Positions 1-64,000 of a stretch of 64,000 nt of DNA are shown piece after piece. The number at the start of each line of letters is the position of its first letter. Positions within the stretch are counted from its first letter, which is position 1. The notes under the pieces were generated by a model that was not told the origin of the DNA, did not search any database, and worked only from the letters and a program-made list of their open reading frames with translations. The translations under genes and the position numbers were made by a program. The stretch lies in contig NZ_JAUSYQ010000002.1 of assembly GCF_030816965.1 (NCBI RefSeq), positions 10,158,001-10,222,000 on the forward strand, in the 5' to 3' direction. Origin of the DNA: Streptomyces canus (GTDB taxonomy: Bacteria; Actinomycetota; Actinomycetes; Streptomycetales; Streptomycetaceae).

Positions 1-281
1 ACGACGGGGGCGATCCCGATGGTGCTCGTGGACGCGGCGACGAAGGCCGCCCGCTCGACCGCGCCGATACGGCCCACCGGATCCGGTGAGGCGCCGGGCG
101 GCAGCACGCCGTCGTCCAGGGTGATCAGGGTGAACCCGGCGTTCTCGGCGATGGCGGCGACCTGGGCCACGCGGCGCGGGGTGAGCAGCTGATCGGGGGA
201 GTGGGCGGCGCGGCGCCAGGCCGCGGGGTGGGCGCCGTCGCCGTCGATCTCGACGGCGAGGTGCAGGGCGGGGCCGGACAT
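1..281 (-). CDS. LLM-class flavin-dependent monooxygenase, N-terminal part (runs off left edge)
   Basis: Only the first 93 residues are in the window; the rest lies beyond base 1. The start (MSGPALHLAVEIDGDGAHP) has AAGGAA a few bases upstream. The segment AAIAENAGFTLITLDDG followed by GAVERAAFVAASTSTIGIAPVV is the usual N-terminal beta/alpha unit of luciferase-like (LLM) flavin monooxygenases, close to the NtaA/SnaA/DszA and sulfonate-desulfurising subfamilies. The substrate cannot be told from this part. A Cys-containing leader peptide (365-481) directly precedes it on the same strand, which argues for induction under sulfur limitation and a role in releasing sulfite from an organosulfur compound. 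Confidence 0.8.
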   Translation of the reverse strand, partial: MSGPALHLAVEIDGDGAHPAAWRRAAHSPDQLLTPRRVAQVAAIAENAGFTLITLDDGVLPPGASPDPVGRIGAVERAAFVAASTSTIGIAPV

Positions 282-364
282 GGGGTTCCTTCCGGGAACA
301 CGAAAGCACGAGAACGCGCGGCCACTGGCCACGACGAGACAGCCGACGGGACGGCCGGCAGAGG

Positions 365-481
365 TCAGGCGTGCACGGAAGGACAGACGGCGGAGGAGGT
401 GCGGCAGTAGTCGACGTGCCGCCGGGTGATGAGCCGCGTACCAGTGCACGCACCGCGCGGTGCCGCGCCCAGTACGTGCAT
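365..481 (-). CDS. sulfur-responsive leader peptide (38 aa)
   Basis: A 38-codon ORF with ATG at 481 and a GGAGG ribosome site at 487-491. Its core reads TRRHVDYCRTSSAVCPS and it holds three Cys codons. Streptomyces genomes carry many short leader peptides of the form RRHIDL-R-SSA-C before sulfur assimilation and sulfonate genes, where ribosome stalling at Cys codons under cysteine shortage is thought to allow downstream expression. It ends 83 nt before the LLM monooxygenase at 281, which it presumably controls in cis. I did not find a convincing antiterminator hairpin, so the exact mechanism is inferred. Confidence 0.8.
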   Translation of the reverse strand: MHVLGAAPRGACTGTRLITRRHVDYCRTSSAVCPSVHA

Positions 482-514
482 CGAAGCCTCCAGCTGTCAG
501 GAACTTTCCCGTTC

Positions 515-545
515 AACGTACGTCGTTCGCCCCGGCGAGTGTCAA
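515..545 (-). promoter_or_regulatory. promoter for the minus-strand leader peptide/LLM unit
   Basis: On the minus strand there is TTGACA (540-545), a 19-bp spacer and TACGTT (515-520), 34 bp upstream of the leader ATG at 481. This fits a housekeeping sigma promoter, though the spacer is slightly long. It lies back to back with the plus-strand promoter at 590-618, so the two sulfur units are divergent. Confidence 0.5.
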
Positions 546-589
546 GGTCGCACATGGCGGAAGGGCGTCTCACGCGCTGGGACGCATGG

Positions 590-618
590 TGGACGCAACT
601 TACCGGTCGTGCTTTGAT
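590..618 (+). promoter_or_regulatory. promoter for plus-strand leader peptide, probably leaderless transcript
   Basis: TGGACG (590-595), 17-bp spacer, TTTGAT (613-618). The ATG at 625 lies only 6 nt after the -10 element, so the leader peptide would be translated from the first transcribed bases. Leaderless starts are common for Streptomyces attenuator peptides. Confidence 0.4.
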
Positions 619-624
619 CCGGCC

Positions 625-714
625 ATGGAGACCACTGGCCCGGCACGCACGGTGCTGCTCGACCCGTTCTGGGTGAGCCGCCGCGCCGACCAGTTCGACC
701 AGGTCTGTTGCTGA
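625..714 (+). CDS. Cys-Cys-ending leader peptide (29 aa)
   Basis: ATG at 625 encodes 29 residues ending WVSRRADQFDQVCC and a stop. The tandem Cys codons at the very end, after an (S/T)RR-A-D motif, resemble the Ms5788A-type Cys-rich leaders and the other two leaders in this window (365-481 and 6042-6119), but the sequence is more degenerate. No Shine-Dalgarno is visible, in line with a leaderless mRNA. It precedes the chimeric ORF at 844 and the MFS gene, which it would put under cysteine-dependent attenuation. Coding function rests on motif and position only. Confidence 0.6.
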   Translation: METTGPARTVLLDPFWVSRRADQFDQVCC

Positions 715-737
715 TCGCCGTTCGACGGCTCGCGATC
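713..737 (+). terminator. possible attenuator hairpin abutting the Cys-Cys leader
   Basis: Immediately after the tandem Cys codons, GCCGT (717-721) pairs with ACGGC (725-729) around a TCG loop, flanked by GATC at 713-716 and 734-737. A pyrimidine-rich run follows. A hairpin touching the end of the leader ORF is the layout expected if a ribosome stalled on Cys codons melts or masks it. The fold is inferred by eye. Confidence 0.35.
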
Positions 738-843
738 GATCTCGCTCTTCTCTTTCTGCCTGCAGCCTTCTCTCGCCGTCAACCAACCGCCGTCCTGGCG
801 TAGTTGTGGGGCCCGAGTCCGCCCTGCCGTGAAGGAATCTCCC

Positions 844-1368
844 ATGGCCCAGTCCACAGCCCTGCCTGTCATCGACATCTCCCGCTCCCGTGCCCCGGAC
901 GCGGACTGTGACGCCTTTCTCGCCGAACTCCGCTCCACCGCCCACGAGGTGGACTTCTTCCATGCCTGCGGTACCGGCGCGACCGACGACCCGGCGAACG
1001 CGGGGCCGAGCGGCCAGAACGCCGAGTTCACCGCCATCGACACCGGCGCCACTGTCGACGTACGTCTCGTGCTGGAGCCGACCAGCCCCGATATCCTCCG
1101 CCTCGCGAAGAACGCCACCTACGACCTGTTCCGGCGCTTCGCGAACGACGACCGCACCGTCACCGGCACGCCCCGGCAGATCGCCGACCCCCTCGAGGAG
1201 TGGTTCCACGGCCGCGCCGCCGGCGGCTTCATCGCCAACTTTCCGTACCTGCCGGGCAGCCCGGACGCCTTCGCCGAGGTGCGCCGCCGCAGCCTGTTCC
1301 GCACCCACTGCACGGGCCGCGCACTGCGCGATCACCTGGGCCTGCCGCGGCCGTCCCGGCGGGCGTAG
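844..1368 (+). pseudogene. chimeric remnant: 2OG-Fe(II) oxygenase start joined to LLM monooxygenase end
   Basis: An open frame of 174 codons with a good AAGGAA ribosome site, but it is made of two unrelated families. Residues 1-42 (LPVIDISRSR, FLAELRSTAHEV, FFHACG) match the N-terminus of isopenicillin-N-synthase-like 2-oxoglutarate/Fe(II) oxygenases, minus the HxD...H iron site. From about residue 90 (DLFRRFANDDRTVTGTPRQIADPLEEWFHGRAA) to the end it matches the C-terminus of NtaA/SnaA-type flavin monooxygenases; the intact protein at 10001 ends in the same way (GTPEQVADTIIAWFEGGAADGF...LREHYGLPVP). Neither enzyme would be active. The best reading is a deletion that removed the 3' half of an oxygenase gene and the 5' two thirds of an LLM gene while keeping the frame. 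The leader peptide at 625 would once have controlled the oxygenase. Confidence 0.7.
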
Positions 1369-2834
1369 TGCTCCCGGGAGAGGACCGCGCCGCACGGCGA
1401 GTGCTGCTGGTGTGCATGGCGGCGGGCGCGACGACCCTGCTGGACCAGGCTGTCCTCAACATCGCGATCCCGAGCATGCGGCAATCGCTCGGGGCCGGCG
1501 GGGCGGACGTCCAGTGGATCGTGGCCGGGTACTCGCTGGCCTTCGGCCTGGCCCTCGTCCCCGGTGGCAGCCTCGGTGACCTGCACGGGCGCAAGCGTCT
1601 CTTCATGGCCGGGATGGCGGCCTTCCTGCTGGCCGGGGTGACGGCTGCGACCGGAGGTGAGCCGGGGACCCTGATCGGTGCCCGGCTGGTCCAGGGTGCT
1701 GCGGCCGGGCTCGTCAACTCGCAGGTGATCGGCACCATTCAGGATGTCTTCCACGGGCCGGCGCGCGGGCGTGCGCTTGGCCTCTACGCGGTCACCGGCG
1801 GCGTGGCCACGGCCCTCGGCCCGCCACTCGGTGGTGCGCTCGTCGCCGGACTCGGCCCCGAGGCGGGTTGGCGGTGCTGCCTGTTGCTGAGCACTCCGTG
1901 CGCCGTACTCACCCTGACGCTCGCGGCCCGTCGGTTGCCTCCGCCCAGGCGCACCGCCCTCAACTCCCGGCTGGACGTCCTCGGCCTCGGTCTGCTCTGC
2001 GGCTGCACGCTGACGCTGATGGTGCCCTTCATCCGCACCCCGGACGGCGGGGGAGAGGCACTTTTGTGGGGCACCGCGGCAGGCGCACTGGCAGCCGTCT
2101 TCGCTGTGCACCAGCGCCTGCGGATGCGGCGAGGCCGTCAGCCGCTGGTGCACCCCGCGCTGACCTCTTCGAAGCCGTACGTGCTGGGCACAGCCGTCGC
2201 CATGGCCCAGTTCGGCTCCTCACTGGCAGCGTTCCTCGTGCTCACCGTCTTCCTGCAGAGCGGCCTCGGTCTGTCCGCTCTGCTCACCGCGGCGGTCGCC
2301 CTCCCCGGGGCGGTCGGGATGGGCATCTCCTCGGCCCTCGCCTGGCGGCTCGTGCGACGGATCGGACCGCGTACGGTGACCGTCGGCCTGCTCCTGGGCA
2401 TCAGTGCCGCCCTGACGGGAGCGGCGGTCGCGCTCTGCGTGCCGACGGAGGTGCTGCCGATGGCACTGGCCGGGACGCAGTTGATGTCCGGCACCGCCGG
2501 AGGGCTCACCGTCTCGCCCAACCAGACCCAGGTGCTGCAGCATGCGCCGGCCGAGGCCGCGGGAGTGGGCGGCGGCGTCCTGCAGATGGCCCAGCGCATC
2601 GCCGCGGCCATCTGCCTCAGCGCCGTCCCGGCGGTCTATCTGCACGCCGCCTCCGGACACCCGGGAGACGGTCAACCCCGGACCGGGTACGCGCTGGCCT
2701 CCTGTGTCTGCGCGGGCCTGCTCGCCGTGGCCCTGATGCTGTCCTTGCGACGCGGCACCGCCCCGTCGTCTCGCCCGTCGGCGCACCGCGCCGGCGCGGT
2801 TCCCCGCTCCAAGGAATCGACGGAATCGACCTGA
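1368..2834 (+). CDS. MFS drug/proton antiporter, DHA2-like
   Basis: 488 residues from a GTG at 1368 that overlaps the stop of the preceding ORF (TAGTG); an ATG at 1416 is the main alternative. About 14 hydrophobic segments are seen, with the MFS signature between TM2 and TM3 (GSLGDLHGRKRLFMAG) and an antiporter-type segment after TM4 (RALGLYAVTGGVATALGPPLGG). Length and layout fit the DHA2 (14-TMS) family of multidrug and antibiotic exporters. Placement directly behind the oxygenase/LLM remnant puts it in the same sulfur-controlled transcript, so it may export a by-product of organosulfur breakdown. The substrate is unknown. Confidence 0.85.
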   Translation: MLPGEDRAARRVLLVCMAAGATTLLDQAVLNIAIPSMRQSLGAGGADVQWIVAGYSLAFGLALVPGGSLGDLHGRKRLFMAGMAAFLLAGVTAATGGEPGTLIGARLVQGAAAGLVNSQVIGTIQDVFHGPARGRALGLYAVTGGVATALGPPLGGALVAGLGPEAGWRCCLLLSTPCAVLTLTLAARRLPPPRRTALNSRLDVLGLGLLCGCTLTLMVPFIRTPDGGGEALLWGTAAGALAAVFAVHQRLRMRRGRQPLVHPALTSSKPYVLGTAVAMAQFGSSLAAFLVLTVFLQSGLGLSALLTAAVALPGAVGMGISSALAWRLVRRIGPRTVTVGLLLGISAALTGAAVALCVPTEVLPMALAGTQLMSGTAGGLTVSPNQTQVLQHAPAEAAGVGGGVLQMAQRIAAAICLSAVPAVYLHAASGHPGDGQPRTGYALASCVCAGLLAVALMLSLRRGTAPSSRPSAHRAGAVPRSKESTEST

Positions 2835-2915
2835 TCCCACGTGGCGCCGGTGCCACACCTCGCCCTGTTCTGCCTCAGCGGCTCTTTCAGCCCTACCGAA
2901 ACCGAAGGAGATCAC

Positions 2916-4157
2916 GTGAGTTCGACCAGAATGCGGCCCGCCCTCGTAGCCCTGGGTGCGTCGGCGCTGTTGACCGCGTCCGTCGCCGTTCCACAGGCCT
3001 CGGCGGCCGGCCGTACGTCCACGTCGCTCGCCTGGTACGACGCCACCGCCGAGACCATCGCGACGGCCGGGGCAACCACCCAGATCACCAACAGCCGTAC
3101 GTGGGCCATCAGTTGGCTCGCGGCCGCCAGGGCCACCCGGAGCGTACCGACGGGCGTCGAGCGCGGCGCGTATCAGGAGGCGGCGCTCGCCGGGGCCGTA
3201 CACCGTGCGCTGGTGACGCTGGTCCCGAGCCGTGCGGAGCAACTCGACGCGACGTACAAGGACACCCTCGGTGCCATCCCCGACGGCCCGGCTGAGGAGC
3301 GGGGCGTCGCGGCGGGGGAGCGGCAAGCCGATCTTGTCCTGAAATCGAGAGAGGGCGACGGCCTGGATCCTGCCTCGGTCAACGCGCCCTGTCCCGTGAA
3401 GCCCGCGGCGCCGGGTGTCTGGCAGCCGACACCGCCCGCGTACGCACCGGCGGCCCAGTACGGCAATCGTCTGGCCAAGCCGTTCCTGCTCAGAACTCAG
3501 AGTCAGTTCCGGCTCGGCCCGCCGCCCGCAGTGGACTCCGAGCGCTACGCCACTGACCTCGCGGAGGTGCGGGCGTACGGCGCCGCGGACAGCACGGTGC
3601 GCAGCGCCCACCAGACCGAGACGGCCACCTTCTGGCTGGGCCCCTCCCTCACCCTCTACACCGAGCCGCTGCGGGTGGCGCTCTCGCGCACGGACCAGGG
3701 GATCGCCGGGCAGGCGCGGCTGGTCGCGCTCTTCCACGTGGCGCTGGTGGACACACAGATCGCCACCTCCGACAGCAAATACGCCTACGAACGCTGGCGT
3801 CCCGTCACCGCGATCCGCACCGGCACCATCGACCCCGACCCGGACTGGACGCCGCTGCACACCACGCCCGCGCATCCGGACTACCCGAGCGGCCACAACA
3901 CCTACGCGGGCGCCGCACAGACCGTGCTGTCGGTGCTGGTCGGGCCCCGTACCGCCCCGTTCGACCTGACCAGCCCCACCGCGCCCGGGGTGACCCGGAC
4001 CTATACCACCTGGAAGCAGCTCTCGGACGAGAACGTGGACGCCCGGGTCTTCTCCGGCATCCACACCCGGTCGGCCGACGAGTCGGGGATCACGCTCGGC
4101 ACGAACGTGGCCCGATACGTCCTGCAGAACGCGGGACGGCTCTTCGCTCCACGCTGA
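2916..4157 (+). CDS. secreted vanadium-dependent haloperoxidase-like (PAP2 superfamily) protein
   Basis: 413 residues from a GTG preceded by GAAGGAG. An N-terminal Sec signal ends near ASAAG (about residue 32). The three active-site motifs of the vanadium haloperoxidase/PAP2 fold are present and in order: K-x6-RP (KYAYERWRP, K288), PSGH (H327) and a GIH...ADE motif (SGIHTRSADESG, H383). These bind vanadate or phosphate. Whether it halogenates or acts as a phosphatase cannot be decided, since many actinobacterial members are uncharacterised. It is an extracellular protein, 81 bp downstream of the MFS gene on the same strand, and is followed by a strong terminator. Confidence 0.85.
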   Translation: MSSTRMRPALVALGASALLTASVAVPQASAAGRTSTSLAWYDATAETIATAGATTQITNSRTWAISWLAAARATRSVPTGVERGAYQEAALAGAVHRALVTLVPSRAEQLDATYKDTLGAIPDGPAEERGVAAGERQADLVLKSREGDGLDPASVNAPCPVKPAAPGVWQPTPPAYAPAAQYGNRLAKPFLLRTQSQFRLGPPPAVDSERYATDLAEVRAYGAADSTVRSAHQTETATFWLGPSLTLYTEPLRVALSRTDQGIAGQARLVALFHVALVDTQIATSDSKYAYERWRPVTAIRTGTIDPDPDWTPLHTTPAHPDYPSGHNTYAGAAQTVLSVLVGPRTAPFDLTSPTAPGVTRTYTTWKQLSDENVDARVFSGIHTRSADESGITLGTNVARYVLQNAGRLFAPR

Positions 4158-4226
4158 CCCTGCGAGCGCTCACCGGCAGCGCGGCGCCCGTTCCGTAGTG
4201 CCGACGCACCGCAGGCCATAACCGTA

Positions 4227-4256
4227 CCGAGGCCCCGCCACCGTGCGGGGCCTCGG
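4227..4256. terminator. bidirectional terminator between convergent genes
   Basis: A perfect 12-bp stem (CCGAGGCCCCGC / GCGGGGCCTCGG) with a CACCGT loop sits between the 3' ends of the haloperoxidase-like gene (plus, ends 4157) and the MerR gene (minus, ends 4364). Very stable, no U-tract, typical of Streptomyces. Confidence 0.85.
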
Positions 4257-4363
4257 CGGGCGGGGCCCATTCGAATGCCGCCGCGCGCGCCGGGCCCGGG
4301 CCACGGCTGCTGGTCAGTCCGGCCCCCAGGGGATCGAGCCGCGAAAACGCCTCGTACGGAGGC

Positions 4364-4732
4364 TCAGGCCCGTCCCGTCTGCCGTGCAAGGCGGGTGCGC
4401 AGGCCGGTGAGGCGGTCGATCTCGGCGTCGATGGCCGCCAACCGGCGTGCGACCACGCCGGAGCCGCCGCCGGCGGGGTCGTTGCCGGCACAGCGCCGTT
4501 GCGGATCCTCGACCAGGAGCTGGATGCGGTCGGCAATGCCGCGCAGGTCCTCGACGGTCAGACCGAGGGCGAGCAGTTCCCGAATGACGCGGACGCGGGC
4601 CACGTCGTCCGGCCCGTACCGGCGCTGGCCCGTGGCCGTGCGCGGCGGCGGGGTCAGCAGACCGCGCTCCTCGTAGAACCGCAGGGCCCGCGGGGTGGTT
4701 CCGGCTGCCGCCGCCGCATCTCCGATCCGCAT
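4364..4732 (-). CDS. MerR-family transcriptional regulator
   Basis: 122 residues starting MRIGDAAAAAGTTPRALRFYEERGLL, the winged-HTH typical of MerR proteins (helix-turn-helix near residues 1-20, wing RRYGPDDVARVRVIREL). A C-terminal coiled coil (RRLAAIDAEIDRLTGLRTRLARQ) forms the dimer. There is no Cys-rich metal-binding loop; a single Cys (near residue 86, in QRRCAGND) makes metal sensing doubtful. It lies 58 bp downstream of the oxidoreductase at 4791, which it probably regulates from the long-spacer promoter at 5894-5925. A second copy of its C-terminal coding region survives as debris at 20390-20479. Confidence 0.9.
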   Translation of the reverse strand: MRIGDAAAAAGTTPRALRFYEERGLLTPPPRTATGQRRYGPDDVARVRVIRELLALGLTVEDLRGIADRIQLLVEDPQRRCAGNDPAGGGSGVVARRLAAIDAEIDRLTGLRTRLARQTGRA

Positions 4733-4790
4733 CCCGACCTCGCCTCGCTCCGTGCCCGCACGCTCGCCCCTGACGCGCGGCGGCGGTGCT

Positions 4791-5831
4791 TCAGTGTGGC
4801 GGCAGCTCCACGACGACGGTGCCGAAGTGCCGCCCCTCGAACAATTCCTGCAACGCTCGAGGGGCCCGTTCGATGCCCGGGATACGCACATACGGAAAGG
4901 AGATCGCACCGGAACGCAGCCATTCGCCGAACCGTTCGGCCCATTCCTCCGCCACCCCGGGATGGTCCGTGCCGCTGTAGCCGCGCAGCGTGATCCCCTG
5001 GGTGATGACGCGGTAGGTGTCGATCTCCACCGGAGCGCTGTCACCGTCCCGGTGCGGTGACAACTGGCCGGCCAGTGCGCCGACGAGAGCGAAGCGGGCC
5101 CCGCGGCGAGCCACCCTGAGCGCAGCGGTCAGTTGCTCGCCGCCCACGGTGTCCACCACGAGGTCGATGCCATCGGGTGCCGCCGCGCCCAACTGCTGGA
5201 TGAGCGGGGGGAGTCGGTCGCCGGGCACGACCACCGCGTCATAGCCCAGCTCGGTGCGCAGCCGGTCGGCCTTGGCCGGGGAACGGGTACTGCCGATGAC
5301 CCTCCCGGCTCCCAGCAGCCGGGCGACAGGACCGGCAAGGGTCCCCACAGCGCCGGCCGCCCCGGTGACGAGGACCGTGTCGCCGGGACGGATGTCGGCA
5401 AGCCGGGTGAGCGCACCGTAGGCGGCCACCCCGGACGACAGGTGGGCGACCGGGTCCGGCAGGACATCGCCGACCGGGGTGCAGTCGGCTGCGGCCACCA
5501 GCGCGTGCTCGCGCCACCCGAGCAGGTGCGTGACGGCATCTCCCGGTTGCAGTGGGCTGCCCGTGCCCGCGGCGACGACCTCGCCGACGGCGGGGCCGAA
5601 GAGCACGTCACCGGCGTGGATCGGCGGTAGCGGTACCGCACCGGGCTTCCCGCCGATCAGGGTGCGCAACCCGGGGAAGACAAGGAAGTACCGGTTCCGG
5701 ACGAGGACTTGTCCCGGACCGGGCGCGGGCAGCGGCTGTGCGACGACGGCGAAATGCTCAGGGCCGGGCAGCCCCTCAGGGACGGTGACGAGCCGGACCT
5801 CACGGGTGGCGGAGGGCAGGAAAGCGGCCAT
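4791..5831 (-). CDS. MDR-superfamily NADP-dependent oxidoreductase (CurA/LTB4-dehydrogenase-like)
   Basis: 346 residues. The N-terminal GroES-like part (EHFAVVAQPLPAPGPGQVLVRN) lacks the zinc ligands of classical alcohol dehydrogenases. The Rossmann part carries AAGAVGTLAG (about residues 155-165) and a NADP-type second strand (RVIGSTRSPAKADRL). The overall pattern matches medium-chain reductases that saturate alpha,beta-unsaturated carbonyls or quinones, such as CurA and prostaglandin reductase. It is the first gene of a two-gene unit with the MerR regulator, a common layout for stress-induced detoxifying reductases. The substrate is not known. Confidence 0.85.
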   Translation of the reverse strand: MAAFLPSATREVRLVTVPEGLPGPEHFAVVAQPLPAPGPGQVLVRNRYFLVFPGLRTLIGGKPGAVPLPPIHAGDVLFGPAVGEVVAAGTGSPLQPGDAVTHLLGWREHALVAAADCTPVGDVLPDPVAHLSSGVAAYGALTRLADIRPGDTVLVTGAAGAVGTLAGPVARLLGAGRVIGSTRSPAKADRLRTELGYDAVVVPGDRLPPLIQQLGAAAPDGIDLVVDTVGGEQLTAALRVARRGARFALVGALAGQLSPHRDGDSAPVEIDTYRVITQGITLRGYSGTDHPGVAEEWAERFGEWLRSGAISFPYVRIPGIERAPRALQELFEGRHFGTVVVELPPH

Positions 5832-5893
5832 GGAAGGCTCCTGATCGAGGGAAACGGGCCGAGCGCGGACGACCGGCCGGTGTCGGGGCGCAG

Positions 5894-5925
5894 ACGCTAG
5901 CCCTTGACGCGCACGTCAGGGGCAA
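5894..5925 (-). promoter_or_regulatory. MerR-type promoter with 20-bp spacer and operator dyad
   Basis: Minus strand: -35 TTGCCC (5920-5925), a 20-bp spacer, -10 TAGCGT (5894-5899). In and around the spacer is an inverted repeat, CCCTTGACG (5901-5909) and CGTCAGGGG (5914-5922), 8 of 9 positions complementary around a 4-bp centre. An over-long spacer filled by a dyad is the hallmark of promoters untwisted by MerR proteins. It lies 63 bp upstream of the oxidoreductase start at 5831 and is the natural target of the MerR protein encoded at 4364. Confidence 0.7.
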
Positions 5926-6003
5926 GCACGGCGCCTGTGTGACCTCCACGAACAGGCGGAGAAGTTCTTTGTGTCCGCCATGCGAGACCTGTTCGGAAAG
6001 CCA

Positions 6004-6033
6004 TTGACCGACGTGGTGGACCTCTGCTGAACT
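6004..6033 (+). promoter_or_regulatory. promoter of the TauD-Ssu operon leader
   Basis: TTGACC (6004-6009), 18-bp spacer, TGAACT (6028-6033). The leader peptide ATG at 6042 follows after 8 nt, again suggesting a leaderless transcript. The -10 match is imperfect, so this is a tentative call supported by position. Confidence 0.4.
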
Positions 6034-6041
6034 CCCGTCCT

Positions 6042-6119
6042 ATGAACCCGCGCGTGGACCTCACTCGGCGGCGCCACATCGATCTGGCGCACGTCTCCAG
6101 CGCGTTTTGTTGTCGCTGA
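6042..6119 (+). CDS. sulfur-responsive leader peptide (25 aa)
   Basis: 25 codons ending LTRRRHIDLAHVSSAFCCR. The RRRHIDL...SSA-CC pattern is the signature of the Streptomyces sulfur leader peptides, here with two adjacent Cys codons just before the stop. It precedes the dioxygenase-sulfonate transporter operon by 271 nt and is the clearest of the three leaders in the window. The likely role is to couple operon transcription to cysteine supply through ribosome stalling at the Cys codons. Confidence 0.85.
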   Translation: MNPRVDLTRRRHIDLAHVSSAFCCR

Positions 6120-6390
6120 CGCGGCAAGGGATCTTCGTATCCACCTCCTGAGCGCTCCCCTCTCCTCACATCTCCTTCTCGTGTGAGCCTGGAGCCTGTT
6201 CGCGTATGCCTGTGCGGTCGCTGAGAACGCGGCTGTAGCGGCCCTGCGCCCACGCGTCTTCTCTCCGGCCGGCCGGCCGAGTCCGGTGTTCCGCGTGGTC
6301 GATCAGCCCTGCGCAGTACCAACCCCTTCACTCGACTGCCCGTTCCCCGGCACCCCTTGGTGTGCCCGTCTGTCCGGGAGGGATCCCCTC
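6120..6390 (+). promoter_or_regulatory. untranslated leader between attenuator peptide and tauD-like gene
   Basis: 271 nt without a gene. Expected to hold the attenuation structure controlled by the leader peptide. It contains pyrimidine-rich stretches (cctctcctcacatctccttctc) and a GGCCGGCCGGCC self-complementary block near 6269. I could not draw a unique pair of alternative hairpins by eye. Confidence 0.35.
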
Positions 6391-7287
6391 ATGCCCGTGT
6401 CCATCCGTAAGCTCACCGGCCGCATCGGCGCGGTCGTCGAGGGCGTCGACCTCGCGGCACCACCCGATTACTCGACGGTCACGGTGCTGCGTGACGCCCT
6501 CAACGAGCACAAGGCGATCGTCTTCGCCGACGTCGACCTCGACAACGCCGGTCAGGAGCGTGTGGCCGGGTGGTTCGGTGAACTCACCACCGCCCACCCC
6601 AACGTGCCGGCCGCCGACGGCACGACCAATGTCCTCGCCGTCGACAGTGAGACGTCCAAGGCCAACGAATGGCACACGGACGTCACCTTCGTGGTCAACC
6701 CGCCGCAGCTCACCACGCTCCGGTCCATCGTGACCACGCCGTACGGCGGCCAGACGCTCATCGCCAACGCCGCCGCTGCCTACCGCGACCTGCCCGAACC
6801 GCTGCGCGCCCTCGCCGACTCGCTGCGCGTCGTGCACACCAACCAGTACGACTACGCCCGCTCCGCGGCCACCACCGCCGAACGGCAGGAGTACGACCGC
6901 GTCTTCGTCTCCACGCCCTACGAGGCCGAGCACCCGGTCGTGCGAGTCCATCCGCTCACCGGTGAACGCGGGCTGTTCATCGGCGGGTTCGCCAAGCGGA
7001 TCGTCGGCTTGTCGGGCAGCGACTCGGCCGATCTGCTGCGCATCCTCCAGTCGTACGTGACCCGTCCGGAGAACATCCTGAGCTGGACCTGGTCCCCGAA
7101 CCAGCTGCTGATCTTCGACAACCGGATCACCCAGCACTACGCGGTGGACAACTACGACGACCACCCGCGCCGCCTCAACCGGGTGACTGTCGCGGGAGAA
7201 GTGCCGACCGGTGTCGACGGCCGCCGCAGCGAGCAACTGGTCGGCGACGCCTCGCACTACAGCAGCGTGCTGGCGGTGGCGGCATGA
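6391..7287 (+). CDS. TauD/TfdA-family 2-oxoglutarate-dependent dioxygenase
   Basis: 298 residues, start ATG after GGGAGGGAT. It carries the iron facial triad HxD...H (WHTD, H95 and D97; DNRITQHYAV, H249) and the 2-oxoglutarate-binding Arg (RRLNRVTV, R264) of the TauD/AtsK family. Such enzymes hydroxylate the carbon next to sulfonate or sulfate-ester sulfur so that sulfite or sulfate leaves. It is the first structural gene behind a Cys leader peptide and overlaps the sulfonate permease by 4 bp, so an alkylsulfonate, taurine or sulfate ester is the expected substrate. It is cytoplasmic. Which sulfonate is used cannot be read from the sequence. Confidence 0.9.
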   Translation: MPVSIRKLTGRIGAVVEGVDLAAPPDYSTVTVLRDALNEHKAIVFADVDLDNAGQERVAGWFGELTTAHPNVPAADGTTNVLAVDSETSKANEWHTDVTFVVNPPQLTTLRSIVTTPYGGQTLIANAAAAYRDLPEPLRALADSLRVVHTNQYDYARSAATTAERQEYDRVFVSTPYEAEHPVVRVHPLTGERGLFIGGFAKRIVGLSGSDSADLLRILQSYVTRPENILSWTWSPNQLLIFDNRITQHYAVDNYDDHPRRLNRVTVAGEVPTGVDGRRSEQLVGDASHYSSVLAVAA

Positions 7288-8177
7288 CCGAGCTCAGTCT
7301 GAAGGCGCCTGCCGTCACCGAGGGCCCGGCCGCCGCGACGACGGGAGCGCGGGAACGCGAGGTGTTCCTGCCGCGCGACGCCCGCCGCCGGGCGCCACTC
7401 AGCGCACTCCGCGGGCGCCTGCGCTGGCCGCTGGGCATCTACACGACCCCGGTCGCGATCCTCCTCGCCTGGGAGATCCTCGCCCGGGCCGGAGCGGTGT
7501 CGAAGACCTACGCCCCCGCGCCGACGTCGATCGTGAAGTCCGCCGTCGAACTGTGGCAACAGGGGGTCCTCGGGCCGGACTTGGCCATCTCGCTGCAGCG
7601 GGCCGGTATCGGTCTCGCGATCGGTCTGACAGTGGGCATCGTCACGGGGGTACTCGGTGGGCTGCTGCGCAGCGGCGAGTACCTGTTCAACGGCGTCGTG
7701 CAGGTGCTCAACACCATCCCCCTTCTTGCGGTGCTGCCCCTGATGATCGTGTGGTTCGGCATCGACGAGCTCACGAAGGTGCTGCTGATCTCCTTCGGTG
7801 CCGGTGTCCCGATGTATCTCAACCTGTTCGCCGTGATCCGGGGTGTCGACCAGCGGCTGATCGAGATGGCGCGCACGACGGGCGCGGGCACCTGGCGCCT
7901 GGTGACGCGCGTGCTGGTGCCCGGAGCCCTGCCGGGGTTCCTGGTCGGCCTGCGGTTCTCCCTCGCGTACAGCGTCCTGGGCCTGGTCGCCGCCGAAACG
8001 GTCAACGCCGACAAGGGACTTGGCTTCCTCATCACTCAGGGTCAGACGTATCTCCAGACCAACCAGGTCTTCGTGGGGCTGGTGATCTACTCGCTCCTCG
8101 GTCTGCTCGCCGACCAGTTCGTCCGAGCTCTCGAGCGGGTGCTGCTGCGGTGGCGACCCAGTTATGAGGCGTCATGA
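7284..8177 (+). CDS. ssuC: sulfonate ABC transporter permease (SsuC/TauC type)
   Basis: 297 residues starting at the ATGA overlap with the dioxygenase gene. Hydrophilic N-terminal 45 residues, then about six membrane helices of the BPD_transp_1 fold with the EAA loop (MARTTGAGTWRLVTRVLVPGALPGFLVGLR) that docks with the ATPase. The TYAPAPTSIV motif after TM1 and the overall length are typical of SsuC/TauC permeases for sulfonates, nitrate and similar anions. It forms an importer with the next two genes. Confidence 0.9.
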   Translation: MTELSLKAPAVTEGPAAATTGAREREVFLPRDARRRAPLSALRGRLRWPLGIYTTPVAILLAWEILARAGAVSKTYAPAPTSIVKSAVELWQQGVLGPDLAISLQRAGIGLAIGLTVGIVTGVLGGLLRSGEYLFNGVVQVLNTIPLLAVLPLMIVWFGIDELTKVLLISFGAGVPMYLNLFAVIRGVDQRLIEMARTTGAGTWRLVTRVLVPGALPGFLVGLRFSLAYSVLGLVAAETVNADKGLGFLITQGQTYLQTNQVFVGLVIYSLLGLLADQFVRALERVLLRWRPSYEAS

Positions 8178-8905
8178 GCAGCACGATGGCGACGGAGCCC
8201 CGCCGACAGACCGGGGCCGTCGTCGAGCAGGTGGTCCGTCGGTTCGGTGACCGAGTGGTGCTCGACCACCTCGATCTCACCATCGCCGACGAGGAGTTGG
8301 TGATCCTGCTCGGCCCTTCGGGCTGCGGCAAGAGCACCCTTCTGCGGCTGCTCGCCGGCCTCGACCGGCCCGACGGCGGGCGCGTGGAGGTCCCGGCGCG
8401 GCGGGCGATCGTCTTCCAGGCCGACCGGCTGCTGCCGTGGCAGCGGGTGCTGCGCAACGTCACGCTCGGCCTGCACGGTCCCGACGCGGACCAGCGGGCC
8501 CGTGACGTGCTCGCCGAGGTCGGCCTCGCGGGCCGCGAGAAGGCATGGCCCAAGGAGCTCTCCGGCGGCGAGCTCCAGCGGGTCTCGCTCGCGCGGGCCC
8601 TGGTCTCGGAGCCCGAACTCGTGCTGCTCGACGAGCCGTTCGCGGCCCTCGACGCCATCACCCGGCTGCGCATGCACGACCTCGTACGCGCGCTGCGGAC
8701 CAAGCACCACGCCGCCATGCTGCTCGTCACCCATGACGTGGACGAGGCGATCGCCCTGGCGGACCGCATTGTCGTCATGAGCAACGGCCGCATCGGCACC
8801 TCGCACGAGGTTCACCTCTCCGCCGCGGAACGCGAAGCGAGCGTCGCACGCGAGGAACTCCGCGCCACGCTCCTGGCGGACCTCGGTCTCGCCGGCCAGC
8901 ACTGA
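8174..8905 (+). CDS. ssuB: sulfonate ABC transporter ATP-binding protein (SsuB/TauB type)
   Basis: 243 residues, ATGA overlap with the permease. All ATPase motifs are intact: Walker A GPSGCGKST (47-55), Q-loop (IVFQADRLLPWQ), signature LSGGELQR, Walker B ELVLLDEPFAALD and the H-loop VTHDVDEA. The short LLPW segment after the Q-loop is usual in SsuB/TauB. It energises sulfonate uptake with the preceding permease and the lipoprotein that follows. Confidence 0.92.
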   Translation: MSSTMATEPRRQTGAVVEQVVRRFGDRVVLDHLDLTIADEELVILLGPSGCGKSTLLRLLAGLDRPDGGRVEVPARRAIVFQADRLLPWQRVLRNVTLGLHGPDADQRARDVLAEVGLAGREKAWPKELSGGELQRVSLARALVSEPELVLLDEPFAALDAITRLRMHDLVRALRTKHHAAMLLVTHDVDEAIALADRIVVMSNGRIGTSHEVHLSAAEREASVAREELRATLLADLGLAGQH

Positions 8906-8948
8906 CCTGCTCGAACACCCTCACCCAGCACAGAAAGCACGACAACCC

Positions 8949-10004
8949 ATGCGAAAGAGAACCACCAGACTCATCGGCGCAGTCGGCTCGCTCGCCCTGG
9001 CAGGCGCCCTCGCAGCCTGCGGATCATCGTCGGACACCGCCGCGCCGCTGAGCAACGCCGCCGACGCAAGCGACGCCAAGCACCCCGAGTGGAGCAAGTA
9101 CACCTTCACCATCGGCGACAACGGCGGTGACGGCAGCCAGGAACTGGCGAAGATCACCGGCGTGTTCGACAACGCCCCCTACAAGGTGAAGTTCGCCCGG
9201 TTCACCTACGGCCCGCCGCTCGTGCAGGCCGCGGCCTCGGGCGACATCGACCTCGGCAGCGTCGGCGACGTACCGCCGATCACCGGCGCAGCGAAGGAGT
9301 ACGGCTTCAAGGTCGTCGCCGTCAACCGCTCGCTCACGCCCGACCAGGCGGTGGAGAACATCATCGTGCCGAAGGGCTCGAAGCTGAAGACGGCCGCCGA
9401 CCTCAAGGGCAAGAGGATCGCTGTCCCGCAGGGCAGTTCGGCCCACGGTCTGGCCCTGAACGCGCTGAAAAGCGCCGGTCTCACGCCCAAGGACGCGAAG
9501 CTGGTCTTCCTCGACCCGGCGGCCGGCGCCACGGCGTTCAACACCGGGAAGGTGGACGCCTGGTCGATCTGGAACCCGCAGTCGGCGATCGCCGTCAAGA
9601 ACGGCGCGCGGATCCTGGTGAAGGGGCTACCCCCGATCGACCAGACGAGCAGCTACTACGTCGCCAGTGACACGTCACTGAAGGACAAGACCAAGCGCGC
9701 GGCTCTCACGGACGTTCTGAAGAGGCTGTCGCGAGAGTTCGCCTGGGCCGTCAAGAACCCCGATGAATACGCGCAGGCGCTCTCGAAGGAACAGGGCATC
9801 CCGCTGGCCGACGCCAAGGCGTCCCTGGCCGCCTACTCGAACCGGGTGACTCCGGTGGAGCAGTCGGACATCGAACTGGAGCAGAAGCTCGCCGACGCCT
9901 TTCTGGAGGCAGGTCAGATCACCAAGACGGTCGACGTCAAGTCGATCACGGACAACCTCCTCCCGGCCGGTTACGACAGCTCGAAGCTGAAGGTCACGTC
10001 ATGA
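8949..10004 (+). CDS. ssuA: sulfonate-binding lipoprotein (SsuA type)
   Basis: 351 residues with a lipoprotein signal (MRKRTTRLIGAVGSLALAGALAAC; lipobox LAAC, C24), so it is anchored outside the membrane. The body is an NMT1/THI5-like type II periplasmic binding fold: PPLVQAAASGDIDLGSVGDVPPI, then VPKGSKLKTAADLKGKRIAVPQGSSAHGLAL, a layout characteristic of aliphatic sulfonate binders. The order permease-ATPase-binding protein and the 4-bp overlap with the next monooxygenase gene place it in one operon. Confidence 0.92.
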   Translation: MRKRTTRLIGAVGSLALAGALAACGSSSDTAAPLSNAADASDAKHPEWSKYTFTIGDNGGDGSQELAKITGVFDNAPYKVKFARFTYGPPLVQAAASGDIDLGSVGDVPPITGAAKEYGFKVVAVNRSLTPDQAVENIIVPKGSKLKTAADLKGKRIAVPQGSSAHGLALNALKSAGLTPKDAKLVFLDPAAGATAFNTGKVDAWSIWNPQSAIAVKNGARILVKGLPPIDQTSSYYVASDTSLKDKTKRAALTDVLKRLSREFAWAVKNPDEYAQALSKEQGIPLADAKASLAAYSNRVTPVEQSDIELEQKLADAFLEAGQITKTVDVKSITDNLLPAGYDSSKLKVTS

Positions 10005-11321
10005 GCGCGGGACGGCGGCGGCTCCACCTCAACGCCTTCCTCATGGAGGCGGGCCACCACGAGGCGGCCTGGCGGCTCCCGCACAGCAATCCCCGGGCCG
10101 ACTTCGACCTACGGCACTGGATCGAACTGGCACAGCTGGCCGAGAGCGCCAAGTTCGACTCGCTGTTCCTCGCGGACGGCCCGGCCCTCATCGGCACCGG
10201 CGAGTTCCGGCCCCCGGGCCAGCTCGAGCCGCTGACACTGCTGACCGCCCTGTCCCAGGCGACCAGCAGGATCGGCCTCATCGCGACCGTGTCGTCGACG
10301 TACAACGAGCCGTACAACCTCGCCCGCCGGCTCGCGTCGGTCGACCACGTCAGCGGCGGCCGGGCCGGCTGGAACATCGTCACCTCGGCAGGGGCCGATG
10401 AGGCCGCCAACTTCGGCCTCGACACCCGCCCCGGCCACGCGGAGCGCTACGCCCGCGCCGACGAGTTCCTGAAGGTCGCCAAGGCACTGTGGGACAGCTG
10501 GGAGTCCGAGGCCGTCGTGGCGGACAAGAACACCGGACGCTACGCCGACCCCGCCCGCCTGCACCGGCTCGGCCACCAGGGCAGGTACTTCAAGGTGGCC
10601 GGCTCGCTCAACGTCGAGCGTCCGCCGCAGGGTTACCCGCTGCTCGTGCAGGCCGGTTCCTCGGAGGACGGCAAGGACTTCGCGGCCCGCCACGCCGAGG
10701 CGATCTTCACCGCGCACACGACATACGAGCGTGCGGAGGGCTTCTACGCCGACATCAAGGCACGGACCAGAGCCGCGGGGCGCGACCCGGACGGCGTCAT
10801 CGTCCTGCCGGGCATCGTCCCCTACATCGGCTCGACCGAGGAGGAGGCCCGGGCGCTCGCGCGGCAGTTCGACGAGCTGCGCGTCCCGGAGTACGGGCTG
10901 CGTCAGCTGGCCGCCGTGTTCGAGACCGAGCCGTCGGTCTTCGAACTCGACGCCCCGCTGCCCGAGTTCATCCTGGCTAGGCCGAAGCTGGAGGGTTCGC
11001 AGAGCCGTTCCGACCTGATCATCGATCTCGCGGTACGCGAGCAGCTGACGGTCCGGCAGGTCATCTCCCGGCTCGGGGGCGGACGCGGCCACTTCGAGTT
11101 CGTCGGCACGCCCGAGCAGGTGGCGGACACGATCATCGCCTGGTTCGAGGGCGGGGCGGCGGACGGCTTCAACATCATGGCGCCCGCGCTGCCGTCGGGC
11201 CTGGCGGCCTTCGTCGAGCACGTGCTGCCGATCCTGCGCGGCAAGGGCCTGTTCCGCGAGGAGTACGAGGGCACGACGCTGCGCGAGCACTACGGGCTTC
11301 CGGTCCCCGCGAACCAGTTCC

Positions 11322-11329
<8 letters not shown>
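10001..11329 (+). CDS. LLM flavin monooxygenase, NtaA/SnaA/DszA family
   Basis: 442 residues, ATGA overlap with ssuA. It starts LHLNAFLMEAGHHEAAWRLP and contains FDSLFLADGPAL, the SGGRAGWNIVTS flavin-site motif, VQAGSSEDGKDFAARHAEAIF and the family ending LREHYGLPVP. This group uses reduced FMN to oxidise chelators, sulfones or sulfonates (NtaA, DszA, SnaA). In this operon it very likely acts on an imported organosulfur compound, giving sulfite. It needs a separate FMN reductase, and none is visible in the window. Confidence 0.92.
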
Positions 11330-12076
<747 letters not shown>

Positions 12077-12080
<4 letters not shown>

Positions 12081-12889
12081 GCGGTACCGAGACGCCGGCC
12101 CTCCCGGCGTACGACGAGCCGTTCCGGCCGGAGCGCTCACCGGTTCTGTGGCTTCTCGAGCGCGAGGTCCTGCGCTTCCTCACGATCTGGCGCTACAGCG
12201 TCGTCGGACCGGTGCTGTCGACCGTGCTGTTCGTCGTGGTCTTCGGATCGGCCCTCGGCTCGCACGTCGACACGATCGACGGCGTCGGCTACGGCAGCTT
12301 CATCGTGCCCGGCCTCTTCGCCCAGGCGATCGTCAACGTCGGGTTCTTCAACGGGACGACCAGCCTGTTCGAGGCCCGCCGGGACCGGTACATCAACGAC
12401 GTGTTCGCGAGCCCGCTCAGGTGGTGGGAGATCAACGCGGCACTGGTGGGCGGCGGCGTCGCCCGAGGCGTCGTCGTGGGCGCGGGCGTCCTGGCGGTGG
12501 CCCTGCCGCTCACTCACGGCGGCGCCCCGGCCCGCCCCTTCGTCCTGCTGTTCGGCACACTCGGGCTGCTCCTGGTCGCCGCGCAGGTCGGCGTGATCGC
12601 GGGCGGTCACGCCAAGTCCCTCGACCATGTCTACTCCATGGAGTCGATCATCCTGATGCCGCTGGGCTTTCTCGGCGGTGTCTTCTACTCGGTTCACCAA
12701 CTGCCGCCGTTCTGGGACTACGTGAGCCGCCTCGACCCCGTCTTCTGGCTGGTCCAGGTCGAACGGATCGGGTTCCTCGGCCAGGGCGACGTCAGCGCAG
12801 GCTGGGCCCTCGCCGTGGTCTGGGCTCTGGCGGCGGCGCTGACGGCCTGGTCGGACGCGATGTTCGCCACCGGCCACCTCAAGCCCTGA
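12077..12889 (+). CDS. ABC-2 type exporter permease
   Basis: 270 residues from a GTG that overlaps the ATPase stop (GTGA). Six predicted membrane helices with the ABC2_membrane pattern: VVGPVLSTVLFVVVFGSALG, then IVPGLFAQAIVNVGFFNGTTSLFEARRDRYINDVFASPLR, a conserved cytoplasmic loop of daunorubicin-resistance-type and NodJ-like exporters. It pairs with the upstream ATPase, whose deletion suggests this exporter is no longer functional or uses another ATPase. The substrate is unknown. Confidence 0.88.
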
Positions 12890-12914
12890 ACCGCACGGGA
12901 AGGAACACAACGCC

Positions 12915-13247
12915 ATGACGAGCACCGGATCCGAACAGGCCCTGCCCACAGATGTGTTGGTGATCGGCGGCCCTGCGGGCACCTGGGCCGCGCTCAAGGC
13001 CGTTCAGGCGGCGGCCGACGTCGCCTTTGCCGACAAGGGATACACGAGCGCGCGCGGAGCGACTGCATCCGTCGGCACCGGCATCCGGTACGTGGACGAC
13101 GTCCCCGAGCTGCGCGAGGCCGCCATCCGCGGCCCGGTCATCGACACGGGCAACCGGCAGAACGTCATCGGCTCGTCGGAGACGATGGCCCGCACCGTCA
13201 ACGCCTTCGCCGACAAGGTCGTCCCGCTCATCGAGGAGGCCTCGTGA
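12915..13247 (+). pseudogene. truncated/chimeric FAD-dependent oxidoreductase
   Basis: 110 codons with a GGAAGGAA ribosome site. Residues 11-56 (DVLVIGGPAGTWAALKAVQAAADVAFADKGY then ATASVGTGIRYV) are the dinucleotide-binding start of a FAD-dependent oxidoreductase of the fumarate/adenylylsulfate reductase type, with one Gly missing from GGGPAG. The rest of the several-hundred-residue family is absent. From about residue 60 (VPELREAAIRGPVIDTGNRQNVIGSSETMARTVNAFADK) it reads like the 3' end of a different enzyme, possibly an LLM protein, but I cannot assign that part firmly. The stop overlaps the next GTG. It looks like an in-frame deletion fusion. Confidence 0.6.
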
Positions 13248-14336
13248 AATTCCTCGCCATCACACTCATCGTGCACCGCCCGGATCCCCTCACCGGGGTA
13301 CAGAAGCCGACCCACGACCGCTTCCGTGAGGTCCTCGACAACGCGCTGCTCGCCGAGGAGTTGGGCTTCGACGGCTTCGGCGTGGGGGAGCGCCACGAGC
13401 GGCCGTTCATCTCCTCCTCACCGACCGTCGTACTCAGCCATGTGGCCGCCCTGACGAAGCGGATCCGCCTGTTCACGGCCGTCACGACGCTCAGCCTGCT
13501 GGACCCGGTCCGGGCATACGAGGACTACGCCACCCTCGACCACCTGTCGGGCGGGCGTCTCGACCTGATCATCGGCAAGGGCAACGGCGCCGCCCAGCGC
13601 GACCTGTTCCACGTCACGCCCGAGGACCAGTGGGACCGCAACGCCGAGAGCTACGAGCTCTTCCGGAAGATCTGGCGCCAGGACAAGGTCACCGCCGACA
13701 CCCGTTTCCGCCCGCCGCTGACCGACGCCGAGGTGTGGCCGCGGCCGTACCAGCGGCCGGTGCGGGTCTGGCACGGCAGCGCGACCAGCAAGGAGTCGGT
13801 CGACCTGGCCGCGCGCTACGGCGACCCGCTCTTCTCGGCGAACGTCACCAACCCCATCGAGCCGTATGCCGAGTTGATCCGCTTCTACCGCGAACGCTGG
13901 GAGTTCCACGGCCACGACCCGGCCGACATCGCTGTCGGGGCCGGCACTGCGGGTACCTACGTTGCCCCCACCACCCAGGAGGCCCTGGCCGCGTACCGCC
14001 CGATCTTCGAATCCAACCTGGCCTTCTTCAAGAAGGCCGGCCTGCCGGTCGTCCTTCGAGAGCCTGGAGGACTTCGTCGAGCGCAGCTCGGCGCTGATCG
14101 GCAGCCCGCAACAGGTCATCGACAAGGTGCACCGCTACCACGAACAGTTCGGGCACACCGTGCTCCACCTGCATGCCGACGCGGGCGGGCTGACGGAGTC
14201 CCAGCACCGTGCCTCCCTCGAGCTGTTCCAGTCCAAGGTCGCCCCCGTGCTGCGCCGCGAGATCCCGGACCCGCCGTTCGCATGGGGGCCGGTGCTTCCG
14301 GCGCCGCCGCTCACCCAGGAGTCCGCCCATGTCTGA
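13244..14336 (+). pseudogene. LLM flavin monooxygenase with single-base frameshift
   Basis: Starts at GTG 13244 (MKFLAITLIVHRPDPLTG). Typical LLM features follow: LAEELGFDGFGVGERHE, YEDYATLDHLSGGRLDLIIGKGN, a DLFH...EDQWDRNAESYELFRKIW segment. At about 14050 the frame breaks: KKAGLPVV is followed out of frame, and the correct continuation (FESLEDFVERSSALIGSPQQVIDKVHRYHEQFGHT) resumes in another frame to a stop at 14336. One extra C in GTCGTCCTTCGAG explains it. Restored length would be about 364 residues. The 5' end overlaps the preceding stop and the 3' end overlaps the next gene, so the operon structure is preserved. It may be a sequencing error or a recent mutation. Confidence 0.85.
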
Positions 14337-15477
14337 CATCTCCCTCGGTGTCCTCGATCTGGTCCCGATCCCGTCCGGCTCGACGGCAGCCGATGCGCTG
14401 CGCAACTCCATCGACCTCGCACGGCAGGCCGAGCGTTTCGGATATGCCCGCTACTGGTTCGCCGAGCACCACCTCAATCCGGGCGTGGCCGGCACATCAC
14501 CCGCAGTCGTCCTGGCGCTGACCGCATCCGCCACCTCCACCATCCGGCTCGGTTCCGGGGCCGTGCAGCTCGGGCACCGCACGGCGCTGTCCACGGTGGA
14601 GGAGTTCGGTCTGATCGACGCGCTGCACCCGGGCCGCCTCGATCTGGGCCTGGGCCGCTCGGGCGGCCGCCCGCCGGGCCGGCCGGCCGCACCGTTGCCG
14701 ACGGCGACCCCGGTCGTCGACGGCCGTACCCCGAACGGCCTGCTGATCCCACCCCGCTTCTCCTTCGAGTATCTGCTCGGGTCACCCCGCATCGCGCTGC
14801 AGCGGAGGCTGCTTCTACTGCCGGGCGCGGAGTCACAGGACTACGCCGACCAGATCGACGACACCCTCGCCCTGCTCGACGGCACCTACCGCTCTCCGGA
14901 GGGCATCGAGGCGCACGTCGTGCCGGGGGAGGGCGCCGACGTGGAGGTGTGGATCCTGGGCAGCAGCGGTGGTCCGAGCGCCGAGGCGGCGGGCGCCAGG
15001 GGGCTGCGGTTCGCGGCGAACTACCACGTCAGCCCGGCCACGGTCCTGGAGGCGGTGGAGGGTTACCGGTCGTTCTTCCAGCCTTCCGAGTTCCTCGACA
15101 AGCCGTACGTCAGCGTCTCGGCGGACGTTGTCGTCGCCGAGGACGAGACGAAAGCCCACGAACTCGCCACCGGCTACGGCCCGTGGGTCCGCAGCATCCG
15201 TACCGCCGAGGGTGCCATCGAGTTCCCGACGCCGGAGGAAGCACGCGCCCACACGTGGACCGACGAGGACCGGGCCCTCGTCCAGGACCGCCTCGACACC
15301 CAGTTCGTCGGCTCACCGGGCCGGGTGGCCGACCAGTTGGAACAACTCCAGGAGGCAACGGGCGCGGAGGAGTTGCTCATCACGACGATCACCCACGACC
15401 ACGCGGACCGGGTCCGTTCGTACGAACTGCTCGCGGAGGAATGGCGCCGACGGGGCCACTCCTTCCAGTCGAGCTGA
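14329..15477 (+). CDS. LLM-class flavin-dependent oxidoreductase
   Basis: 382 residues, start ATG at 14329 inside the end of the frameshifted gene. MSDISLGVLDLVPIPSGSTAADALRNSIDLARQAERFGYARYWFAEHHLNPGVAG is the standard N-terminus of the MsnO8-like branch of luciferase-like monooxygenases; VELGHR/VQLGHRTALSTVEEFGLIDALHPGRLDLGLGRSGG is the FMN phosphate region. C-terminal FVGSPGRVADQLEQLQEATGAEELLITT fits. It closes the sulfonate operon that begins at 6391. Probably another organosulfur monooxygenase; the substrate is unknown. Confidence 0.9.
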   Translation: MSDISLGVLDLVPIPSGSTAADALRNSIDLARQAERFGYARYWFAEHHLNPGVAGTSPAVVLALTASATSTIRLGSGAVQLGHRTALSTVEEFGLIDALHPGRLDLGLGRSGGRPPGRPAAPLPTATPVVDGRTPNGLLIPPRFSFEYLLGSPRIALQRRLLLLPGAESQDYADQIDDTLALLDGTYRSPEGIEAHVVPGEGADVEVWILGSSGGPSAEAAGARGLRFAANYHVSPATVLEAVEGYRSFFQPSEFLDKPYVSVSADVVVAEDETKAHELATGYGPWVRSIRTAEGAIEFPTPEEARAHTWTDEDRALVQDRLDTQFVGSPGRVADQLEQLQEATGAEELLITTITHDHADRVRSYELLAEEWRRRGHSFQSS

Positions 15478-15671
15478 CGTTCGGGAGTTCTGGCTGCTCG
15501 GCTCTCCGGTTCCACCTCGGTGAGGACACGGTGGACGGTGGCACCGGAGGGTGCTGAGCTTTGCTCGCGCCCTCGCGCCCTCGCGGTCGCCGCGGTCGTT
15601 GACGTGGTCAGCCATGAAGCAAGTGGTAGGCGCACCCCGAAGCGAGCCGAGGTGGCTCCCTTCGCAAATAC

Positions 15672-15717
15672 TTGGCTAGCCACATGATTGCTGTTACCTT
15701 AATTATGTGGCCAGCCA
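15672..15717 (+). promoter_or_regulatory. promoter and MarR-type operator of the 15751 operon
   Basis: -35 TTGGCT (15672-15677), 17-bp spacer, -10 TACCTT (15695-15700). A long inverted repeat surrounds the -10: TGGCTAGCCACAT (15673-15685) and ATGTGGCCAGCCA (15705-15717), 12 of 13 positions complementary, 19 bp apart. Each arm also contains its own near-palindrome (TGGCTAGCCA, TGGCCAGCCA), so it can be read as two operator half-units. The MarR protein at 17813, last gene of this operon, is the likely ligand-released repressor. Confidence 0.65.
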
Positions 15718-15750
15718 CTCTTTTGGGTGGCCGAAGGGAATGGAGTCATC

Positions 15751-16656
15751 ATGAAAGCAATCGTTTTCGACCAGTTCGGCGGCCCGGACGTGCTGCACGA
15801 GGCGGACATCGAGGTGCCGCAGCCCGGCCCGGGCCAGGTCCGGGTCCGCGTGAAGGCCGCCGGGCTGAACGCGCTGGACGGCAAGATCCGCTCCGGGATG
15901 ATGGAGGCCGTCCGCCCGACGACCCTCCCCGCCGTCCCCGGTGGCGAGCTCGCCGGCGTGGTGGACGCCCTGGGTGAGGGCGTGCAGGACATACAGGTGG
16001 GCGATGAGGTGCTGGGCTGGTCGGACACCGGCTCGTACGCCCAGTACGCGCTGGCCACCACCGTGGCCGCCAAGCCCACGGGCCTCGACTGGCAGCACGC
16101 GGTCGCGCTGCCGGTGGCCAGCGAGACGGCCGAGCGGGTCCTGAACCTGCTGGAGGTCGCCGCCGGGGAGACCGTGCTGATGCACGGCGCTTCCGGAGCG
16201 GTGGGAACCCTGGCTGTCCAGCTCGCCACGGCCCGCGGAGCACGCGTGATCGCCACCGCGGGCCCCTCCAACCAGGAGTACCTCGCCTCGCTCGGCGCCA
16301 CCGCGACCGTGTACGGCGAGGGCCTGGTCGAGCGGGTGCGAGCGCTGGCCCCCGACGGCGTGGACGCGGTGTTCGACCTGGCCGGGAAGGGAGCCCTGGA
16401 GGACTCCATCACGCTGCGGGGCGGCACCGACCGCATCGTCACCATCGCCGACTTCGGCGCACGGCAGCTGGGCATCACCTTCTCCCAGGGGTCCCCGGAA
16501 CGCTCAACCGCCCGCCTCGCCGCCCTGGCCCAGGACGCCGCGGCCGGCAAGCTCGTCACCACCGTCACCGCCTACCCGCTCGACCAGGCGGCCACGGCCC
16601 AGCAGGTCAGCGACGCCGGGCACGTGCGGGGCAAGCTCGTCCTGACCGTCGGCTGA
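15751..16656 (+). CDS. zinc-free quinone oxidoreductase (MDR superfamily)
   Basis: 301 residues; ATG at 15751 with GGAATGGAG upstream. N-terminal GroES-like domain (FDQFGGPDVLHEADIEVPQPGPGQVRVRVKAAGLN), Rossmann motif GASGAVGTLAVQLA (about 149-162) and no catalytic zinc ligands, matching the QOR-type NADPH:quinone reductases. It leads a three-gene operon with an old-yellow-enzyme reductase and a MarR regulator. That set is usual for defence against electrophiles and quinones. Confidence 0.88.
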   Translation: MKAIVFDQFGGPDVLHEADIEVPQPGPGQVRVRVKAAGLNALDGKIRSGMMEAVRPTTLPAVPGGELAGVVDALGEGVQDIQVGDEVLGWSDTGSYAQYALATTVAAKPTGLDWQHAVALPVASETAERVLNLLEVAAGETVLMHGASGAVGTLAVQLATARGARVIATAGPSNQEYLASLGATATVYGEGLVERVRALAPDGVDAVFDLAGKGALEDSITLRGGTDRIVTIADFGARQLGITFSQGSPERSTARLAALAQDAAAGKLVTTVTAYPLDQAATAQQVSDAGHVRGKLVLTVG

Positions 16657-16739
16657 GCACGCCCGCCCACCGCCTCCCCACGACCACCCGCTGCCTCTTC
16701 GGTGACCGGCCGGTCACCGCCCTATCGAAGGATCCCCTC

Positions 16740-17801
16740 ATGCTGCACTCCCTGTGGACACCGACCACCGTCGGCGACATCTCCCTCCCGCACCGCCTGG
16801 TCATGGCCCCCATGACCCGTGACCGCTCCACGCCAGAAGGCGTACCGACCGAGCTGAACGCCGAGTACTACGCCCAGCGGGCCTCGCACGCGCTCGTCAT
16901 CACCGAGGGAACCCAGCCCTCCGCCGATGGGCAGGGCTACCTCCTGACCCCAGGCATCCACAATGACGAGCAGATCGCCGGGTGGCGCAAGGTCACCGAT
17001 GCCGTGCACGCGGCCGACGGCCGGATCGTCATCCAGCTGATGCACACCGGACGCATCGCCCACCCCGACAACACCCCCCACGGCCGCCGGCCGGTCGCCC
17101 CTTCGGCGGTCCGCCCACAGGGCGCGATGTTCACCGCGTCCGGGCCCCAGGAGATGCCGACCCCCCGTGCTCTGTCGACACAGGAGGTCGCGGCGACCGT
17201 CGACGACTTCCGCCGCGCCGCAGCGGCCGCTGTCGCGGCCGGCGCCGACGGCGTGGAGATCCACGGCGCCAACGGCTACCTGGTGCACCAGTTCCTGTCC
17301 GACAACACCAATCAGCGCACCGATGGCTACGGCGGCTCGATCGAGGGCCGCATCCGCTTCGCCGTCGAGGTCGCCGCAGCCGTGGCCGACGAGATCGGCG
17401 CCGAGCGCACCGGTATCCGTATCTCCCCCGGCAACCCCTACAACGACATCGCCGAGTCCGACACCGCCGAGCTGTATCCGGCGCTCCTGGACGCCCTGCG
17501 CCCCCTCGGCCTGGCCTACCTCCACGTGATGCACGCGGGCGACGAGGAGCTGCTGGGCACCCTGCGCGCACTGTGGCCGACCACCCTGATCCTCAACCGG
17601 GCCGGCACCGACCTGCCCACCCGCGCCAAGGACGTCGACCACGGCACGGCCGACCTCGTCTCCGTCGGCACCCTCGCGCTCGCCAACCCGGACCTGGTCG
17701 AGCGGCTACGCTCTGAGGCGCCGCTGAACACCCCCGACCCGGCGACCTTCTACGGCGGCGGAGTGGCCGGCTACACCGACTACCCCACCCACACCGTCTG
17801 A
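16740..17801 (+). CDS. old yellow enzyme family NADH:flavin oxidoreductase (alkene reductase)
   Basis: 353 residues. It starts MLHSLWTPTTVGDISLPHRLVMAPMTRDRS and carries the OYE TIM-barrel motifs: ITEGTQPSADGQGY, the IQLMHTGRIAHPDN segment, the substrate-binding HGANGYLVHQFLSDNTNQRTDGYGGS with the paired His/Asn, and C-terminal VSVGTLALANPDLVERL for FMN phosphate binding. Closest in style to NemA/XenB ene-reductases that reduce activated C=C bonds or nitro compounds with FMN. It lies 83 bp after the quinone reductase and 11 bp before marR. Confidence 0.92.
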   Translation: MLHSLWTPTTVGDISLPHRLVMAPMTRDRSTPEGVPTELNAEYYAQRASHALVITEGTQPSADGQGYLLTPGIHNDEQIAGWRKVTDAVHAADGRIVIQLMHTGRIAHPDNTPHGRRPVAPSAVRPQGAMFTASGPQEMPTPRALSTQEVAATVDDFRRAAAAAVAAGADGVEIHGANGYLVHQFLSDNTNQRTDGYGGSIEGRIRFAVEVAAAVADEIGAERTGIRISPGNPYNDIAESDTAELYPALLDALRPLGLAYLHVMHAGDEELLGTLRALWPTTLILNRAGTDLPTRAKDVDHGTADLVSVGTLALANPDLVERLRSEAPLNTPDPATFYGGGVAGYTDYPTHTV

Positions 17802-17812
17802 GGAACCGAACC

Positions 17813-18292
17813 ATGCCCATCCCCGAACCCCGCATGCCCACGACGGCCGGCGCAGGACCGATGAGCTACGCGATCTTCCAACTCGCCCGCGCCCACCGCG
17901 CCTACGCCGCCGCCATGCTCCGCGAGATGGACCTGCATCTCGGACAGGAACTGCTGCTGATGCAACTCCTGGACCGGGACGGCCAGACCCAGTCCGAGCT
18001 GCTCGACAGCGTCGGCCTGGACCACTCCACCGTCTCCAAGTCCCTTCGCCGCATGCAGGACGCCGGCCTGCTCCTCCGTGAGCCGGCCGCACATGACCGG
18101 CGCGTCATGGTCGTCCACCTCACCGACAAGGGCCGTGCGATGCGCGAGCCCCTGGCAGCCATGTGGCGGGCCCTGGAGGAGACCTCCGCACGAGACCTCT
18201 CGGCGCAGCAGGCGGAGTCCTTCGTCCGCACGGCCTACGCCATCGCCGACGCGATCAACAGCCGCGCGCTGCCACGGGAAGAATCTGAGTAA
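17813..18292 (+). CDS. MarR-family transcriptional regulator
   Basis: 159 residues. Winged-HTH with LLMQLLDRDGQTQSELLDSVGLDHSTVSKSLRRMQDAGLLLREPAAHDRRVMVVHLTDKGRAM, the full MarR DNA-recognition and wing region. It is the third gene of the reductase operon and is probably autoregulatory through the dyad at 15673-15717. The ligand is unknown; no conserved regulatory Cys is evident. Confidence 0.9.
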   Translation: MPIPEPRMPTTAGAGPMSYAIFQLARAHRAYAAAMLREMDLHLGQELLLMQLLDRDGQTQSELLDSVGLDHSTVSKSLRRMQDAGLLLREPAAHDRRVMVVHLTDKGRAMREPLAAMWRALEETSARDLSAQQAESFVRTAYAIADAINSRALPREESE

Positions 18293-18823
18293 CTCCCCTC
18301 GGATTGCACCCCGGTTCCGGCCTGAAGTGCCAATCGGTACCGGCGTTCTCGCGAAGTGGACAGTCCTGTAGCGCACTCAGCTGCACGAAGGCCCGTGCTG
18401 AACGGAGCCTGGCTTCGCGATTGTCGGAACAAGTCCGGTGAGCCGAGCCGGCGGATGGGGCGCGGTGCCCCGCTCACCCCGGTACGTCAGGGAGAACGGG
18501 CTGGGCGGGTCCTCGGCGTCAGGGGCAAGTGCGAGCTGTCCCGGTGCGGGCAGGCGGAACTCGTCCGGGGGAAGGGGCAGGGAAAGGGCAACACTCCTCC
18601 CAAGGGGATGTCGAGCCCCTCCCCTTCGCCGGCCAGGCTGAGGCCGGCCGCATCACCCGCGTCCTGTTCACCGTCGCCCCCTGCAAGCTCCTGCCGACCG
18701 GCGGTGGCCCGTGCCGCAGATCCGCCCATCACAGGCCCGCCCCTTGAGCGACCCGGGCCGACGGCGCCCCCGTCTGCGCCACCTGATCTCCCCACTCCTG
18801 ACCTGATGGAAAGTGAGACCCCC
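18293..18823. other. intergenic stretch, no gene recognised
   Basis: 531 bp of GC-rich sequence between the MarR operon and the NmrA-like gene. Open frames here have low-complexity Pro/Ser/Arg-rich translations with no recognisable family. A small GGGGC/GCCCC hairpin (18458-18472) is the only structure seen. It probably holds the promoter of the next gene. Confidence 0.5.
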
Positions 18824-19732
18824 ATGACCACCACCCTGCCCGTCCTCGTCGTCGGTGCGACCGGCTCCCTCGGCGGCAAGGTCGTCGACGAACTGCTGGG
18901 GCGCGGCAAGAACGTCCGCGCCCTGGTCCGGCCGACCACCGACGCCAGCAAGCTGGAAAGCCGGGGTGTCGAGATCGCCCGCGGCGACATGCTCGACCTC
19001 GACTCGCTCGTCGCCGCGATGAACGGTGCCGACGCCGTCATCACCACCGCCGCCGGCTACACCCGCGGCGGCAAGAACGCCCACGACATCGACACCATCG
19101 GCAACGCCAACCTCGCCGAGGCCGCCCACCGCACCGGCATCCGGCGGTTCGTCCTGACCAGCATCCTCACCAGCGACCAGACGCCCCAGGTCCCGCACTT
19201 CTGGCACAAGAAGCTCGCCGAGGACAAGCTCGAACAGCTCGGCGTCCCCTTCGTCGCACTGCGACCTGGGGCGTTCCTCGACCAGGTCGCGAGCATGGCG
19301 GGCGACCCTGTCGACAAGGGCCGCATGGTGTGGATCGGCAAGGCCACCGTCCCGCTGACCTTCGTCCACACCTCCGACCTCGCGGCCTACCTGGCAGCCG
19401 CCGTCGACGCCGACGCCGAGGCCGGTGAGCGGATCGACATCGGCTGGGACCGTCCGGTCAGCATGCGCGAGATGGCCGACCTGATGGGCCGCCGGGCCGG
19501 GAAGAAGATCAAGGTGGTGGCCATCCCGTCCGCCGTCGCCCGCGCCGCAGGAGCCGTCGCCGGCCGCTTCATGCCCCTGATCAAGGACCTGGCCGCGATG
19601 TTCCGCTGGTTCGAGACCGGCCGCTACGTCGCCGACCCCCGCCGCCAGGAGCAGCTGTTCGGCCCCGTCCCCAAAGCCGAAGACGCCCTCGCCCGGTACA
19701 CCGACGAGCTGCGCACCGCACAGCACCGGTGA
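18824..19732 (+). CDS. NmrA-like NAD(P)-binding reductase
   Basis: 302 residues from ATG 18824; an in-frame ATG at 18806 is possible, with GGAAAG between them. The Rossmann start LPVLVVGATGSLGGKVVDELLGRGKNVRALVR has the GxxGxxG motif and a basic residue at the second strand end, favouring NADP. ITTAAGYTRGGKNAHDIDTIGN and FVLTSILTSDQTPQVPHFWHKKLAEDKLEQ fit atypical SDRs of the NmrA/YwnB type, which often act as redox sensors or isoflavone-reductase-like enzymes. There are no close operon partners. The function is not assigned. Confidence 0.85.
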   Translation: MTTTLPVLVVGATGSLGGKVVDELLGRGKNVRALVRPTTDASKLESRGVEIARGDMLDLDSLVAAMNGADAVITTAAGYTRGGKNAHDIDTIGNANLAEAAHRTGIRRFVLTSILTSDQTPQVPHFWHKKLAEDKLEQLGVPFVALRPGAFLDQVASMAGDPVDKGRMVWIGKATVPLTFVHTSDLAAYLAAAVDADAEAGERIDIGWDRPVSMREMADLMGRRAGKKIKVVAIPSAVARAAGAVAGRFMPLIKDLAAMFRWFETGRYVADPRRQEQLFGPVPKAEDALARYTDELRTAQHR

Positions 19733-19975
19733 CAGGCCCGCGTCCCCTCCCCCGCCGCCCGGCGGCCTGACCAGGACGCCTCGGGCCGATCCCTCCTGGC
19801 CGAACCACTCCACAACCGTTCCGGCCGAACCGAACGGGTGACGGGGCGCGCGCTCAGCGCTTCCCCAGCCGGCATGAGGGGGCTCGAAGCCCTGCGATCG
19901 CGGGGGCTTCACCCGGTGTCCCCCATTGACAACCAGATGTCCGCAACTGCCTGAGCGATTCGCCGAGGAACTGGC

Positions 19976-20140
19976 ATGGACAGGCGTGCAGCGTCCGCAG
20001 GCGCCGCCGCCTCTGCGACGATGCGAGCGGTCGTCGTCTCTCGGCCCGGCGGCCTGGATGCCCTTCAGGTCACCACGGTCGTCCTGCCGACACAGACGGT
20101 CGACGCCGCTGCGAGGCAACTCGGAGTTCCGGGGCGCTGA
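19976..20140 (+). pseudogene. remnant of an MDR oxidoreductase N-terminus
   Basis: A 54-codon frame in which MRAVVVSRPGGLDALQVTTV (from 20021) matches the first strand of quinone-oxidoreductase/zinc-alcohol-dehydrogenase proteins. It then turns into unrelated sequence and stops. Too short to be functional; treated as debris in a 1.1-kb degenerate interval (19733-20834). Confidence 0.4.
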
Positions 20141-20389
20141 CGCCATGTCAACTGCGGCCAGGGGCCCGAGATGCCGACGAGCAGGATCGCGAGCAACGCC
20201 AGGAGGGCGGTCCACCCGCCTGAAGTGTTGCGCCCCGACGTATCGCCGCGTACCGCCGGATGCAGGCTGCCGGGCAGCGGCCGGGGGACAGGGCCGGCGC
20301 GCCTCATTCCCGACGGGTGCAAGGAGACCGGTCGAACCGATGCCCGGTCGGAGACGTGGCTGTCGAGGCCGGTCTTGCATGGGAAGGGC

Positions 20390-20479
20390 CTACGCCCGTC
20401 CCGTCCGCTGCGCCGGCTGGACGCGCAGCCGGCTCAGGCGGTCGATCTCGGCGTCGATGGCCGCCAACCGGGGCTCGAC
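20390..20479 (-). pseudogene. remnant of a MerR regulator C-terminus
   Basis: The minus strand encodes VEPRLAAIDAEIDRLSRLRVQPAQRTGRA and a stop, nearly the same as the end of the intact MerR protein at 4364 (VVARRLAAIDAEIDRLTGLRTRLARQTGRA). DNA identity is also obvious between about 20394-20470 and 4372-4448. The N-terminal DNA-binding domain is absent: upstream sequence reads as unrelated peptide. The remaining parts of 19733-20834 show nothing else recognisable; the last 100 bp should contain the promoter of the protease gene. Confidence 0.7.
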
Positions 20480-20834
20480 CCCGCCGGAAGCGGCGGAGAC
20501 GGCGTCGGCGTGCGCGCAGCGCCGCCCCGGCCTCGTTCTGTTGCGGTGTCCGGCGCCCGCTCCGGCGGACAGGCAGGCTTGGGGGAGGTCCTGCCGTAGA
20601 TCCGAAGCATCGCGGCCGACCGTGCGGGGAACGGCCCGGCCCGCCCTCCGGGCGAACACGGAGGTTCGACGACAGGACCTACGGAAGCCGCCAATTCCCG
20701 TGGCCGAAGGGGGCATTGGCACTCCTCGGCCACAGGATTTCCTTGAGCCGATTTCCGCTCAGCGCTCACTCTGATCACTGGCTTCCGCCCACCAGGCCGG
20801 AAGCGTTGTCAGCGTTCAGGGGAGGACGCCACCC

Positions 20835-23800
20835 ATGCGAAGACTCCACGCCCTCGGGGTAGTGGCAGGAGCGGCAGGACTACTCACGGGCGCGATCACG
20901 CCCGCAGCGGCCGGTTCCGGACCGCGGGTCACCGCACCGGACGCCCCGCCCGTGCGGAGCAGCGCCGAGACCGCAGCCGCGAAGACGCAGACCGTCACCC
21001 TCATCACCGGCGACACCGTGTCGCTCAGCGTCGGCCCGGGCGGCAAGTACGCCGTCGACGTCCAGCGCGGCAAGGGCCGGGAGGCTGCCACCTTCGTGTC
21101 GAGCGAGAAGGACGGCGAGGTCAGTGTGCTGCCGGCGGACGCGATCCCGCTGCTGAAGGCGGGCCGCCTCGACCCGGCCCTGTTCAACGTCACCCAGCTG
21201 GTGAAGCAGGGATACGCGGACGCGAGGACCGGCACCACCCCGGTGATCGCGACGTACACGAAGGGCAGCGAGACCCCGGACGGCGCGCGCCGGACGCTCG
21301 CGCTGCCCACGATCGACGGTGCCGCGCTGAGCGCGAAGAAGTCGCCCGCCTTCTGGGCCGACATCGCCCCCGCACTGGGCACCGACCCCACGGCGAAGGC
21401 CGCGAAGCGGCTCGGCGAGGGCATCGACAAGATCTGGCTCGACGGCAAGGTGGAGGCATCGCTCGATGTGAGCGTGCCGCAGATCGGCGCGCCCCAGGTG
21501 TGGAAGTCGGGCTACGACGGCAAGGGCGTCAAGGTCGCCGTCCTGGACACGGGCGTGGACGCCGGTCACCCGGATCTCGCCGGGAAGATCGGTGAGACGA
21601 AGAGCTTCGTGCCGGACCAGGCGGTGCAGGACGGCCACGGCCACGGCACCCATGTGGCGTCCACGATCGTCGGCTCGGGTGCTGCGTCGGAAGGCAGGCG
21701 CAAGGGTGTGGCGCCGGGCGCGGACCTGCTGATCGGCAAGGTGCTGAACAACGCGGGCCAGGGCCAGGACTCCTGGATCATCGCGGGCATGGAGTGGGCG
21801 GCGCGTTCCGGCGCGAAGATCGTGTCGATGTCGCTGGGCGGCACAGCTTCGGGTCCCTCGGACGTGCTGAGTGAGACGGTCGATGAGTTGTCCGCGTCCA
21901 CCGGCACCCTCTTCGTGATCGCCGCGGGCAACTCCGGCCCGTCCGAGCAGACCGTCGGCACCCCGGGCATCGCCGACTCGGCGCTGACGGTGGGTGCGGT
22001 GGACAAGTCCGACAAGCTGGCGTCGTTCTCGAGCCGGGGGCCACGCATCGGCGACTTCGCGGTCAAGCCCGAGATCACCGCACCGGGCGCGGCCATCACC
22101 GCGGCCCGCGCGGCCGGTACCACCATGGGCACGCCGGTCGACGACTACTACACGACGTCGAGCGGTACGTCGATGGCCACCCCGCATGTCGCGGGCGCCG
22201 CGGCGCTGGTCGCGCAGGCCCATCCGGACTGGACGGGCCAGCAGATCAAGCAGGCGCTGGCGACCACCGCGAAGACGAACACCGTCAACTCCGTGTTCGA
22301 GCAGGGCGACGGCCGGGTCGACGCCGTGGGGGCTGTCCACCAGGGCGTCTTCGCGACGCCGACCCTGAGCTTCGGCACGTACGAGCAGGACGACACCGAG
22401 GCCGACAGCAAGGACATCACCTACACCAACACCACCGACAAGGCGGTGGAGTTGAAGGTCTCTTCGTCGCTCCCCGACGCCGCCCCGAACGCGGACACCG
22501 TGACCGTCCCGGCGAAGGGCACCGCCACCGTCTCGGTCACCGTCGACCCCGCCGAAGAGGCGACGGGCCGGTACACGGGCCACATCACCGCGAGCGCCGA
22601 CGGCGTCCAGGTCACCACCGCCGTCGGCTTCGAGAAGCTGGCGAAGACCTACGACCTGAAGCTGTCGCTGGTGGGCCGGGACGGCAAGCCGTCCACCGGG
22701 GCGTCGATCTTCATGCTGCAGGAACTCAACGGCGCGTACCCGGACACGTACGGGTTCCTCGGCAGCGGCTACACCTTCAAGGTGCCCGCCGGTACGTACA
22801 ACGTGGCGTCCTGGATTTCGAAGCGGGACGCCGCCGGACTGGAGGTCACCACCTCGGTCGTCGGCGACCCGGAGGTCAAGGTCGACAAGAACACAGAGGT
22901 CGTCCTCGACGCCCGCACGGCCGTCGAGATCAAGCCGAAGACCAAGGAGGACTCCGAGTTCCAGGGCTTCAGCACCAACTGGCACCGGGAGGGCCCGGGC
23001 AGCACCTGGGGCATGACCTACACCCAGGGCTGGTGGACCGACCACGTCTACGTGGCGCCCACCGAGAAGGTCACCGAAGGCATGTTCGAGTTCTCCTCGA
23101 AGTTCCGTCTGTACGCCAAGGAGCTGACGGCGAGCGTCACCAGCCCCGAGAAGTACGCGCTGCCCCTCGACTACGCACAGACGTCCAGCGGCTTCCCGGT
23201 GAAGATCAACGGTGACCGCTCGGTCCGGGCGGTGGACGCGGGCAGCGGCACGGCGGCCGACTTCGCGGGCCTCGACGTCAAGGGCAAGGTGGCTGTCGTC
23301 CGGGTGGGCGCCGGGGCGACGGCGGACGAGGCACTGGCCAACGCGACCACGGCCGGGGCCGGTTACGTCCTCGCCTACCACGAGACGCCCGGGTACTGGA
23401 TCTCCTGGGTGAAGAGCGCGACCATCCCGCTGATGACCGCCACCGGCGAGGACGGTGCGAAGCTCGGGGCCCTGCTCAAGAGCGGGAAGAAGGTCAACCT
23501 GAAGCTGAAGGGCACCGCGGTCAGCCCGTACGTGTACAGCGTGATGTTCCCGCAGACGGACGCCGTGTCGGCCAACCAGACGTACCACCTGAACAGCTCC
23601 AACACCGTGAAGCAGACGGTTCGCTACCACGCGGGCCGGGCCGGCCAGGTAGGTAAGGACGCCGTGTACCGGTTCCGTCCCTGGCAGGCCGCCGACATCG
23701 CGACCACCAACAACGTGCAACTCGGCACGGAGCGCACCGAGTACTACAACGTCTCCGACAGCCGGATCTGGCACGCCGTCTATCCGGACACGAACGCCAT

Positions 23801-24512
23801 CAAGGCTCAGTGGAACGCCCTGCGGACCTTCGACAAGGCGGGCAAGCTGCCCGCCGAGGACTGGCTGCGTCAGGTCGTGCGCCCCGCGACCAGTCAGCAG
23901 TACGGCCTCTCCCAGCGCACCGGTGACAAACTCACCTTCGCGATCCCGGAGACGAGCGACTCGGCGCTGGAGCACTACGGGTCGGTGGACAACGTCCAGG
24001 ACCTCGCGAAGGGCACGTTGTACAAGGACGGACAGCTGGTCGGCGACACCGCACTCGGCGGACTCGGTACCTTCGATGTCCCCGTGGCGCAGGCCTCCTA
24101 CCGTCTCGTGCTCGACGCCCGGCGCACGGCCGGCTGGGCGGCGTACTCCACCGCCACCCACACCGAATGGTCCTTCGCCTCGGCGCACACGGACCAGCGG
24201 ACGGCGCTGCCACTGCTCTCGGTCGACTACGGCGTGGACGGGCTCGACCTCCTCAACCGCGTCGACCGCAAGCACAAGGCGGAACTTGGACTCGCCGTGC
24301 GCACTCAGTCCGGCAACGCCACGGCCGCCGAACTGAAGGCTTGGGTCTCCTACGACGACGGTACGTCCTGGAAGGAGGTGAAGGTGAAACGCGGCGAGCT
24401 GGAACTCACACACCCGAAGAGCGCCACGTTCGTGTCGCTGCGCGTCCGGGCCGCTGACCGGAACGGCAACGCGGTCGACCAGACCGTACTGCGGGCGTTC
24501 GGGCTGAAATAG
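20835..24512 (+). CDS. large secreted subtilisin-like (S8) serine protease
   Basis: 1225 residues, ATG after GGGGAGGA. Sec signal peptide (MRRLHALGVVAGAAGLLTGAITPAAAG), propeptide, then the S8 catalytic domain with Asp in VAVLDTGVDAGHPDL (D238), His in GHGTHVAST (H270) and Ser in SGTSMATPHVAG (S446); the oxyanion Asn lies in VIAAGNSGPS. After about residue 510 come beta-sandwich domains. A PA-like segment (near residues 793-900: GLDVKGKVAVVRVGAGATADEALANATTAGAGYVLAYHE) is placed unusually after the catalytic domain rather than inside it. The domain order fits the ~1100-1250-residue Streptomyces S8 family exported for protein scavenging. A 1396-codon antisense frame is a coding shadow. Confidence 0.95.
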   Translation: MRRLHALGVVAGAAGLLTGAITPAAAGSGPRVTAPDAPPVRSSAETAAAKTQTVTLITGDTVSLSVGPGGKYAVDVQRGKGREAATFVSSEKDGEVSVLPADAIPLLKAGRLDPALFNVTQLVKQGYADARTGTTPVIATYTKGSETPDGARRTLALPTIDGAALSAKKSPAFWADIAPALGTDPTAKAAKRLGEGIDKIWLDGKVEASLDVSVPQIGAPQVWKSGYDGKGVKVAVLDTGVDAGHPDLAGKIGETKSFVPDQAVQDGHGHGTHVASTIVGSGAASEGRRKGVAPGADLLIGKVLNNAGQGQDSWIIAGMEWAARSGAKIVSMSLGGTASGPSDVLSETVDELSASTGTLFVIAAGNSGPSEQTVGTPGIADSALTVGAVDKSDKLASFSSRGPRIGDFAVKPEITAPGAAITAARAAGTTMGTPVDDYYTTSSGTSMATPHVAGAAALVAQAHPDWTGQQIKQALATTAKTNTVNSVFEQGDGRVDAVGAVHQGVFATPTLSFGTYEQDDTEADSKDITYTNTTDKAVELKVSSSLPDAAPNADTVTVPAKGTATVSVTVDPAEEATGRYTGHITASADGVQVTTAVGFEKLAKTYDLKLSLVGRDGKPSTGASIFMLQELNGAYPDTYGFLGSGYTFKVPAGTYNVASWISKRDAAGLEVTTSVVGDPEVKVDKNTEVVLDARTAVEIKPKTKEDSEFQGFSTNWHREGPGSTWGMTYTQGWWTDHVYVAPTEKVTEGMFEFSSKFRLYAKELTASVTSPEKYALPLDYAQTSSGFPVKINGDRSVRAVDAGSGTAADFAGLDVKGKVAVVRVGAGATADEALANATTAGAGYVLAYHETPGYWISWVKSATIPLMTATGEDGAKLGALLKSGKKVNLKLKGTAVSPYVYSVMFPQTDAVSANQTYHLNSSNTVKQTVRYHAGRAGQVGKDAVYRFRPWQAADIATTNNVQLGTERTEYYNVSDSRIWHAVYPDTNAIKAQWNALRTFDKAGKLPAEDWLRQVVRPATSQQYGLSQRTGDKLTFAIPETSDSALEHYGSVDNVQDLAKGTLYKDGQLVGDTALGGLGTFDVPVAQASYRLVLDARRTAGWAAYSTATHTEWSFASAHTDQRTALPLLSVDYGVDGLDLLNRVDRKHKAELGLAVRTQSGNATAAELKAWVSYDDGTSWKEVKVKRGELELTHPKSATFVSLRVRAADRNGNAVDQTVLRAFGLK

Positions 24513-24595
24513 GCGGCTCGAAACAGGTGACCTGAAGTGATCGGCCTGAAGCCAACGGTGTCCCAGGCCTGTCAACGGCATTAACAAAGATCGCC

Positions 24596-24601
24596 TACCG
24601 T
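24596..24601 (+). promoter_or_regulatory. possible -10 of a leaderless promoter for the 24610 gene
   Basis: TACCGT lies 8 nt before the ATG at 24610, with TGTCAA at 24570-24575 as a weak -35 at 20-bp spacing. No Shine-Dalgarno is present before this ATG, which supports a leaderless mRNA. Confidence 0.35.
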
Positions 24602-24609
24602 GTCGAGCC

Positions 24610-25611
24610 ATGGTGGACAGGGGATACGACACGGCAGACCAGACCCCCGCCGCGAGCCCCTGGGCCGCGGTGGGGGTCTCCGCGTTCGACGAGCTGCTGT
24701 ACCAGGCGGTGCTCAACCAACCCGACGCCGGCACGGTCGGCTGGGCGTTGCTGACCGGTGCCTCCCCGGCCCGGGTCCGCGAGGCCTGCGACCGGCTGCT
24801 CACGCTGGGGTTGCTGCAACCACCGGACTCCATGGGCGGGTTGCGGGCGGTCGACCCCCGGGTGGCGATCCGCGGGCTGATACGGCGGCGCGAGACGGAG
24901 TCCGAGCTGCTGGCCGCCACCGCCGAGGAGTTGGCGACCGCGTACGAGGCGGGACTGCTGCGCGAGGAGCCGTCCCGGCTGGTCGAGGTGGCCTCCGGTG
25001 AGGGCGCCATCGCGGCGCGCCTGGAGGAGATGTACGCGCGCGCAGAACACGAGGTGTGCCTCTTCGACACACCGCCGTATCTTGCCCCAGCCGCTCCGCA
25101 GGTGAATCTCCAAGCCGATCTGCTCAGCCGCGGGATCGTCTCACGCGGGATCTACGCGGCGACCGGCTTGGAGGATCCGAAGGTGCTGTCCCGCGCCTTC
25201 AGGATGGTGGAACTGGGCGAACAGGCCCGGGTGTTGCCGTCCGTGCCGCTTAAGCTGCTGGTGGTCGACGGATGCCGGGCACTGTTGCCGCTGACCGCCT
25301 CCGCGGCCGGCGGCTACTGTGCCGTCGTGGTGTGGCACTCGGCGGTGACCGAGGCCCTGCAGAAGCTCTTTGAGCTGGCCTGGCAGCAGGCGACGCCTCT
25401 GGGGCAGGCGGCCGAAGAGGGTGACCTCTCCGAGAGCGAGAGGACGTTGACCCGGCTGCTGGCGGCCGGAATGAAGGACGAGGCGGTGGCTCGCCATCTG
25501 GGGGTGAGTCTGCGGACCCTGCGGCGGCGAGTGAGTGAGCTGCAGGAGCGGCTGGGTGCGGCGAGCAGGTTCCAGCTGGGAATGCGGGCTTCCCAACGCG
25601 GCTGGGTGTAG
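24610..25611 (+). CDS. LuxR-like HTH transcriptional regulator
   Basis: 333 residues. The N-terminal part resembles a winged helix of TrmB-like regulators (LYQAVLNQPDAGTVGWALLTGASPARVREACDRLLTLGLLQPP). A middle region (VCLFDTPPYLAPA...LLVVDGCRALLPLT) looks like the phospholipase-D-like sensor seen in such proteins. The C-terminal HTH is of LuxR type: LSESERTLTRLLAAGMKDEAVARHLGVSLRTLRRRVSELQERLGA. This architecture is common in Streptomyces next to secreted subtilases, where control of the protease gene is plausible. It is transcribed 97 bp downstream of the protease from its own likely leaderless promoter. Confidence 0.85.
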   Translation: MVDRGYDTADQTPAASPWAAVGVSAFDELLYQAVLNQPDAGTVGWALLTGASPARVREACDRLLTLGLLQPPDSMGGLRAVDPRVAIRGLIRRRETESELLAATAEELATAYEAGLLREEPSRLVEVASGEGAIAARLEEMYARAEHEVCLFDTPPYLAPAAPQVNLQADLLSRGIVSRGIYAATGLEDPKVLSRAFRMVELGEQARVLPSVPLKLLVVDGCRALLPLTASAAGGYCAVVVWHSAVTEALQKLFELAWQQATPLGQAAEEGDLSESERTLTRLLAAGMKDEAVARHLGVSLRTLRRRVSELQERLGAASRFQLGMRASQRGWV

Positions 25612-25698
25612 GGCCGCAACAGCCCTGATGCCGCAGCAGGCCCTATTACCGCGACAGGCACTCGTGCCGAATTCCGCTTTCGGTGGGTATAGCTGCAG

Positions 25699-26340
25699 TT
25701 GGCGGGGCAGGTGCGGGTACTCGGGGTCAAGTGCTGGGGCATGGTGCTGCGGGGACGGCCGGGCTGTGACGAGGGCGAGCAAGCGGTGGTCCGCCGTCTG
25801 GCGTCGGCGAGAAAAGCGCCGAAGGTGCTGGTGGAGCGTTGCCGATGGTGGAACTGGGCTGGGACGGATGGCTGGTCCCGCAGATCGCCGACGAGCTGAG
25901 GTGGGATCTGGGCGGGCAGGCCGCAAACGAAGGATCGCCGAGGCCGAACTCTCCCGGATCATCGGACCGGTCAGGCAGGACCAGCCCGGCCGGCTCGATC
26001 CAGCCGTCGAATGACATGTGGGCGCCCGACGAGGCCGGACCGGCGGAGTGGACCCTGGACGCACTGGCCGCCGACGCTCAGAAACTGGGCATCGAGGTGG
26101 GCCGTTCCCAAGTGCGCAGGATCTTTCTGGCACAGGGGTCCGCTGGCGCCGCACCCGCGCCTGGACCCGGTCGAGGACCCCGGTTTCGACGGAAAGGGAC
26201 GCGGATCATCGAGCTCTGCACCAGCCCGCCCTGCGGCGCGACGGTGGTCTGCGCCGACGAGCTCGGCCCGGTGATCCCGCGCACCTTCCAGCCGGGACCG
26301 GGCTGGTCGCCGGACGGACACCGCATAAAGAAGTGGGTGG
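25699..26340 (+). pseudogene. IS630-family transposase relic
   Basis: Pieces of one transposase are spread over all three forward frames. RLASARKAPKVLVERCR and VELGWDGWLVPQIADELRWD come from the N-terminal HTH; GRKRRIAEAELSRIIGP is the linker; WTLDALAADAQKLGIEVGRSQVRRIF is the second HTH; and GTRIIELCTSPPCGATVVCADELGPVIPRTFQPGPGWSPDGHRIK is the start of the DDE catalytic core with the first Asp (CADELGPV). Several frameshifts, and loss of everything after DGHRIK, leave it dead. I did not find terminal inverted repeats. It marks a past insertion between the protease/LuxR pair and the membrane-protein gene. Confidence 0.8.
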
Positions 26341-26522
26341 GTCTGGCCGGCCTTTGTACCTCACCGCCGTCACCGGCAGTCCATGACGATCAGTGCGGCT
26401 TCCCCGGGCAATGCCGCCCGCCCGGGCTGACGGCCGTTCAGTCGTTGGCTCGGCGCGCGGTCTTTTCCTGACCCACCGGCACGAACAGACACCACGTCCC
26501 TCGACGCCACCATGCCCGGACT

Positions 26523-26551
26523 GAGTCGCCGCCTGACCGAGGCGGCGACTC
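26523..26551 (-). terminator. terminator of the 26567 membrane protein gene
   Basis: Perfect 12-bp stem GAGTCGCCGCCT / AGGCGGCGACTC with a GACCG loop, 15 bp past the stop codon of the minus-strand gene ending at 26567. Confidence 0.85.
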
Positions 26552-26566
26552 GGCATCACTGCGGCA

Positions 26567-27358
26567 TCAGGGCAGGGGAGTCCTCTGGACGTCCTTCCGG
26601 GAGGCGGCGAGGTAGGCGACGAAGCCGAGGATGGCGACGGTCCAGGACAGGGTGACGGGTCCGAGGCCCAGGTTGAGTCCGCCCCGGCTGTGGCTGACGG
26701 CCATCCAGTCGGCGATCGAGGCGCCGAGGGGGCGGGTGATGACGTAGGCGGACCAGAAGGCCGTCACCGCGTTCAGGCTGCCCCGGTGGTGGGCGAGGGC
26801 CGGGACAGCGATCGCGGCGGCGTACAGGACGGCGGAGCCCAGGTAGCCGAGTCCGACCGAGGCGGTGAGGTCGCCCGCGGCGGTGCCCAGCGCGAACGTG
26901 GCCAGCACGGCGGCCCAGTAGAAGGTCTCGCGGCGGCGGGTGTGGATGCTGTGGATGGACAAGGTGCGTTCGCCGCGGTACCAGAGGGCGAAGACGGCGG
27001 CCAGCGCGGCCAGGAAGAGCGGGGTCGAGAGGATGTACGGCACGCCGAGGCCGACGTGCAGGACGTCGGCGGCCATGGTGCCGAACACGCTGACCATGAC
27101 GATCGCCGTCCAGTAGATCCAGGCCACGTATCGGCGGACCGTGAACTGCACCGCCAGTGCGGCCGCCAGGGCCACACCGCCGAGGCCGACCGCCGGGATC
27201 GGGCCGAGGAGGTGGGCGAGCCAGTCCGATGCCGTTTCGCCCATCCCGGTGGTCAGCACTTTGATGATCCAGAAGTAGACGGTCACCTCCGGCACCTTGC
27301 TCGCCGCGTGACGTATGTGGCCCGCGGGCCGGTTGTGAGTGAGGTGATCTGTCGTCAT
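26567..27358 (-). CDS. COG4705-type multi-pass membrane protein, function unknown
   Basis: 263 residues, start MTTDHLTHNRPAG at 27358; longer in-frame starts upstream lack family similarity. About eight to nine hydrophobic helices arranged in repeated units that contain KVPEVTVYFWIIKVLTTGMGETASDWLA, FGTMAADVLHVGLG, FALGTAAGDLTASVGLGYLG and VITRPLGASIADWMAVSH: recurring acidic residues within (G/A)(E/D)xxxDxL motifs. This pattern defines the uncharacterised COG4705 membrane family, often called membrane-anchored protein and sometimes found with manganese-related genes. No operon partner. The role is not known. Confidence 0.8.
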   Translation of the reverse strand: MTTDHLTHNRPAGHIRHAASKVPEVTVYFWIIKVLTTGMGETASDWLAHLLGPIPAVGLGGVALAAALAVQFTVRRYVAWIYWTAIVMVSVFGTMAADVLHVGLGVPYILSTPLFLAALAAVFALWYRGERTLSIHSIHTRRRETFYWAAVLATFALGTAAGDLTASVGLGYLGSAVLYAAAIAVPALAHHRGSLNAVTAFWSAYVITRPLGASIADWMAVSHSRGGLNLGLGPVTLSWTVAILGFVAYLAASRKDVQRTPLP

Positions 27359-27403
27359 GGCAGGCACGATGGCATGGCGCCCGGCCGTTGCCCCAGCCCC
27401 CTT

Positions 27404-27428
27404 TGCCAGAGTTTTGGCGCTTCTGGCA
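27404..27428. promoter_or_regulatory. inverted repeat upstream of the COG4705 gene
   Basis: TGCCAGA (27404-27410) and TCTGGCA (27422-27428), perfect 7-bp arms 11 bp apart, 46 bp upstream of the minus-strand start at 27358. It may be an operator; the regulator is unknown. Confidence 0.35.
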
Positions 27429-27578
27429 CTCGAGTTGGCCAAGATTCGCCCGGACCTGAACACAGCCTGAACGCCGAGGCCGACGGACTGGTCAGCGGCG
27501 TGCGAACGGTGGTAACGGGGATCCTCTGGCAGTCCTCACGGGCGGGAAGCGAGCCTGCCTGGCCGTCCGCTCCTCGGT

Positions 27579-28247
27579 TCAGTCCGCGGTGGGCCGGGCG
27601 AGGCCGTGGTCGTAGGCGAAGATCACGGCCTGGATGCGGTCACGGGCTCCGATCTTGGCCAGAACGCGGCCGACGTGGGTCTTGACGGTGGACTCGGACA
27701 GCACGAACCGGGCGGCGATCTCGCCGTTGGTCCAGCCCTTGCCGACGGCGACGAGGATCTCCCGTTCGCGGTCGGTGAGGGAGCCGAGCCTCGGATCCTC
27801 GGCGGAGCCACCCCGGTGGGCGGGGACGTACCGGGCGTACTCGTCCAGGAGGCGGCGGGTGAGGGCGGGCGCGATGACGGCGTCGCCGACGGCGACCGCG
27901 CGGATGCCCGCGAGAAGTTCTTCGGGGCGTGCGTCCTTGAGGAGGAAGCCGCTGGCGCCGGCCCGGATGGCGGCGTGGACGTACTCGTCGAGGTCGAAGG
28001 TGGTGAGCACCAGGACGCGCGAGCGGCCGCCGGCGGCGACGATGCGGCGGGTGGCCTCGATGCCGTCCATGCCAGGCATGCGGACGTCCATCAGGATGAC
28101 GTCGGGGCGCAGTTCGGCGGCCTTGCGGACGGCCTCGGCGCCGTGGGCGGCCTCACCGACGACGTCGGTCTCGGGGACGGAGTCGAGAAGCAGGTGGAAG
28201 CCGTAGCGTTGCAGCGGCTGGTCGTCCACGATGAGCACGGTGGTCAT
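27579..28247 (-). CDS. NarL/LuxR-type response regulator
   Basis: 222 residues. Receiver domain with the acidic pair DD (8-9), phospho-acceptor D54 (VILMDVRMPGMDG), Thr in VLVLTTFDLDEY and Lys in FLLKDARPEE. The C-terminal LuxR HTH reads LTDREREILVAVGKGWTNGEIAARFVLSESTVKTHVGRVLAKIGARDRIQAVIFAYD. Last gene of the unit ABC ATPase-permease-kinase-regulator, 4-bp overlap with the kinase gene. It probably binds the palindrome at 31454-31477 and so controls its own operon. Confidence 0.93.
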   Translation of the reverse strand: MTTVLIVDDQPLQRYGFHLLLDSVPETDVVGEAAHGAEAVRKAAELRPDVILMDVRMPGMDGIEATRRIVAAGGRSRVLVLTTFDLDEYVHAAIRAGASGFLLKDARPEELLAGIRAVAVGDAVIAPALTRRLLDEYARYVPAHRGGSAEDPRLGSLTDREREILVAVGKGWTNGEIAARFVLSESTVKTHVGRVLAKIGARDRIQAVIFAYDHGLARPTAD

Positions 28248-29542
28248 CGGTCAGCACCGCTTTGGGGTGTGAGGTCGAGGACGGCCTCGACGTTCCATCC
28301 TCCGGCGGCCGTCGGTCCCGCGCTGACGGTGCCGTCGTAGAGAGCCGCTCGTTCCCGCATGCCCACCAGGCCGTGTCCTTCCTCGTTCGGTGGTCCGGGG
28401 GGTGTGGCCGGGCCGGTGTCCTTGACCCGGATGGTCAGCCGACTGTCCTCGACGAGGATCGCCAGATACACGCGGGTGCCGGTGTCGGAGTGCTTCAGGG
28501 TGTTGGTGAGTGCTTCCTGGACGATGCGGTACACCGTCAGCTGCACCCCGCCGTCCAGGGCGTCCACGTCGCCGGAGGTCCGGTAGACGACCTCCAGTCC
28601 GGCGGCGCGCACCGTGGCGCACAGCGCTTCGATGTCCGCGATGCCGGGCTGCGGGCTGAGTTCGGGCCTGTCCGGGGGACCGTCCGCGGTCTCGCGCAGC
28701 ACGCCGAGTACGCGTCGCAGCTCGCCGAGGGCCTGACGGCCGGTGTCGCCGATGAGACGCAGGGCCTCCTTGCCGCGTTCGGGTGCGATGTCCGTGGCGT
28801 AGGCGCCGGCGTCGGCGAGCGTGATGATGACGGACAGGTTGTGGCCGACGATGTCGTGCATCTCGCGGGCGACACGGGTGCGTTCGGTGGCCGTGGCCAG
28901 CCTGCTGCGCTGGTCGCGTTCAATCTCCAGCCGGGCGGCTCGCTCCCGCAGTCCGGCGAGCTGGGCCCGGCGGATCCGGACCATCATGCCGAGCGCCAGG
29001 GCCGCGGTCGCCGTGCTCAGCAGGAAGAACAGCGCGTCCCAGACGGACACCGCTGCCGACACGCGGACGGCGACCAGTGCCATGGCGCCCGCCATGGCCG
29101 CACAGGCCCAGGGCAGTTGGCGCAGCCGCCCGTGCAGGGCCAGGCTGTAGAGGGCGACGAAGAGGGCGACGTCCGCGCGCAGCGGGGTGTTGAGGGACCA
29201 CTGGAGGACGAACACCGCGGCTATGGCGCCGAAGGCAACCACGGGCTTTCGCCGCCGCCACAACAGCGGCAGCACCAGGCCGGCCTGCAAGGCGAGCGTC
29301 CCCGCCACGGGCAACTGGGTGAAGGCGAGCCGGAACCGGCGCGGACCGTCGCCGTCGCCGTCACCGACGCCGTCGTGGAGCAGGTCGGGCAGGCAGAACA
29401 TCAGGAAGACCAGGACGACGACCGCGGTGTCCAGCACCCAGGGATGTGTCCGGTCGGCATGCCGCAGCCGCTGGCCGCCCCGGGACAGTCGGGCGACCAG
29501 CGGTGCCATCCCGCTGAGGTCATCGGTGGTCACGGACGTCAC
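28244..29542 (-). CDS. two-component sensor histidine kinase (HisKA_3, NarX/DesK type)
   Basis: 432 residues from GTG 29542 (GTG 29533 is an alternative). The N-terminal half has about five membrane helices (between residues 38 and 188) and no large extracellular loop, suggesting membrane-state or intramembrane sensing as in bacitracin-type or DesK kinases. The HisKA_3 dimerisation box is TRVAREMHDIVGHNLSVII with H229 as phospho-acceptor. The ATPase domain has YRIVQEALTNTLKHSDT (N box) and GHGLVGMRERAALYDG (G box). Partner of the response regulator at 27579. Confidence 0.92.
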   Translation of the reverse strand: MTSVTTDDLSGMAPLVARLSRGGQRLRHADRTHPWVLDTAVVVLVFLMFCLPDLLHDGVGDGDGDGPRRFRLAFTQLPVAGTLALQAGLVLPLLWRRRKPVVAFGAIAAVFVLQWSLNTPLRADVALFVALYSLALHGRLRQLPWACAAMAGAMALVAVRVSAAVSVWDALFFLLSTATAALALGMMVRIRRAQLAGLRERAARLEIERDQRSRLATATERTRVAREMHDIVGHNLSVIITLADAGAYATDIAPERGKEALRLIGDTGRQALGELRRVLGVLRETADGPPDRPELSPQPGIADIEALCATVRAAGLEVVYRTSGDVDALDGGVQLTVYRIVQEALTNTLKHSDTGTRVYLAILVEDSRLTIRVKDTGPATPPGPPNEEGHGLVGMRERAALYDGTVSAGPTAAGGWNVEAVLDLTPQSGADR

Positions 29543-29560
29543 CTGTCCATGGTGCGGGCG

Positions 29561-30400
29561 TCAGACGTCGCTGCGCGCGAGCCGGTACGCCGCACCGCCC
29601 AGCGCCAGCGCCGTCCAGCACAGGAAGACCAGCAGCCCGGCGCCCGGCGACAGGGTCGTGGAGTCATGGGTCAGGGCGAACATCGCCTGCCCCGCGTTGG
29701 ACGGCAGGTAGGGGCTGATGTCGTCCTGCCAGGAGCTCGGCAGCAGAGAGATCAGTCCCGGGATCAGCATCAGGCCGGCCACCAGCACCGAGATCCCGCC
29801 GGCCACTGACCGCAGCAGCGCGCCCAGGGCGGCACCGATCACCCCGACCAGGCCGAGGTAGAGCCCCGCGCCCAGCAGGCTGCGTACGACTCCGGCGTGC
29901 GTCAGGCCCATCGCGGCGGGCGTGCCGGAGACAATGCCGCTGCCGAAGCCGAAGGCGACGAACGCACCGAGGGTGCCGACCACCAGTGCGACCAGCCCGA
30001 ACACGGCTGCCTTGGACCACAGCACGGGCAGCCGGCGCGGTACCGCCGTGAGCGTCGAGCGGATCATGCCCGTCGAGTACTCGCCCGCGGTGACCAGCAC
30101 GCCGAGTACGCCCAGGGCCAGCTGGGCGAAGTTCGTACCGAAGAGGGACAGGCTGACGGCCGTCGCATCGGCGAAATCCCGGTCGGTGTGGCCGGAGTTG
30201 ATCCCCGACTTGTAGTGGCTCGCGGAAATCAGGCCGAAGGCGACCAGGAAGAGCAGGCCGAGGCCCAGGGTGATCCAGGTCGAGCGCAGGGACCACAGCT
30301 TGGCCCACTCCGAGGAGAGCACCCGTCGTCCGGTCACCCGGTAGACGGGGCGGGTGGGTGTGGTCCGGGGTTCCTCGGCGGTTGCGGTGGGGGTGCTCAT
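29561..30400 (-). CDS. ABC-2 exporter permease
   Basis: 279 residues, start MSTPTATAEEP at 30400 overlapping the ATPase stop by 4 bp. A soluble N-terminus ends VLSSEWAKLWSLRSTW, then six membrane helices including FAQLALGVLGVLVTAGEYSTGMIRSTLTAVPRR, the conserved ABC2_membrane_2 region with the STGMIRS(T/S) motif. This type accompanies bacitracin/lantibiotic-style exporters. It functions with the ATPase at 30397 and is followed 18 bp later by the sensor kinase, so export may be induced by an envelope-active compound. Confidence 0.9.
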   Translation of the reverse strand: MSTPTATAEEPRTTPTRPVYRVTGRRVLSSEWAKLWSLRSTWITLGLGLLFLVAFGLISASHYKSGINSGHTDRDFADATAVSLSLFGTNFAQLALGVLGVLVTAGEYSTGMIRSTLTAVPRRLPVLWSKAAVFGLVALVVGTLGAFVAFGFGSGIVSGTPAAMGLTHAGVVRSLLGAGLYLGLVGVIGAALGALLRSVAGGISVLVAGLMLIPGLISLLPSSWQDDISPYLPSNAGQAMFALTHDSTTLSPGAGLLVFLCWTALALGGAAYRLARSDV

Positions 30401-31344
30401 GCGGGCCTCCCGGCGGCCTCGAGGGTCTCGATGCCGGTCGTGGAGCCGTGGTACTCCACGGCATCCCTGGTCAGATCCATGAACGCCTCCTCCAGCGACA
30501 CGGTCCGCGCGCTCAGCTCGAACAAGGCGATTCCGTGCTCGGCCGCTTTCAACCCGATCTCGCGGGCGGTCAGCCCGGTCACCTGGAGCTCCTCGGAGCC
30601 GATCCGGCCGGTGACGTCGACGCCCGGCCCGGCCAGCACGTCCCGCAGCCGCGCCGGGTCCTGCGTCACCACCTTCACGGTGTCCCCGCCCGCCTCGCGG
30701 ATCAGGTCCGCGACGGTGGTGTCGGCCAGCAGCCGGCCGCGCCCCACGACGATCAGGTGGTCCGCCACCAGGGCCATCTCGCCCATCAGGTGGGAGGACA
30801 CGAACACCGTCCGCCCTTCGTCGGCGAGTCCCTTGAGCAGGTTGCGGATCCAGAGCACGCCCTCCGGGTCCAGCCCGTTGACCGGCTCGTCCAGCATCAC
30901 CGTCTGCGGATCGCCCAGCAGCGCCGCGGCGATGCCCAGCCGCTGGCCCATCCCGAGGGAGAAGGCACCGGCCCGCTTCTTCGCCACGCTGCCCAGTCCG
31001 GCGAGGTCGATGACCTCGTCGACCCGGCGGCCCGGAATTCCGTGGGTCAGCGCGAGGGCCCTGAGGTGGTTGTACGCCGAGCGGCCCGGGTGGATCGACT
31101 TCGCCTCCAGGAGCGCGCCGACCTCCTGGAGCGGTGCCTGGTGGCGGGCGTAGTGGCTGCCGTTCACGGTGACGGAACCGCTCGTCGGGGCGTCGAGGCC
31201 GACGATCATGCGCATGGTCGTGGACTTGCCCGCGCCGTTGGGCCCCAGGAAACCGGTCACCGTGCCCGGCTTCACCACGAAGTCCAGCCCGTCGACGGCC
31301 GTCTTGTCGCCGTACCGCTTGGTCAGCTGCCGTGCGTCGATCAT
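30397..31344 (-). CDS. ABC exporter ATP-binding protein (BcrA/DrrA-like)
   Basis: 315 residues from ATG 31344. Walker A GPNGAGKSTT (about 33-42), Q-loop VGALLEAKSIHPGRSAYNHL, signature region FSLGMGQRLGIAAALLG (SLGMGQR replaces LSGGQ, usual for BcrA-type proteins), Walker B TVMLDEPVNGLDPEG, H-loop VSSHLMGEMA. A C-terminal ~90-residue extension is typical of lantibiotic and bacitracin self-protection exporters. First gene of a four-gene operon preceded by a perfect palindrome. Confidence 0.93.
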   Translation of the reverse strand: MIDARQLTKRYGDKTAVDGLDFVVKPGTVTGFLGPNGAGKSTTMRMIVGLDAPTSGSVTVNGSHYARHQAPLQEVGALLEAKSIHPGRSAYNHLRALALTHGIPGRRVDEVIDLAGLGSVAKKRAGAFSLGMGQRLGIAAALLGDPQTVMLDEPVNGLDPEGVLWIRNLLKGLADEGRTVFVSSHLMGEMALVADHLIVVGRGRLLADTTVADLIREAGGDTVKVVTQDPARLRDVLAGPGVDVTGRIGSEELQVTGLTAREIGLKAAEHGIALFELSARTVSLEEAFMDLTRDAVEYHGSTTGIETLEAAGRPA

Positions 31345-31407
31345 TCGCGCTCTTTCTCTCGGCCTGTGGCGTCCGCGCCTGCGACGCCTCACCGGCAACG
31401 CTAAGCG

Positions 31408-31425
31408 CCGGATCACCCGATCCGG
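31408..31425. promoter_or_regulatory. short inverted repeat in the ABC-TCS promoter region
   Basis: CCGGATC (31408-31414) and GATCCGG (31419-31425) around ACCC, 64 bp upstream of the ATPase start. It lies next to a TTAGCG sequence (minus strand, about 31400-31405) that may be the -10. Operator role is conjectural. Confidence 0.35.
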
Positions 31426-31453
31426 TGGTACCGAGAGGCTGAAACCCGAGCGG

Positions 31454-31477
31454 CGTGTAGTACCGCGGTACTACACG
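31454..31477. promoter_or_regulatory. perfect 24-bp palindrome, likely response-regulator operator
   Basis: The half-site CGTGTAGTACCG is followed at once by its exact reverse complement (12+12 bp, no gap). It lies about 110 bp upstream of the ABC-permease-kinase-regulator operon and overlaps the end of the M56 pseudogene. NarL/LuxR response regulators bind such dyads (here core TAGTACCGCGGTACTA), so the regulator encoded at 27579 is the best candidate. Confidence 0.7.
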
Positions 31478-32160
31478 TCTACCTGCGGTGTCTTTTGTGG
31501 TTGTCGGCTCCGCGGTGGTCGCAGCAGGCGTCCGGCCGCCGCGGGGAGTGACGCGCCCGCGCTGCGCCCTGCGTCGGCGGCGCACTGTGCCCGCTCCGCG
31601 CTCTCGACCAGGCTCTCGCGGTCCGAGGCGGCGTTGGCCGGGCCGGCGCAGCACAGGGTGAGCAGAAGGGTGCCCGCCACGAACGACAGGGTGCGGCGCG
31701 GGGAGGCGGGCCGGCAGGGCCCGTGCCCGTTGGGGCACCGCCCCGCCGGTTGCGGCCAGGGCAGCGGGGCGGGATGCGCCGGCGGAGGTGAGCCGCCCGC
31801 CCGACGGCGCGGGCGACGACCGTACGGCTGTCGACGTGGGCCGCGGCCTCCTCGTCGGCCCGTCGATCCAGTACGAACCCGCCTGCCTCTGCCGGCGGTC
31901 GCATCAGCGGATTGACGGCAGCCGTGAGTCGCAAGACAGCCCGCAGGAGGTGATGGCGGCAACGGAGAGGGGCCCGCTCGTGCGCCAGGAGGGCCTCGCG
32001 TTCTCCGTCTCCGAGGCAGCGCAGCATTCCGCGGGAGACCACGATTCGTCCTGGGGTGCCGGGCAGCGCGAACGCCTGCGGAGTCTCGTCGTCGAGCACG
32101 ACGCGCCGTTCGAGGGCAGTACCGGACAGCTGCCATCGTTTCCCCGCATAGGCCTGGGCC
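31471..32160 (-). pseudogene. degenerate M56-family metallopeptidase
   Basis: Minus-strand homology to M56 (BlaR1/MecR1-like) peptidases runs AYAGKRWQLSGTALERRVVLDDETPQAFALPGTPGRIVVSRGMLRCLGDGEREALLAHERAPLRCRHH, i.e. the zinc motif HExxH has become HERAP. It goes on through NPLMRPPAEAGGFVLDRRADEEAAAHV, then shifts frame to reach the C-terminal helix RTLSFVAGTLLLTLCCAGPANAA. The N-terminal membrane half is missing. It sits just downstream of an intact M56 gene (32193-33125) on the same strand and looks like a decayed tandem duplicate or paralogue. Confidence 0.75.
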
Positions 32161-32192
32161 GGTCCCGCCTCGCCTGAGCGTGCCGGAAGCGG

Positions 32193-33125
32193 TCAGCGGG
32201 GCTCTTCGCCCTGGGCGACCTCGACGTCGTGGTGGAAGGCGATGGCGCCGGTCGTCGCGGCGGTCGCGGACAGGGCGGTGCAGGCGGCGAGGAGGAGGGC
32301 GACCCAGCCCACCGATCGCCGAGAGTGGCCCGCTGGAGCGGTGAGAAGGGCCGCTACGCGCTGGGGTACCGGGCCGGCGGTCGCTGCGGGAGCGAAGTCC
32401 GGGCGGGTGGAGCGCGCGGCCTGGCCGGCGAGGGCGGCGCGGGCGATGGCGCGGGCCAGGATGCGGCGGTCACCCATGGCGGCGGCCGCTGCTTCGTCGG
32501 CGGCGCGTTCCACGGCCAGCCGGATGGTGGCGCGGGCGGGGCGCAGTGCGGGGTGGCAGTGGGCGGCGAGTTCGGCGGCGGCCAGGAAGTAATGGTGGCC
32601 GCCCTGGTTGTGGGCGCGCTCGTGGGCGAAGAGGGCCTCGCGCTCGTCCGGGCCGAGGCTGCGCAGCATGGCGGTGGTGACGACGATGCGGTGCGGACGG
32701 CCGGGCAGGGCGTACGCGTCCGGCTCGGGCGAGTCGACCACGCACAGATCGCCCGCGGCGGGCCGTCGGTCGGCCTCGGTGCGGGCGGTGCGGAAGGCGC
32801 GCGTCTGGCGCAGGGCCGAACGTGCGAGGGTCCAGGCGCCGATGGTGAGCAGGCCGGTGGCGATCGCGGCCGCGGGCAGGACCAGGTAGCCCGTCGGCGT
32901 GCGCAGGGGGTGGACGAGTTCACCGAGCTCCGCGAACGCCGGCAGCTTGAGCAGTCCGGTCAGGACGAGGGTGCCCAGGACGGCCACGCAGGCGCCCGCC
33001 AGCACCAGGGCAGCTGCGGTGAGCGCCCACAGAGCGGTGCCGGGAGCCAGCCGGTCGAGGGTTCGCCGGGCGAGCGGCGGCATCACGAAGGGCAGCAGGA
33101 GCGGAATCAGCAGCAGGGCGGTCAT
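32193..33125 (-). CDS. M56-family membrane metallopeptidase
   Basis: 310 residues; ATG 33125 shares its A with the TGA of the blaI-like gene. N-terminal helices near residues 3-20, 30-60 and 80-110 flank a short loop. Then comes a cytosolic peptidase segment with IVVTTAMLRSLGPDEREALFAHERAHNQGGHHYF (zinc motif HERAH) and ERAADEAAAAAMGDRRILARAIARAAL, and a last helix near residue 275. M56 proteins cleave or sequester their BlaI partner on signalling, as BlaR1 does, but this protein lacks a penicillin-binding sensor domain, as usual for the Streptomyces pairs. Confidence 0.9.
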   Translation of the reverse strand: MTALLLIPLLLPFVMPPLARRTLDRLAPGTALWALTAAALVLAGACVAVLGTLVLTGLLKLPAFAELGELVHPLRTPTGYLVLPAAAIATGLLTIGAWTLARSALRQTRAFRTARTEADRRPAAGDLCVVDSPEPDAYALPGRPHRIVVTTAMLRSLGPDEREALFAHERAHNQGGHHYFLAAAELAAHCHPALRPARATIRLAVERAADEAAAAAMGDRRILARAIARAALAGQAARSTRPDFAPAATAGPVPQRVAALLTAPAGHSRRSVGWVALLLAACTALSATAATTGAIAFHHDVEVAQGEEPR

Positions 33126-33493
33126 CAATCGTCGGCCTCCAGCAGCTGGCGCAGAAGCTGTTCATCGTCCGGATTGAGCTGGGCGACGAAGCGGGCCAGG
33201 ACGGTCTCCCGGTCACTGTCGCGGTCGAGCTCGGTATGCATGCGCCGGGCGGTGAGGCCCTGGGCGTCCTGCACGGGGTAGTAGGCGTAGCCGCGCCCTT
33301 GCGGGCGGCGGTCGACGACGCCCTTGTCGTGCAGGCGGGACAGGATCGTCGTCACCGTGGTGCGGGCCAGATCGGAGGCGAGTTCGGCCTGTACCTCACC
33401 TGGAGTGAGGGCCGCCTCGGCGGCCCACAGGGCGGCCATGACGGCGGCTTCCAGCTCCCCGGCCGGTCGGCGTTCGTCCTTCGCGTCGGTCAT
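33125..33493 (-). CDS. BlaI/MecI/CopY-family repressor
   Basis: 122 residues from ATG 33493, preceded by GAGGA; GTG 33508 is a possible alternative. Winged HTH: LEAAVMAALWAAEAALTPGEVQAELASDLARTTVTTILSRLHDKGVVDRRPQGRGYAYYPV, then a dimerisation tail (ARFVAQLNPDDEQLLRQLLEA). Operon with the M56 peptidase. Two BlaI-like boxes at 33518-33552 lie directly upstream and also in front of the divergent DedA gene, so it may control both directions. Confidence 0.92.
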   Translation of the reverse strand: MTDAKDERRPAGELEAAVMAALWAAEAALTPGEVQAELASDLARTTVTTILSRLHDKGVVDRRPQGRGYAYYPVQDAQGLTARRMHTELDRDSDRETVLARFVAQLNPDDEQLLRQLLEADD

Positions 33494-33517
33494 GGGAACG
33501 ATCCTCACCCCATCGTC

Positions 33518-33552
33518 GTCTACAGTTCAGTAGACCGTCTACAGAATTGTAG
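33518..33552. promoter_or_regulatory. two BlaI-type operator boxes
   Basis: Box 1: GTCTAC (33518-33523) and GTAGAC (33530-33535), perfect arms. Box 2: CTACA (33539-33543), GAAT, TGTAG (33548-33552). The two GTCTACAG blocks are 19 bp apart. TACA-n4-TGTA dyads are the classical BlaI/MecI target. They sit 25 bp before the blaI-like start and about 60 bp before the dedA-like start. Confidence 0.75.
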
Positions 33553-33610
33553 TCACTCGGGTGGCGCCTTCGCGCGCCCCAGCACATCCAGTATGAGAGG
33601 GCCCGCGTCC

Positions 33611-34279
33611 GTGATCGCACCCTTCCTCGCAGCCTCACAGCTTGCGGTGAATGTTCTCAGTCCGCAGTCCCTCCTGGCCGCCTTCGGTGTGCTGGGGGTC
33701 GGTGTGGCGATGTTCGCGGAAACCGGGCTGCTGATCGGCTTCTTCCTGCCCGGTGACTCCCTGCTGTTCACGGCGGGGCTGCTGTGTACGGGAAGCGGTC
33801 AGCACGGGGTGAAGCTGTCGCTCGCCCCCTTGCTGGTGGCCGCGGCCATGGGTGCTCTTGCCGGTGCGCAGTGCGGCTATCTGCTCGGAGGGAAGGCCGG
33901 CGGGGCCCTGCTGGCGCGCAGCCGCTCGGCTCGCCTGCGTGAAGGGGCGCAGCGGGCCGAGGAGCTGCTGGAGCGGTACGGGCATGCGAAAGCGATTGTG
34001 CTGGCGCGGTTCGTGCCGGTGGTACGTACGGTGCTCAATCCGATGGCGGGCGCACTGGGTGTTCCGGTGCGGACGTTCACCGTGTGGCAGGTGGCCGGCG
34101 GGCTCGTGTGGAGCTTGGGACTGACGCTGGGCGGATACGCGCTGGGCTCCTCCATCCCCGATGTGGACCGCTATCTGCTGCCCATGGTCGCCGTGGTCGT
34201 GGCCGTGTCGTTGATTCCGCTCGCCGCCGAGCTGTACCGCTCGCACCGCGCCGCCAAGGCGAAGGAGGCACGCGGATGA
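33611..34279 (+). CDS. DedA-family membrane protein
   Basis: 222 residues from GTG 33611 (GAGAGGG upstream); ATG 33593 is an alternative with no ribosome site. SNARE-associated/DedA fold: FAETGLLIGFFLPGDSLLFTAGLL, GYLLGGKAGGALL, the Arg/Pro-bearing re-entrant loop YGHAKAIVLARFVPVVRTVLNPMAGALGVPVRTF and terminal helices. DedA proteins include undecaprenyl-phosphate and phospholipid translocases. An operon with two PAP2 phosphatases supports a role in lipid-carrier recycling. It is divergent from the BlaI-M56 unit. Confidence 0.9.
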   Translation: MIAPFLAASQLAVNVLSPQSLLAAFGVLGVGVAMFAETGLLIGFFLPGDSLLFTAGLLCTGSGQHGVKLSLAPLLVAAAMGALAGAQCGYLLGGKAGGALLARSRSARLREGAQRAEELLERYGHAKAIVLARFVPVVRTVLNPMAGALGVPVRTFTVWQVAGGLVWSLGLTLGGYALGSSIPDVDRYLLPMVAVVVAVSLIPLAAELYRSHRAAKAKEARG

Positions 34280-34881
34280 TCCTCGCCTTCGACGGCTCCT
34301 CGATCGACGGCTCCGCCTACACCGACGTCGTGGACCTCGCGCACCGGTCGCCCGGCTGGCTGGACGACGTCGTGGCGGCCTGGTCGACGTACGGTCTGGC
34401 GGTGTTCGCCGCGCTGATGGCCGTGGCCTGGTGGCGGGCGCGGCGGGTGGGCCCGGCTGCCGCGGTGACCGCGCTGGCCGTTCCGGTGATCGTCGTCGCC
34501 GCATATGGGGTGAACGACGTGCTGAAGCTGCTGGCACGCGAGGACCGGCCCTGTCAGAGCCTACGGGTGATCACGCTGGAGGCGTGTCCGGCGCCGGGTG
34601 ACTGGTCCTTCCCCAGCAATCACACGGCCATCGCCGCCGCGGCCGCCATGGCCCTGCTCTTCGTCTCCCGTCGGCTCGGCGCCGTCACGGCCGTGGCCGC
34701 CTGCGCCATGGCGGCTTCCCGGGTCTGGGTCGGCGCGCACTATCCGCACGACGTGGCAGCAGGAATGATCGTCGGAGCCCTCGTCGCGGCGCTCGCGATG
34801 GTCATGCTGCGCCGCCGACCCGATCCGCTGGTCCGGTGGATCACCGGCACGCGTCTGCGCCTGCTGGTACTGGCGTCATGA
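34276..34881 (+). CDS. PAP2-family membrane phosphatase
   Basis: 201 residues, ATGA overlap with the DedA gene. Five to six helices with the three phosphatase motifs: K-x6-RP (KLLAREDRP), PSNH (SFPSNHTAIAAAA) and SR-x5-H-x3-D (SRVWVGAHYPHDVAAG). The family removes phosphate from lipid phosphates such as undecaprenyl pyrophosphate (BcrC/PgpB type). It acts at the outer face of the membrane; its neighbours suggest undecaprenyl carrier recycling. Confidence 0.9.
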   Translation: MILAFDGSSIDGSAYTDVVDLAHRSPGWLDDVVAAWSTYGLAVFAALMAVAWWRARRVGPAAAVTALAVPVIVVAAYGVNDVLKLLAREDRPCQSLRVITLEACPAPGDWSFPSNHTAIAAAAAMALLFVSRRLGAVTAVAACAMAASRVWVGAHYPHDVAAGMIVGALVAALAMVMLRRRPDPLVRWITGTRLRLLVLAS

Positions 34882-35606
34882 AGCGCGGCGACCTCGGCGA
34901 GCTGGCCGGCAGTGTCGCCCTGGGGGCGTGGACGGCCTTCGGTGTCCTGACGATGGCCGTGATCGGGGACGGGCAGCCGTTGTACGGCGACGAGGACCTG
35001 GTGTCCTGGTCCGTCGCGCACCGCCCGGACGTGGCGGTGGCGCTGGCCCATGGCCTGACCGCCACCGGCACCGGCTTCATCCCGTACGTCCTCGCCGTAC
35101 TGGCAGCGACCATCGCCGGACGTACTCTGCGCCGGCGGGCCGTCGCCGCCGCGCTCTGCCTCGCCTGCCTCGGAGTGGGGCAGGTGGCGCGGTACGGCGT
35201 GATGGCGCTCGTCGCCCGGCCCCGCCCCACCCGAGTGGACTGGGCCACACACGCCTCGGGGTGGGCGTTTCCCTCCGGCCACACGGCCACGGCCGCGATC
35301 GCCGCCGGACTGCTCGTCATCGCCGTGTACACACGCTCCCCGCCCGGCAGGACCCTGCTCGCCCTCGCGGTCGGCTGCTGGGGCGCGCTCGTCGGACTGA
35401 CCCGCGTCTACCTCGGGGTGCACTGGTTCACCGATGTCGTCGGCGGCTGGCTGTTCGCCCTCGGCTGGCTCGGGCTGTGCCTGTGCGCCGCTGCCTGGTG
35501 GCTGCCCGAAGGGTTCATCACAGGTACCACGGACACAGACCCAGTGCCGACGGAGGACCATGCGCCACAAGATCCTGGTCGTCGAGGACGATCACGCCCT
35601 GCGTGA
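34878..35606 (+). CDS. PAP2-family membrane phosphatase (second copy)
   Basis: 242 residues from ATG 34878, overlapping the previous stop. The catalytic motifs are altered but recognisable: RYGVMALVARPRP, FPSGHTATAA and TRVYLGVHWFTDVVGG. About six helices. It has a hydrophilic C-terminal tail beyond the usual end. The tail overlaps the start of the response-regulator remnant at 35560, so the stop may have been moved by decay there. The likely substrate is again a lipid phosphate. Confidence 0.88.
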   Translation: MKRGDLGELAGSVALGAWTAFGVLTMAVIGDGQPLYGDEDLVSWSVAHRPDVAVALAHGLTATGTGFIPYVLAVLAATIAGRTLRRRAVAAALCLACLGVGQVARYGVMALVARPRPTRVDWATHASGWAFPSGHTATAAIAAGLLVIAVYTRSPPGRTLLALAVGCWGALVGLTRVYLGVHWFTDVVGGWLFALGWLGLCLCAAAWWLPEGFITGTTDTDPVPTEDHAPQDPGRRGRSRPA

Positions 35607-35854
35607 CGTCTGCTGCGCGGCCTGCGCGACGAGGACTTCGCCCCGTGCCTGCCCCGGACGGCGCCACCGCCCTGCGGCTGGCCACGGGTGACATCGCCGC
35701 GGCCGTCCTGGACGTCGGGCTGCCCGACGCGGACGGCCGGGACGTGTGCCAGGCGATGCGGGCCAACGGATACCTCTCTCCGGTCATCTTCCTGACCGCC
35801 CATCACCGGTTCACTGACCGGCTGTCCGGGTTCTCCGCCGGGGGCGACGACTAA
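35560..35854 (+). pseudogene. frameshifted response-regulator receiver remnant
   Basis: ATG at 35560 with a CGGAGG site starts MRHKILVVEDDHALRDV, a receiver-domain start with the acidic pair. A missing base after GACGTC breaks the frame. A second lost base near 35642 restores PAPDGATALRLATGDIAAAVLDVGLPDADGRDVCQAMRANGYLSPVIFLTAHHRFTDRLSGFSAGGDD, then stops. The DNA-binding domain is gone. It was originally an OmpR-type regulator, and its sensor kinase partner is absent. The next 200 bp (35855-36055) show nothing recognisable. Confidence 0.8.
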
Positions 35855-36055
35855 GCACGGCGACCGTCGCCACCGCGCTGGACCTCACCCCCTACCGGAG
35901 TTCGGCAACCACCCTCCGAGCTTCAGGGTCCGGGCGAACGGGTCACCGGCGGTCTCGCCTGACCCCGAGCGAGACCGGCAGATGCGCGACGAACACGGCC
36001 CGCGCGTGAGCACGGCTTGGTGCGGTTCAGTGCCGAGCGGGTTGGCTGGTCCCGG

Positions 36056-36931
36056 TCAGGCTGCCGGAGCGGTCAGGGCGACCTTGGCCGCCAGCCGGAG
36101 ATTCCTGATCATCGGATTCGGGTCGCCCTTGCGGCTGACCAGGACAACCTGGCTGGGGGGAGCGCCCTCGATCGGGACGGTGACGAGGTCGGGACGCAGG
36201 GAGCTACGCCGATCGCCGACCGGTAGCACGGCGATCGCCCTGCCGCTCGCCACGAGTTCGAGCTTGTCCTCGTAGCTCTCGATCGGCGGCACGTCGGCCC
36301 CGAGGATCCGGTAGGAAGTCCAGTCCGCGGTCTCGAACGCGCACGGCGCCGCCTCCTCGCCGGCCAGTTCTTCCGCGGTCACCGACGCGCGGTCGGCCAA
36401 GGGATGGCCGCGCGGGACCGCGAGCATCCGGGGCTCCTCGTACAGCGGGGTGGTGAACACGTCGCCGGCGGCGAGCGGCAGCGGGGCCCGCGCGATCAGG
36501 GCGTCGACGCGCTTGTCGGACAGCGCTCCGACGTCGCGGCAGCTCAGGTACCGGGTGGCGATCTCGGCGTCCGGGTGACGGCGGCGCAGTTCCCGTACGG
36601 CGGCGGTGATCACCAGGTCTTCGACGTAGCCGATGGCGATGCGTTCGGTCTCGGCTTGTTCACGCACGACCAGCTCGGCCTGGCGGGCGGCCTGCAGCAG
36701 GGCTTGGGCCTGAGGGAGGAACCTCTGGCCGGCCGGAGTGAGCCGGGTGCCCTGAGGTACGCGGTCCAGCAGTCGTGCGCCGAGATACTTCTCGAGCCGT
36801 TGGATCTGGCGGCTCAGCGCCGGCTGGGCCACGTGCAGGTCGGCAGCGGCCCGTCCGAAGTGCTGGTGCGCCGCCACCACGGTGAAGTAGCGCACCAGCC
36901 GCAGTTCCAGGTCCTGTCCGAGATCGTTCAC
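36056..36931 (-). CDS. LysR-family transcriptional regulator
   Basis: 291 residues from GTG 36931. HTH: LRYFTVVAAHQHFGRAAADLHVAQPALSRQIQRLEKYLGARLLDRVPQGTRLTPAGQRFLPQA. The substrate-binding domain has the usual two-lobed pattern (IAIGYVEDLVITAAVRELRRRHPDAEIATRYLSCRDVGALSDKRVDALIARAPL). It is divergently transcribed from the oxidoreductase at 37054 with a 122-bp shared intergenic region, the standard LysR arrangement, so it very probably controls that gene. Confidence 0.92.
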   Translation of the reverse strand: MNDLGQDLELRLVRYFTVVAAHQHFGRAAADLHVAQPALSRQIQRLEKYLGARLLDRVPQGTRLTPAGQRFLPQAQALLQAARQAELVVREQAETERIAIGYVEDLVITAAVRELRRRHPDAEIATRYLSCRDVGALSDKRVDALIARAPLPLAAGDVFTTPLYEEPRMLAVPRGHPLADRASVTAEELAGEEAAPCAFETADWTSYRILGADVPPIESYEDKLELVASGRAIAVLPVGDRRSSLRPDLVTVPIEGAPPSQVVLVSRKGDPNPMIRNLRLAAKVALTAPAA

Positions 36932-37053
36932 CCTTCCAGCGTACGTGTCATGCCGTTTCGGAATGACGAGGTTGCCGAACCGGTCTTGGACGGCCGCGCC
37001 GTCCTGGGCCTTGACTGAAGGAGCAACGTTTCCCCAAGAAAGCGACAGACGCG

Positions 37054-38052
37054 ATGAAGGCGATCCAGTTCCACGAAGCGGGCGGACCGGAAGTTTTGCA
37101 GTATGACGAGGTGCCGGTTCCCGAGATCGGCCCCGGCGAGGTGCTCGTCCGCGTGCACGCGGCGGGCATCAACCCGCCGGACTGGTACCTGCGTGAGGGG
37201 ATGAAGGTCATGCCGGCCGAGATGAGGCCGGCGCTGGAGTTCCCCCTGATCCCCGGAACCGACATGTCGGGCGTGGTCCAGGCGGTCGCTCCGGATGTGC
37301 TGGGGTTCGCCGTCGGAGACGAGGTCTTCGGCATGCTGCGGTTCCCCGGATTCGACGGCCGGACGTATGCCGAGTACGTGGCCGCGCCGGCTTCGGACCT
37401 GGCTCACAAGCCTGCCGGTATCGACCACGTGCAGGCGGCCGGGGCACCGATGGCCGTGCTGACGGCCTGGCAGTACCTGGTTGATCTCGGCCACGACGTG
37501 CCGTCTCCTTTCACCGGCCGGGTGCACCAGCCGGTGCCGATCACGCCAGGGATGACCGTGCTGGTCAACGGGGCCGCCGGTGGAGTGGGCCACTTCGCGG
37601 TGCAGTTGGCGAAATGGAAGGGGGCACACGTCATCGCGGTGGCCTCGGGCCGGCACGAGCAGTTTCTGCGCAAGCTCGGCGCCGATGAGTTCATCGACTA
37701 CACCAGGACGCAGGCCGCGGACGTGGTCAGCGGTGTCGACCTGGTGATCGACACCGTCGGTGGCCCGGACAGCTCACGCTTCCTGACCGTGCTCAAGCGC
37801 GGCGGCACCATGCTTCCGGTGTTCTTCGCCCAGTACGACCCGGAAGAGACAGCGAGTCGGGGCATCACGGTCTCGAACATTCAGGTGCGTTCGAACGGCC
37901 CCCAGCTCGCCGAGATCGGGCGCCTGCTCGACGAGGGCAAGCTCCAGGTCGGCGTGGACAGCACCTACCCGCTCCCCGAGGCGGGCAGCGCACACACGCG
38001 AGCCGCGCAGGGGCACATCCAAGGCAAGATCGTGCTGACGGTGGTCTCGTGA
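37054..38052 (+). CDS. NADP-dependent zinc-free MDR oxidoreductase
   Basis: 332 residues. FHEAGGPEVLQYDEVPVPEIGPGEVLVRVHAAGINPPDWYLREG, the Rossmann motif NGAAGGVGHFAVQLAKWKGAHVIAVASG and a typical C-terminal AHTRAAQGHIQGKIVLTVV identify a quinone-oxidoreductase-like protein. An extra insert (HDVPSPFTGRVHQPVPITPG) precedes the nucleotide-binding motif. It is divergent from a LysR regulator and was once followed by a SnoaL-like gene that overlaps its stop. Confidence 0.88.
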   Translation: MKAIQFHEAGGPEVLQYDEVPVPEIGPGEVLVRVHAAGINPPDWYLREGMKVMPAEMRPALEFPLIPGTDMSGVVQAVAPDVLGFAVGDEVFGMLRFPGFDGRTYAEYVAAPASDLAHKPAGIDHVQAAGAPMAVLTAWQYLVDLGHDVPSPFTGRVHQPVPITPGMTVLVNGAAGGVGHFAVQLAKWKGAHVIAVASGRHEQFLRKLGADEFIDYTRTQAADVVSGVDLVIDTVGGPDSSRFLTVLKRGGTMLPVFFAQYDPEETASRGITVSNIQVRSNGPQLAEIGRLLDEGKLQVGVDSTYPLPEAGSAHTRAAQGHIQGKIVLTVVS

Positions 38053-38362
38053 TCGCCGAACTCCAGCAGGCGGTGGCGAACTACGCCCACGCCCTGGACG
38101 AGCTGAACATGCCCGAGCTGGAAGCGGTCCTGACCGAAGACACCACCTGGACCTTCACGATGCCCGGACAGGGAGTGCTCGGCCCCGTCACCGGACGTGC
38201 GGCGGCTGGCGATGCGACGTCGCTCTCGAGGCCTACGAGGAGGCCCTCGAGCCCAAGAAGCTGATCCTTGTTCCCGGTGGCCACTGGGACCCTTACCGTA
38301 GCCAGTTCGAACGTGCCGGCACGGGAGCGCTCGGCTGGTTCCGGGAGCATCTTCAGGCGTAG
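38049..38362 (+). pseudogene. chimeric remnant: SnoaL-like start, alpha/beta-hydrolase end
   Basis: GTG at 38049 overlaps the previous stop and opens MIAELQQAVANYAHALDELNMPELEAVLTEDTTWTFTMPG, a SnoaL/NTF2-like fold start. Near 38215 the homology switches, in another frame, to VALEAYEEALEPKKLILVPGGHWDPYRSQFERAGTGALGWFREHLQA, the C-terminus of a DLH-like alpha/beta hydrolase including its catalytic His (PGGHWDPY). Two genes were fused by a deletion and neither is complete. Confidence 0.7.
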
Positions 38363-38498
38363 GGCAAGGTGTGTTCGCCGAGTCATGGCGCCCGAGCGGA
38401 CATCCTCCAGCCTGGTGTTGGCCGGCGCCACCTTGATGGCCGGACATCTCCCGCCGACGCCGTGCGACGACATGAAGAAGTGCCACGGCCGCGACGGA

Positions 38499-38700
38499 CT
38501 GGGGAGGGCGGTCGGCACCGTGCCGGGCCGCAGCCAGTGGGACACCATCACTCAGACGACCATGACCGGTTCGCCGACGTCACCGGCGACCGGCAGTGGA
38601 TCCCCGTCGACCCCGAGAAGGCGGCGAAGGGCCCCTGCGGCACCACGGTGGCCCACGGCTACCTGGCGCAGTCCCTCACCGCGGTGCTGCTTGCCGACCC
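38499..38700 (+). pseudogene. remnant of a MaoC-like (R)-hydratase
   Basis: RAVGTVPGRSQWDTITQ in one frame continues in another as DRFADVTGDRQWIPVDPEKAAKGPCGTTVAHGYLAQSLTAVL, the MaoC hot-dog signature with the catalytic Asp/His (DVTGD...VDP...AHGYL). Frameshift and truncation make it non-functional. Between 38363 and 38498 a short frame (MAPERTSSSLVLAGATL) leads into it, and 38701-38882 shows nothing recognisable. Confidence 0.65.
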
Positions 38701-38882
38701 CGTGGCGGCGGACATTGCGGCCCCCGCCGCGGGCCGCCGCCGTCGGGGACTCGGTCGCGCCCGGGTTCGTAGGCGCGGCTCACTTGTTCGCACACCTTGT
38801 TGATGTGCATGGCACCTGTGGCTGTTCGGTGTAGGCCACAAGACGACTCCGGGACCGGGGGCTTGGCGGGTGGGTGGCGCGG

Positions 38883-38914
38883 GGCCGGAGGCCGCGTGAT
38901 GCGGCCGTCCGGCC
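38883..38914 (-). terminator. terminator after the dgoD-like gene
   Basis: GGCCGGAGGCCGC (38883-38895), loop GTGAT, GCGGCCGTCCGGCC (38901-38914): a long stem with one irregularity, 17 bp past the stop of the minus-strand gene ending at 38931. Confidence 0.7.
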
Positions 38915-38930
38915 GGGGCCTGCCCCTGGG

Positions 38931-40076
38931 CTACCAGGCGGCCAGTGAGCCGTCTGTGTTGCGCCAGACCGGGTTGCGCCAGCGGTGGCCGCGTTCGGCG
39001 GCGGCGCGGACCGCGTCCTCGTCGATGGTGATGCCCAGACCGGGCGCGGTCGGGCGGTCGATGTAGCCGTCGCGGAACGTGAAGGGCGTGGTGTCGGCGA
39101 GGTAGTCCAGCAGCCCGCTGCTGTCGCCGTAGCCGATGCCCAGTGCCTGTTCCTGGATGAGGAAGTTGGGGATCGCGAAGTCGAGTTGCAGGCTGGCCGC
39201 GAGGGCGATCGGGCCGAGCGGGCAGTGCGGGGCCACCATGACGTCGTACGCCTCGGCCATCGCGGCGATCCGGCGGGTCTCGGAGATTCCGCCGGCGTGG
39301 CTGATATCGGGCTGGGCCACGGCGATGCCGTCGGAGAGCACGGAGCGGAAGTCCCAGCGGGAGTAGAGCCGTTCGCCGGTGGCGATGGGGATGGAGGTGG
39401 AGCGCACCACGGCGCCGAGGTCCCGGGAGAACTCGGGCAGCACGGGCTCTTCGACGAAGAGCGGCAGGAGCGGCTCCAGGAGGGGCAGTACGCGGCGGGA
39501 CATCGCCCCGCTGAACCGGCCGTGGAAGTCCAGGGCCAGGTCGCGCTCCGGCCCGATGGCCTCGCGGACCGCGGCCACCCCGTCGACGATGGCGTTGATG
39601 GCGGCAGGTGTGGCGAGCGGTTCCAGCTGGCCGCAGGGGTTCAGCTTGACCGCCGTCATGCCCTTGGCGACCTGTTCGGCCGCCGACTCGGCCAGTTCCT
39701 CGGGGGTTTCGCCACCGACCCAGCCGTAGACGCGCACCCGGTCGCGTACGTGGCCGCCGAGGAGCTGGTGGACCGGGACGCCGTGGGTCTTGCCCGCGAT
39801 GTCCCACAGGGCCTGGTCGATTCCGGCCAGGGCGCTGTTCAGGACGACGCCGCCGCGATAGAAGCCGCTCTTGGCGAGGACCTGCCAGTGCTCCTCGATC
39901 CGGGCCGGGTCCTGGCCGACCAGGTAGTCGAACATCTCCTCGACACAGCGGGCGACGGTGTGGGCCTTGCCCTCGACTATGGGCTCGCCCCAGCCGGAGA
40001 CGCCCTCGTCGGTGTCGATGCGGAGGAAGAGCCAGCGCGGTTCGACGAGGAAGAGCTCGTATCCAGTGATCTTCAT
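38931..40076 (-). CDS. dgoD: galactonate dehydratase (enolase superfamily, DgoD-like)
   Basis: 381 residues. [38 protein letters not shown] is the mandelate-racemase/muconate-lactonising N-terminal cap. The barrel has the metal ligands Asp in [10 protein letters not shown], Glu in FVEEPVLPE and Glu in [13 protein letters not shown], and the acid/base His in [13 protein letters not shown], a set matching D-galactonate dehydratase. It converts galactonate (or a close epimer) to 2-keto-3-deoxygalactonate. Third gene of the leftward unit with LacI and an SDR, and the missing step between the lactonase and the kinase/aldolase encoded on the right. Confidence 0.85.
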
Positions 40077-40265
40077 GGGGTGCGTCTCCGGGTTCTGTGT
40101 TCTGTGCTGTGTACGGCCCAGAGCCGGCGGCTCCCCGCGCGGAGGGGGAGGGGCGGGTCCGGGGAAGGGGTGCGGGCGTCCATGCGGCGGGGGCCGTCCG
40201 CCGGGGTGCGGCGGTGTCGGACGGGCACGGCGGTTGGCCGCCCGGTATGGGCGAGGCCCGGCGGC

Positions 40266-41033
40266 CTACTCCTGGGAGCTGATGCTGCGGCCACCGTCCA
40301 CGAGGAGGTTTTGTCCTGTGATGAAGGAGGCGTCCTCGGAGGCGAGGAAGGCCACCGCTGCGGCGATGTCCTCGGGGGCGCCCAGCCTGCCGACAGGTGT
40401 GCGCCCGATGGTCTGCACCTTGTACTCCGGGGGCGCCTGGGCCCACAGGGCGGTGACCACGGCTCCGGGCAGGACGGCGTTGAACCTGATCTGTCCGCCG
40501 TACTCGACGGCCAGCTGGCGCACGAGCGCGTCGATTCCGCCCTTGGCCGCCGCGTACGCCGGGAAGCCCTTGAAGCCGACGGCCGCGTGGACGGACGAGG
40601 TGATCACCACCGCGCCCCTGGCCGTCCTGAGCAGTGGCACCGCGGCCCGGACGCCGTAGAACACCGAGTCGAGGGAGAGCCGCAGCTGGTCGTGCCAGGC
40701 GGCGTCGTCGAGTTCGTGTGCCGCTCCCGGCAGGTTGCGACCGGCGTTGAGGTGGAGTACGTCGAGCCGTCCGGTCCAGGACTCGGCCTCGGCGACGGCC
40801 TGCGCCCACTCCGTCGGCGAGGTGACGTCCAAAGGCAGGTCGCGTGCCCGGCCGCCCTCGGCGCGGATCTCCTCGGCGACGCGATGGGCGCCCTTGACGT
40901 CCACGTCGGTGACGAGAACGGACGCTCCCTCCGCCGCCAGTCGGCGGGCGGTGGCCGCCCCGATCCCGGAGGCGGCCGCGGTGAGCAGGGCCGTACGGCC
41001 GGTGAAACGTGCCGGTGCGGCGGCGACGGTCAT
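40266..41033 (-). CDS. SDR-family sugar (galactose-type) 1-dehydrogenase
   Basis: 255 residues, 4-bp overlap with the LacI gene. Classical SDR: cofactor motif [22 protein letters not shown] in [10 protein letters not shown], Ser in [15 protein letters not shown] catalytic pair, and the C-terminal [36 protein letters not shown]. Context (dehydratase, lactonase, KDG kinase, aldolase) suggests oxidation of an aldose such as D-galactose, or L-arabinose, to its lactone. The family alone does not fix the substrate. Confidence 0.85.
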
Positions 41034-42079
41034 GGCGTTCCTTCTGGTCGTGCTGGTCTGGCCGTGGAGCCGCGCAGCACCAGCCGCGGCTCGGTCGGTA
41101 CGACGACGTCTCCCGCCGGCTTGCCCTCGATGGTGGCCACCAGTGCGTCCACCGCGGCGGTTCCCAGCTCGTGCAGGGGCATCGCGACGGTGGTCAGCGG
41201 GGGATGGAGGTGCGCGGCCACGGGCAGGTCGTCGTTGCCGACCACGGAGACGTCCTCCGGGATCCTGAGGCCGAGGTCCCTGATCGCCGCCATGGCGCCT
41301 ATCGCCTGGGCGAGCGAGCTGGTGTAGAGGGCGGTGACCGGTGGCCGCCCGTCGCCGTCAGCGGGGCACAGCAGTGCCCGCGCCGCGGACCCGCCGCCGT
41401 CCTCGGTGAACTCCCCGGACGCGACCGGAGCCGCGTCCAGCCCCAGCGTGTCGGCGTGCCGCAGGAACGCCTCCTTGCGGACCTCGCTGGGCGTGATCCC
41501 GGAAGGGCCCGCGATGTGTCCGACCACTCGGTGGCCGAGGCCGTGCAGGTGGTCGAGCGCGGTCACGCTGGAGCGGGCGACGTCCATGGTGATGTTGCGG
41601 CCGGAGCCCTTGACCGATCGGTTGAGGAAGACGTGCGGGATCGCGCTGCGGCTCAGCGCGTCCAGCAGGAGATGGCCTGGGCGGGCCGAGGCGATGAGCA
41701 GCCCGTCGACCCTGCCCTCCTGTACCAGGTCGTGGAAGGACTCGTCTGCTTCCTGCCCGTCGAAGTCCTCGGCCAGCAGGGAGAGATAGCCCAGTTCGCG
41801 GGCCCGCTGGTAGGCGCCGCGGGCGATGGTGACGTACGTGGGGTTGGCGAGGGCGGGGATCAGCAGGGCCAGCGCGTGGGTGCTTGCACCGGCCAGAGCC
41901 CGGGCTCCGGAGTGCGGCCGGTAGCCGAGTGCCTCGGCGGCCTCATGGACGCGCCGACGCGTCTCCGGCCGTACGGACAGGTCCTGTCGGCCGTTGAGCA
42001 CCTTGGACACGGTGGCCTTGGAGACCCCGGCCGCGTGGGCCACATCCACGAGCCTGGCCCGGACGGGCTGTTCCGGCAC
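41030..42079 (-). CDS. LacI-family repressor of the sugar-acid cluster
   Basis: 349 residues from GTG 42079 with GAGAGGGGGAG upstream. HTH and hinge: [66 protein letters not shown]. The sugar-binding core follows ([61 protein letters not shown]). It is placed at the divergent promoter and most likely represses both directions through the operator at 42175-42190. Confidence 0.92.
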
Positions 42080-42149
42080 GTGCTCCCCCTCTCCAGTGGG
42101 CGTTGCCCGGTCCGCGCTGCTGCGGACAGAGACGACGCGTTTTTGCCTC

Positions 42150-42198
42150 TTGACACCTTCTGGCGACGCAACCTAACGTTCGCGAAAGTTTCAGTCAA
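42150..42198. promoter_or_regulatory. overlapping divergent promoters with a shared LacI operator
   Basis: Plus strand: TTGACA (42150-42155), 18 bp, TAACGT (42174-42179). Minus strand: TTGACT (42193-42198), 17 bp, TAGGTT (42170-42175). The near-palindrome AACGTTCGCGAAAGTT (42175-42190) with the central CG of LacI-family sites covers the plus -10 and fills the minus spacer. One bound LacI protein could shut both the lacI-SDR-dgoD unit and the transporter-catabolic unit. Confidence 0.8.
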
Positions 42199-42573
42199 CC
42201 GGTTTCCTCGGACGGGAATAAGCGACAAGTCCGAGCAGAGCCCTAGAAACAGGTCATACCGAAACAGCAAGATATCGGCCACAGTTGACCGCAAGTCAAT
42301 TGGGCCGGGAGCCGCCCCCGGGCTCGCCGCACACGCGACCACCGTCGCATCCGCGGTCTCCAGCCACCGGTGTGTGTACCCGTCCACGCAGACGGATGCG
42401 CTTGGTCCCGGGTGCCTTGCACCACCGTCGAGCGAGCCGGTGTTCCACCGCCGCCGCGCTCTCCCTTTCGCTTCCCCACGGCAGCCCCTCCTGCCGCCAT
42501 GCCCCCCGTCGCACGTCCCCGCAGCCGCCGTACGCCTCGCACTCGCGTACGTCCCGCACGAAAGGCCATCGGC
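42199..42573 (+). other. long 5' untranslated leader of the rightward operon
   Basis: If transcription starts just after the -10 at 42174-42179, the mRNA has close to 390 nt before the binding-protein ATG at 42574. No known riboswitch is recognised, and reading frames through it look like noise. A second unseen promoter nearer the gene is possible. Confidence 0.4.
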
Positions 42574-43926
42574 ATGCTCATGTCAACGTCGACATCCCTT
42601 GACAGGCGACGCTTCCTCGCCGTCTCCACCGGAACCGCGCTCGCCGCGACCGGTCTGTCTGCCTGCGCCGGCACCGCCGGTAACAGCACAGGCGGATCAG
42701 GGAGCGGCAGGACGACGCTCACCGTGATGACGGTGCAGAACGAGTGGGACAAAAAGGCCCTCAAGGCCGCCGAAGACGCGCTGGGGATGAACCTCAACGT
42801 CATCATCTGGGACCCCACCAAGCTCAACGCCATGCTGGCTGCCAAGAACCCGCCGGACGTGGTCCGCGGCTTCGGCGCGACCGAGACCCCGTACTTCGCC
42901 GCCCGTGGCCTGATGACGGATCTGGACCCGTACTTCGCCAAGAGCTCGGCGCTGAAGGTCTCAGACCTCGACCCGGTCAACGACGTGTGGCGCTACGACG
43001 GCAAGAAGCAGGGCGCCGGACCCCGCTACGGCATGGCCAAGGACTACTCCCAGGACTCCATGTTCTGGTACCGCACCGACCTGTTCGAGGCCGCCAAGCT
43101 CGACGCGCCGAGCGCGACCGAGCCGATCTCCTGCGACGAGTGGCTGGATCTGGGCAAGAAGCTGGTCAAGCGCCGACTGGGCAAGGTGAAGGTGTACGGC
43201 CTGAACGCCACCGGCATGGGAGTCTTCCCGCAGCTCATGGGGATGACCGCGTCGGCCGGCGGCAGTCTGTTCGCCGAGGACCTGGCCACGGTGGACTTCT
43301 CTTCCCCCGAGGCGCTCAAGGCGCTGCGGTGGTACCTGGACTACGCGAAGGCCGACATCGGCCCGAGCGTCTCCAACCCCAACCCGGACGGCTGGGACGG
43401 CCCCACCTACCAGGCCAACCGCATGGCGATGAGCTGCAACGGCTACTGGTTCGGCGGGCTCATCGGCGGTGACCCCAAGCTCGCGGCAGTCTCCCGCTTC
43501 GCGCCCGCCCCGCAGCTCGGCAGCCACCGCGTCAGCTCCTGCTTCGGCGCCACCGGCTTCTGGATCCCGAGGGACGCCAAGAACAAGGAAGCGTCCTGGA
43601 AGTTCTTCGAGTGGTACTTCGGCGGCAAGCCCGCCCAGGAGCGTGCGGCGAGTGGCTGGGGCATTCCCTCCCTGACCTCGCTGCGCTCGAAGATGCCGCA
43701 GACCAGCGCCTTCCAGAAGCAGGCCTTCCAGGTACAGGAGAAGGAGCTGCCGCACTTCTCGGTGCTCAGCTTCACCCCGTACGCCCAGCAGGCCGCCCTG
43801 GAGGGCGTGCTGAGCAAGGTCCTGCCGGCTGCGCTGAAGTCCGGAACCTCGGCGGGCGTGGTCGCCGACACGCTCAACTCCCGGATGAACGAGCAGCTCG
43901 CCCAGGGCAAGGAGCTCGTGGGGTGA
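42574..43926 (+). CDS. sugar ABC transporter substrate-binding lipoprotein
   Basis: 450 residues, ATG 42574 with AAAGG 8 nt upstream. The signal combines a twin-arginine motif (DRRRFLAVS) with a lipobox (LSAC, C31), so it is probably a Tat-exported lipoprotein. The rest is a type I extracellular solute-binding fold of the CUT1 class (TLTVMTVQNEWDKKALKAAEDALG, WYRTDLFEAAKLDAP, MAMSCNGYWFGGLIGG). It opens the rightward operon and feeds two permeases. The sugar is inferred from context as galactose-, arabinose- or galactoside-like. Confidence 0.9.
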   Translation: MLMSTSTSLDRRRFLAVSTGTALAATGLSACAGTAGNSTGGSGSGRTTLTVMTVQNEWDKKALKAAEDALGMNLNVIIWDPTKLNAMLAAKNPPDVVRGFGATETPYFAARGLMTDLDPYFAKSSALKVSDLDPVNDVWRYDGKKQGAGPRYGMAKDYSQDSMFWYRTDLFEAAKLDAPSATEPISCDEWLDLGKKLVKRRLGKVKVYGLNATGMGVFPQLMGMTASAGGSLFAEDLATVDFSSPEALKALRWYLDYAKADIGPSVSNPNPDGWDGPTYQANRMAMSCNGYWFGGLIGGDPKLAAVSRFAPAPQLGSHRVSSCFGATGFWIPRDAKNKEASWKFFEWYFGGKPAQERAASGWGIPSLTSLRSKMPQTSAFQKQAFQVQEKELPHFSVLSFTPYAQQAALEGVLSKVLPAALKSGTSAGVVADTLNSRMNEQLAQGKELVG

Positions 43927-44966
43927 GCACCGAACAGATCACCGCGCCGGGCGCGCCGTCCCCCTCCGGGGAGACGGCCGCCCGGCCCGGGCCCGGCACC
44001 GGCGTGCGCGCCGACCGCAGGCGCAGCTCGCTGACCACCCGCCGCGCCTTCTCCTTCTACGCGTTCGCCGGACCCTGGGTGCTGGGCTTCCTCGCCCTGA
44101 CGGCCTTCCCGCTCGGCTACGCGCTGTGGCTGAGCCTGACCAACTCCGACGGGCTGTCGAACAACTCCCACTTCGTGGGCCTGGCCAACTACCGGGAGGT
44201 CTTCACCGATCCGGAGACGCTGTCCTCGCTGGCCCGCACCGGCGTGTTCACCGCGATCTCCGTGCCGCTGACACTCGCCGCGGGGCTGCTGCTGGCGGTG
44301 CTGGTCAACCAGCCGATCCGGGCTCGAGGACTGTTCCGCACCCTGCTGTACCTGCCCGCGGTCGTCCCGCCGGTCGGCGCCGCCCTCACCTTCAAGCTGA
44401 TCTTCGACCGGGACTCGGGCGCCGCCAACGGTTTCCTGGACGCCCTGCACATCGACGGTGTGAGCTGGCTGATGGACCCCTACGCCCGCTGGGTCCTGAT
44501 CACCCTGACCCTCTGGGGCGCCGGCAACGCCATGATCGTCTCGCTGGCGGGGTTGCAGGACGTCCCCAAAGAGCTGTACGAGGCCGCGCGCATCGATGGG
44601 GCGAACACCTGGCAGACCTTCACCCGCATCACCCTGCCGCTGCTCTCCCCGGTGCTGTTCTTCCAGGTCGTCACCGGCATCATCGCCGCGGTGCAGAGCT
44701 TCCTGCCGCTGCTGATCTCCCTCGACCCCACCCCCAGAGGCGTCTCGGCCGTCCCCGAGGGCAACTACCTGTTCATGATCCACGTGTTCGCCCAGTACTT
44801 CGCCAACGGCCGCTACGGGTACGCCTCCGCGATGCTCTGGGTGCTGTTCCTGATCATCGTCCTGATCACCTTCCTGGTCTTCAAACTCAGCAGGGGCGCG
44901 GTCTTCTACGCCGTCGACCCGGAGCCGGACAAGCCGTCCCGGCCGCGCACGCTCGGAGGCAAGTGA
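43923..44966 (+). CDS. sugar ABC transporter permease (MalF-like)
   Basis: 347 residues from GTG 43923 overlapping the binding-protein stop. A hydrophilic N-terminus of about 40 residues, then six helices. The EAA loop is LQDVPKELYEAARIDGANTWQTFTRITLPLLSPVLFF. CUT1 family permease 1. No ATPase gene is present; Streptomyces CUT1 importers share the MsiK ATPase encoded elsewhere. Confidence 0.92.
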   Translation: MSTEQITAPGAPSPSGETAARPGPGTGVRADRRRSSLTTRRAFSFYAFAGPWVLGFLALTAFPLGYALWLSLTNSDGLSNNSHFVGLANYREVFTDPETLSSLARTGVFTAISVPLTLAAGLLLAVLVNQPIRARGLFRTLLYLPAVVPPVGAALTFKLIFDRDSGAANGFLDALHIDGVSWLMDPYARWVLITLTLWGAGNAMIVSLAGLQDVPKELYEAARIDGANTWQTFTRITLPLLSPVLFFQVVTGIIAAVQSFLPLLISLDPTPRGVSAVPEGNYLFMIHVFAQYFANGRYGYASAMLWVLFLIIVLITFLVFKLSRGAVFYAVDPEPDKPSRPRTLGGK

Positions 44967-45787
44967 TGGTGTTCCGCCGCAGAAGTGCCGTGTACATGCT
45001 GCTCGTCGGCGCCCTCGTCCTGTTCCTGGGCCCGTTCGCCTGGCTGCTGGACACCGCCCTGAAGGCCCCCGGCGAGCTGCGCGCGCTGCCCATCCACTGG
45101 TGGCCGCACCACCCCAGCCTGAGCAACTTCCGGGACGCGCTGACCCAGATCGACTACTTCGGCTACGCCCGCAACTCCCTGACAATCGCCACCCTGTACG
45201 CCGTGCTGGTCACCATGGCCTCGGCGTGGGCGGGCTACGGCTTCGCCCGCCTCAACGCGCCCGGCAAGCGATTCATCTTCAACGTTCTGCTGTCGACGAT
45301 GATGCTGCCGCAGATCCTCACCCTCATCCCGACCTATCTGCTGTTCGCCAAGCTGCACCTCACCAACACCTACGTGCCGTGGGTGCTGTGGGGTCTGTGC
45401 GGCGCCCCGTACCTGATCTTCCTGTTCCGGCAGTTCTTCTCGAACATGCCCAAGGAGCTGGAGGAGGCCGCGATCATCGACGGCTGCGGGCAGTTCCGTA
45501 TCTTCTGGCGCATCTTCCTGCCGCAGTCCTGGCCTGTCATCGCCACCAGCCTGATCCTTTCCTTCAGCTGGACCTGGGGCGACTACATCGCGCCCGCCCT
45601 GCTGCTGGACGACGCCCACACCACGCTCGCGGTCAAACTCGCCTACGGCTACGTCAACGAGCACGGCTCGCCGCTGGGGAACCTGGTCGCCGCGGGCGCG
45701 GTGATGTACGTCGTCCCGGTGCTGGCACTGTTCCTGATCGTGCAGCGGGGCTTCGTCGCCGGCGTCGCCACCTCCGGCCTCAAGTGA
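44966..45787 (+). CDS. sugar ABC transporter permease (MalG-like)
   Basis: 273 residues; ATG 44966 overlaps TGA by one base. Six helices with the EAA loop NMPKELEEAAIIDGCGQFRIFWRIFLPQSWPVIATSLI and the PL-type ending VQRGFVAGVATSGLK. Permease 2 of the CUT1 importer with the preceding two genes. Confidence 0.92.
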   Translation: MVFRRRSAVYMLLVGALVLFLGPFAWLLDTALKAPGELRALPIHWWPHHPSLSNFRDALTQIDYFGYARNSLTIATLYAVLVTMASAWAGYGFARLNAPGKRFIFNVLLSTMMLPQILTLIPTYLLFAKLHLTNTYVPWVLWGLCGAPYLIFLFRQFFSNMPKELEEAAIIDGCGQFRIFWRIFLPQSWPVIATSLILSFSWTWGDYIAPALLLDDAHTTLAVKLAYGYVNEHGSPLGNLVAAGAVMYVVPVLALFLIVQRGFVAGVATSGLK

Positions 45788-45838
45788 CCCACGTCTGAAT
45801 CACGTTCACCAACGCACCTCGCTGCAAAGGAACTTCGC

Positions 45839-45889
45839 ATGACCGACTCCCAGGCATCCGCCACGTCCCCTGCGGCGGTGGGGGCATGA
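45839..45889 (+). CDS. 16-residue ORF coupled to the aldolase gene
   Basis: ATG 45839 has a strong AAAGGAA ribosome site and encodes MTDSQASATSPAAVGA; its stop overlaps the aldolase ATG (ATGA). The aldolase itself has no good ribosome site inside this ORF, so translation is probably coupled. It may instead be the leftover 5' end of a longer gene lost by deletion. Confidence 0.4.
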   Translation: MTDSQASATSPAAVGA

Positions 45890-46557
45890 CAACGCGTCCC
45901 GCCCTCACCCCGCAACTCGCCGGGACCCGGGTCATGGCCATCCTCAGGTCGGCCGACGCCTCAGGGCTGCCCGCGGTGGCCCGAGCGCTCACGGCCGGCG
46001 GCGTCACCTGCCTGGAGGTCACCCTCACCACCGCCGGAGCGCTCGACGCGCTGACCCGCATCCGGGCGGAACTCGGCCCCGACGTCGCGGTCGGCGCCGG
46101 CACCGTGATCACCGGTGACCAGGCCAGGGACGCCCTGGCGGCGGGAGCGGAGTTCCTGGTCGCCCCCGTAGTGGACACCGCCGTCATCCGGCACTCGGCG
46201 GACCGTGGCATCCCGTGCTATCCGGGCGCCTGGACACCGACCGAGGCGTGCCAGGCGTGGCAGGCGGGCGCCGCCGCCGTCAAGCTGTTCCCCGCGAGCA
46301 CGGGCGGCCCCGCCCACCTGCGCCGGCTACGAGCACCCCTGCCCGACATCCCGCTCGTCGCCGTCGGCGGTATCGGCCTCGACGAGGCACGGGACTACCT
46401 GGACGCGGGCGCCTGCGCGGTCGGCATCGGCTCCCCGCTGCTGCGCGGGGCGGACCGGGACCCGACTCCGCAGGCACTGGACGCCCTCACCACGAGGGCG
46501 CGCCACCTGCTGGACGCGGTAGGGGCCACCGTACGGGCCGGGGAGACGAGCACGTGA
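45886..46557 (+). CDS. KDPG/KDPGal aldolase (Eda/DgoA family)
   Basis: 223 residues. A TIM-barrel class I aldolase with Glu in CLEVTLTTAGALDAL, the phosphate/substrate loop VGAGTVITGDQA, PGAWTPTEACQAWQAGAAAVKLFPAS bearing the Schiff-base Lys (AVKLFP) and C-terminal VAVGGIGLDEARDYLDAGACAVGIGSPLL. It splits 2-keto-3-deoxy-6-phospho-(galacto)gluconate into pyruvate and glyceraldehyde-3-phosphate. Operon with the kinase (4-bp overlap), consistent with the last step of a De Ley-Doudoroff pathway. Confidence 0.9.
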   Translation: MTTRPALTPQLAGTRVMAILRSADASGLPAVARALTAGGVTCLEVTLTTAGALDALTRIRAELGPDVAVGAGTVITGDQARDALAAGAEFLVAPVVDTAVIRHSADRGIPCYPGAWTPTEACQAWQAGAAAVKLFPASTGGPAHLRRLRAPLPDIPLVAVGGIGLDEARDYLDAGACAVGIGSPLLRGADRDPTPQALDALTTRARHLLDAVGATVRAGETST

Positions 46558-47522
46558 GCAACCTTTCGCCCCCGCCCCGCGAGCCCTATCTCGTCACCCT
46601 GGGTGACGTCCTCGCCGTCCTGGCTGCCCGGAACCCCGGCCCGTTCGCGCTCGGCACGACACTGCGCCTGGGGGTCGCCGGCGCCGAGTCCAATGTCGCC
46701 GTCGGCGTCAGCCGTCTCGGCGGATCCGCCACCTGGATCGGCCGGGTGGGCGACGACGAACTCGGCGACCTCGTCCTGCGGGAACTACGGGCCGAAGGGG
46801 TCACCACCGTCGCCGCGCGCGACCCCGCACCCACGTCCCTGCTGCTGAAGGAACGCCGCACTTCCACGCACAGCCGTACGCGCTACTACCGCACCCACAC
46901 GGCCGGAGCCCGGCTGACCGCCGACGACATCCCCGAGCACCTCGTCGCGGGAGCCGCGGTCCTGCACATCACGGGCATCACCCCGGCACTCGGTGAGGGG
47001 CCCGCTGCGGCCGTGACCCGGGCCGTGGACATCGCCGTCGCTGCCGGAGTCACCATCTCCCTGGACGTCAACTTCCGATCACTGCTGTGGAGCGAGGCCG
47101 CGGCCCGCTCGATCCTGCGGCCCCTGCTCCGCAGGAGCGACGTGGTCTTCGCCGGACCGCACGAGGCCGCCCTCGTGGTGCCCGGCGCCGACGGACCGGA
47201 GGAACTCGCCAAGGGGATCTGCGACCTCGGACCCGCCGGAGCGGTGATCAAGCTGGGCGAGGAAGGCGCGTACGCCCTCCTCGACGGACAGCCCCACCGG
47301 CAGCCCGCCGTACCGGTCCGCGTCCACGACTCAGTGGGTGCGGGAGACGCGTTCGCCGCCGGGTACCTCGCCGAACTGCTCGCGGGGGAGCCCCCGGAGC
47401 GGCGGTTGCGGACCGCCGCCCTGCTCGGCGCCTTCGCGGTGAGCACCGCCGGCGACTGGGAGGGCCTTCCCCGGCGCTCCGAACTGGGACTGCTGGACCA
47501 TCACGACGACATGGTCCGCTGA
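46554..47522 (+). CDS. PfkB-family 2-keto-3-deoxy sugar-acid kinase
   Basis: 322 residues from GTG 46554 (GTGA overlap). Ribokinase-fold: LGVAGAESNVAVGVSRLGGSATWIGRVGDDELGDLVLRELRAEGV near the start, and the catalytic VHDSVGAGDAFAAGYLAELL with Asp as base. KdgK-type kinases phosphorylate KDG or KDGal. It sits between aldolase and lactonase genes and so would make KDPGal from the product of the dgoD-like dehydratase. Confidence 0.88.
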   Translation: MSNLSPPPREPYLVTLGDVLAVLAARNPGPFALGTTLRLGVAGAESNVAVGVSRLGGSATWIGRVGDDELGDLVLRELRAEGVTTVAARDPAPTSLLLKERRTSTHSRTRYYRTHTAGARLTADDIPEHLVAGAAVLHITGITPALGEGPAAAVTRAVDIAVAAGVTISLDVNFRSLLWSEAAARSILRPLLRRSDVVFAGPHEAALVVPGADGPEELAKGICDLGPAGAVIKLGEEGAYALLDGQPHRQPAVPVRVHDSVGAGDAFAAGYLAELLAGEPPERRLRTAALLGAFAVSTAGDWEGLPRRSELGLLDHHDDMVR

Positions 47523-47566
47523 AACCTCTTCTCCTGCCGCCCCGCTCAACCAACTCCAGGACCCCC

Positions 47567-48640
47567 ATGCCCTCAAGCCCAGCCACCGGCGCGATCCCCG
47601 TCCTCACCGGCTCCTACACCACGGACTCCGGCGGCGACGGCCCCGGCATCGCCGCTCTCCTGCTCGATCCTGCGACCGGCCGCATGGCCTACGACGACGA
47701 GGTGAAGCCGCTGCCCGTCAGCGGGGCCTCCTTCCTGGCAGCGCACCCGTCACTCGACGTCGTCTACAGCACGAACGAGACCGAGACGGGAACCGTCAGC
47801 GCCGTCGCCCGCGCCGCCGACGGCACCCTGTCCCCGCTGGGCGACCCGGCGAGCAGCGGCGGGGCGAACCCGTGCCACCTCACCGTCCACCCGAGTGGGG
47901 AGTGGCTGCTGACCGCGAACTACGGCAGCGACATCGCGCCCGGTACCGTCGCGGTGCACCGGCTCGGCGCGGACGGCCGCCTTCGGGAGCCGACCGACCT
48001 CGTCGTCCACCAGGGGTCGGGCCCGGTCACAGGGCGGCAGGAGGGCAGCCATGCCCACCAGGTCCTCGTCGACCCCGCGGGCCGTTTCGTGCTGGCCACC
48101 GACCTGGGGGCGGACGCCGTTCTCACCTACCGGCTCGACACCCTCACCGGAACCCTGGAGCGGGCCGCGGTGAACCCGATGCCCTCGGGATCCGGACCCC
48201 GCCACCTCGCCTTCGCACCCGGCGGCGACCTGGTGTTCAGCGCCGATGAGCTGTCCTCGACCGTCACCTGCCACGGCTACGACGCCACCGACGGCACCCT
48301 GACGGCTCTCTCCTCCGCTCCCGCCACGACAGTGAAGGACGTCGTGAACCAGCCCGGCGGAATCGTCGCGTCGCCCTGCGGGCGCTTCGTGTGGGTGACC
48401 AACCGCGGCGCGGACACCATCGCCGCGTTCCGCCTCGCCGGCACCGTCCTGGAACCTCTCGGCGAGGTCCTGGCCGGCGGCACATGGCCCCGCGGCCTCG
48501 CTCTGGTGGGCGGTCATCTGCTCGTCGCCAATCAGCACAGCGGCACGCTCGCCGCCCTGCGGGTCCAGCAGGACGGGACCCTCGCCCAGCCCCACCCGCC
48601 GATCTCCGCTCCTTCGGTGGTCTGCGCCCTGGCGCTCTGA
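47567..48640 (+). CDS. lactonase, 6-phosphogluconolactonase-like beta-propeller
   Basis: 357 residues. Seven-bladed propeller of the PF10282 lactonase type: LTGSYTTDSGGDGPGIAALLLDPATGRM, LAAHPSLDVVYSTNE, HLTVHPSGEWLLTANYGS, SHAHQVLVDPAGRFVLATDLGADAVLTYRLD, GPRHLAFAPGGDLVFSADE, VWVTNRGADTIAAFRL. Expected to open the sugar lactone made by the SDR dehydrogenase. It follows the kinase by 44 bp in the same operon. No signal peptide. Confidence 0.9.
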   Translation: MPSSPATGAIPVLTGSYTTDSGGDGPGIAALLLDPATGRMAYDDEVKPLPVSGASFLAAHPSLDVVYSTNETETGTVSAVARAADGTLSPLGDPASSGGANPCHLTVHPSGEWLLTANYGSDIAPGTVAVHRLGADGRLREPTDLVVHQGSGPVTGRQEGSHAHQVLVDPAGRFVLATDLGADAVLTYRLDTLTGTLERAAVNPMPSGSGPRHLAFAPGGDLVFSADELSSTVTCHGYDATDGTLTALSSAPATTVKDVVNQPGGIVASPCGRFVWVTNRGADTIAAFRLAGTVLEPLGEVLAGGTWPRGLALVGGHLLVANQHSGTLAALRVQQDGTLAQPHPPISAPSVVCALAL

Positions 48641-48711
48641 CCGCCCTCGTCTCCCGTCTCCCTCCCTTCTCCATCCACGTCGACGTCCGAAGTGACGTCC
48701 GAAAGGCAGTC

Positions 48712-50241
48712 ATGTCCGAGCCCACCACCACCCCGGCCGCCCGCTTCACGCTCGACTCGGCCTTCGCCGTCGGCAGCGTCAACCCGCGTCTGTACGGATC
48801 GTTCGTCGAGCACATGGGGCGCTGCGTCTACACAGGCATCTACGAGCCCGGCCACCCCGCCGCCGACGCGGACGGACTGCGCCAGGACGTCCTGGAGCTG
48901 GTCCGTGAGCTCGGTGTGACCACCGTCCGTTACCCCGGCGGCAACTTCGTCTCCGGCTACCGCTGGGAGGACAGCGTGGGCCCGCGCGAGGAGCGGCCGG
49001 CCCGGCTGGACCTGGCCTGGCGGTCCACCGAGAGCAACGAGTTCGGCCTCGGCGAGTTCATGGACTTCTGTGCCAAGACCGGCATGGAGCCCATGATGGC
49101 CGTCAACCTCGGCACCCGCGGCGTGGCGGAGGCCGCGCAGCTGCTGGAGTACTGCAACCACCCCGGCGGCACCGAGCTGTCCGACCGCCGTATCGCCCAC
49201 GGGGCCAAGGAGCCGTACGGCATCAAGATGTGGTGCCTGGGCAACGAGATGGACGGTCCCTGGCAGATCGGGCACAAGACGGCGGAGGAGTACGGGCGGC
49301 TCGCCGTCGAGACCGCCCGTGCCATGAGGATGATCGATCCCGGCCTGGAGCTGGTCGCCTGCGGCAGTTCGGGCTCGGGCATAGCCACCTTCGCCTCCTG
49401 GGAGGCGACCGTTCTGGAAGCCGCGTACGACGAGGTCGACTACGTCTCGCTGCACGCCTACTACGAGGAGACCGACGGCGACCGCGACTCCTTCCTGGCC
49501 TCGGCCGTCGACATGGAGCACTTCATCGAGTCGGTCGTCGCCACCTGCGACCACGTCCGCGCACGACTGAAGGCGACGAAGCGGATCAACCTCTCCTTCG
49601 ACGAGTGGAACGTCTGGTACATGAGCCGTAGTGAGGCCGCCACCCCGCCGGACTGGGACAAGGCTCCCCGCCTGCTGGAGGACAACTACTCGGTCACCGA
49701 CGCCGTGGTCCTCGGCTCGATGCTCATCGCCCTGCTGCGGCACGCCGACCGGGTCACCTCCGCCTCGCTCGCCCAACTCGTCAACGTCATCGCGCCGGTC
49801 ATGACCGAGCCGGGCGGCCCGGCCTGGCGGCAGACCACGTTCTTCCCCTTCGCCCAGGCGTCGGCGTACGGACGCGGCAGGGTGCTGCGCGTCGAGGTGG
49901 ACAGCCCGACGTACCCCACCGCCCGCTTCGGTGACGTGCCGCTGCTGCACGCCACCGCGGTGACCGACGACGAGACCGGCGACATCACCGTCTTCGCGGT
50001 CAACCGCAGCCAGACGGACACGCTGCCGCTGGAGATCGACCTGCGCGGGGTCGACGCCCGCACCGTGGCCGAGCACCTGGTCCTGGCCGACAGCGACCCG
50101 GAGGCCACCAACACCGCGGACCGGCCCGACCGTGTCACCCCGCACGCCGCCACCGGCACGACCCTCACGGACGGCGTCCTGCACGCCGAACTCGAACCGC
50201 TCTCCTGGAACATGATCCGCCTGACACGCCGGCAGAACTGA
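48712..50241 (+). CDS. GH51 alpha-L-arabinofuranosidase
   Basis: 509 residues. N-terminal GSVNPRLYGSFVEHMGRCVYTGIYEPGHP and VRYPGGNFVSGYRWEDSVGPREERP are typical of GH51. The acid/base Glu is in CLGNEMDG (E179) and the nucleophile Glu in SFDEWNVWY (E298); a C-terminal beta-sandwich closes the protein. No signal peptide, so it releases arabinose from short imported oligosaccharides. Its place in the operon ties the sugar-acid pathway to arabinan, arabinoxylan or arabinogalactan side chains. Confidence 0.94.
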   Translation: MSEPTTTPAARFTLDSAFAVGSVNPRLYGSFVEHMGRCVYTGIYEPGHPAADADGLRQDVLELVRELGVTTVRYPGGNFVSGYRWEDSVGPREERPARLDLAWRSTESNEFGLGEFMDFCAKTGMEPMMAVNLGTRGVAEAAQLLEYCNHPGGTELSDRRIAHGAKEPYGIKMWCLGNEMDGPWQIGHKTAEEYGRLAVETARAMRMIDPGLELVACGSSGSGIATFASWEATVLEAAYDEVDYVSLHAYYEETDGDRDSFLASAVDMEHFIESVVATCDHVRARLKATKRINLSFDEWNVWYMSRSEAATPPDWDKAPRLLEDNYSVTDAVVLGSMLIALLRHADRVTSASLAQLVNVIAPVMTEPGGPAWRQTTFFPFAQASAYGRGRVLRVEVDSPTYPTARFGDVPLLHATAVTDDETGDITVFAVNRSQTDTLPLEIDLRGVDARTVAEHLVLADSDPEATNTADRPDRVTPHAATGTTLTDGVLHAELEPLSWNMIRLTRRQN

Positions 50242-50389
50242 CGACGTCGACGTACCGACCGCCCGCCGGTCCATGCCACCGCCGCCGACACCGGCGCATG
50301 ACCTGCCGGCCGCGGACCGGGCCATCAGGATCACCCGCGCCCCGGCCGGTGAAACGGGACACCACCGCACTCACGCCTGGGAAGAACCG

Positions 50390-51343
50390 ATGACAACCGT
50401 TGCCCGACCTCTGTTCCGAGACCCCATGCACGACGGCGCGGCCGACCCCACCGTCATCTGGAACCGGCACGCCGGCGAGTGGTGGATGTTCTACACGAGC
50501 CGCCGCGCCGACGCCCCACCGATGAACGACGTGAGCTGGGTGCACGGGACCGACATCGGGATCGCGTCCTCCTCGGACGGCGGAGCCACCTGGCTGTACC
50601 GGGGAACTGCCCAAGGACTGGACATCGAGCCCGGGCGGCACACCTACTGGGCCCCCGAGATCGTCGACGACGGAACCGAATACCACATGTTCGTCAGTGT
50701 GATCCGCGGTGTTCCGACCCAGTGGGCTGGCCATGGACGCGTGATCCGTCACTACACGAGCCACGACCTCTTCTCGTGGACCTACCGTGCCACCCTGTCG
50801 CTCTCGTCCGAGACAGTGATCGATGCCTGCGTCCTGCGGCTCCCCGCGGGCGGCTACCGCATGTGGTATAAGGACGAGGCCGATCACGCGCACACCCACG
50901 CGGCGGACAGCGACGACCTGATGCGGTGGACCGTCCGAGGACCTGCCGTCGAGTGCTCGGAGCACGAAGGCCCGAACGTCTTCGAGTTCGGCGGCAGCTA
51001 CTGGATGCTCGTCGACGAATGGCACGGCCTGCGGGTGCTTCACTCGCTGGATCTGGAGACCTGGGAACCGCGAGGGCTCGTTCTCGATCGGCCGGGGCAG
51101 GGAACGGACGACGCGTCATACGGATTCCACGCCGATGTCGTCACCAGTGAACTCGGTGCCTTCGTCTTCTACTTCACGCATCCCGGGCGCTTCGACGAAG
51201 GTGCTGTGCACCACAGCACCCACAACGACCGCAGAAGCTCGATCCAGGTCGCCCGCCTGCGGGTGCACGGAGACACCCTCGTGTGCGACCGCGACGAAGC
51301 CCTTGAGGCCCCCATCCTGCCTTTCGGAGGGCCGGTCCGGTGA
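50390..51343 (+). CDS. five-bladed beta-propeller glycosidase (GH43/GH32 clan-like)
   Basis: 317 residues. Blade motifs include HDGAADPTVIWNRHAGEWWMFYTSRRA (putative catalytic Asp in ADPTV), YWAPEIVDDGTEYHMFVSV, VIDACVLRLPAGGYRMWYKDEADH and HEGPNVFEFGGSYWMLVDEWHGLRV (candidate acid Glu in EGPNVF). This matches the GH32/43/62/117-type propeller, but I cannot name the family or linkage. No signal peptide. Last gene of the rightward operon, following GH51 by 148 bp; arabino- or galacto-oligosaccharides are the expected substrates. Confidence 0.75.
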   Translation: MTTVARPLFRDPMHDGAADPTVIWNRHAGEWWMFYTSRRADAPPMNDVSWVHGTDIGIASSSDGGATWLYRGTAQGLDIEPGRHTYWAPEIVDDGTEYHMFVSVIRGVPTQWAGHGRVIRHYTSHDLFSWTYRATLSLSSETVIDACVLRLPAGGYRMWYKDEADHAHTHAADSDDLMRWTVRGPAVECSEHEGPNVFEFGGSYWMLVDEWHGLRVLHSLDLETWEPRGLVLDRPGQGTDDASYGFHADVVTSELGAFVFYFTHPGRFDEGAVHHSTHNDRRSSIQVARLRVHGDTLVCDRDEALEAPILPFGGPVR

Positions 51344-51434
51344 CGTGGATCCTCCGCCCTGCTTTCCAAATGACCGCGCCCGACCGGTCAGCGGCGCAGC
51401 CGAAATTCTTCAGGCCAACCCCGCCTCGAACCGC

Positions 51435-51590
51435 AGAGCGAAACAAAAAGCGTTTCGGGGCGCGCCGATATCAGCCGCGCGTACGCGCCCGTCATGGCGC
51501 CCAGGGCCTGATCGCTGCCCTCCATCCCCTCGGTCGCCCGCTCGAAAGCCAGGCCGATGACGGCCCGAGTGGCCCGCCAGCGCGTCTTCC
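51435..51590 (-). pseudogene. remnant of a TetR-family regulator C-terminus
   Basis: The minus strand reads RAVIGLAFERATEGMEGSDQALGAMTGAYARLISARPETLFVSL, which resembles the ligand-domain helices of TetR proteins. No HTH is found upstream and the frame ends shortly after. The remaining 51344-52587 interval has no gene I trust, apart from a weak ORF at 52021. Confidence 0.4.
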
Positions 51591-52020
51591 ACGACCCCGC
51601 CCGGCCCTCCCGCATCGTCCTGCCGGTGGTTCCGGTCCCGTGGGAAGCACCGGAGATCCACACGCGGACATGGGCGACTCCGTCTCGCCCAGGGTGACCC
51701 TCAGCACTACGACCGTCGAGCCACCACAATCGTGGATTGATCGTCACCCACCGGGCTCATTCGTCTCCCTCCCAACGCACCAACGACAGCTTCGGCTTTG
51801 CATGCGACGTCGAGGCGCTCGGCGACGGCGCAGCGTCGCGTCGGGCGACAGGCGACGATATCCATGACGAACTGCGGCCAGAGCCACATTCAAAAGCCCC
51901 CATCAGTGTGAGGGCCGGCGCGGGGGAGCGTGGCGCGCTCGCCGGTGTCGCCCGACGTCCGGGGCCGGTCCGCCGGCTTTGGTGCTGTTTCGGATCCTTT
52001 GGTCGTTCGTTGGGTAGTTC

Positions 52021-52230
52021 ATGGATGCTTACGAGGATGAGCCCTGTGCAGCCTCCCTGAAGGCTTACCGGCTCCGGTCCGAGGCCGACGATCACAACGG
52101 GGCCGCTGTTTGCGAACACAGGACGAAGCGGCTGGCGTCGTGGAACGGACGGGCCGTGATTGTCGGCATCGCGGTGACTACTGTGATCCTCGCGGCGGTG
52201 TCCGTGGTGGTGCCGGGTCTCCCCAGGTGA
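52021..52230 (+). CDS. possible small membrane protein
   Basis: 69 codons from ATG 52021 without a clear ribosome site. The C-terminal part RLASWNGRAVIVGIAVTTVILAAVSVVVPGLPR is one hydrophobic helix, as seen in small Streptomyces membrane proteins; the N-terminal 40 residues are nondescript. Real coding status uncertain. The sequence 52231-52587 after it shows nothing recognisable. Confidence 0.3.
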   Translation: MDAYEDEPCAASLKAYRLRSEADDHNGAAVCEHRTKRLASWNGRAVIVGIAVTTVILAAVSVVVPGLPR

Positions 52231-52587
52231 GCGTCTATGCGCTGTTCGGCGAACCGGTGGTCCGGTGCTGGCGCGTCGCGGCCAGCCGGCAACAGGAGGG
52301 GCCGCAGGATGATCCCGCGGACGGGCGGGCCCGGCCCGAATCCGCGACGGTGCCTGCGGGACTGCCCGCCCGGCTGGACCGTTCTCCCAGCGGTGCAGCC
52401 ACACAGTGCCCGTGCGCCGAGTGCGCCCGGCCCAACGATATTTCGCAAAGGCGCTGTCCGGCTTCCGGACGCGTCCTGGAGGCATGACCAGGCGGGGCCG
52501 CACGCCTTCCGGGTGCGGTCGGCGCCGACGACTGCGACCGTATGAGTGAGGTGTAGGTCCGAACGGGCGAGGCCGGAGGTGGCGGTC

Positions 52588-52812
52588 ATGCTGAGGGCGC
52601 ATCCTTCGCTCCTGCGGGAGCTCGTCGAGCGCAGCGAGAGGCTCAGGCGGCGTTTGGCGTCCGGTGGCGGCGCGGAGGTCAGGCGCCAGCTCGAGGATGT
52701 GACGTACACGCTGTGTGTGATCACAGGCACCCGTCAGTTGGACACGGCGCTGTATGTGGCCCGCCAGCAGCTGGCCGATGGGATGAGACGCGAGCGGCCT
52801 CTCCGTCGCTGA
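52588..52812 (+). CDS. DUF5133 small protein
   Basis: 74 residues; ATG 52588 with GGAGGT at 52575-52580. MLRAHPSLLRELVERSERLRRRLASGGGAEVRRQLEDVTYTLCVITGTRQLDTALYVARQQL matches the Streptomyces DUF5133 pattern (HPxxLRxLVExYxxLR...RRxLEDVTYTLCVxTGTRxVxxAL). It is a cytoplasmic helical protein of unknown role, in many species encoded alone or next to regulators. Confidence 0.85.
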   Translation: MLRAHPSLLRELVERSERLRRRLASGGGAEVRRQLEDVTYTLCVITGTRQLDTALYVARQQLADGMRRERPLRR

Positions 52813-52955
52813 GTAGGTCCGGCCCAGAGCGGTGCTGTCTCGTTTGGCCTGGTCACTTCTCTGAACCAGGACGTGAGGTGCCGAGCCGGGTGAGGAAGGC
52901 CCGTGGTCTGCCCCGCGATCCTGATCACTCGCCCGCTCGATCCAGCAGTGGAGCG

Positions 52956-53000
52956 CCGGGTGTGTTGCCCGGCACTGGCGTGCTCTGACAACACACCCGG
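52956..53000 (-). terminator. terminator of the fructan operon
   Basis: CCGGGTGTGTTG (52956-52967) and CAACACACCCGG (52989-53000), a perfect 12-bp stem with a 21-nt loop, starting 7 bp past the stop of the levanase gene on the minus strand. Confidence 0.7.
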
Positions 53001-53006
53001 GATGGG

Positions 53007-55559
53007 TCACTTCCAGATGGATGCCAGTCGCCATGCCTGCAGGCGGGTGAGTTCGGCGGTTCCGTTGTCGGCGAAGGCGTCGACGCCGGTGCTGGAGGGG
53101 TCGGGGAAGATCTGGTCGGTGAGGACGACTTGTTCGCCTCGCGCGTTCTCGGCGTAGACCTCGACGGACGAGGTGTCGACGAGGACGTGCAGGTGCAGGT
53201 GCTTGCCGTGGAGAGCGAGCGGGGCGCGGTCGGTGCTGGAGAAGGTGGGGTCGAAGTCGGTCGCGCCTGAGCCGGTGCGGTCGAGGTAGACCTCGCCGGT
53301 GCTGGTGTCGTAGCCGATTCGGGTGCGCTGTCCGGCAGTGCCGGTGCGGACGTCGAGGCCGAAGCGGGTGGCGGTGCCCGGGGTGAGGTCGGCCTTGAGC
53401 TCCAGGGTGCTGCCGTGAACGCCGAGCGGGGTGATGCCGTTGGTGACGGTCCTGGCCGGGACGGTGGTGCCGGCGCGGCGGAGGGATCTCAGTTCGCTGA
53501 CCGGATTCTGGACCAGCTGGGTCTTGCCGTTCGCGGTTGTCAGGGAGAGCTGGCGGGGGAAGGTGTCGGCGCTGCGCCAGGGACTGGTGGGGATGCTCCC
53601 GCCGTAGTTCCAGCTGTTCATCCAGGCGATCATGACGCGTCGGCCGCCGGGGGCGTCGGTGAAGGTGTTGGCGGCGTAGAAGTCCTGGCCGTAGTCGAGC
53701 CAGTGGGCGCGCTGGGTGGCGGACAGGGCGGGCTTGTCGGCGGCGGTGAACTGGTCGGCGAGGATGTGTCCCCAGCCGCTGGTGTTGGCATCGACGATCT
53801 GGAGCCGGACCTGCTTGCCCTTGTAGGCGGTGGTGTTGAAGGTGGCCCAGTCCAGGTTCTCGGAGTTGGCGCCGGTGGCGTTCTGCACGACCTTGCCGTC
53901 GACGAGGAGGTTGACGCCGGTCTCGTTGGAGTGGGGCTTCGCCTGGGTGTCGGAGAGGACGACCTGGTCGAGGTTGATGTGGCCCCAGCCGCCGGTGTTG
54001 GCGTCCACGACCTTGATCTGGGCCTGCTTGCCCTGCAGGTCGGACAGGTCCCACGAGGACCAGTTCAGGGCCTCGCCGTTGGCACCGGTGGCCGAGCGCA
54101 CCACCTTGCCGTCGACGACGAGTTCGACGGCCGTGGGAGCGTCGTAGCTCGCGGCGTGGTAGCCGCCGCCGATGAGGAAGTCCAGGTACTTCTTGTCGAT
54201 GGTGAAGGGCGGGGAGGTCAGGGTGCCCGTGGAGGCATCGCCGTTCAGGTAGCTGTTGGCGAGCCCACCTCCGAGGTAGCCGGTGACCTGTTGCTGGTTG
54301 GGGAGGGTTCCCTGCGCCGGTCCGGTGCCGAAGGCGTCGCCGGTGGTGGTCCAGTCGCCGATGGGGCTGGAGTAGGTACCGCCCTCGAAGTCGGCGAGTG
54401 TTTCGCCGGTCGGCGTCGGCTCGTCGCCCAGGATGGAGCCGGTCTGGTACGGGTGGTTGCCACCGCCGACCTTGAAGTTGATGTAGTTGCTGGTCACGGT
54501 GAACGCGGGCGAGGTGAGCGTGCCGGTGGAGGCGTCACCGCCGTGGAAGCTGTTGGTGAAGTCCTTGCCGTCGAAGCCGGTGACCGAACCCTGGCCGTCC
54601 ACCGGGCCGGTCGCCGGCGCTGTGCCGAACGCGCTCCCGTCGGCCGTCCAGCCGCCGAAGGAACCGGATTCGAAGTCCTGCAGCACGGTGCCGCTCGGCG
54701 GGGTGTAGGTGCCGCTGTCGTCGGCGGTGAACTTCTTGCCGTCGAAGTCGCCGACGAAGTACTGGGCACCGGAACCGCCCGCGATGGCACCGGGGTTGAG
54801 GTTGACCGCCAGCACCCACTTGGTCTTCTTCGGGTTGCCGTCCACGGGCATCGGGAACAGGTCCGGGCACTCCCACACCCCGCCGGTCGCCCCGGCCGGG
54901 CCGAAGTCGCTCAGGTGGTTCCAGTGCTTGAGGTCATGGGAGCTGTAGAAGGCGATCTGGTGCTGGTCGGAGAGGGCGACGGCCATCAGCCAGCTGTGCG
55001 TGGGGGCGTACCAGAAGACCTTCGGGTCACGGAAGTTGACGGAGTTCAGGTCGAGGACCGGGTTGCCGGAGTACTTGGTCCAGGTGGTGCCGCCGTCGGT
55101 GCTGTATGCCAGTGACTGCCGCTGGACACCGGTGGACTTCACCAGGCTGGTGTAGACGGCGACCAGCGGCGGGTTCTTCTGGGTCCCGAAGCCGGTGGTG
55201 TTGTTCTTGTCCAGCACCACGCTGCCGGAGAAGACCATCTCGTTGTCGTCCTGGGGGATGGCGACCGGGAGTTGCTTCCAGTGGACGAGGTCGGTGCTGA
55301 CGGCGTGGCCCCAGGACATGTTGCCCCAGCTGTTGCCGGACGGGTTGTACTGGAAGAACAGGTGGTACTTGCCCTTGTACCAGATCAGGCCGTTGGGGTC
55401 GTTCATCCAGTTCTGGGCCGGGCTGAAGTGGAACTGGGGGCGGTACTTCTCGTGGTAGAGGGTGTCGGCGGCGGCCGGCGTGGCGGCGAGCAGGCCCAGC
55501 CCGGACAGGACGGTCAGGGCCGTGAGAAGCCTGCGGCGGGGACGGGTGGTTCTGGACAT
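53007..55559 (-). CDS. secreted GH32 levanase/inulinase with nested inserted modules
   Basis: 850 residues from ATG 55559 (GAGGAG upstream). Signal peptide MSRTTRPRRRLLTALTVLSGLGLLAATPAAA, Sec or Tat. The GH32 catalytic triad is complete: D54 in NWMNDPNG, D178 in FRDP, E230 in WECPD. The propeller is interrupted at about residue 282 and resumes at about 611 (LSATQRAHWLDYGQDFYAANTFTDAPGGRRVMIAWMNSW). The insert holds two copies of a carbohydrate-binding-like module: A (292-370), then a whole A'-B copy (388-533), then B' (549-604). This means module two is nested inside module one. A C-terminal GH32 beta-sandwich ends the protein. It degrades levan or inulin outside the cell to feed the importer encoded upstream. 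Confidence 0.93.
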   Translation of the reverse strand: MSRTTRPRRRLLTALTVLSGLGLLAATPAAADTLYHEKYRPQFHFSPAQNWMNDPNGLIWYKGKYHLFFQYNPSGNSWGNMSWGHAVSTDLVHWKQLPVAIPQDDNEMVFSGSVVLDKNNTTGFGTQKNPPLVAVYTSLVKSTGVQRQSLAYSTDGGTTWTKYSGNPVLDLNSVNFRDPKVFWYAPTHSWLMAVALSDQHQIAFYSSHDLKHWNHLSDFGPAGATGGVWECPDLFPMPVDGNPKKTKWVLAVNLNPGAIAGGSGAQYFVGDFDGKKFTADDSGTYTPPSGTVLQDFESGSFGGWTADGSAFGTAPATGPVDGQGSVTGFDGKDFTNSFHGGDASTGTLTSPAFTVTSNYINFKVGGGNHPYQTGSILGDEPTPTGETLADFEGGTYSSPIGDWTTTGDAFGTGPAQGTLPNQQQVTGYLGGGLANSYLNGDASTGTLTSPPFTIDKKYLDFLIGGGYHAASYDAPTAVELVVDGKVVRSATGANGEALNWSSWDLSDLQGKQAQIKVVDANTGGWGHINLDQVVLSDTQAKPHSNETGVNLLVDGKVVQNATGANSENLDWATFNTTAYKGKQVRLQIVDANTSGWGHILADQFTAADKPALSATQRAHWLDYGQDFYAANTFTDAPGGRRVMIAWMNSWNYGGSIPTSPWRSADTFPRQLSLTTANGKTQLVQNPVSELRSLRRAGTTVPARTVTNGITPLGVHGSTLELKADLTPGTATRFGLDVRTGTAGQRTRIGYDTSTGEVYLDRTGSGATDFDPTFSSTDRAPLALHGKHLHLHVLVDTSSVEVYAENARGEQVVLTDQIFPDPSSTGVDAFADNGTAELTRLQAWRLASIWK

Positions 55560-57055
55560 GGCGCTCCTCGTGCGGGGATCGGGTGGTGCGCGTGGGGGGC
55601 GTCTTGGGTTGCGGTGCCGGGGACGGGCTCCGCGGGGGCGGCGAGACTCCATGCCTGGACGGTGAAGTGGACGGCTCGGGCCTGCAGCGACCAGGGAGCA
55701 TCGGAGACCGGGTAGAAGCGCAGGGTCAGGGCTTCTCCGGTGCTGAGGAAGAGTTCGAGAACGGACCGGTCGACCACCATGCGCACTTCGACCGGTGCCC
55801 CGGAGCGGGCCGCCGGGCAGGGGATGCGGTAGGTGCCGGCGACGGCCCGGGGGTCGCGGGAGGCGTGGGAGCGGTCGACGACCACGTCGCCGGCGACGGT
55901 GTCGACAGTGACGTCCAGGTGCTCGCTGCCGTCGGCCGAGGTGACCAGCCGGAGACCGCCTGGCCGGCCCGGCGAAGGCGTGAGCCGGGCGGTGAGGTCG
56001 AAGGTGCTGCCGACTTCGCCGAGTGCGGCCGGATCTGCCTGGGCGCGGCCGGTGGCGTACAGGAGTTGCTCGCCGCGCAGTCCGGCGACTTCCCGGGCGG
56101 GCTGCTGGTGGACGGTGCCGTCGGCCGCGAGGGTGATCTCGCGGGGGAGGGTGAGCAGTCCCGCCCAGCCCGCCGCTCGTACCCAGGTGGGTTCGCGGGC
56201 TTCCCACGACCAGGCCCACAGCAACCATCGACCGTCCGGGGCCTGCAGCAGTGCGGGGGCGTAGAAGTCCGGGCCGTGGTCGAGCCGGACAGGTGCCGAG
56301 GGGTGGAAGGTGCCGTCGGGGGTCTCGCGGCCGGGGTAGGCGGCGGTGGCCTGGGGGCCGGCCTCGGTGTCCCAGGTGCTGATGATCAGCAGGCCCTGCC
56401 GCCCCGCGCCGTCTGGCAGCGGCCAGAAGGCGTACTGGGGGCACTCCCAACCGGCACCGGTGTCGGTGCCGCCGGGCAGCGGCCTCGGGGCGTCGGCGGC
56501 GAACGGGCCCAGGTACTGCCAGTTGTCCAGGTCCGTCGACTCGTACAGCTGCGCGGCGCCCCGGCCGTCGGCGAGGGCGGAGCCGACCAGCATCCGCCAA
56601 CGGCCGTCCTGCTGCCAGACGTAGGGGTCGCGGTACATCGTGGTCTCGGCGGGTGGCTGCGGGATGAGCAGCTCCGGCCGCTTGGTCCAGGTGTGGCCGC
56701 CGTCGTGCGATGCGGCGGTGGTGACCGGCTGCCACCAGCGGCCGGTGCGGTTCGCGGAGTAGAAGGCCAGGAGCCGGCCGTCGACGGAGACGGCGTTGCC
56801 GGAGAAGCAGCCGTCGGCGTCATCGCCGCCGGGGGTGGGAGCGAGGGCGACCGGCATCTGTTCCCAGGTGACCAGGTCGGGGCTGCGGAAGTGGCCCCAG
56901 TGCATGTTCGCGTGCTGCGGGCCGTGCGGGTTGTACTGGAAGAACACGTGGTAGTGGCCGTCGTGGAAGACCAGCCCGTTGGGGTCGTTGATCCAGTTGC
57001 GGGGCGGGCGCAGGTGCACGGCGGGCAGGTGGGGGTCGGCGGGCGGCGTGGACAC
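55514..57055 (-). CDS. intracellular GH32 beta-fructofuranosidase
   Basis: 513 residues from GTG 57055, placed behind GAAAGG; a GTG 30 bases upstream (57085) is possible. Catalytic residues: Asp in NWINDPNG, Asp in YRDPYVW, Glu in WECPQYAF. C-terminal sandwich with VVDRSVLELFLSTGEALTLRFYP. No signal peptide, so it hydrolyses imported fructo-oligosaccharides or sucrose. Its last 46 bp overlap the start of the levanase gene in another frame, giving tight translational linkage. Confidence 0.93.
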   Translation of the reverse strand: MSTPPADPHLPAVHLRPPRNWINDPNGLVFHDGHYHVFFQYNPHGPQHANMHWGHFRSPDLVTWEQMPVALAPTPGGDDADGCFSGNAVSVDGRLLAFYSANRTGRWWQPVTTAASHDGGHTWTKRPELLIPQPPAETTMYRDPYVWQQDGRWRMLVGSALADGRGAAQLYESTDLDNWQYLGPFAADAPRPLPGGTDTGAGWECPQYAFWPLPDGAGRQGLLIISTWDTEAGPQATAAYPGRETPDGTFHPSAPVRLDHGPDFYAPALLQAPDGRWLLWAWSWEAREPTWVRAAGWAGLLTLPREITLAADGTVHQQPAREVAGLRGEQLLYATGRAQADPAALGEVGSTFDLTARLTPSPGRPGGLRLVTSADGSEHLDVTVDTVAGDVVVDRSHASRDPRAVAGTYRIPCPAARSGAPVEVRMVVDRSVLELFLSTGEALTLRFYPVSDAPWSLQARAVHFTVQAWSLAAPAEPVPGTATQDAPHAHHPIPARGAPCPEPPVPAAGFSRP

Positions 57056-57134
57056 ACGGGGCCTTTCGGAGGATGCGTGAGGCACAGGGGGTGGCAGAAG
57101 AAAGTGGGGGCGGCGGGCGTGGGCCCGGCGGGGG

Positions 57135-58046
57135 TCAGCCCTTGACGCCGCTGGAGGCGATGCTGCTGACGAAGGCCCGCTGGAATGCCACGAACAGTGC
57201 GAGCACCGGCACAGTGATCATCGACGAGTAGGCCATGATCTGGCCCCAGGAGGGGTTGAGCTGGAAGAAGTACTGGATGCCGACCATGACCGGGCGCAGG
57301 TTCTCGCTCTGGACGACCATCAGCGGCCAGAGGTAGGAGTTCCAGGCCGGCAGGAAGGTCAGGATGGCCACCGTGGCGATCGCCGGGCCGGACAGCGGCA
57401 TGACGATGCGCCGGTAGATGCCGAACCAGCTCGCCCCGTCGATCACGGCGGCTTCGTCGAGTTCCTTGGGGATGCTCTGGAAGTACTGGTGGAACAGGAA
57501 GACGGAGAAGGCGTTGGCGACGAAGGGCAGGATCTGCACCTGGTAGGTGTCCAGCCAGCCCTCGGCCAGGGTGAGGTGGAAGCCGTTCACCTGGAGCCAG
57601 GGCAGTTGGTTGACCCACCACACCAGAGGCAGGGCGAAGGTCTCGAACGGCACGATCAGTGTCGCGATCACGGCGGTGAGCACGATCTTCTTGCCGCGCC
57701 AGCGCATCCGGGACAGGGCGAAGGCAGCGAGGCTGTTGACGAAGATGCCCAGTACCACGGTGACGGCGGAGATCCCGATGGAGTTGAGCAGGAACCGAGC
57801 GGCGGGCACCCGGTCGAAGACCCCGCTGTAGTTGTCCAGGGACAGATGGCCGACCGGCAGGAACGCTTTGATGCCGTCCAGGTCGCCGAAGATCTGCTGG
57901 TCGGGCTTCAGCGACGACACCAGCATGAACACGATCGGGAAGGCGAAGAACAGCGCGAGCGCGATGCGCGCCGCCTGCACGGCGAGCGAGCGCAGCAGCG
58001 ACCTCTGGCGGCCCGGACGTGCGGGGGCGGGGGATGCGGAGGTCAT
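57135..58046 (-). CDS. sugar ABC transporter permease (MalG-like)
   Basis: 303 residues. Six helices, EAA loop SIPKELDEAAVIDGASWFGIYRRIVMPLSGPAIATVAILTF, ending VAFQRAFVSSIASSGVKG, typical of CUT1 permease 2. Begins one base after the stop of permease 1. Imports fructo-oligosaccharides by context. Confidence 0.92.
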   Translation of the reverse strand: MTSASPAPARPGRQRSLLRSLAVQAARIALALFFAFPIVFMLVSSLKPDQQIFGDLDGIKAFLPVGHLSLDNYSGVFDRVPAARFLLNSIGISAVTVVLGIFVNSLAAFALSRMRWRGKKIVLTAVIATLIVPFETFALPLVWWVNQLPWLQVNGFHLTLAEGWLDTYQVQILPFVANAFSVFLFHQYFQSIPKELDEAAVIDGASWFGIYRRIVMPLSGPAIATVAILTFLPAWNSYLWPLMVVQSENLRPVMVGIQYFFQLNPSWGQIMAYSSMITVPVLALFVAFQRAFVSSIASSGVKG

Positions 58047-58047
58047 G

Positions 58048-58998
58048 TCAGCCCTTCTCCCGGGTGAGGAAGCGTTGGACGAGGGAGACGGCCAGCACCA
58101 GGACGAAGAAGACGAGGGAGATCGCGGACGCGTATCCGGTCTGCTGCTGCGCGTATCCGGTCTGCACGGCCTGGTAGACGACCGTGGTGGTGGAGTCCAG
58201 GGGACCGCCCTGCGTCATCACGCTGACCTGTGCGAACAGGCTGAACGCGGCGATCGTGATGGTGATGAGCACGAACGTGCGGGTGGTGCGCAGGCCGGGC
58301 CAGGTCACGTACCGAAAGCGGACCCAGCGGGTGGCGCCGTCGATGTCGGCCGCCTCGTACAGGTCCTGCGGGATGGTCTGGAGGCCGGCCAGCCAGATGA
58401 TCATGTGGAAGCCGACGCCCTGCCAGACGGACATGAGGATGATGGCGGGCATGGACGTGGACGGGTTGTTCAGCCAGTCCGGTCCGTGCACGAGGCCGAA
58501 GGTGAGGTGGGAGATCAACTCGTTGACCAGCCCCGCCTTCTGGTACATGAACGTCCACAGGATGGACACCACCACCATGGACGTGACGACCGGGATGAAG
58601 TAGACGGTCCGGAAGAAGTTGACGCCCTTGACCTTGGCGTTGACGAGCAGCGCGAGCACCAGCGCCAGGCCGCCCTGCAGCGGAACGACGACCGCGGCGA
58701 AGTAGAAGGTGTTGCGCAGCGACTTGTAGAACAGCGGGTCGTCCAGCAGCGTGCGGAAGTTCTGCAGGCCCGTGAACTGGGCGGGGACCGGGGAGACCAG
58801 GCGGGCGTTGGTGAACGCCAGCGCGAAGGCCAGCACCACCGGGACGACGAAGAACAGCAACAGCAGGAAGACGGCGGGGCTCACCATGCCGAGGGCGGCG
58901 AGGCTTTCCCTGCGCCGTGCACGGCCCTGCGTTGCGGGCCGAGTCGGTGGAGCACCGGCGGCGGGTCGAGTGGACATTGGGGTCACTGTGGTGGCCAT
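58048..58998 (-). CDS. sugar ABC transporter permease (MalF-like)
   Basis: 316 residues. A hydrophilic N-terminal 35 residues, six helices, EAA loop LQTIPQDLYEAADIDGATRWVRFRYVTWPGLRTTRTFVLIT. CUT1 permease 1, 74 bp downstream of the binding-protein gene. As with the other importer in the window, no dedicated ATPase gene is found. Confidence 0.92.
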   Translation of the reverse strand: MATTVTPMSTRPAAGAPPTRPATQGRARRRESLAALGMVSPAVFLLLLFFVVPVVLAFALAFTNARLVSPVPAQFTGLQNFRTLLDDPLFYKSLRNTFYFAAVVVPLQGGLALVLALLVNAKVKGVNFFRTVYFIPVVTSMVVVSILWTFMYQKAGLVNELISHLTFGLVHGPDWLNNPSTSMPAIILMSVWQGVGFHMIIWLAGLQTIPQDLYEAADIDGATRWVRFRYVTWPGLRTTRTFVLITITIAAFSLFAQVSVMTQGGPLDSTTTVVYQAVQTGYAQQQTGYASAISLVFFVLVLAVSLVQRFLTREKG

Positions 58999-59072
58999 GG
59001 GACATCCAGGCAGGTACGTGCCCCGGCGGAGGAGGAGAGAGGAAGCTCATCCGCCGGGACGGGCGGACGTGG

Positions 59073-60389
59073 TCAGCTGCCGGTGGCGTAGTTGCTGGTC
59101 GACAGGTTGTTGTCGATCTGGCTGACGGCCTGATCAAGGGCGCCCTTGACATCGGCGCCGGCCAGGATGTCCATGGCTGTCTTGGAGAACACCGTGGAGA
59201 TGTAGGGGTAGGCCGGGGTCACGGGCCGCACCACCGCGAACTTCTGCGCCTCCTTGAGGAAGATGTTGAACTGGCCCCCCGTCTCGTAGCCCTTCACCTG
59301 CTGCGCCGCCGCGTCGGTGGCGGGGATGGTGCCGGTGGCCTTGGCGAAGTCCACGAAGTACTTCGTCTGCCGGGAGAAGTTCAGATATGCCTGGGCGCCT
59401 GCCTTGTTGGAGCAGGTGGAGCTCATGGCCCACTGCCAGGAGGCTCCGCCGATCTTCGGTCCGTTGCCGAAGTCGACGGGCGGGAGGATGGCGAGGTCGC
59501 TGCCGAACTTGTCGATGTTGGCCTGGGCGGACCAGCTGCCGTCCCACTGGATGGCGGTCTTGCCGTTGCGGAAGTCGTCGCCGGGGCTCTTGCTGGACTT
59601 CTGCGGCGCGTCGCCCTTGGTGACCAGCGAGCGGAACCACTTGCCCCACTCGACGGCCTTGTCACCGTTGAGCGCGCCCTTGGCGGTCTTGTAGGTGGAG
59701 CGGTCGATCAGGTCGCCGCCGAAGCTCTGCAGCATCGGGGAGTAGGCGTAGGGCCACCACTCGCCGGGGTCGCCGGTGCCGAGGTCCAGCGCGTTCTTGA
59801 ACGTGCCGCCCGCCTTGATCTTGGCGAGCGCGTCCGTGAACTCGGCCTTGGTCCAGGGCTTGTCCAGGGTGGGGACGCGGATGTCGTACTTCTTCAGGAC
59901 AGACTTGCGGGAGTACAGGGTCAGAGCGACATCGTAGAAGCCGGACGCGTAAGTCTTGTTCTGGTACGTGCCGACCGTGCTGGGCAACTGGTCCTTCACT
60001 GCGACCTGGCCCTTGGACAGATCCAGCGGCGCGAGGTATCCGCCCCAGGCCCAGTTCGGGACATTGGGGCCATCGACGTCGAGGAGACACGGAAGCTTCC
60101 TGGCGGACGCCGCAGCCACCACCGAGTCGTTGTAGGAACCCTGCGGGAACGCCTGGATCTTGACCTTGTACGTGCTCTGACTGGCGTTGAAGTCCTTGAC
60201 GACCTGCTTCACGACGCCGTACTCGGCAGCGTTGCCGGCATTGTGCGTCCACAGGGTCAGCGTGTTGCCGTCGGCACCCGACGAGCCGGTGCTGCCACCG
60301 CCGCCACAGCCGGCCACGAGCGCCGCCGCGGCCAGGGCGGCTATGCTCGACACCGCGAGGCGCCTGGATCTCGATTCCACTGGGTTCAC
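59073..60389 (-). CDS. fructan/sugar-binding lipoprotein
   Basis: 438 residues from GTG 60389 with GGAGGA upstream. Lipoprotein signal with lipobox VAGC (C28) followed by a Gly/Ser linker. CUT1-type solute-binding fold (LTLWTHNAGNAAEYGVVKQVVKDFNASQS, NKTYASGFYDVALTLYSRKSVLKKYDI, KTAIQWDGSWSAQANI). Upstream of its start are three CCCAGTG direct repeats, one of which contains the start codon. The sugar is inferred from the two GH32 genes of the operon. Confidence 0.9.
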   Translation of the reverse strand: MNPVESRSRRLAVSSIAALAAAALVAGCGGGGSTGSSGADGNTLTLWTHNAGNAAEYGVVKQVVKDFNASQSTYKVKIQAFPQGSYNDSVVAAASARKLPCLLDVDGPNVPNWAWGGYLAPLDLSKGQVAVKDQLPSTVGTYQNKTYASGFYDVALTLYSRKSVLKKYDIRVPTLDKPWTKAEFTDALAKIKAGGTFKNALDLGTGDPGEWWPYAYSPMLQSFGGDLIDRSTYKTAKGALNGDKAVEWGKWFRSLVTKGDAPQKSSKSPGDDFRNGKTAIQWDGSWSAQANIDKFGSDLAILPPVDFGNGPKIGGASWQWAMSSTCSNKAGAQAYLNFSRQTKYFVDFAKATGTIPATDAAAQQVKGYETGGQFNIFLKEAQKFAVVRPVTPAYPYISTVFSKTAMDILAGADVKGALDQAVSQIDNNLSTSNYATGS

Positions 60390-60486
60390 TGGGGTCCTCC
60401 AATTTCACTGGGTACGGTCCTGGCAGACCGTGCCGGCGGCCGGTGATGACGGCCGCCTGTATCGGTGGTGCTTCGCCGCTCCGAGG

Positions 60487-61521
60487 TCAGAGTCGGGGCG
60501 GCGAAGCGACCGATGCCCGTACCACCAGCGGGCAGGGCAGCATCTCCTGAGCGGCCGAACCAGCCCCCTGGTCCTGCGCGCCCGTGAGCACGAGCAGCTG
60601 TGCGACCGCCCGCGCCCCCATCTCGTAGTGCGGCAGGGCCACGGTGGTCAGCCCGGGGAACAAGCCGTCACAGATCAGTTCCTGGTCGTCGAAGCCGATC
60701 ACCGACAGGTCCTCGGGGATCGACAGCCCCAGTTCGGCGGCGGCGCGGTAGACGCCCATTGCCACCCGGTCGGCGAAGCAGAACAACGCGGTGGGCCGTC
60801 CTTCCGCCTGCAGCAGTCGAAGCGCCGCCCGGTACCCGCCGCCCGCGTCGGCGGTCTCGGCCACTACCAGACGGGAGTCCTCGGCGATGCCCGCCTCGGC
60901 CAGTGCACGCCGGTAGCCCTCGAGGCGTCCGTGGGTGGCCGGGATGTCGTCGACGTTGTTGATGAAGCCGATCCGGCGGTGACCGTGGCGGACCAGTTCG
61001 CGCACCGCCGTCTCCCCGCCAAGGACCTCGTCCGGTACGACCGAGGGCACCCCGGGGTCGTTCGAGCGCGCGTCCAGCAGCACCGTGGGGACCGACCGCA
61101 ACCGCTCCGGAACCTCCACGACCCGGTGGTACATGGACGCGTACAGCACGCCGTCGACCTGGCGCTGCAACAGCAGGTCGATCTCCCTGCGCTCCAGCTC
61201 CGCGTCGCCGCCGGTGTTCAGCATCAGCAGCAGCAGATCGTGCTTCGCCGCCTCCTCCTGCGCCCCCAGGATGATCCGTCCGGCATGCGGGGTGGTGGCG
61301 ATCTGGTCGCTGACGAAGCCGATCGTGTTCGACCGCTTCAGCCGCAGCCCCCGCGCCAATCCGTTGGGCGCGTACCCCAGTTCCCGGGCGCTTTCGAGGA
61401 CGCGCTGCCGGGTCTCGGCGTTGATGCGCTTGCCCTCGACCTCGTTGAGGATGTGGGAGACGGTCGTCACCGAGACTCCGGCGGCAGCCGCCACGTCCTT
61501 GATCCCGATCCGCCTGCCCAT
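60487..61521 (-). CDS. LacI-family regulator of the fructan operon
   Basis: 344 residues. MGRRIGIKDVAAAAGVSVTTVSHILNEVEGKRINAETRQRVLESARELGYAPNGLARGLRLKRSNTIGFV is the HTH and hinge. The periplasmic-binding-like core is typical (DGVLYASMYHRVVEVPERL, LSVIGFDDQELICDGLFPGLTTVALPHYEMG). First gene of the leftward fructan region, 97 bp before the binding-protein gene. It probably senses fructose or a fructo-oligosaccharide. Confidence 0.92.
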   Translation of the reverse strand: MGRRIGIKDVAAAAGVSVTTVSHILNEVEGKRINAETRQRVLESARELGYAPNGLARGLRLKRSNTIGFVSDQIATTPHAGRIILGAQEEAAKHDLLLLMLNTGGDAELERREIDLLLQRQVDGVLYASMYHRVVEVPERLRSVPTVLLDARSNDPGVPSVVPDEVLGGETAVRELVRHGHRRIGFINNVDDIPATHGRLEGYRRALAEAGIAEDSRLVVAETADAGGGYRAALRLLQAEGRPTALFCFADRVAMGVYRAAAELGLSIPEDLSVIGFDDQELICDGLFPGLTTVALPHYEMGARAVAQLLVLTGAQDQGAGSAAQEMLPCPLVVRASVASPPRL

Positions 61522-61528
61522 GTCGTGC

Positions 61529-61588
61529 CCAATCGTTTTGGCAACTGAGTGCGGGACGAGATTGCGCCACGCGAGGCGCGCCTGTCAA
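61529..61588 (-). promoter_or_regulatory. promoter and possible autoregulatory operator of the fructan LacI gene
   Basis: Minus strand: TTGACA (61583-61588), 18-bp spacer, CAATCT (61559-61564). About 20 bp downstream lies CCAATCGTTTTGG (61529-61541), a CCAA/TTGG dyad with the central CG of LacI-type sites, just before the ATG at 61521. Autoregulation is inferred. Confidence 0.55.
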
Positions 61589-61719
61589 CGGCTCGTTACG
61601 AACTCGTGGCCATGCAATGTCGACGCGACACGGAAACGGCTACAGTCGCCCCTGATCCGGCAGGCGGCAACCAACGAAAGAAAGCAGGCAGTTCGCGACC
61701 ACTGCCTGCTCCGAAGGCG

Positions 61720-61895
61720 GTGGCTGTCGCCGTCGTGCCGCAGTTCACCCTCCGTGACCAGGATCAGGTAGTGGAAGGTGGCCCGGCCCGGACGGGGCGG
61801 ATTCCACGGCCAGTCGTCGTGGTGGGCGTGGAAGTCCTCGACGGTGGTCACTTCCTGGCCGTACGGGCGCACCGACCGGCGGCTGGAAGCCGTAC
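61720..61895 (-). pseudogene. remnant of an AraC-family regulator (cupin part)
   Basis: The minus strand encodes YGFQPPVGAP in one frame and EVTTVEDFHAHHDDWPWNPPRPGRATFHYLILVTEGELRHD in another, the N-terminal sensor domain of an AraC regulator (WPWNPPRPGRATFHYLILVTEGEL). The HTH half is absent and the frame is broken. The flanking 61589-61719 and 61896-62081 hold nothing recognisable. Confidence 0.6.
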
Positions 61896-62081
61896 AGCGG
61901 GACGGACTGGGCTCTGGGCGTGCGGCGGAGTCGGGCCGCGAGACGAAGAGGGCGGCGGAACCTCCCTCCGACCCGGGCGAGTGTCGCCTGCCGACCATCA
62001 TGTGTCCGCAGTTTGCCGACCGAATTGTCGTCCGCGGGAAGAGGATGGGGACCGCGGCCCGCGCATGCGTGCCGTCGGCCA

Positions 62082-62210
62082 ATGGCTCGCACCGGCAACG
62101 AGCTTCCCGGACGCGACGGCGGCGAGATCCTCCTGGACATCGCCCGTCGCCTTTTCCGCGGAGGGCGCCTACGCGGGACAGCGCGGATGCCGGGCGCCTG
62201 CTGTTCGTAC
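62082..62210 (+). pseudogene. remnant of a TetR-family regulator N-terminus
   Basis: MARTGNELPGRDGGEILLDIARRLF followed in another frame by AEGAYAG: the first helix of a TetR HTH (ILDxARRLFAExGYAGT). The recognition helix and the ligand domain are missing. Confidence 0.5.
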
Positions 62211-62284
62211 TGATCACGCCGGAAGCGACACCCAGCGCCCTGACCACCGGTAGGGGCTTTCGATCGATGAAGGAGCTGATGACC

Positions 62285-62668
62285 ATGGACGGAGAGACGC
62301 TGCAGAAGACCGCGGCCGACTGCGCCGAGGAACTTCCCGGGGCCGGGCTGGAGCACCCGTTCGGGCCCGAGTGGGAGGTGTACAAGGTGCGCGGCAAGGT
62401 CTTCATGCTCATGACGCAGGTGACGGGTGAGCCCTTGGTGATTCTCAAATCGGCCCCCGACGAGGCGGCCGCCCTGCGTCACGAGCACGTAGAGATCACC
62501 CCCGGTTACCACATGAACAAGAAGCACTGGATCACGCTGGAAGGCGGGAACACGATCGACGACATGCTGGTAAAGGAGCTTGTGACCGACTCCTACCGAC
62601 TTGTCGTCAGCGGGCTCGCCAAGTCACAGCAGCCCGTCGACCCGCACACCTACGGCCGTCGCGCCTGA
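62285..62668 (+). CDS. MmcQ/YjbR-family protein
   Basis: 127 residues from ATG 62285 (AGGAG 9 nt upstream); in-frame ATGs at 62267 and 62279 are possible. MmcQ/YjbR fold: LQKTAADCAEELPGAGLEHPFGPEWEVYKVRGKVFMLM, ITPGYHMNKKHWITLEGG, ELVTDSYRLVVSGL. A double-wing-like fold often called DNA-binding, function unproven. It is followed 8 bp later by a homologous gene. Confidence 0.9.
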   Translation: MDGETLQKTAADCAEELPGAGLEHPFGPEWEVYKVRGKVFMLMTQVTGEPLVILKSAPDEAAALRHEHVEITPGYHMNKKHWITLEGGNTIDDMLVKELVTDSYRLVVSGLAKSQQPVDPHTYGRRA

Positions 62669-62676
62669 CCTCCGGC

Positions 62677-63039
62677 ATGTCGTTCAACGGCACGAAGCTC
62701 CAGGACACCGCGCGCCGCACCGCACTCGCGCTCCCGGGAGTCGGCCACGGGCGCCCGTTCACCGAGCAGCTGGACGTCTACAAGGTGGCGGGCAAGGTGT
62801 TCCTGATCGTCACCGACGACCCGGACGAACTCATCGTCACCCTCAAGGCGGAACCGGAGTACGGGCGGCTGCTGCAAGACCAGTACCCGTCGCTCACTCC
62901 GGGCCGCTACCTCGACAAGCGGCACTGGATCTCCGTAGGAGCCGGCCGGGGCGTCACCGCGGACCTGGTCGCCGAACTCGTCGACCAGTCCTACCACCTC
63001 GTCCTGGAGACGGTTCCGCGCAACCGCCGCCCTGGATGA
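62677..63039 (+). CDS. MmcQ/YjbR-family protein (tandem paralogue)
   Basis: 120 residues. [68 protein letters not shown]. Clearly homologous to the preceding protein over the whole length (shared VYKV-GKVF, TPG--x-K-HWI, ELV--SY-LV), so an old tandem duplication. Function unknown. Confidence 0.9.
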   Translation: MSFNGTKLQDTARRTALALPGVGHGRPFTEQLDVYKVAGKVFLIVTDDPDELIVTLKAEPEYGRLLQDQYPSLTPGRYLDKRHWISVGAGRGVTADLVAELVDQSYHLVLETVPRNRRPG

Positions 63040-63112
63040 CTACGGACCGACCGACCAACTGACCGACCAACCACCGAGCAACCGACGAACCGAGCACGGA
63101 CAAGGATCGCCC

Positions 63113-63538
63113 ATGCACAGCATGTCGACCGCGGAATGGCACGCCTTCGTCACCCGCGGCGCGCATACCGGACGGTTCGCCACCGTCGGCGCCGACGGAA
63201 CCCCGAACATCACCCCCGTCTGGTACGTCTACGACGGCGAGGCCTTCCTCTTCACCACAGGCGGCGCGACGGCCAAGGTCCGCAACCTGCGCCGCAACCC
63301 CCGCGCGTCACTCTGCGTCGCCGACGACGCGCCGCCCTTCGCCTACGTCGAAGCGCGCGGCGAGGTCACGCTCAGCGAGGACCTCGACGAACTCCTCGAT
63401 GTCGCCACCCGGGCCGGCGCCCGGTACATGGGCGCGGACCAGGCCGAGGCATTCGGCAAGCGCAACGCCGCCCCCGGCGAACTCGTCGTCCGCCTGCACC
63501 CCACCAAGGTCATCGCCTACGGCGGCGTCACCGACTGA
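63113..63538 (+). CDS. PPOX-class F420-dependent oxidoreductase
   Basis: 141 residues. Split-barrel flavin/F420 fold: HTGRFATVGADGTPNITPVWYVYDGEAFLFTTGGATAKVRNLRRNPRASLCVADDAPPFAYVEARGEVTL, ending with VVRLHPTKVIAYGG. Actinobacterial members of the pyridoxamine-5'-phosphate-oxidase-like family use F420 for reductions of unknown substrates. Stand-alone start ATG 63113. Confidence 0.88.
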   Translation: MHSMSTAEWHAFVTRGAHTGRFATVGADGTPNITPVWYVYDGEAFLFTTGGATAKVRNLRRNPRASLCVADDAPPFAYVEARGEVTLSEDLDELLDVATRAGARYMGADQAEAFGKRNAAPGELVVRLHPTKVIAYGGVTD

Positions 63539-63596
63539 TGAACACCCGGCCGCTGTCCACACCGACCGCGTGCGGCCCGGAGCCAAGGACACGCCC

Positions 63597-64000
63597 ATGA
63601 AGCACGAAGCGCAAGCGCTGCCCCTGTTCGACGAGGACACGCAGCGCCCGCTGGCCGACCGGCTGCGGCCGCGCACCCTGGAGGACGTCGTCGGGCAGGA
63701 GCACCTGCTCGCGTCCGACGCCCCCCTCGGACGCATGGTGGAGCAGGGGCGGCTGGTGTCGGCGATCCTTTGGGGGCCGCCCGGATGCGGGAAGACCACC
63801 ATCGCCCGGCTCCTGGCGCAGCGGACCGAGCTGGCCTTCGAGCCGCTGTCGGCCACGTTCTCCGGCGTGGCCGACCTGAGGAAGATCTTCGAGGCGGCCT
63901 GGCGCAGGCGCGGGATCGGCCAGGGCACGCTGTTGTTCGTCGACGAGATCCACCGGTTCAACCGTGCCCAGCAGGACAGCTTCCTGCCGTACGTGGAGGA
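63597..64000 (+). CDS. rarA: replication-associated recombination protein A, N-terminal part (runs off right edge)
   Basis: 134 residues visible. PLADRLRPRTLEDVVGQEHLL is the RarA/MgsA family start; Walker A GPPGCGKTT; Walker B TLLFVDEIHRFNRAQQDSFLPYVE, with the family-specific DEIHRFN. AAA+ ATPase acting at stalled replication forks (E. coli RarA, eukaryotic WRNIP1). The gene continues beyond base 64000. It suggests the right edge enters conserved chromosome. Confidence 0.93.
   Translation, partial: MKHEAQALPLFDEDTQRPLADRLRPRTLEDVVGQEHLLASDAPLGRMVEQGRLVSAILWGPPGCGKTTIARLLAQRTELAFEPLSATFSGVADLRKIFEAAWRRRGIGQGTLLFVDEIHRFNRAQQDSFLPYVE

Follow-up and report, generated by a model that had tools for sequence, protein, structure and literature searches.

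Do two short open reading frames (ORFs) lying back to back in the genome of Streptomyces canus both act as leader peptides that sense cysteine, and do they together form a two-way sulfur switch, as an earlier note on this DNA proposed? We addressed this question in a stretch of 64,000 nucleotides (hereafter the window, meaning the whole stretch of DNA analysed) and in related loci of other actinobacterial genomes.

Two divergent leader reading frames

Both ORFs were present, at 365-481 on the minus strand and at 625-714 on the plus strand, and judging from sequence neither looks like a chance ORF. Each has the form of a cysteine-responsive leader or attenuator, namely a short conserved ORF before a gene with a conserved Cys codon near its end. 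The description of the locus as two divergent Cys leaders was right, and the arrangement recurs in other loci. The features of the locus are as follows.

1..281, minus: luciferase-like flavin monooxygenase gene, start part, running off the window (profile search)
287..293, minus: Shine-Dalgarno sequence GGAAGGA of the monooxygenase gene downstream of the minus leader (sequence, fold)
365..481, minus: leader ORF of NF042934 type, 38 aa, MHVLGAAPRGACTGTRLITRRHVDYCRTSSAVCPSVHA, ATG at 481 with GGAGG 5 nt upstream (ORF list, NCBIfam search)
376..383, minus: predicted anti-Shine-Dalgarno UCCUUCCG, beginning with the U at the third position of the UGU codon (fold)
383..385, minus: terminal conserved Cys codon UGU of the minus leader (sequence)
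590..618, plus: conserved promoter-like block TGGACG-17-TTTGAT, 6 nt upstream of ATG 625 (orthologue reading)
625..714, plus: leader ORF of the FW family, 29 aa, METTGPARTVLLDPFWVSRRADQFDQVCC (orthologues, conservation)
706..708, plus: invariant Cys codon UGU of the plus leader (codon reading)
717..729, plus: 5-pair inverted repeat, partly conserved, 3' of the plus-leader stop codon (fold, seven loci; weak)
844..1368, plus: chimeric remnant gene, oxygenase N-terminus and monooxygenase C-terminus, 174 aa (Pfam/NCBIfam matches below curated cut-offs)
1419..2834, plus: MFS transporter gene with a provisional start, directly after the remnant gene (profile search)

The two transcripts had been assigned divergent promoters less than 50 bp apart. 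This spacing is not established, because a strict sigma-70 scan of both strands came back empty; the two start codons are separated by 143 bp. The conserved promoter-like block was sought on the plus side only. No known RNA family was found at the locus, where two matches scored far below their gathering scores.

The minus leader resembles NF042934, an NCBIfam model named "putative leader peptide". In the alignment, residues 16-33 of the leader cover model positions 2-19 of 19, including the terminal Cys. The match scored 26.2 bits (E 4.3e-6), and 25.5 bits in a genome-wide search, against a cut-off of 27 bits. As it missed this threshold, we call the leader NF042934-like rather than a formal member. 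The source genome holds 14 NF042934 matches at E ≤ 0.01, including the minus leader and the leader at 6060-6110, and the motif is also kept at the orthologous locus of genome G111. Three flavin monooxygenase genes of the Bac_luciferase type lie downstream of the minus leader, the first beginning in the window and the other two outside it. The leader at 6060-6110, on the plus strand, is a second one of NF042934 type in the window (LTRRRHIDLAHVSSAFC), likewise with a UGU end. NF042934 leaders of the genus labelled g4 (L177, L179) contain stretches of consecutive Cys codons in which both UGU and UGC occur, while most others have a single terminal Cys.

The plus leader belongs to a separate conserved family

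The plus-strand leader had been described as degenerate but possibly a distinct variant of its class. We found the first part of this description to be wrong and the second to be supported: the leader conforms closely to a conserved family distinct from NF042934, one that has a motif and gene contexts of its own. Searches against Pfam (E ≤ 1) and NCBIfam (E ≤ 10) returned nothing for it, and three of its relatives likewise lacked an NCBIfam match at E ≤ 10. The candidate explanation that it is a degenerate NF042934 copy was ruled out, since the model matched neither the leader nor the three relatives searched.

A six-frame search of 149 other genomes of the genus returned six orthologues that were 79-97% identical, with 28 of 29 residues shared with G111. 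Across the seven orthologous loci, mean nucleotide identity was 0.89 in the ORF, 0.77 in the 50 nt upstream, and 0.32-0.47 in the flanks. Variable sites numbered 7, 5, and 12 at codon positions 1, 2, and 3, and at the sequence level these alignments show coding selection on the ORF. The upstream block, read by eye, comprised TGGACG in 7/7 loci, 17 nt, TTTGAT in 6/7, and then 6-7 nt to the ATG. The spacing from TTTGAT to ATG suggests that the plus-leader transcript is leaderless.

Alignment of 23 chosen sequences from five families gave the motif L-[DE]-x-F-W-x-x-R-[RQ]-x-x-x-F-D-x-x-C, in which F, W, R, D, and C are invariant, and we refer to this family as FW. Its members have one invariant Cys and an optional second one, and conservation stops at the Cys codon. 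FW matches occurred in 131 of 150 genomes of the genus (source included) at E ≤ 0.5, the weakest of which may be chance. A class-wide search at E ≤ 0.01 found the family in 59/394 genomes, made up of 32 of the 40 listed same-genus genomes and 27 others; three of the latter gave doubtful weak matches (G370, G377, G443; two with internal stops) and are not counted as members. At E ≤ 0.001, a phylum-wide search matched 15/396 genomes, and the two matches outside the class (G764, G774) were partial, covering 14-17 positions. The family was found in 41 of 148 genomes of genus g4 and in two of five of the family labelled f28. Most of the Streptomyces genomes sampled thus carry the family, which also occurs in four further families of actinobacteria. 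A 40-aa member of one subgroup, type B, matched 110 database proteins, of which the named ones are hypothetical or uncharacterized and the named organisms are Streptomyces. The family seems to be without any name so far.

FW leaders precede diverse genes, many of them sulfur-related

In the loci read, type B leaders (...DLEPFWPSRQHHDFDRVCCRA...) lie upstream of a gene for a regulator that has a Trans_reg_C (OmpR-type) domain. This domain was Pfam-tested for the source-genome copy in L002, and L083 and L095 also have Trans_reg_C. The source-genome type B copy lies between the regulator gene and a gene that, from its sequence, we take to be glnII. Elsewhere, Pfam searches identified genes downstream of FW leaders as intact 2OG-Fe(II) oxygenases (L036, L037), cysteine dioxygenase together with a rhodanese (L094), cysteine dioxygenase (also L085), TauE/SafE (L088, with six further f4 loci looking alike), an SBP_bac_5 transporter protein (L086), a flavin monooxygenase in second place (L079), and carbonic anhydrase (L048). 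Judged by such gene assignments, many FW contexts appear sulfur-related but not all, as MFS, carbonic anhydrase, and the regulator illustrate. The FW leaders of g4 before TauE/SafE genes (L088-L092, L097, L098) have a GTG start and a ribosome site and do not look leaderless.

In the window itself, the remnant at 844-1368 matched DIOX_N (E 0.0069) and FMN_nitrolo (E 8e-11), both below curated cut-offs. Its G111 orthologue (L035), read by eye, has a degraded look too. As the first plus-strand gene is a chimeric remnant, the window plus leader may now serve the MFS gene or nothing. The proposal of a two-way sulfur switch thus stands in part: the flavin monooxygenases on the minus side and the intact plus-side oxygenases in L036 and L037 fit it, but the short remnant in the window does not.

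The back-to-back arrangement was not peculiar to the window. Using a regular expression, we found an NF042934-type motif on the opposite strand within 700 bp in 8 of the 21 FW loci outside the type B and TauE groups. These were six of the seven type A loci (source genome, G111, G014, G049, G068, G084) and both f28 loci, and in one of the latter (L094) the cysteine dioxygenase is in view. The same motif was found on the opposite strand in 0/54 type B contexts and 0/33 TauE contexts. Another regulatory element, the SAM-IV riboswitch, lies on the divergent side of the FW leader in G068, G125, and G084 (L038 7978-8091, L039 7775-7884, and L040 8025-8137), and two of these three loci also have the NF042934-type motif. 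NF042934 leaders face each other elsewhere as well (G169:C251, G216:C172, G1022:C19). Since the pairing recurs, it is a recurrent way to place two divergent units under leader control.

The terminal cysteine codon is UGU in both families

Codon choice at the conserved Cys was strikingly uniform. The invariant Cys codon of FW leaders was UGU in 108/108 distinct contexts, which hold 96 distinct cores (43 type B, 32 TauE, 21 other) and include related sequences that are not independent. By contrast, codon choice at Leu, Pro, Arg, and His differs among these cores. The terminal Cys of NF042934 leaders was UGU in 27/27 distinct matches from the source genome and 12 relatives (30 loci, three identical dropped) and in 29/29 from a class-wide sample (30 loci with 16 family labels, one identical dropped). 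Combined, this gives 55/55 terminal codons, one leader being common to both sets; here too related sequences are not independent, and only the best-scoring matches became loci (60, one in both sets, of at least 126 matches). Inner Cys codons of these same matches were UGC in 18/18 and 33/38 cases, so that UGU accounted for 5/55 with the shared one removed. In long ORFs, UGU made up 69 of 581 Cys codons (12%) in the genus loci and 5 of 35 in the g4 loci. The bases 3' of the terminal UGU vary in NF042934 leaders.

The searches were performed at the protein level and are blind to codons. Bacteria have a single tRNA-Cys(GCA), which reads UGU by wobble pairing only. Consequently, differential charging of isoacceptors cannot explain the UGU rule, but slower wobble decoding can. 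Of the earlier suggestion that each leader senses cysteine through its own codons, the codon part gains support from the invariant UGU in these sequences, and the sensing part is something that we infer.

Shine-Dalgarno masking is predicted for some leaders

A hairpin had been proposed at 713-737, touching the end of the plus leader. An inverted repeat does exist near there, but the region 700-850 folds no better than shuffled sequences (z 0.23, 112/200 shuffles as good), leaving the hairpin weakly supported. Over the seven loci the 5-pair stem formed in 85.7% of cells, compared with 51.4% for the best slid control; one change occurred on both sides of the stem, and 72/500 shuffles reached the same.

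In the best fold of the minus leader (z -2.22, 3/200 shuffles as good), the predicted partner of UCCUUCCG (383-376) is the region around the monooxygenase Shine-Dalgarno, and the U and G of the terminal UGU pair next to the monooxygenase start codon. We then simulated a ribosome stalled at the UGU by masking its footprint and computing Shine-Dalgarno accessibility relative to control masks. For the minus leader of the window, accessibility rose from 0.01 to 0.15 (rank 0.12), with one control mask reaching 0.17. For the plus leader it stayed at 0.34, which is not the behaviour of a translational attenuator, and its anti-Shine-Dalgarno rank was 0.79.

We applied the simulation to the sets that remained after dropping leaders without a start or with fewer than three control masks (46 NF042934, 7 type A, 11 type B, 19 TauE, and 8 other FW leaders). 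The stall mask exceeded all control masks in 13/19 TauE leaders, which come from one genus and are not independent, in 10/46 NF042934-type leaders, and in 2/8 other FW leaders, as well as in 1/7 type A and 2/11 type B leaders. Accessibility rose from 0.02 to 0.23 in the L094 leader, one of the other FW set, and NF042934 leaders had a mean rank of 0.40. Hence, Shine-Dalgarno release is not general, given the null result for the plus leader, the few type A and type B leaders affected, and this mean rank.

Anti-Shine-Dalgarno sequences adjoining the terminal UGU were in modest excess among NF042934-type leaders, with 12/46 at rank ≤ 0.1 where about 5 were expected and a mean rank of 0.385. This test started from 54 items with the terminal codon located, the window leader included, of which the eight without a start were dropped. 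Type A leaders had none to speak of (1/7). Taken as predictions, these folds make Shine-Dalgarno masking a reasonable account of some leaders; for the plus leader the modelling does not support it.

We also considered a four-arm alternative structure for type B leaders, which gained no clear support; its arms are nearly invariant. In 48 leaders whose relatedness was not controlled, arms 3:4 paired slightly better than swapped partners (16/2000 shuffles as low) and arms 2:3 paired worse (1981/2000). Type B leaders had no convincing covariation, and RNAalifold showed little.

A model of attenuation at UGU and its alternatives

We favor attenuation in which a shortage of cysteine makes ribosomes pause at the terminal UGU of leaders from two families placed back to back, and give this reading a probability of roughly 55%. 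Each of two divergent transcripts would begin with a short ORF carrying a conserved UGU Cys codon at or near its end. When charged Cys-tRNA is scarce, a ribosome translating the leader would pause at the wobble-read UGU, perhaps aided by the conserved nascent peptide. For the minus leader, a ribosome halted in this way would sit on the anti-Shine-Dalgarno, which starts inside the UGU, and the monooxygenase would be translated; with sufficient cysteine the ribosome would leave and the Shine-Dalgarno would be sequestered. For the plus leader we assume the same signal, and the output step would be one not visible in the RNA. In this model we infer that the leaders are translated, that ribosomes pause on them, that cysteine is what is sensed, and which way regulation runs. 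Against this direction, a cysteine dioxygenase target could mean induction by excess cysteine, which is the opposite sign, or else organosulfur scavenging.

Some of the same observations can be read in other ways. The FW peptide could be a true arrest peptide, whose conserved residues stall the ribosome from the exit tunnel, with free cysteine or another sulfur compound as the ligand that sets the stall and UGU only tuning the timing. Its five invariant residues at fixed spacing and its single Cys in place of a Cys run would suit such a peptide, as would cysteine dioxygenase among its targets. Yet the terminal UGU rule is common to the unrelated NF042934 peptides and therefore points to the codon, and we regard peptide-driven arrest as unlikely. 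We are similarly doubtful of Rho-dependent transcription attenuation, wherein translation or pausing in the leader would control Rho access to the spacer without any masking of the Shine-Dalgarno. The plus strand of 250-900 contains no intrinsic terminator, the plus leader gave no Shine-Dalgarno release in the masking simulation, and Rho has been proposed for mycobacterial cys leaders (PMC1262725). On the other hand, the pairing predicted at the minus leader and the release in most tested TauE leaders argue for masking instead. For the plus leader in particular, either Rho-dependent attenuation or an arrest peptide may apply.

Two further readings concern whether the plus leader has a regulatory role at all. 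It might be a leftover in this strain that controls nothing after decay of the oxygenase gene. The chimeric 174-aa ORF of the window and the degraded look of its G111 counterpart, set against the intact oxygenases of L036 and L037, are what decay would leave, but the leader and its promoter-like block are intact, nearly every residue is as in G111, and an MFS gene follows directly; we consider this somewhat improbable. That the FW peptide is instead a small functional protein and no leader is highly improbable: its amino acids are strongly conserved, but a strict codon choice at one residue, unrelated downstream genes, and conservation that ends at the Cys codon all speak against it.

Returning to pausing at UGU, the favored reading admits a broader and more speculative form. 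Actinobacteria might possess one general sulfur-sensing device, in which either of two unrelated conserved peptides holds the ribosome at a wobble-read UGU. With one cysteine tRNA there is no isoacceptor charging to report, so the choice of codon would have to work by way of decoding speed. One possible basis is a modification at position 37 of tRNA-Cys that contains sulfur, and the device would then sense, besides cysteine, the sulfur state of the tRNA. FW would be a new, unannotated branch, sometimes paired with the known one. We think it improbable that all of this holds. If FW leaders are regulatory, a peptide family found in most sampled Streptomyces and four other actinobacterial families went unnamed, and its contexts would bring cysteine dioxygenase into a single sulfur response together with TauE/SafE transport, the flavin and 2OG oxygenases, and an uncharacterised regulator of OmpR type. 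That two unrelated leader families follow the UGU rule is a telling clue to the working of cysteine leaders.

Comparison with known leader systems

The closest annotated relatives are the leaders of NF042934, a "cis_reg_atten" model listed with the Cys-rich leaders NF042936 (Ms4527A) and NF042933 (Ms5788A). The minus leader aligns to nearly the whole NF042934 model, and both window leaders end on a conserved UGU-encoded Cys, as do the NF042934 leaders read. In contrast, the plus leader and its relatives match none of these three models and have another motif.

Cysteine-responsive attenuation in M. smegmatis is credited to Canestrari et al. 2020 in the parts consulted of two papers citing it (PMC9031893, PMC13236596). 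As described there, the mycobacterial polycysteine ORFs are short, leaderless, Cys-ending, and placed before operons, and the plus leader is probably leaderless too. They differ from the FW family, which lacks a Cys run and whose conserved part is the peptide before the Cys. Candidate Cys leaders without obvious terminators were noted in 2005 at cys operons of Mycobacterium, Propionibacterium, and Bifidobacterium (PMC1262725, in part). They resemble the window leaders in having Cys codons near the stop codon and no clear terminator, but the genes behind them are cys or cbs, and none is from Streptomyces in the text consulted for this comparison. Excerpts of later work describe Cys-rich small ORFs upstream of mycobacterial genes in 2015 (PMC4633059) and, by ribosome profiling, cysteine codons that lower the G/C skew of such ORFs (PMC9094748). 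The portion consulted of an S. lividans reannotation gives eight leaders, none assigned to cysteine (PMC8079986); the metL leader presented there as a methionine leader has three Cys near its end.

We found no mention of the FW family or its contexts, of its pairing with NF042934-type leaders, or of the UGU rule in the portions of the literature searched, most subscription papers lying outside the reach of the search. All four appear to be new.

In the TnaC arrest peptide, free tryptophan sets the stall. Peptides of this type keep certain aromatic and charged residues unchanged at set distances from their final sense codons. The FW peptide has a similar layout, and any stalling by it would be a hypothetical parallel.
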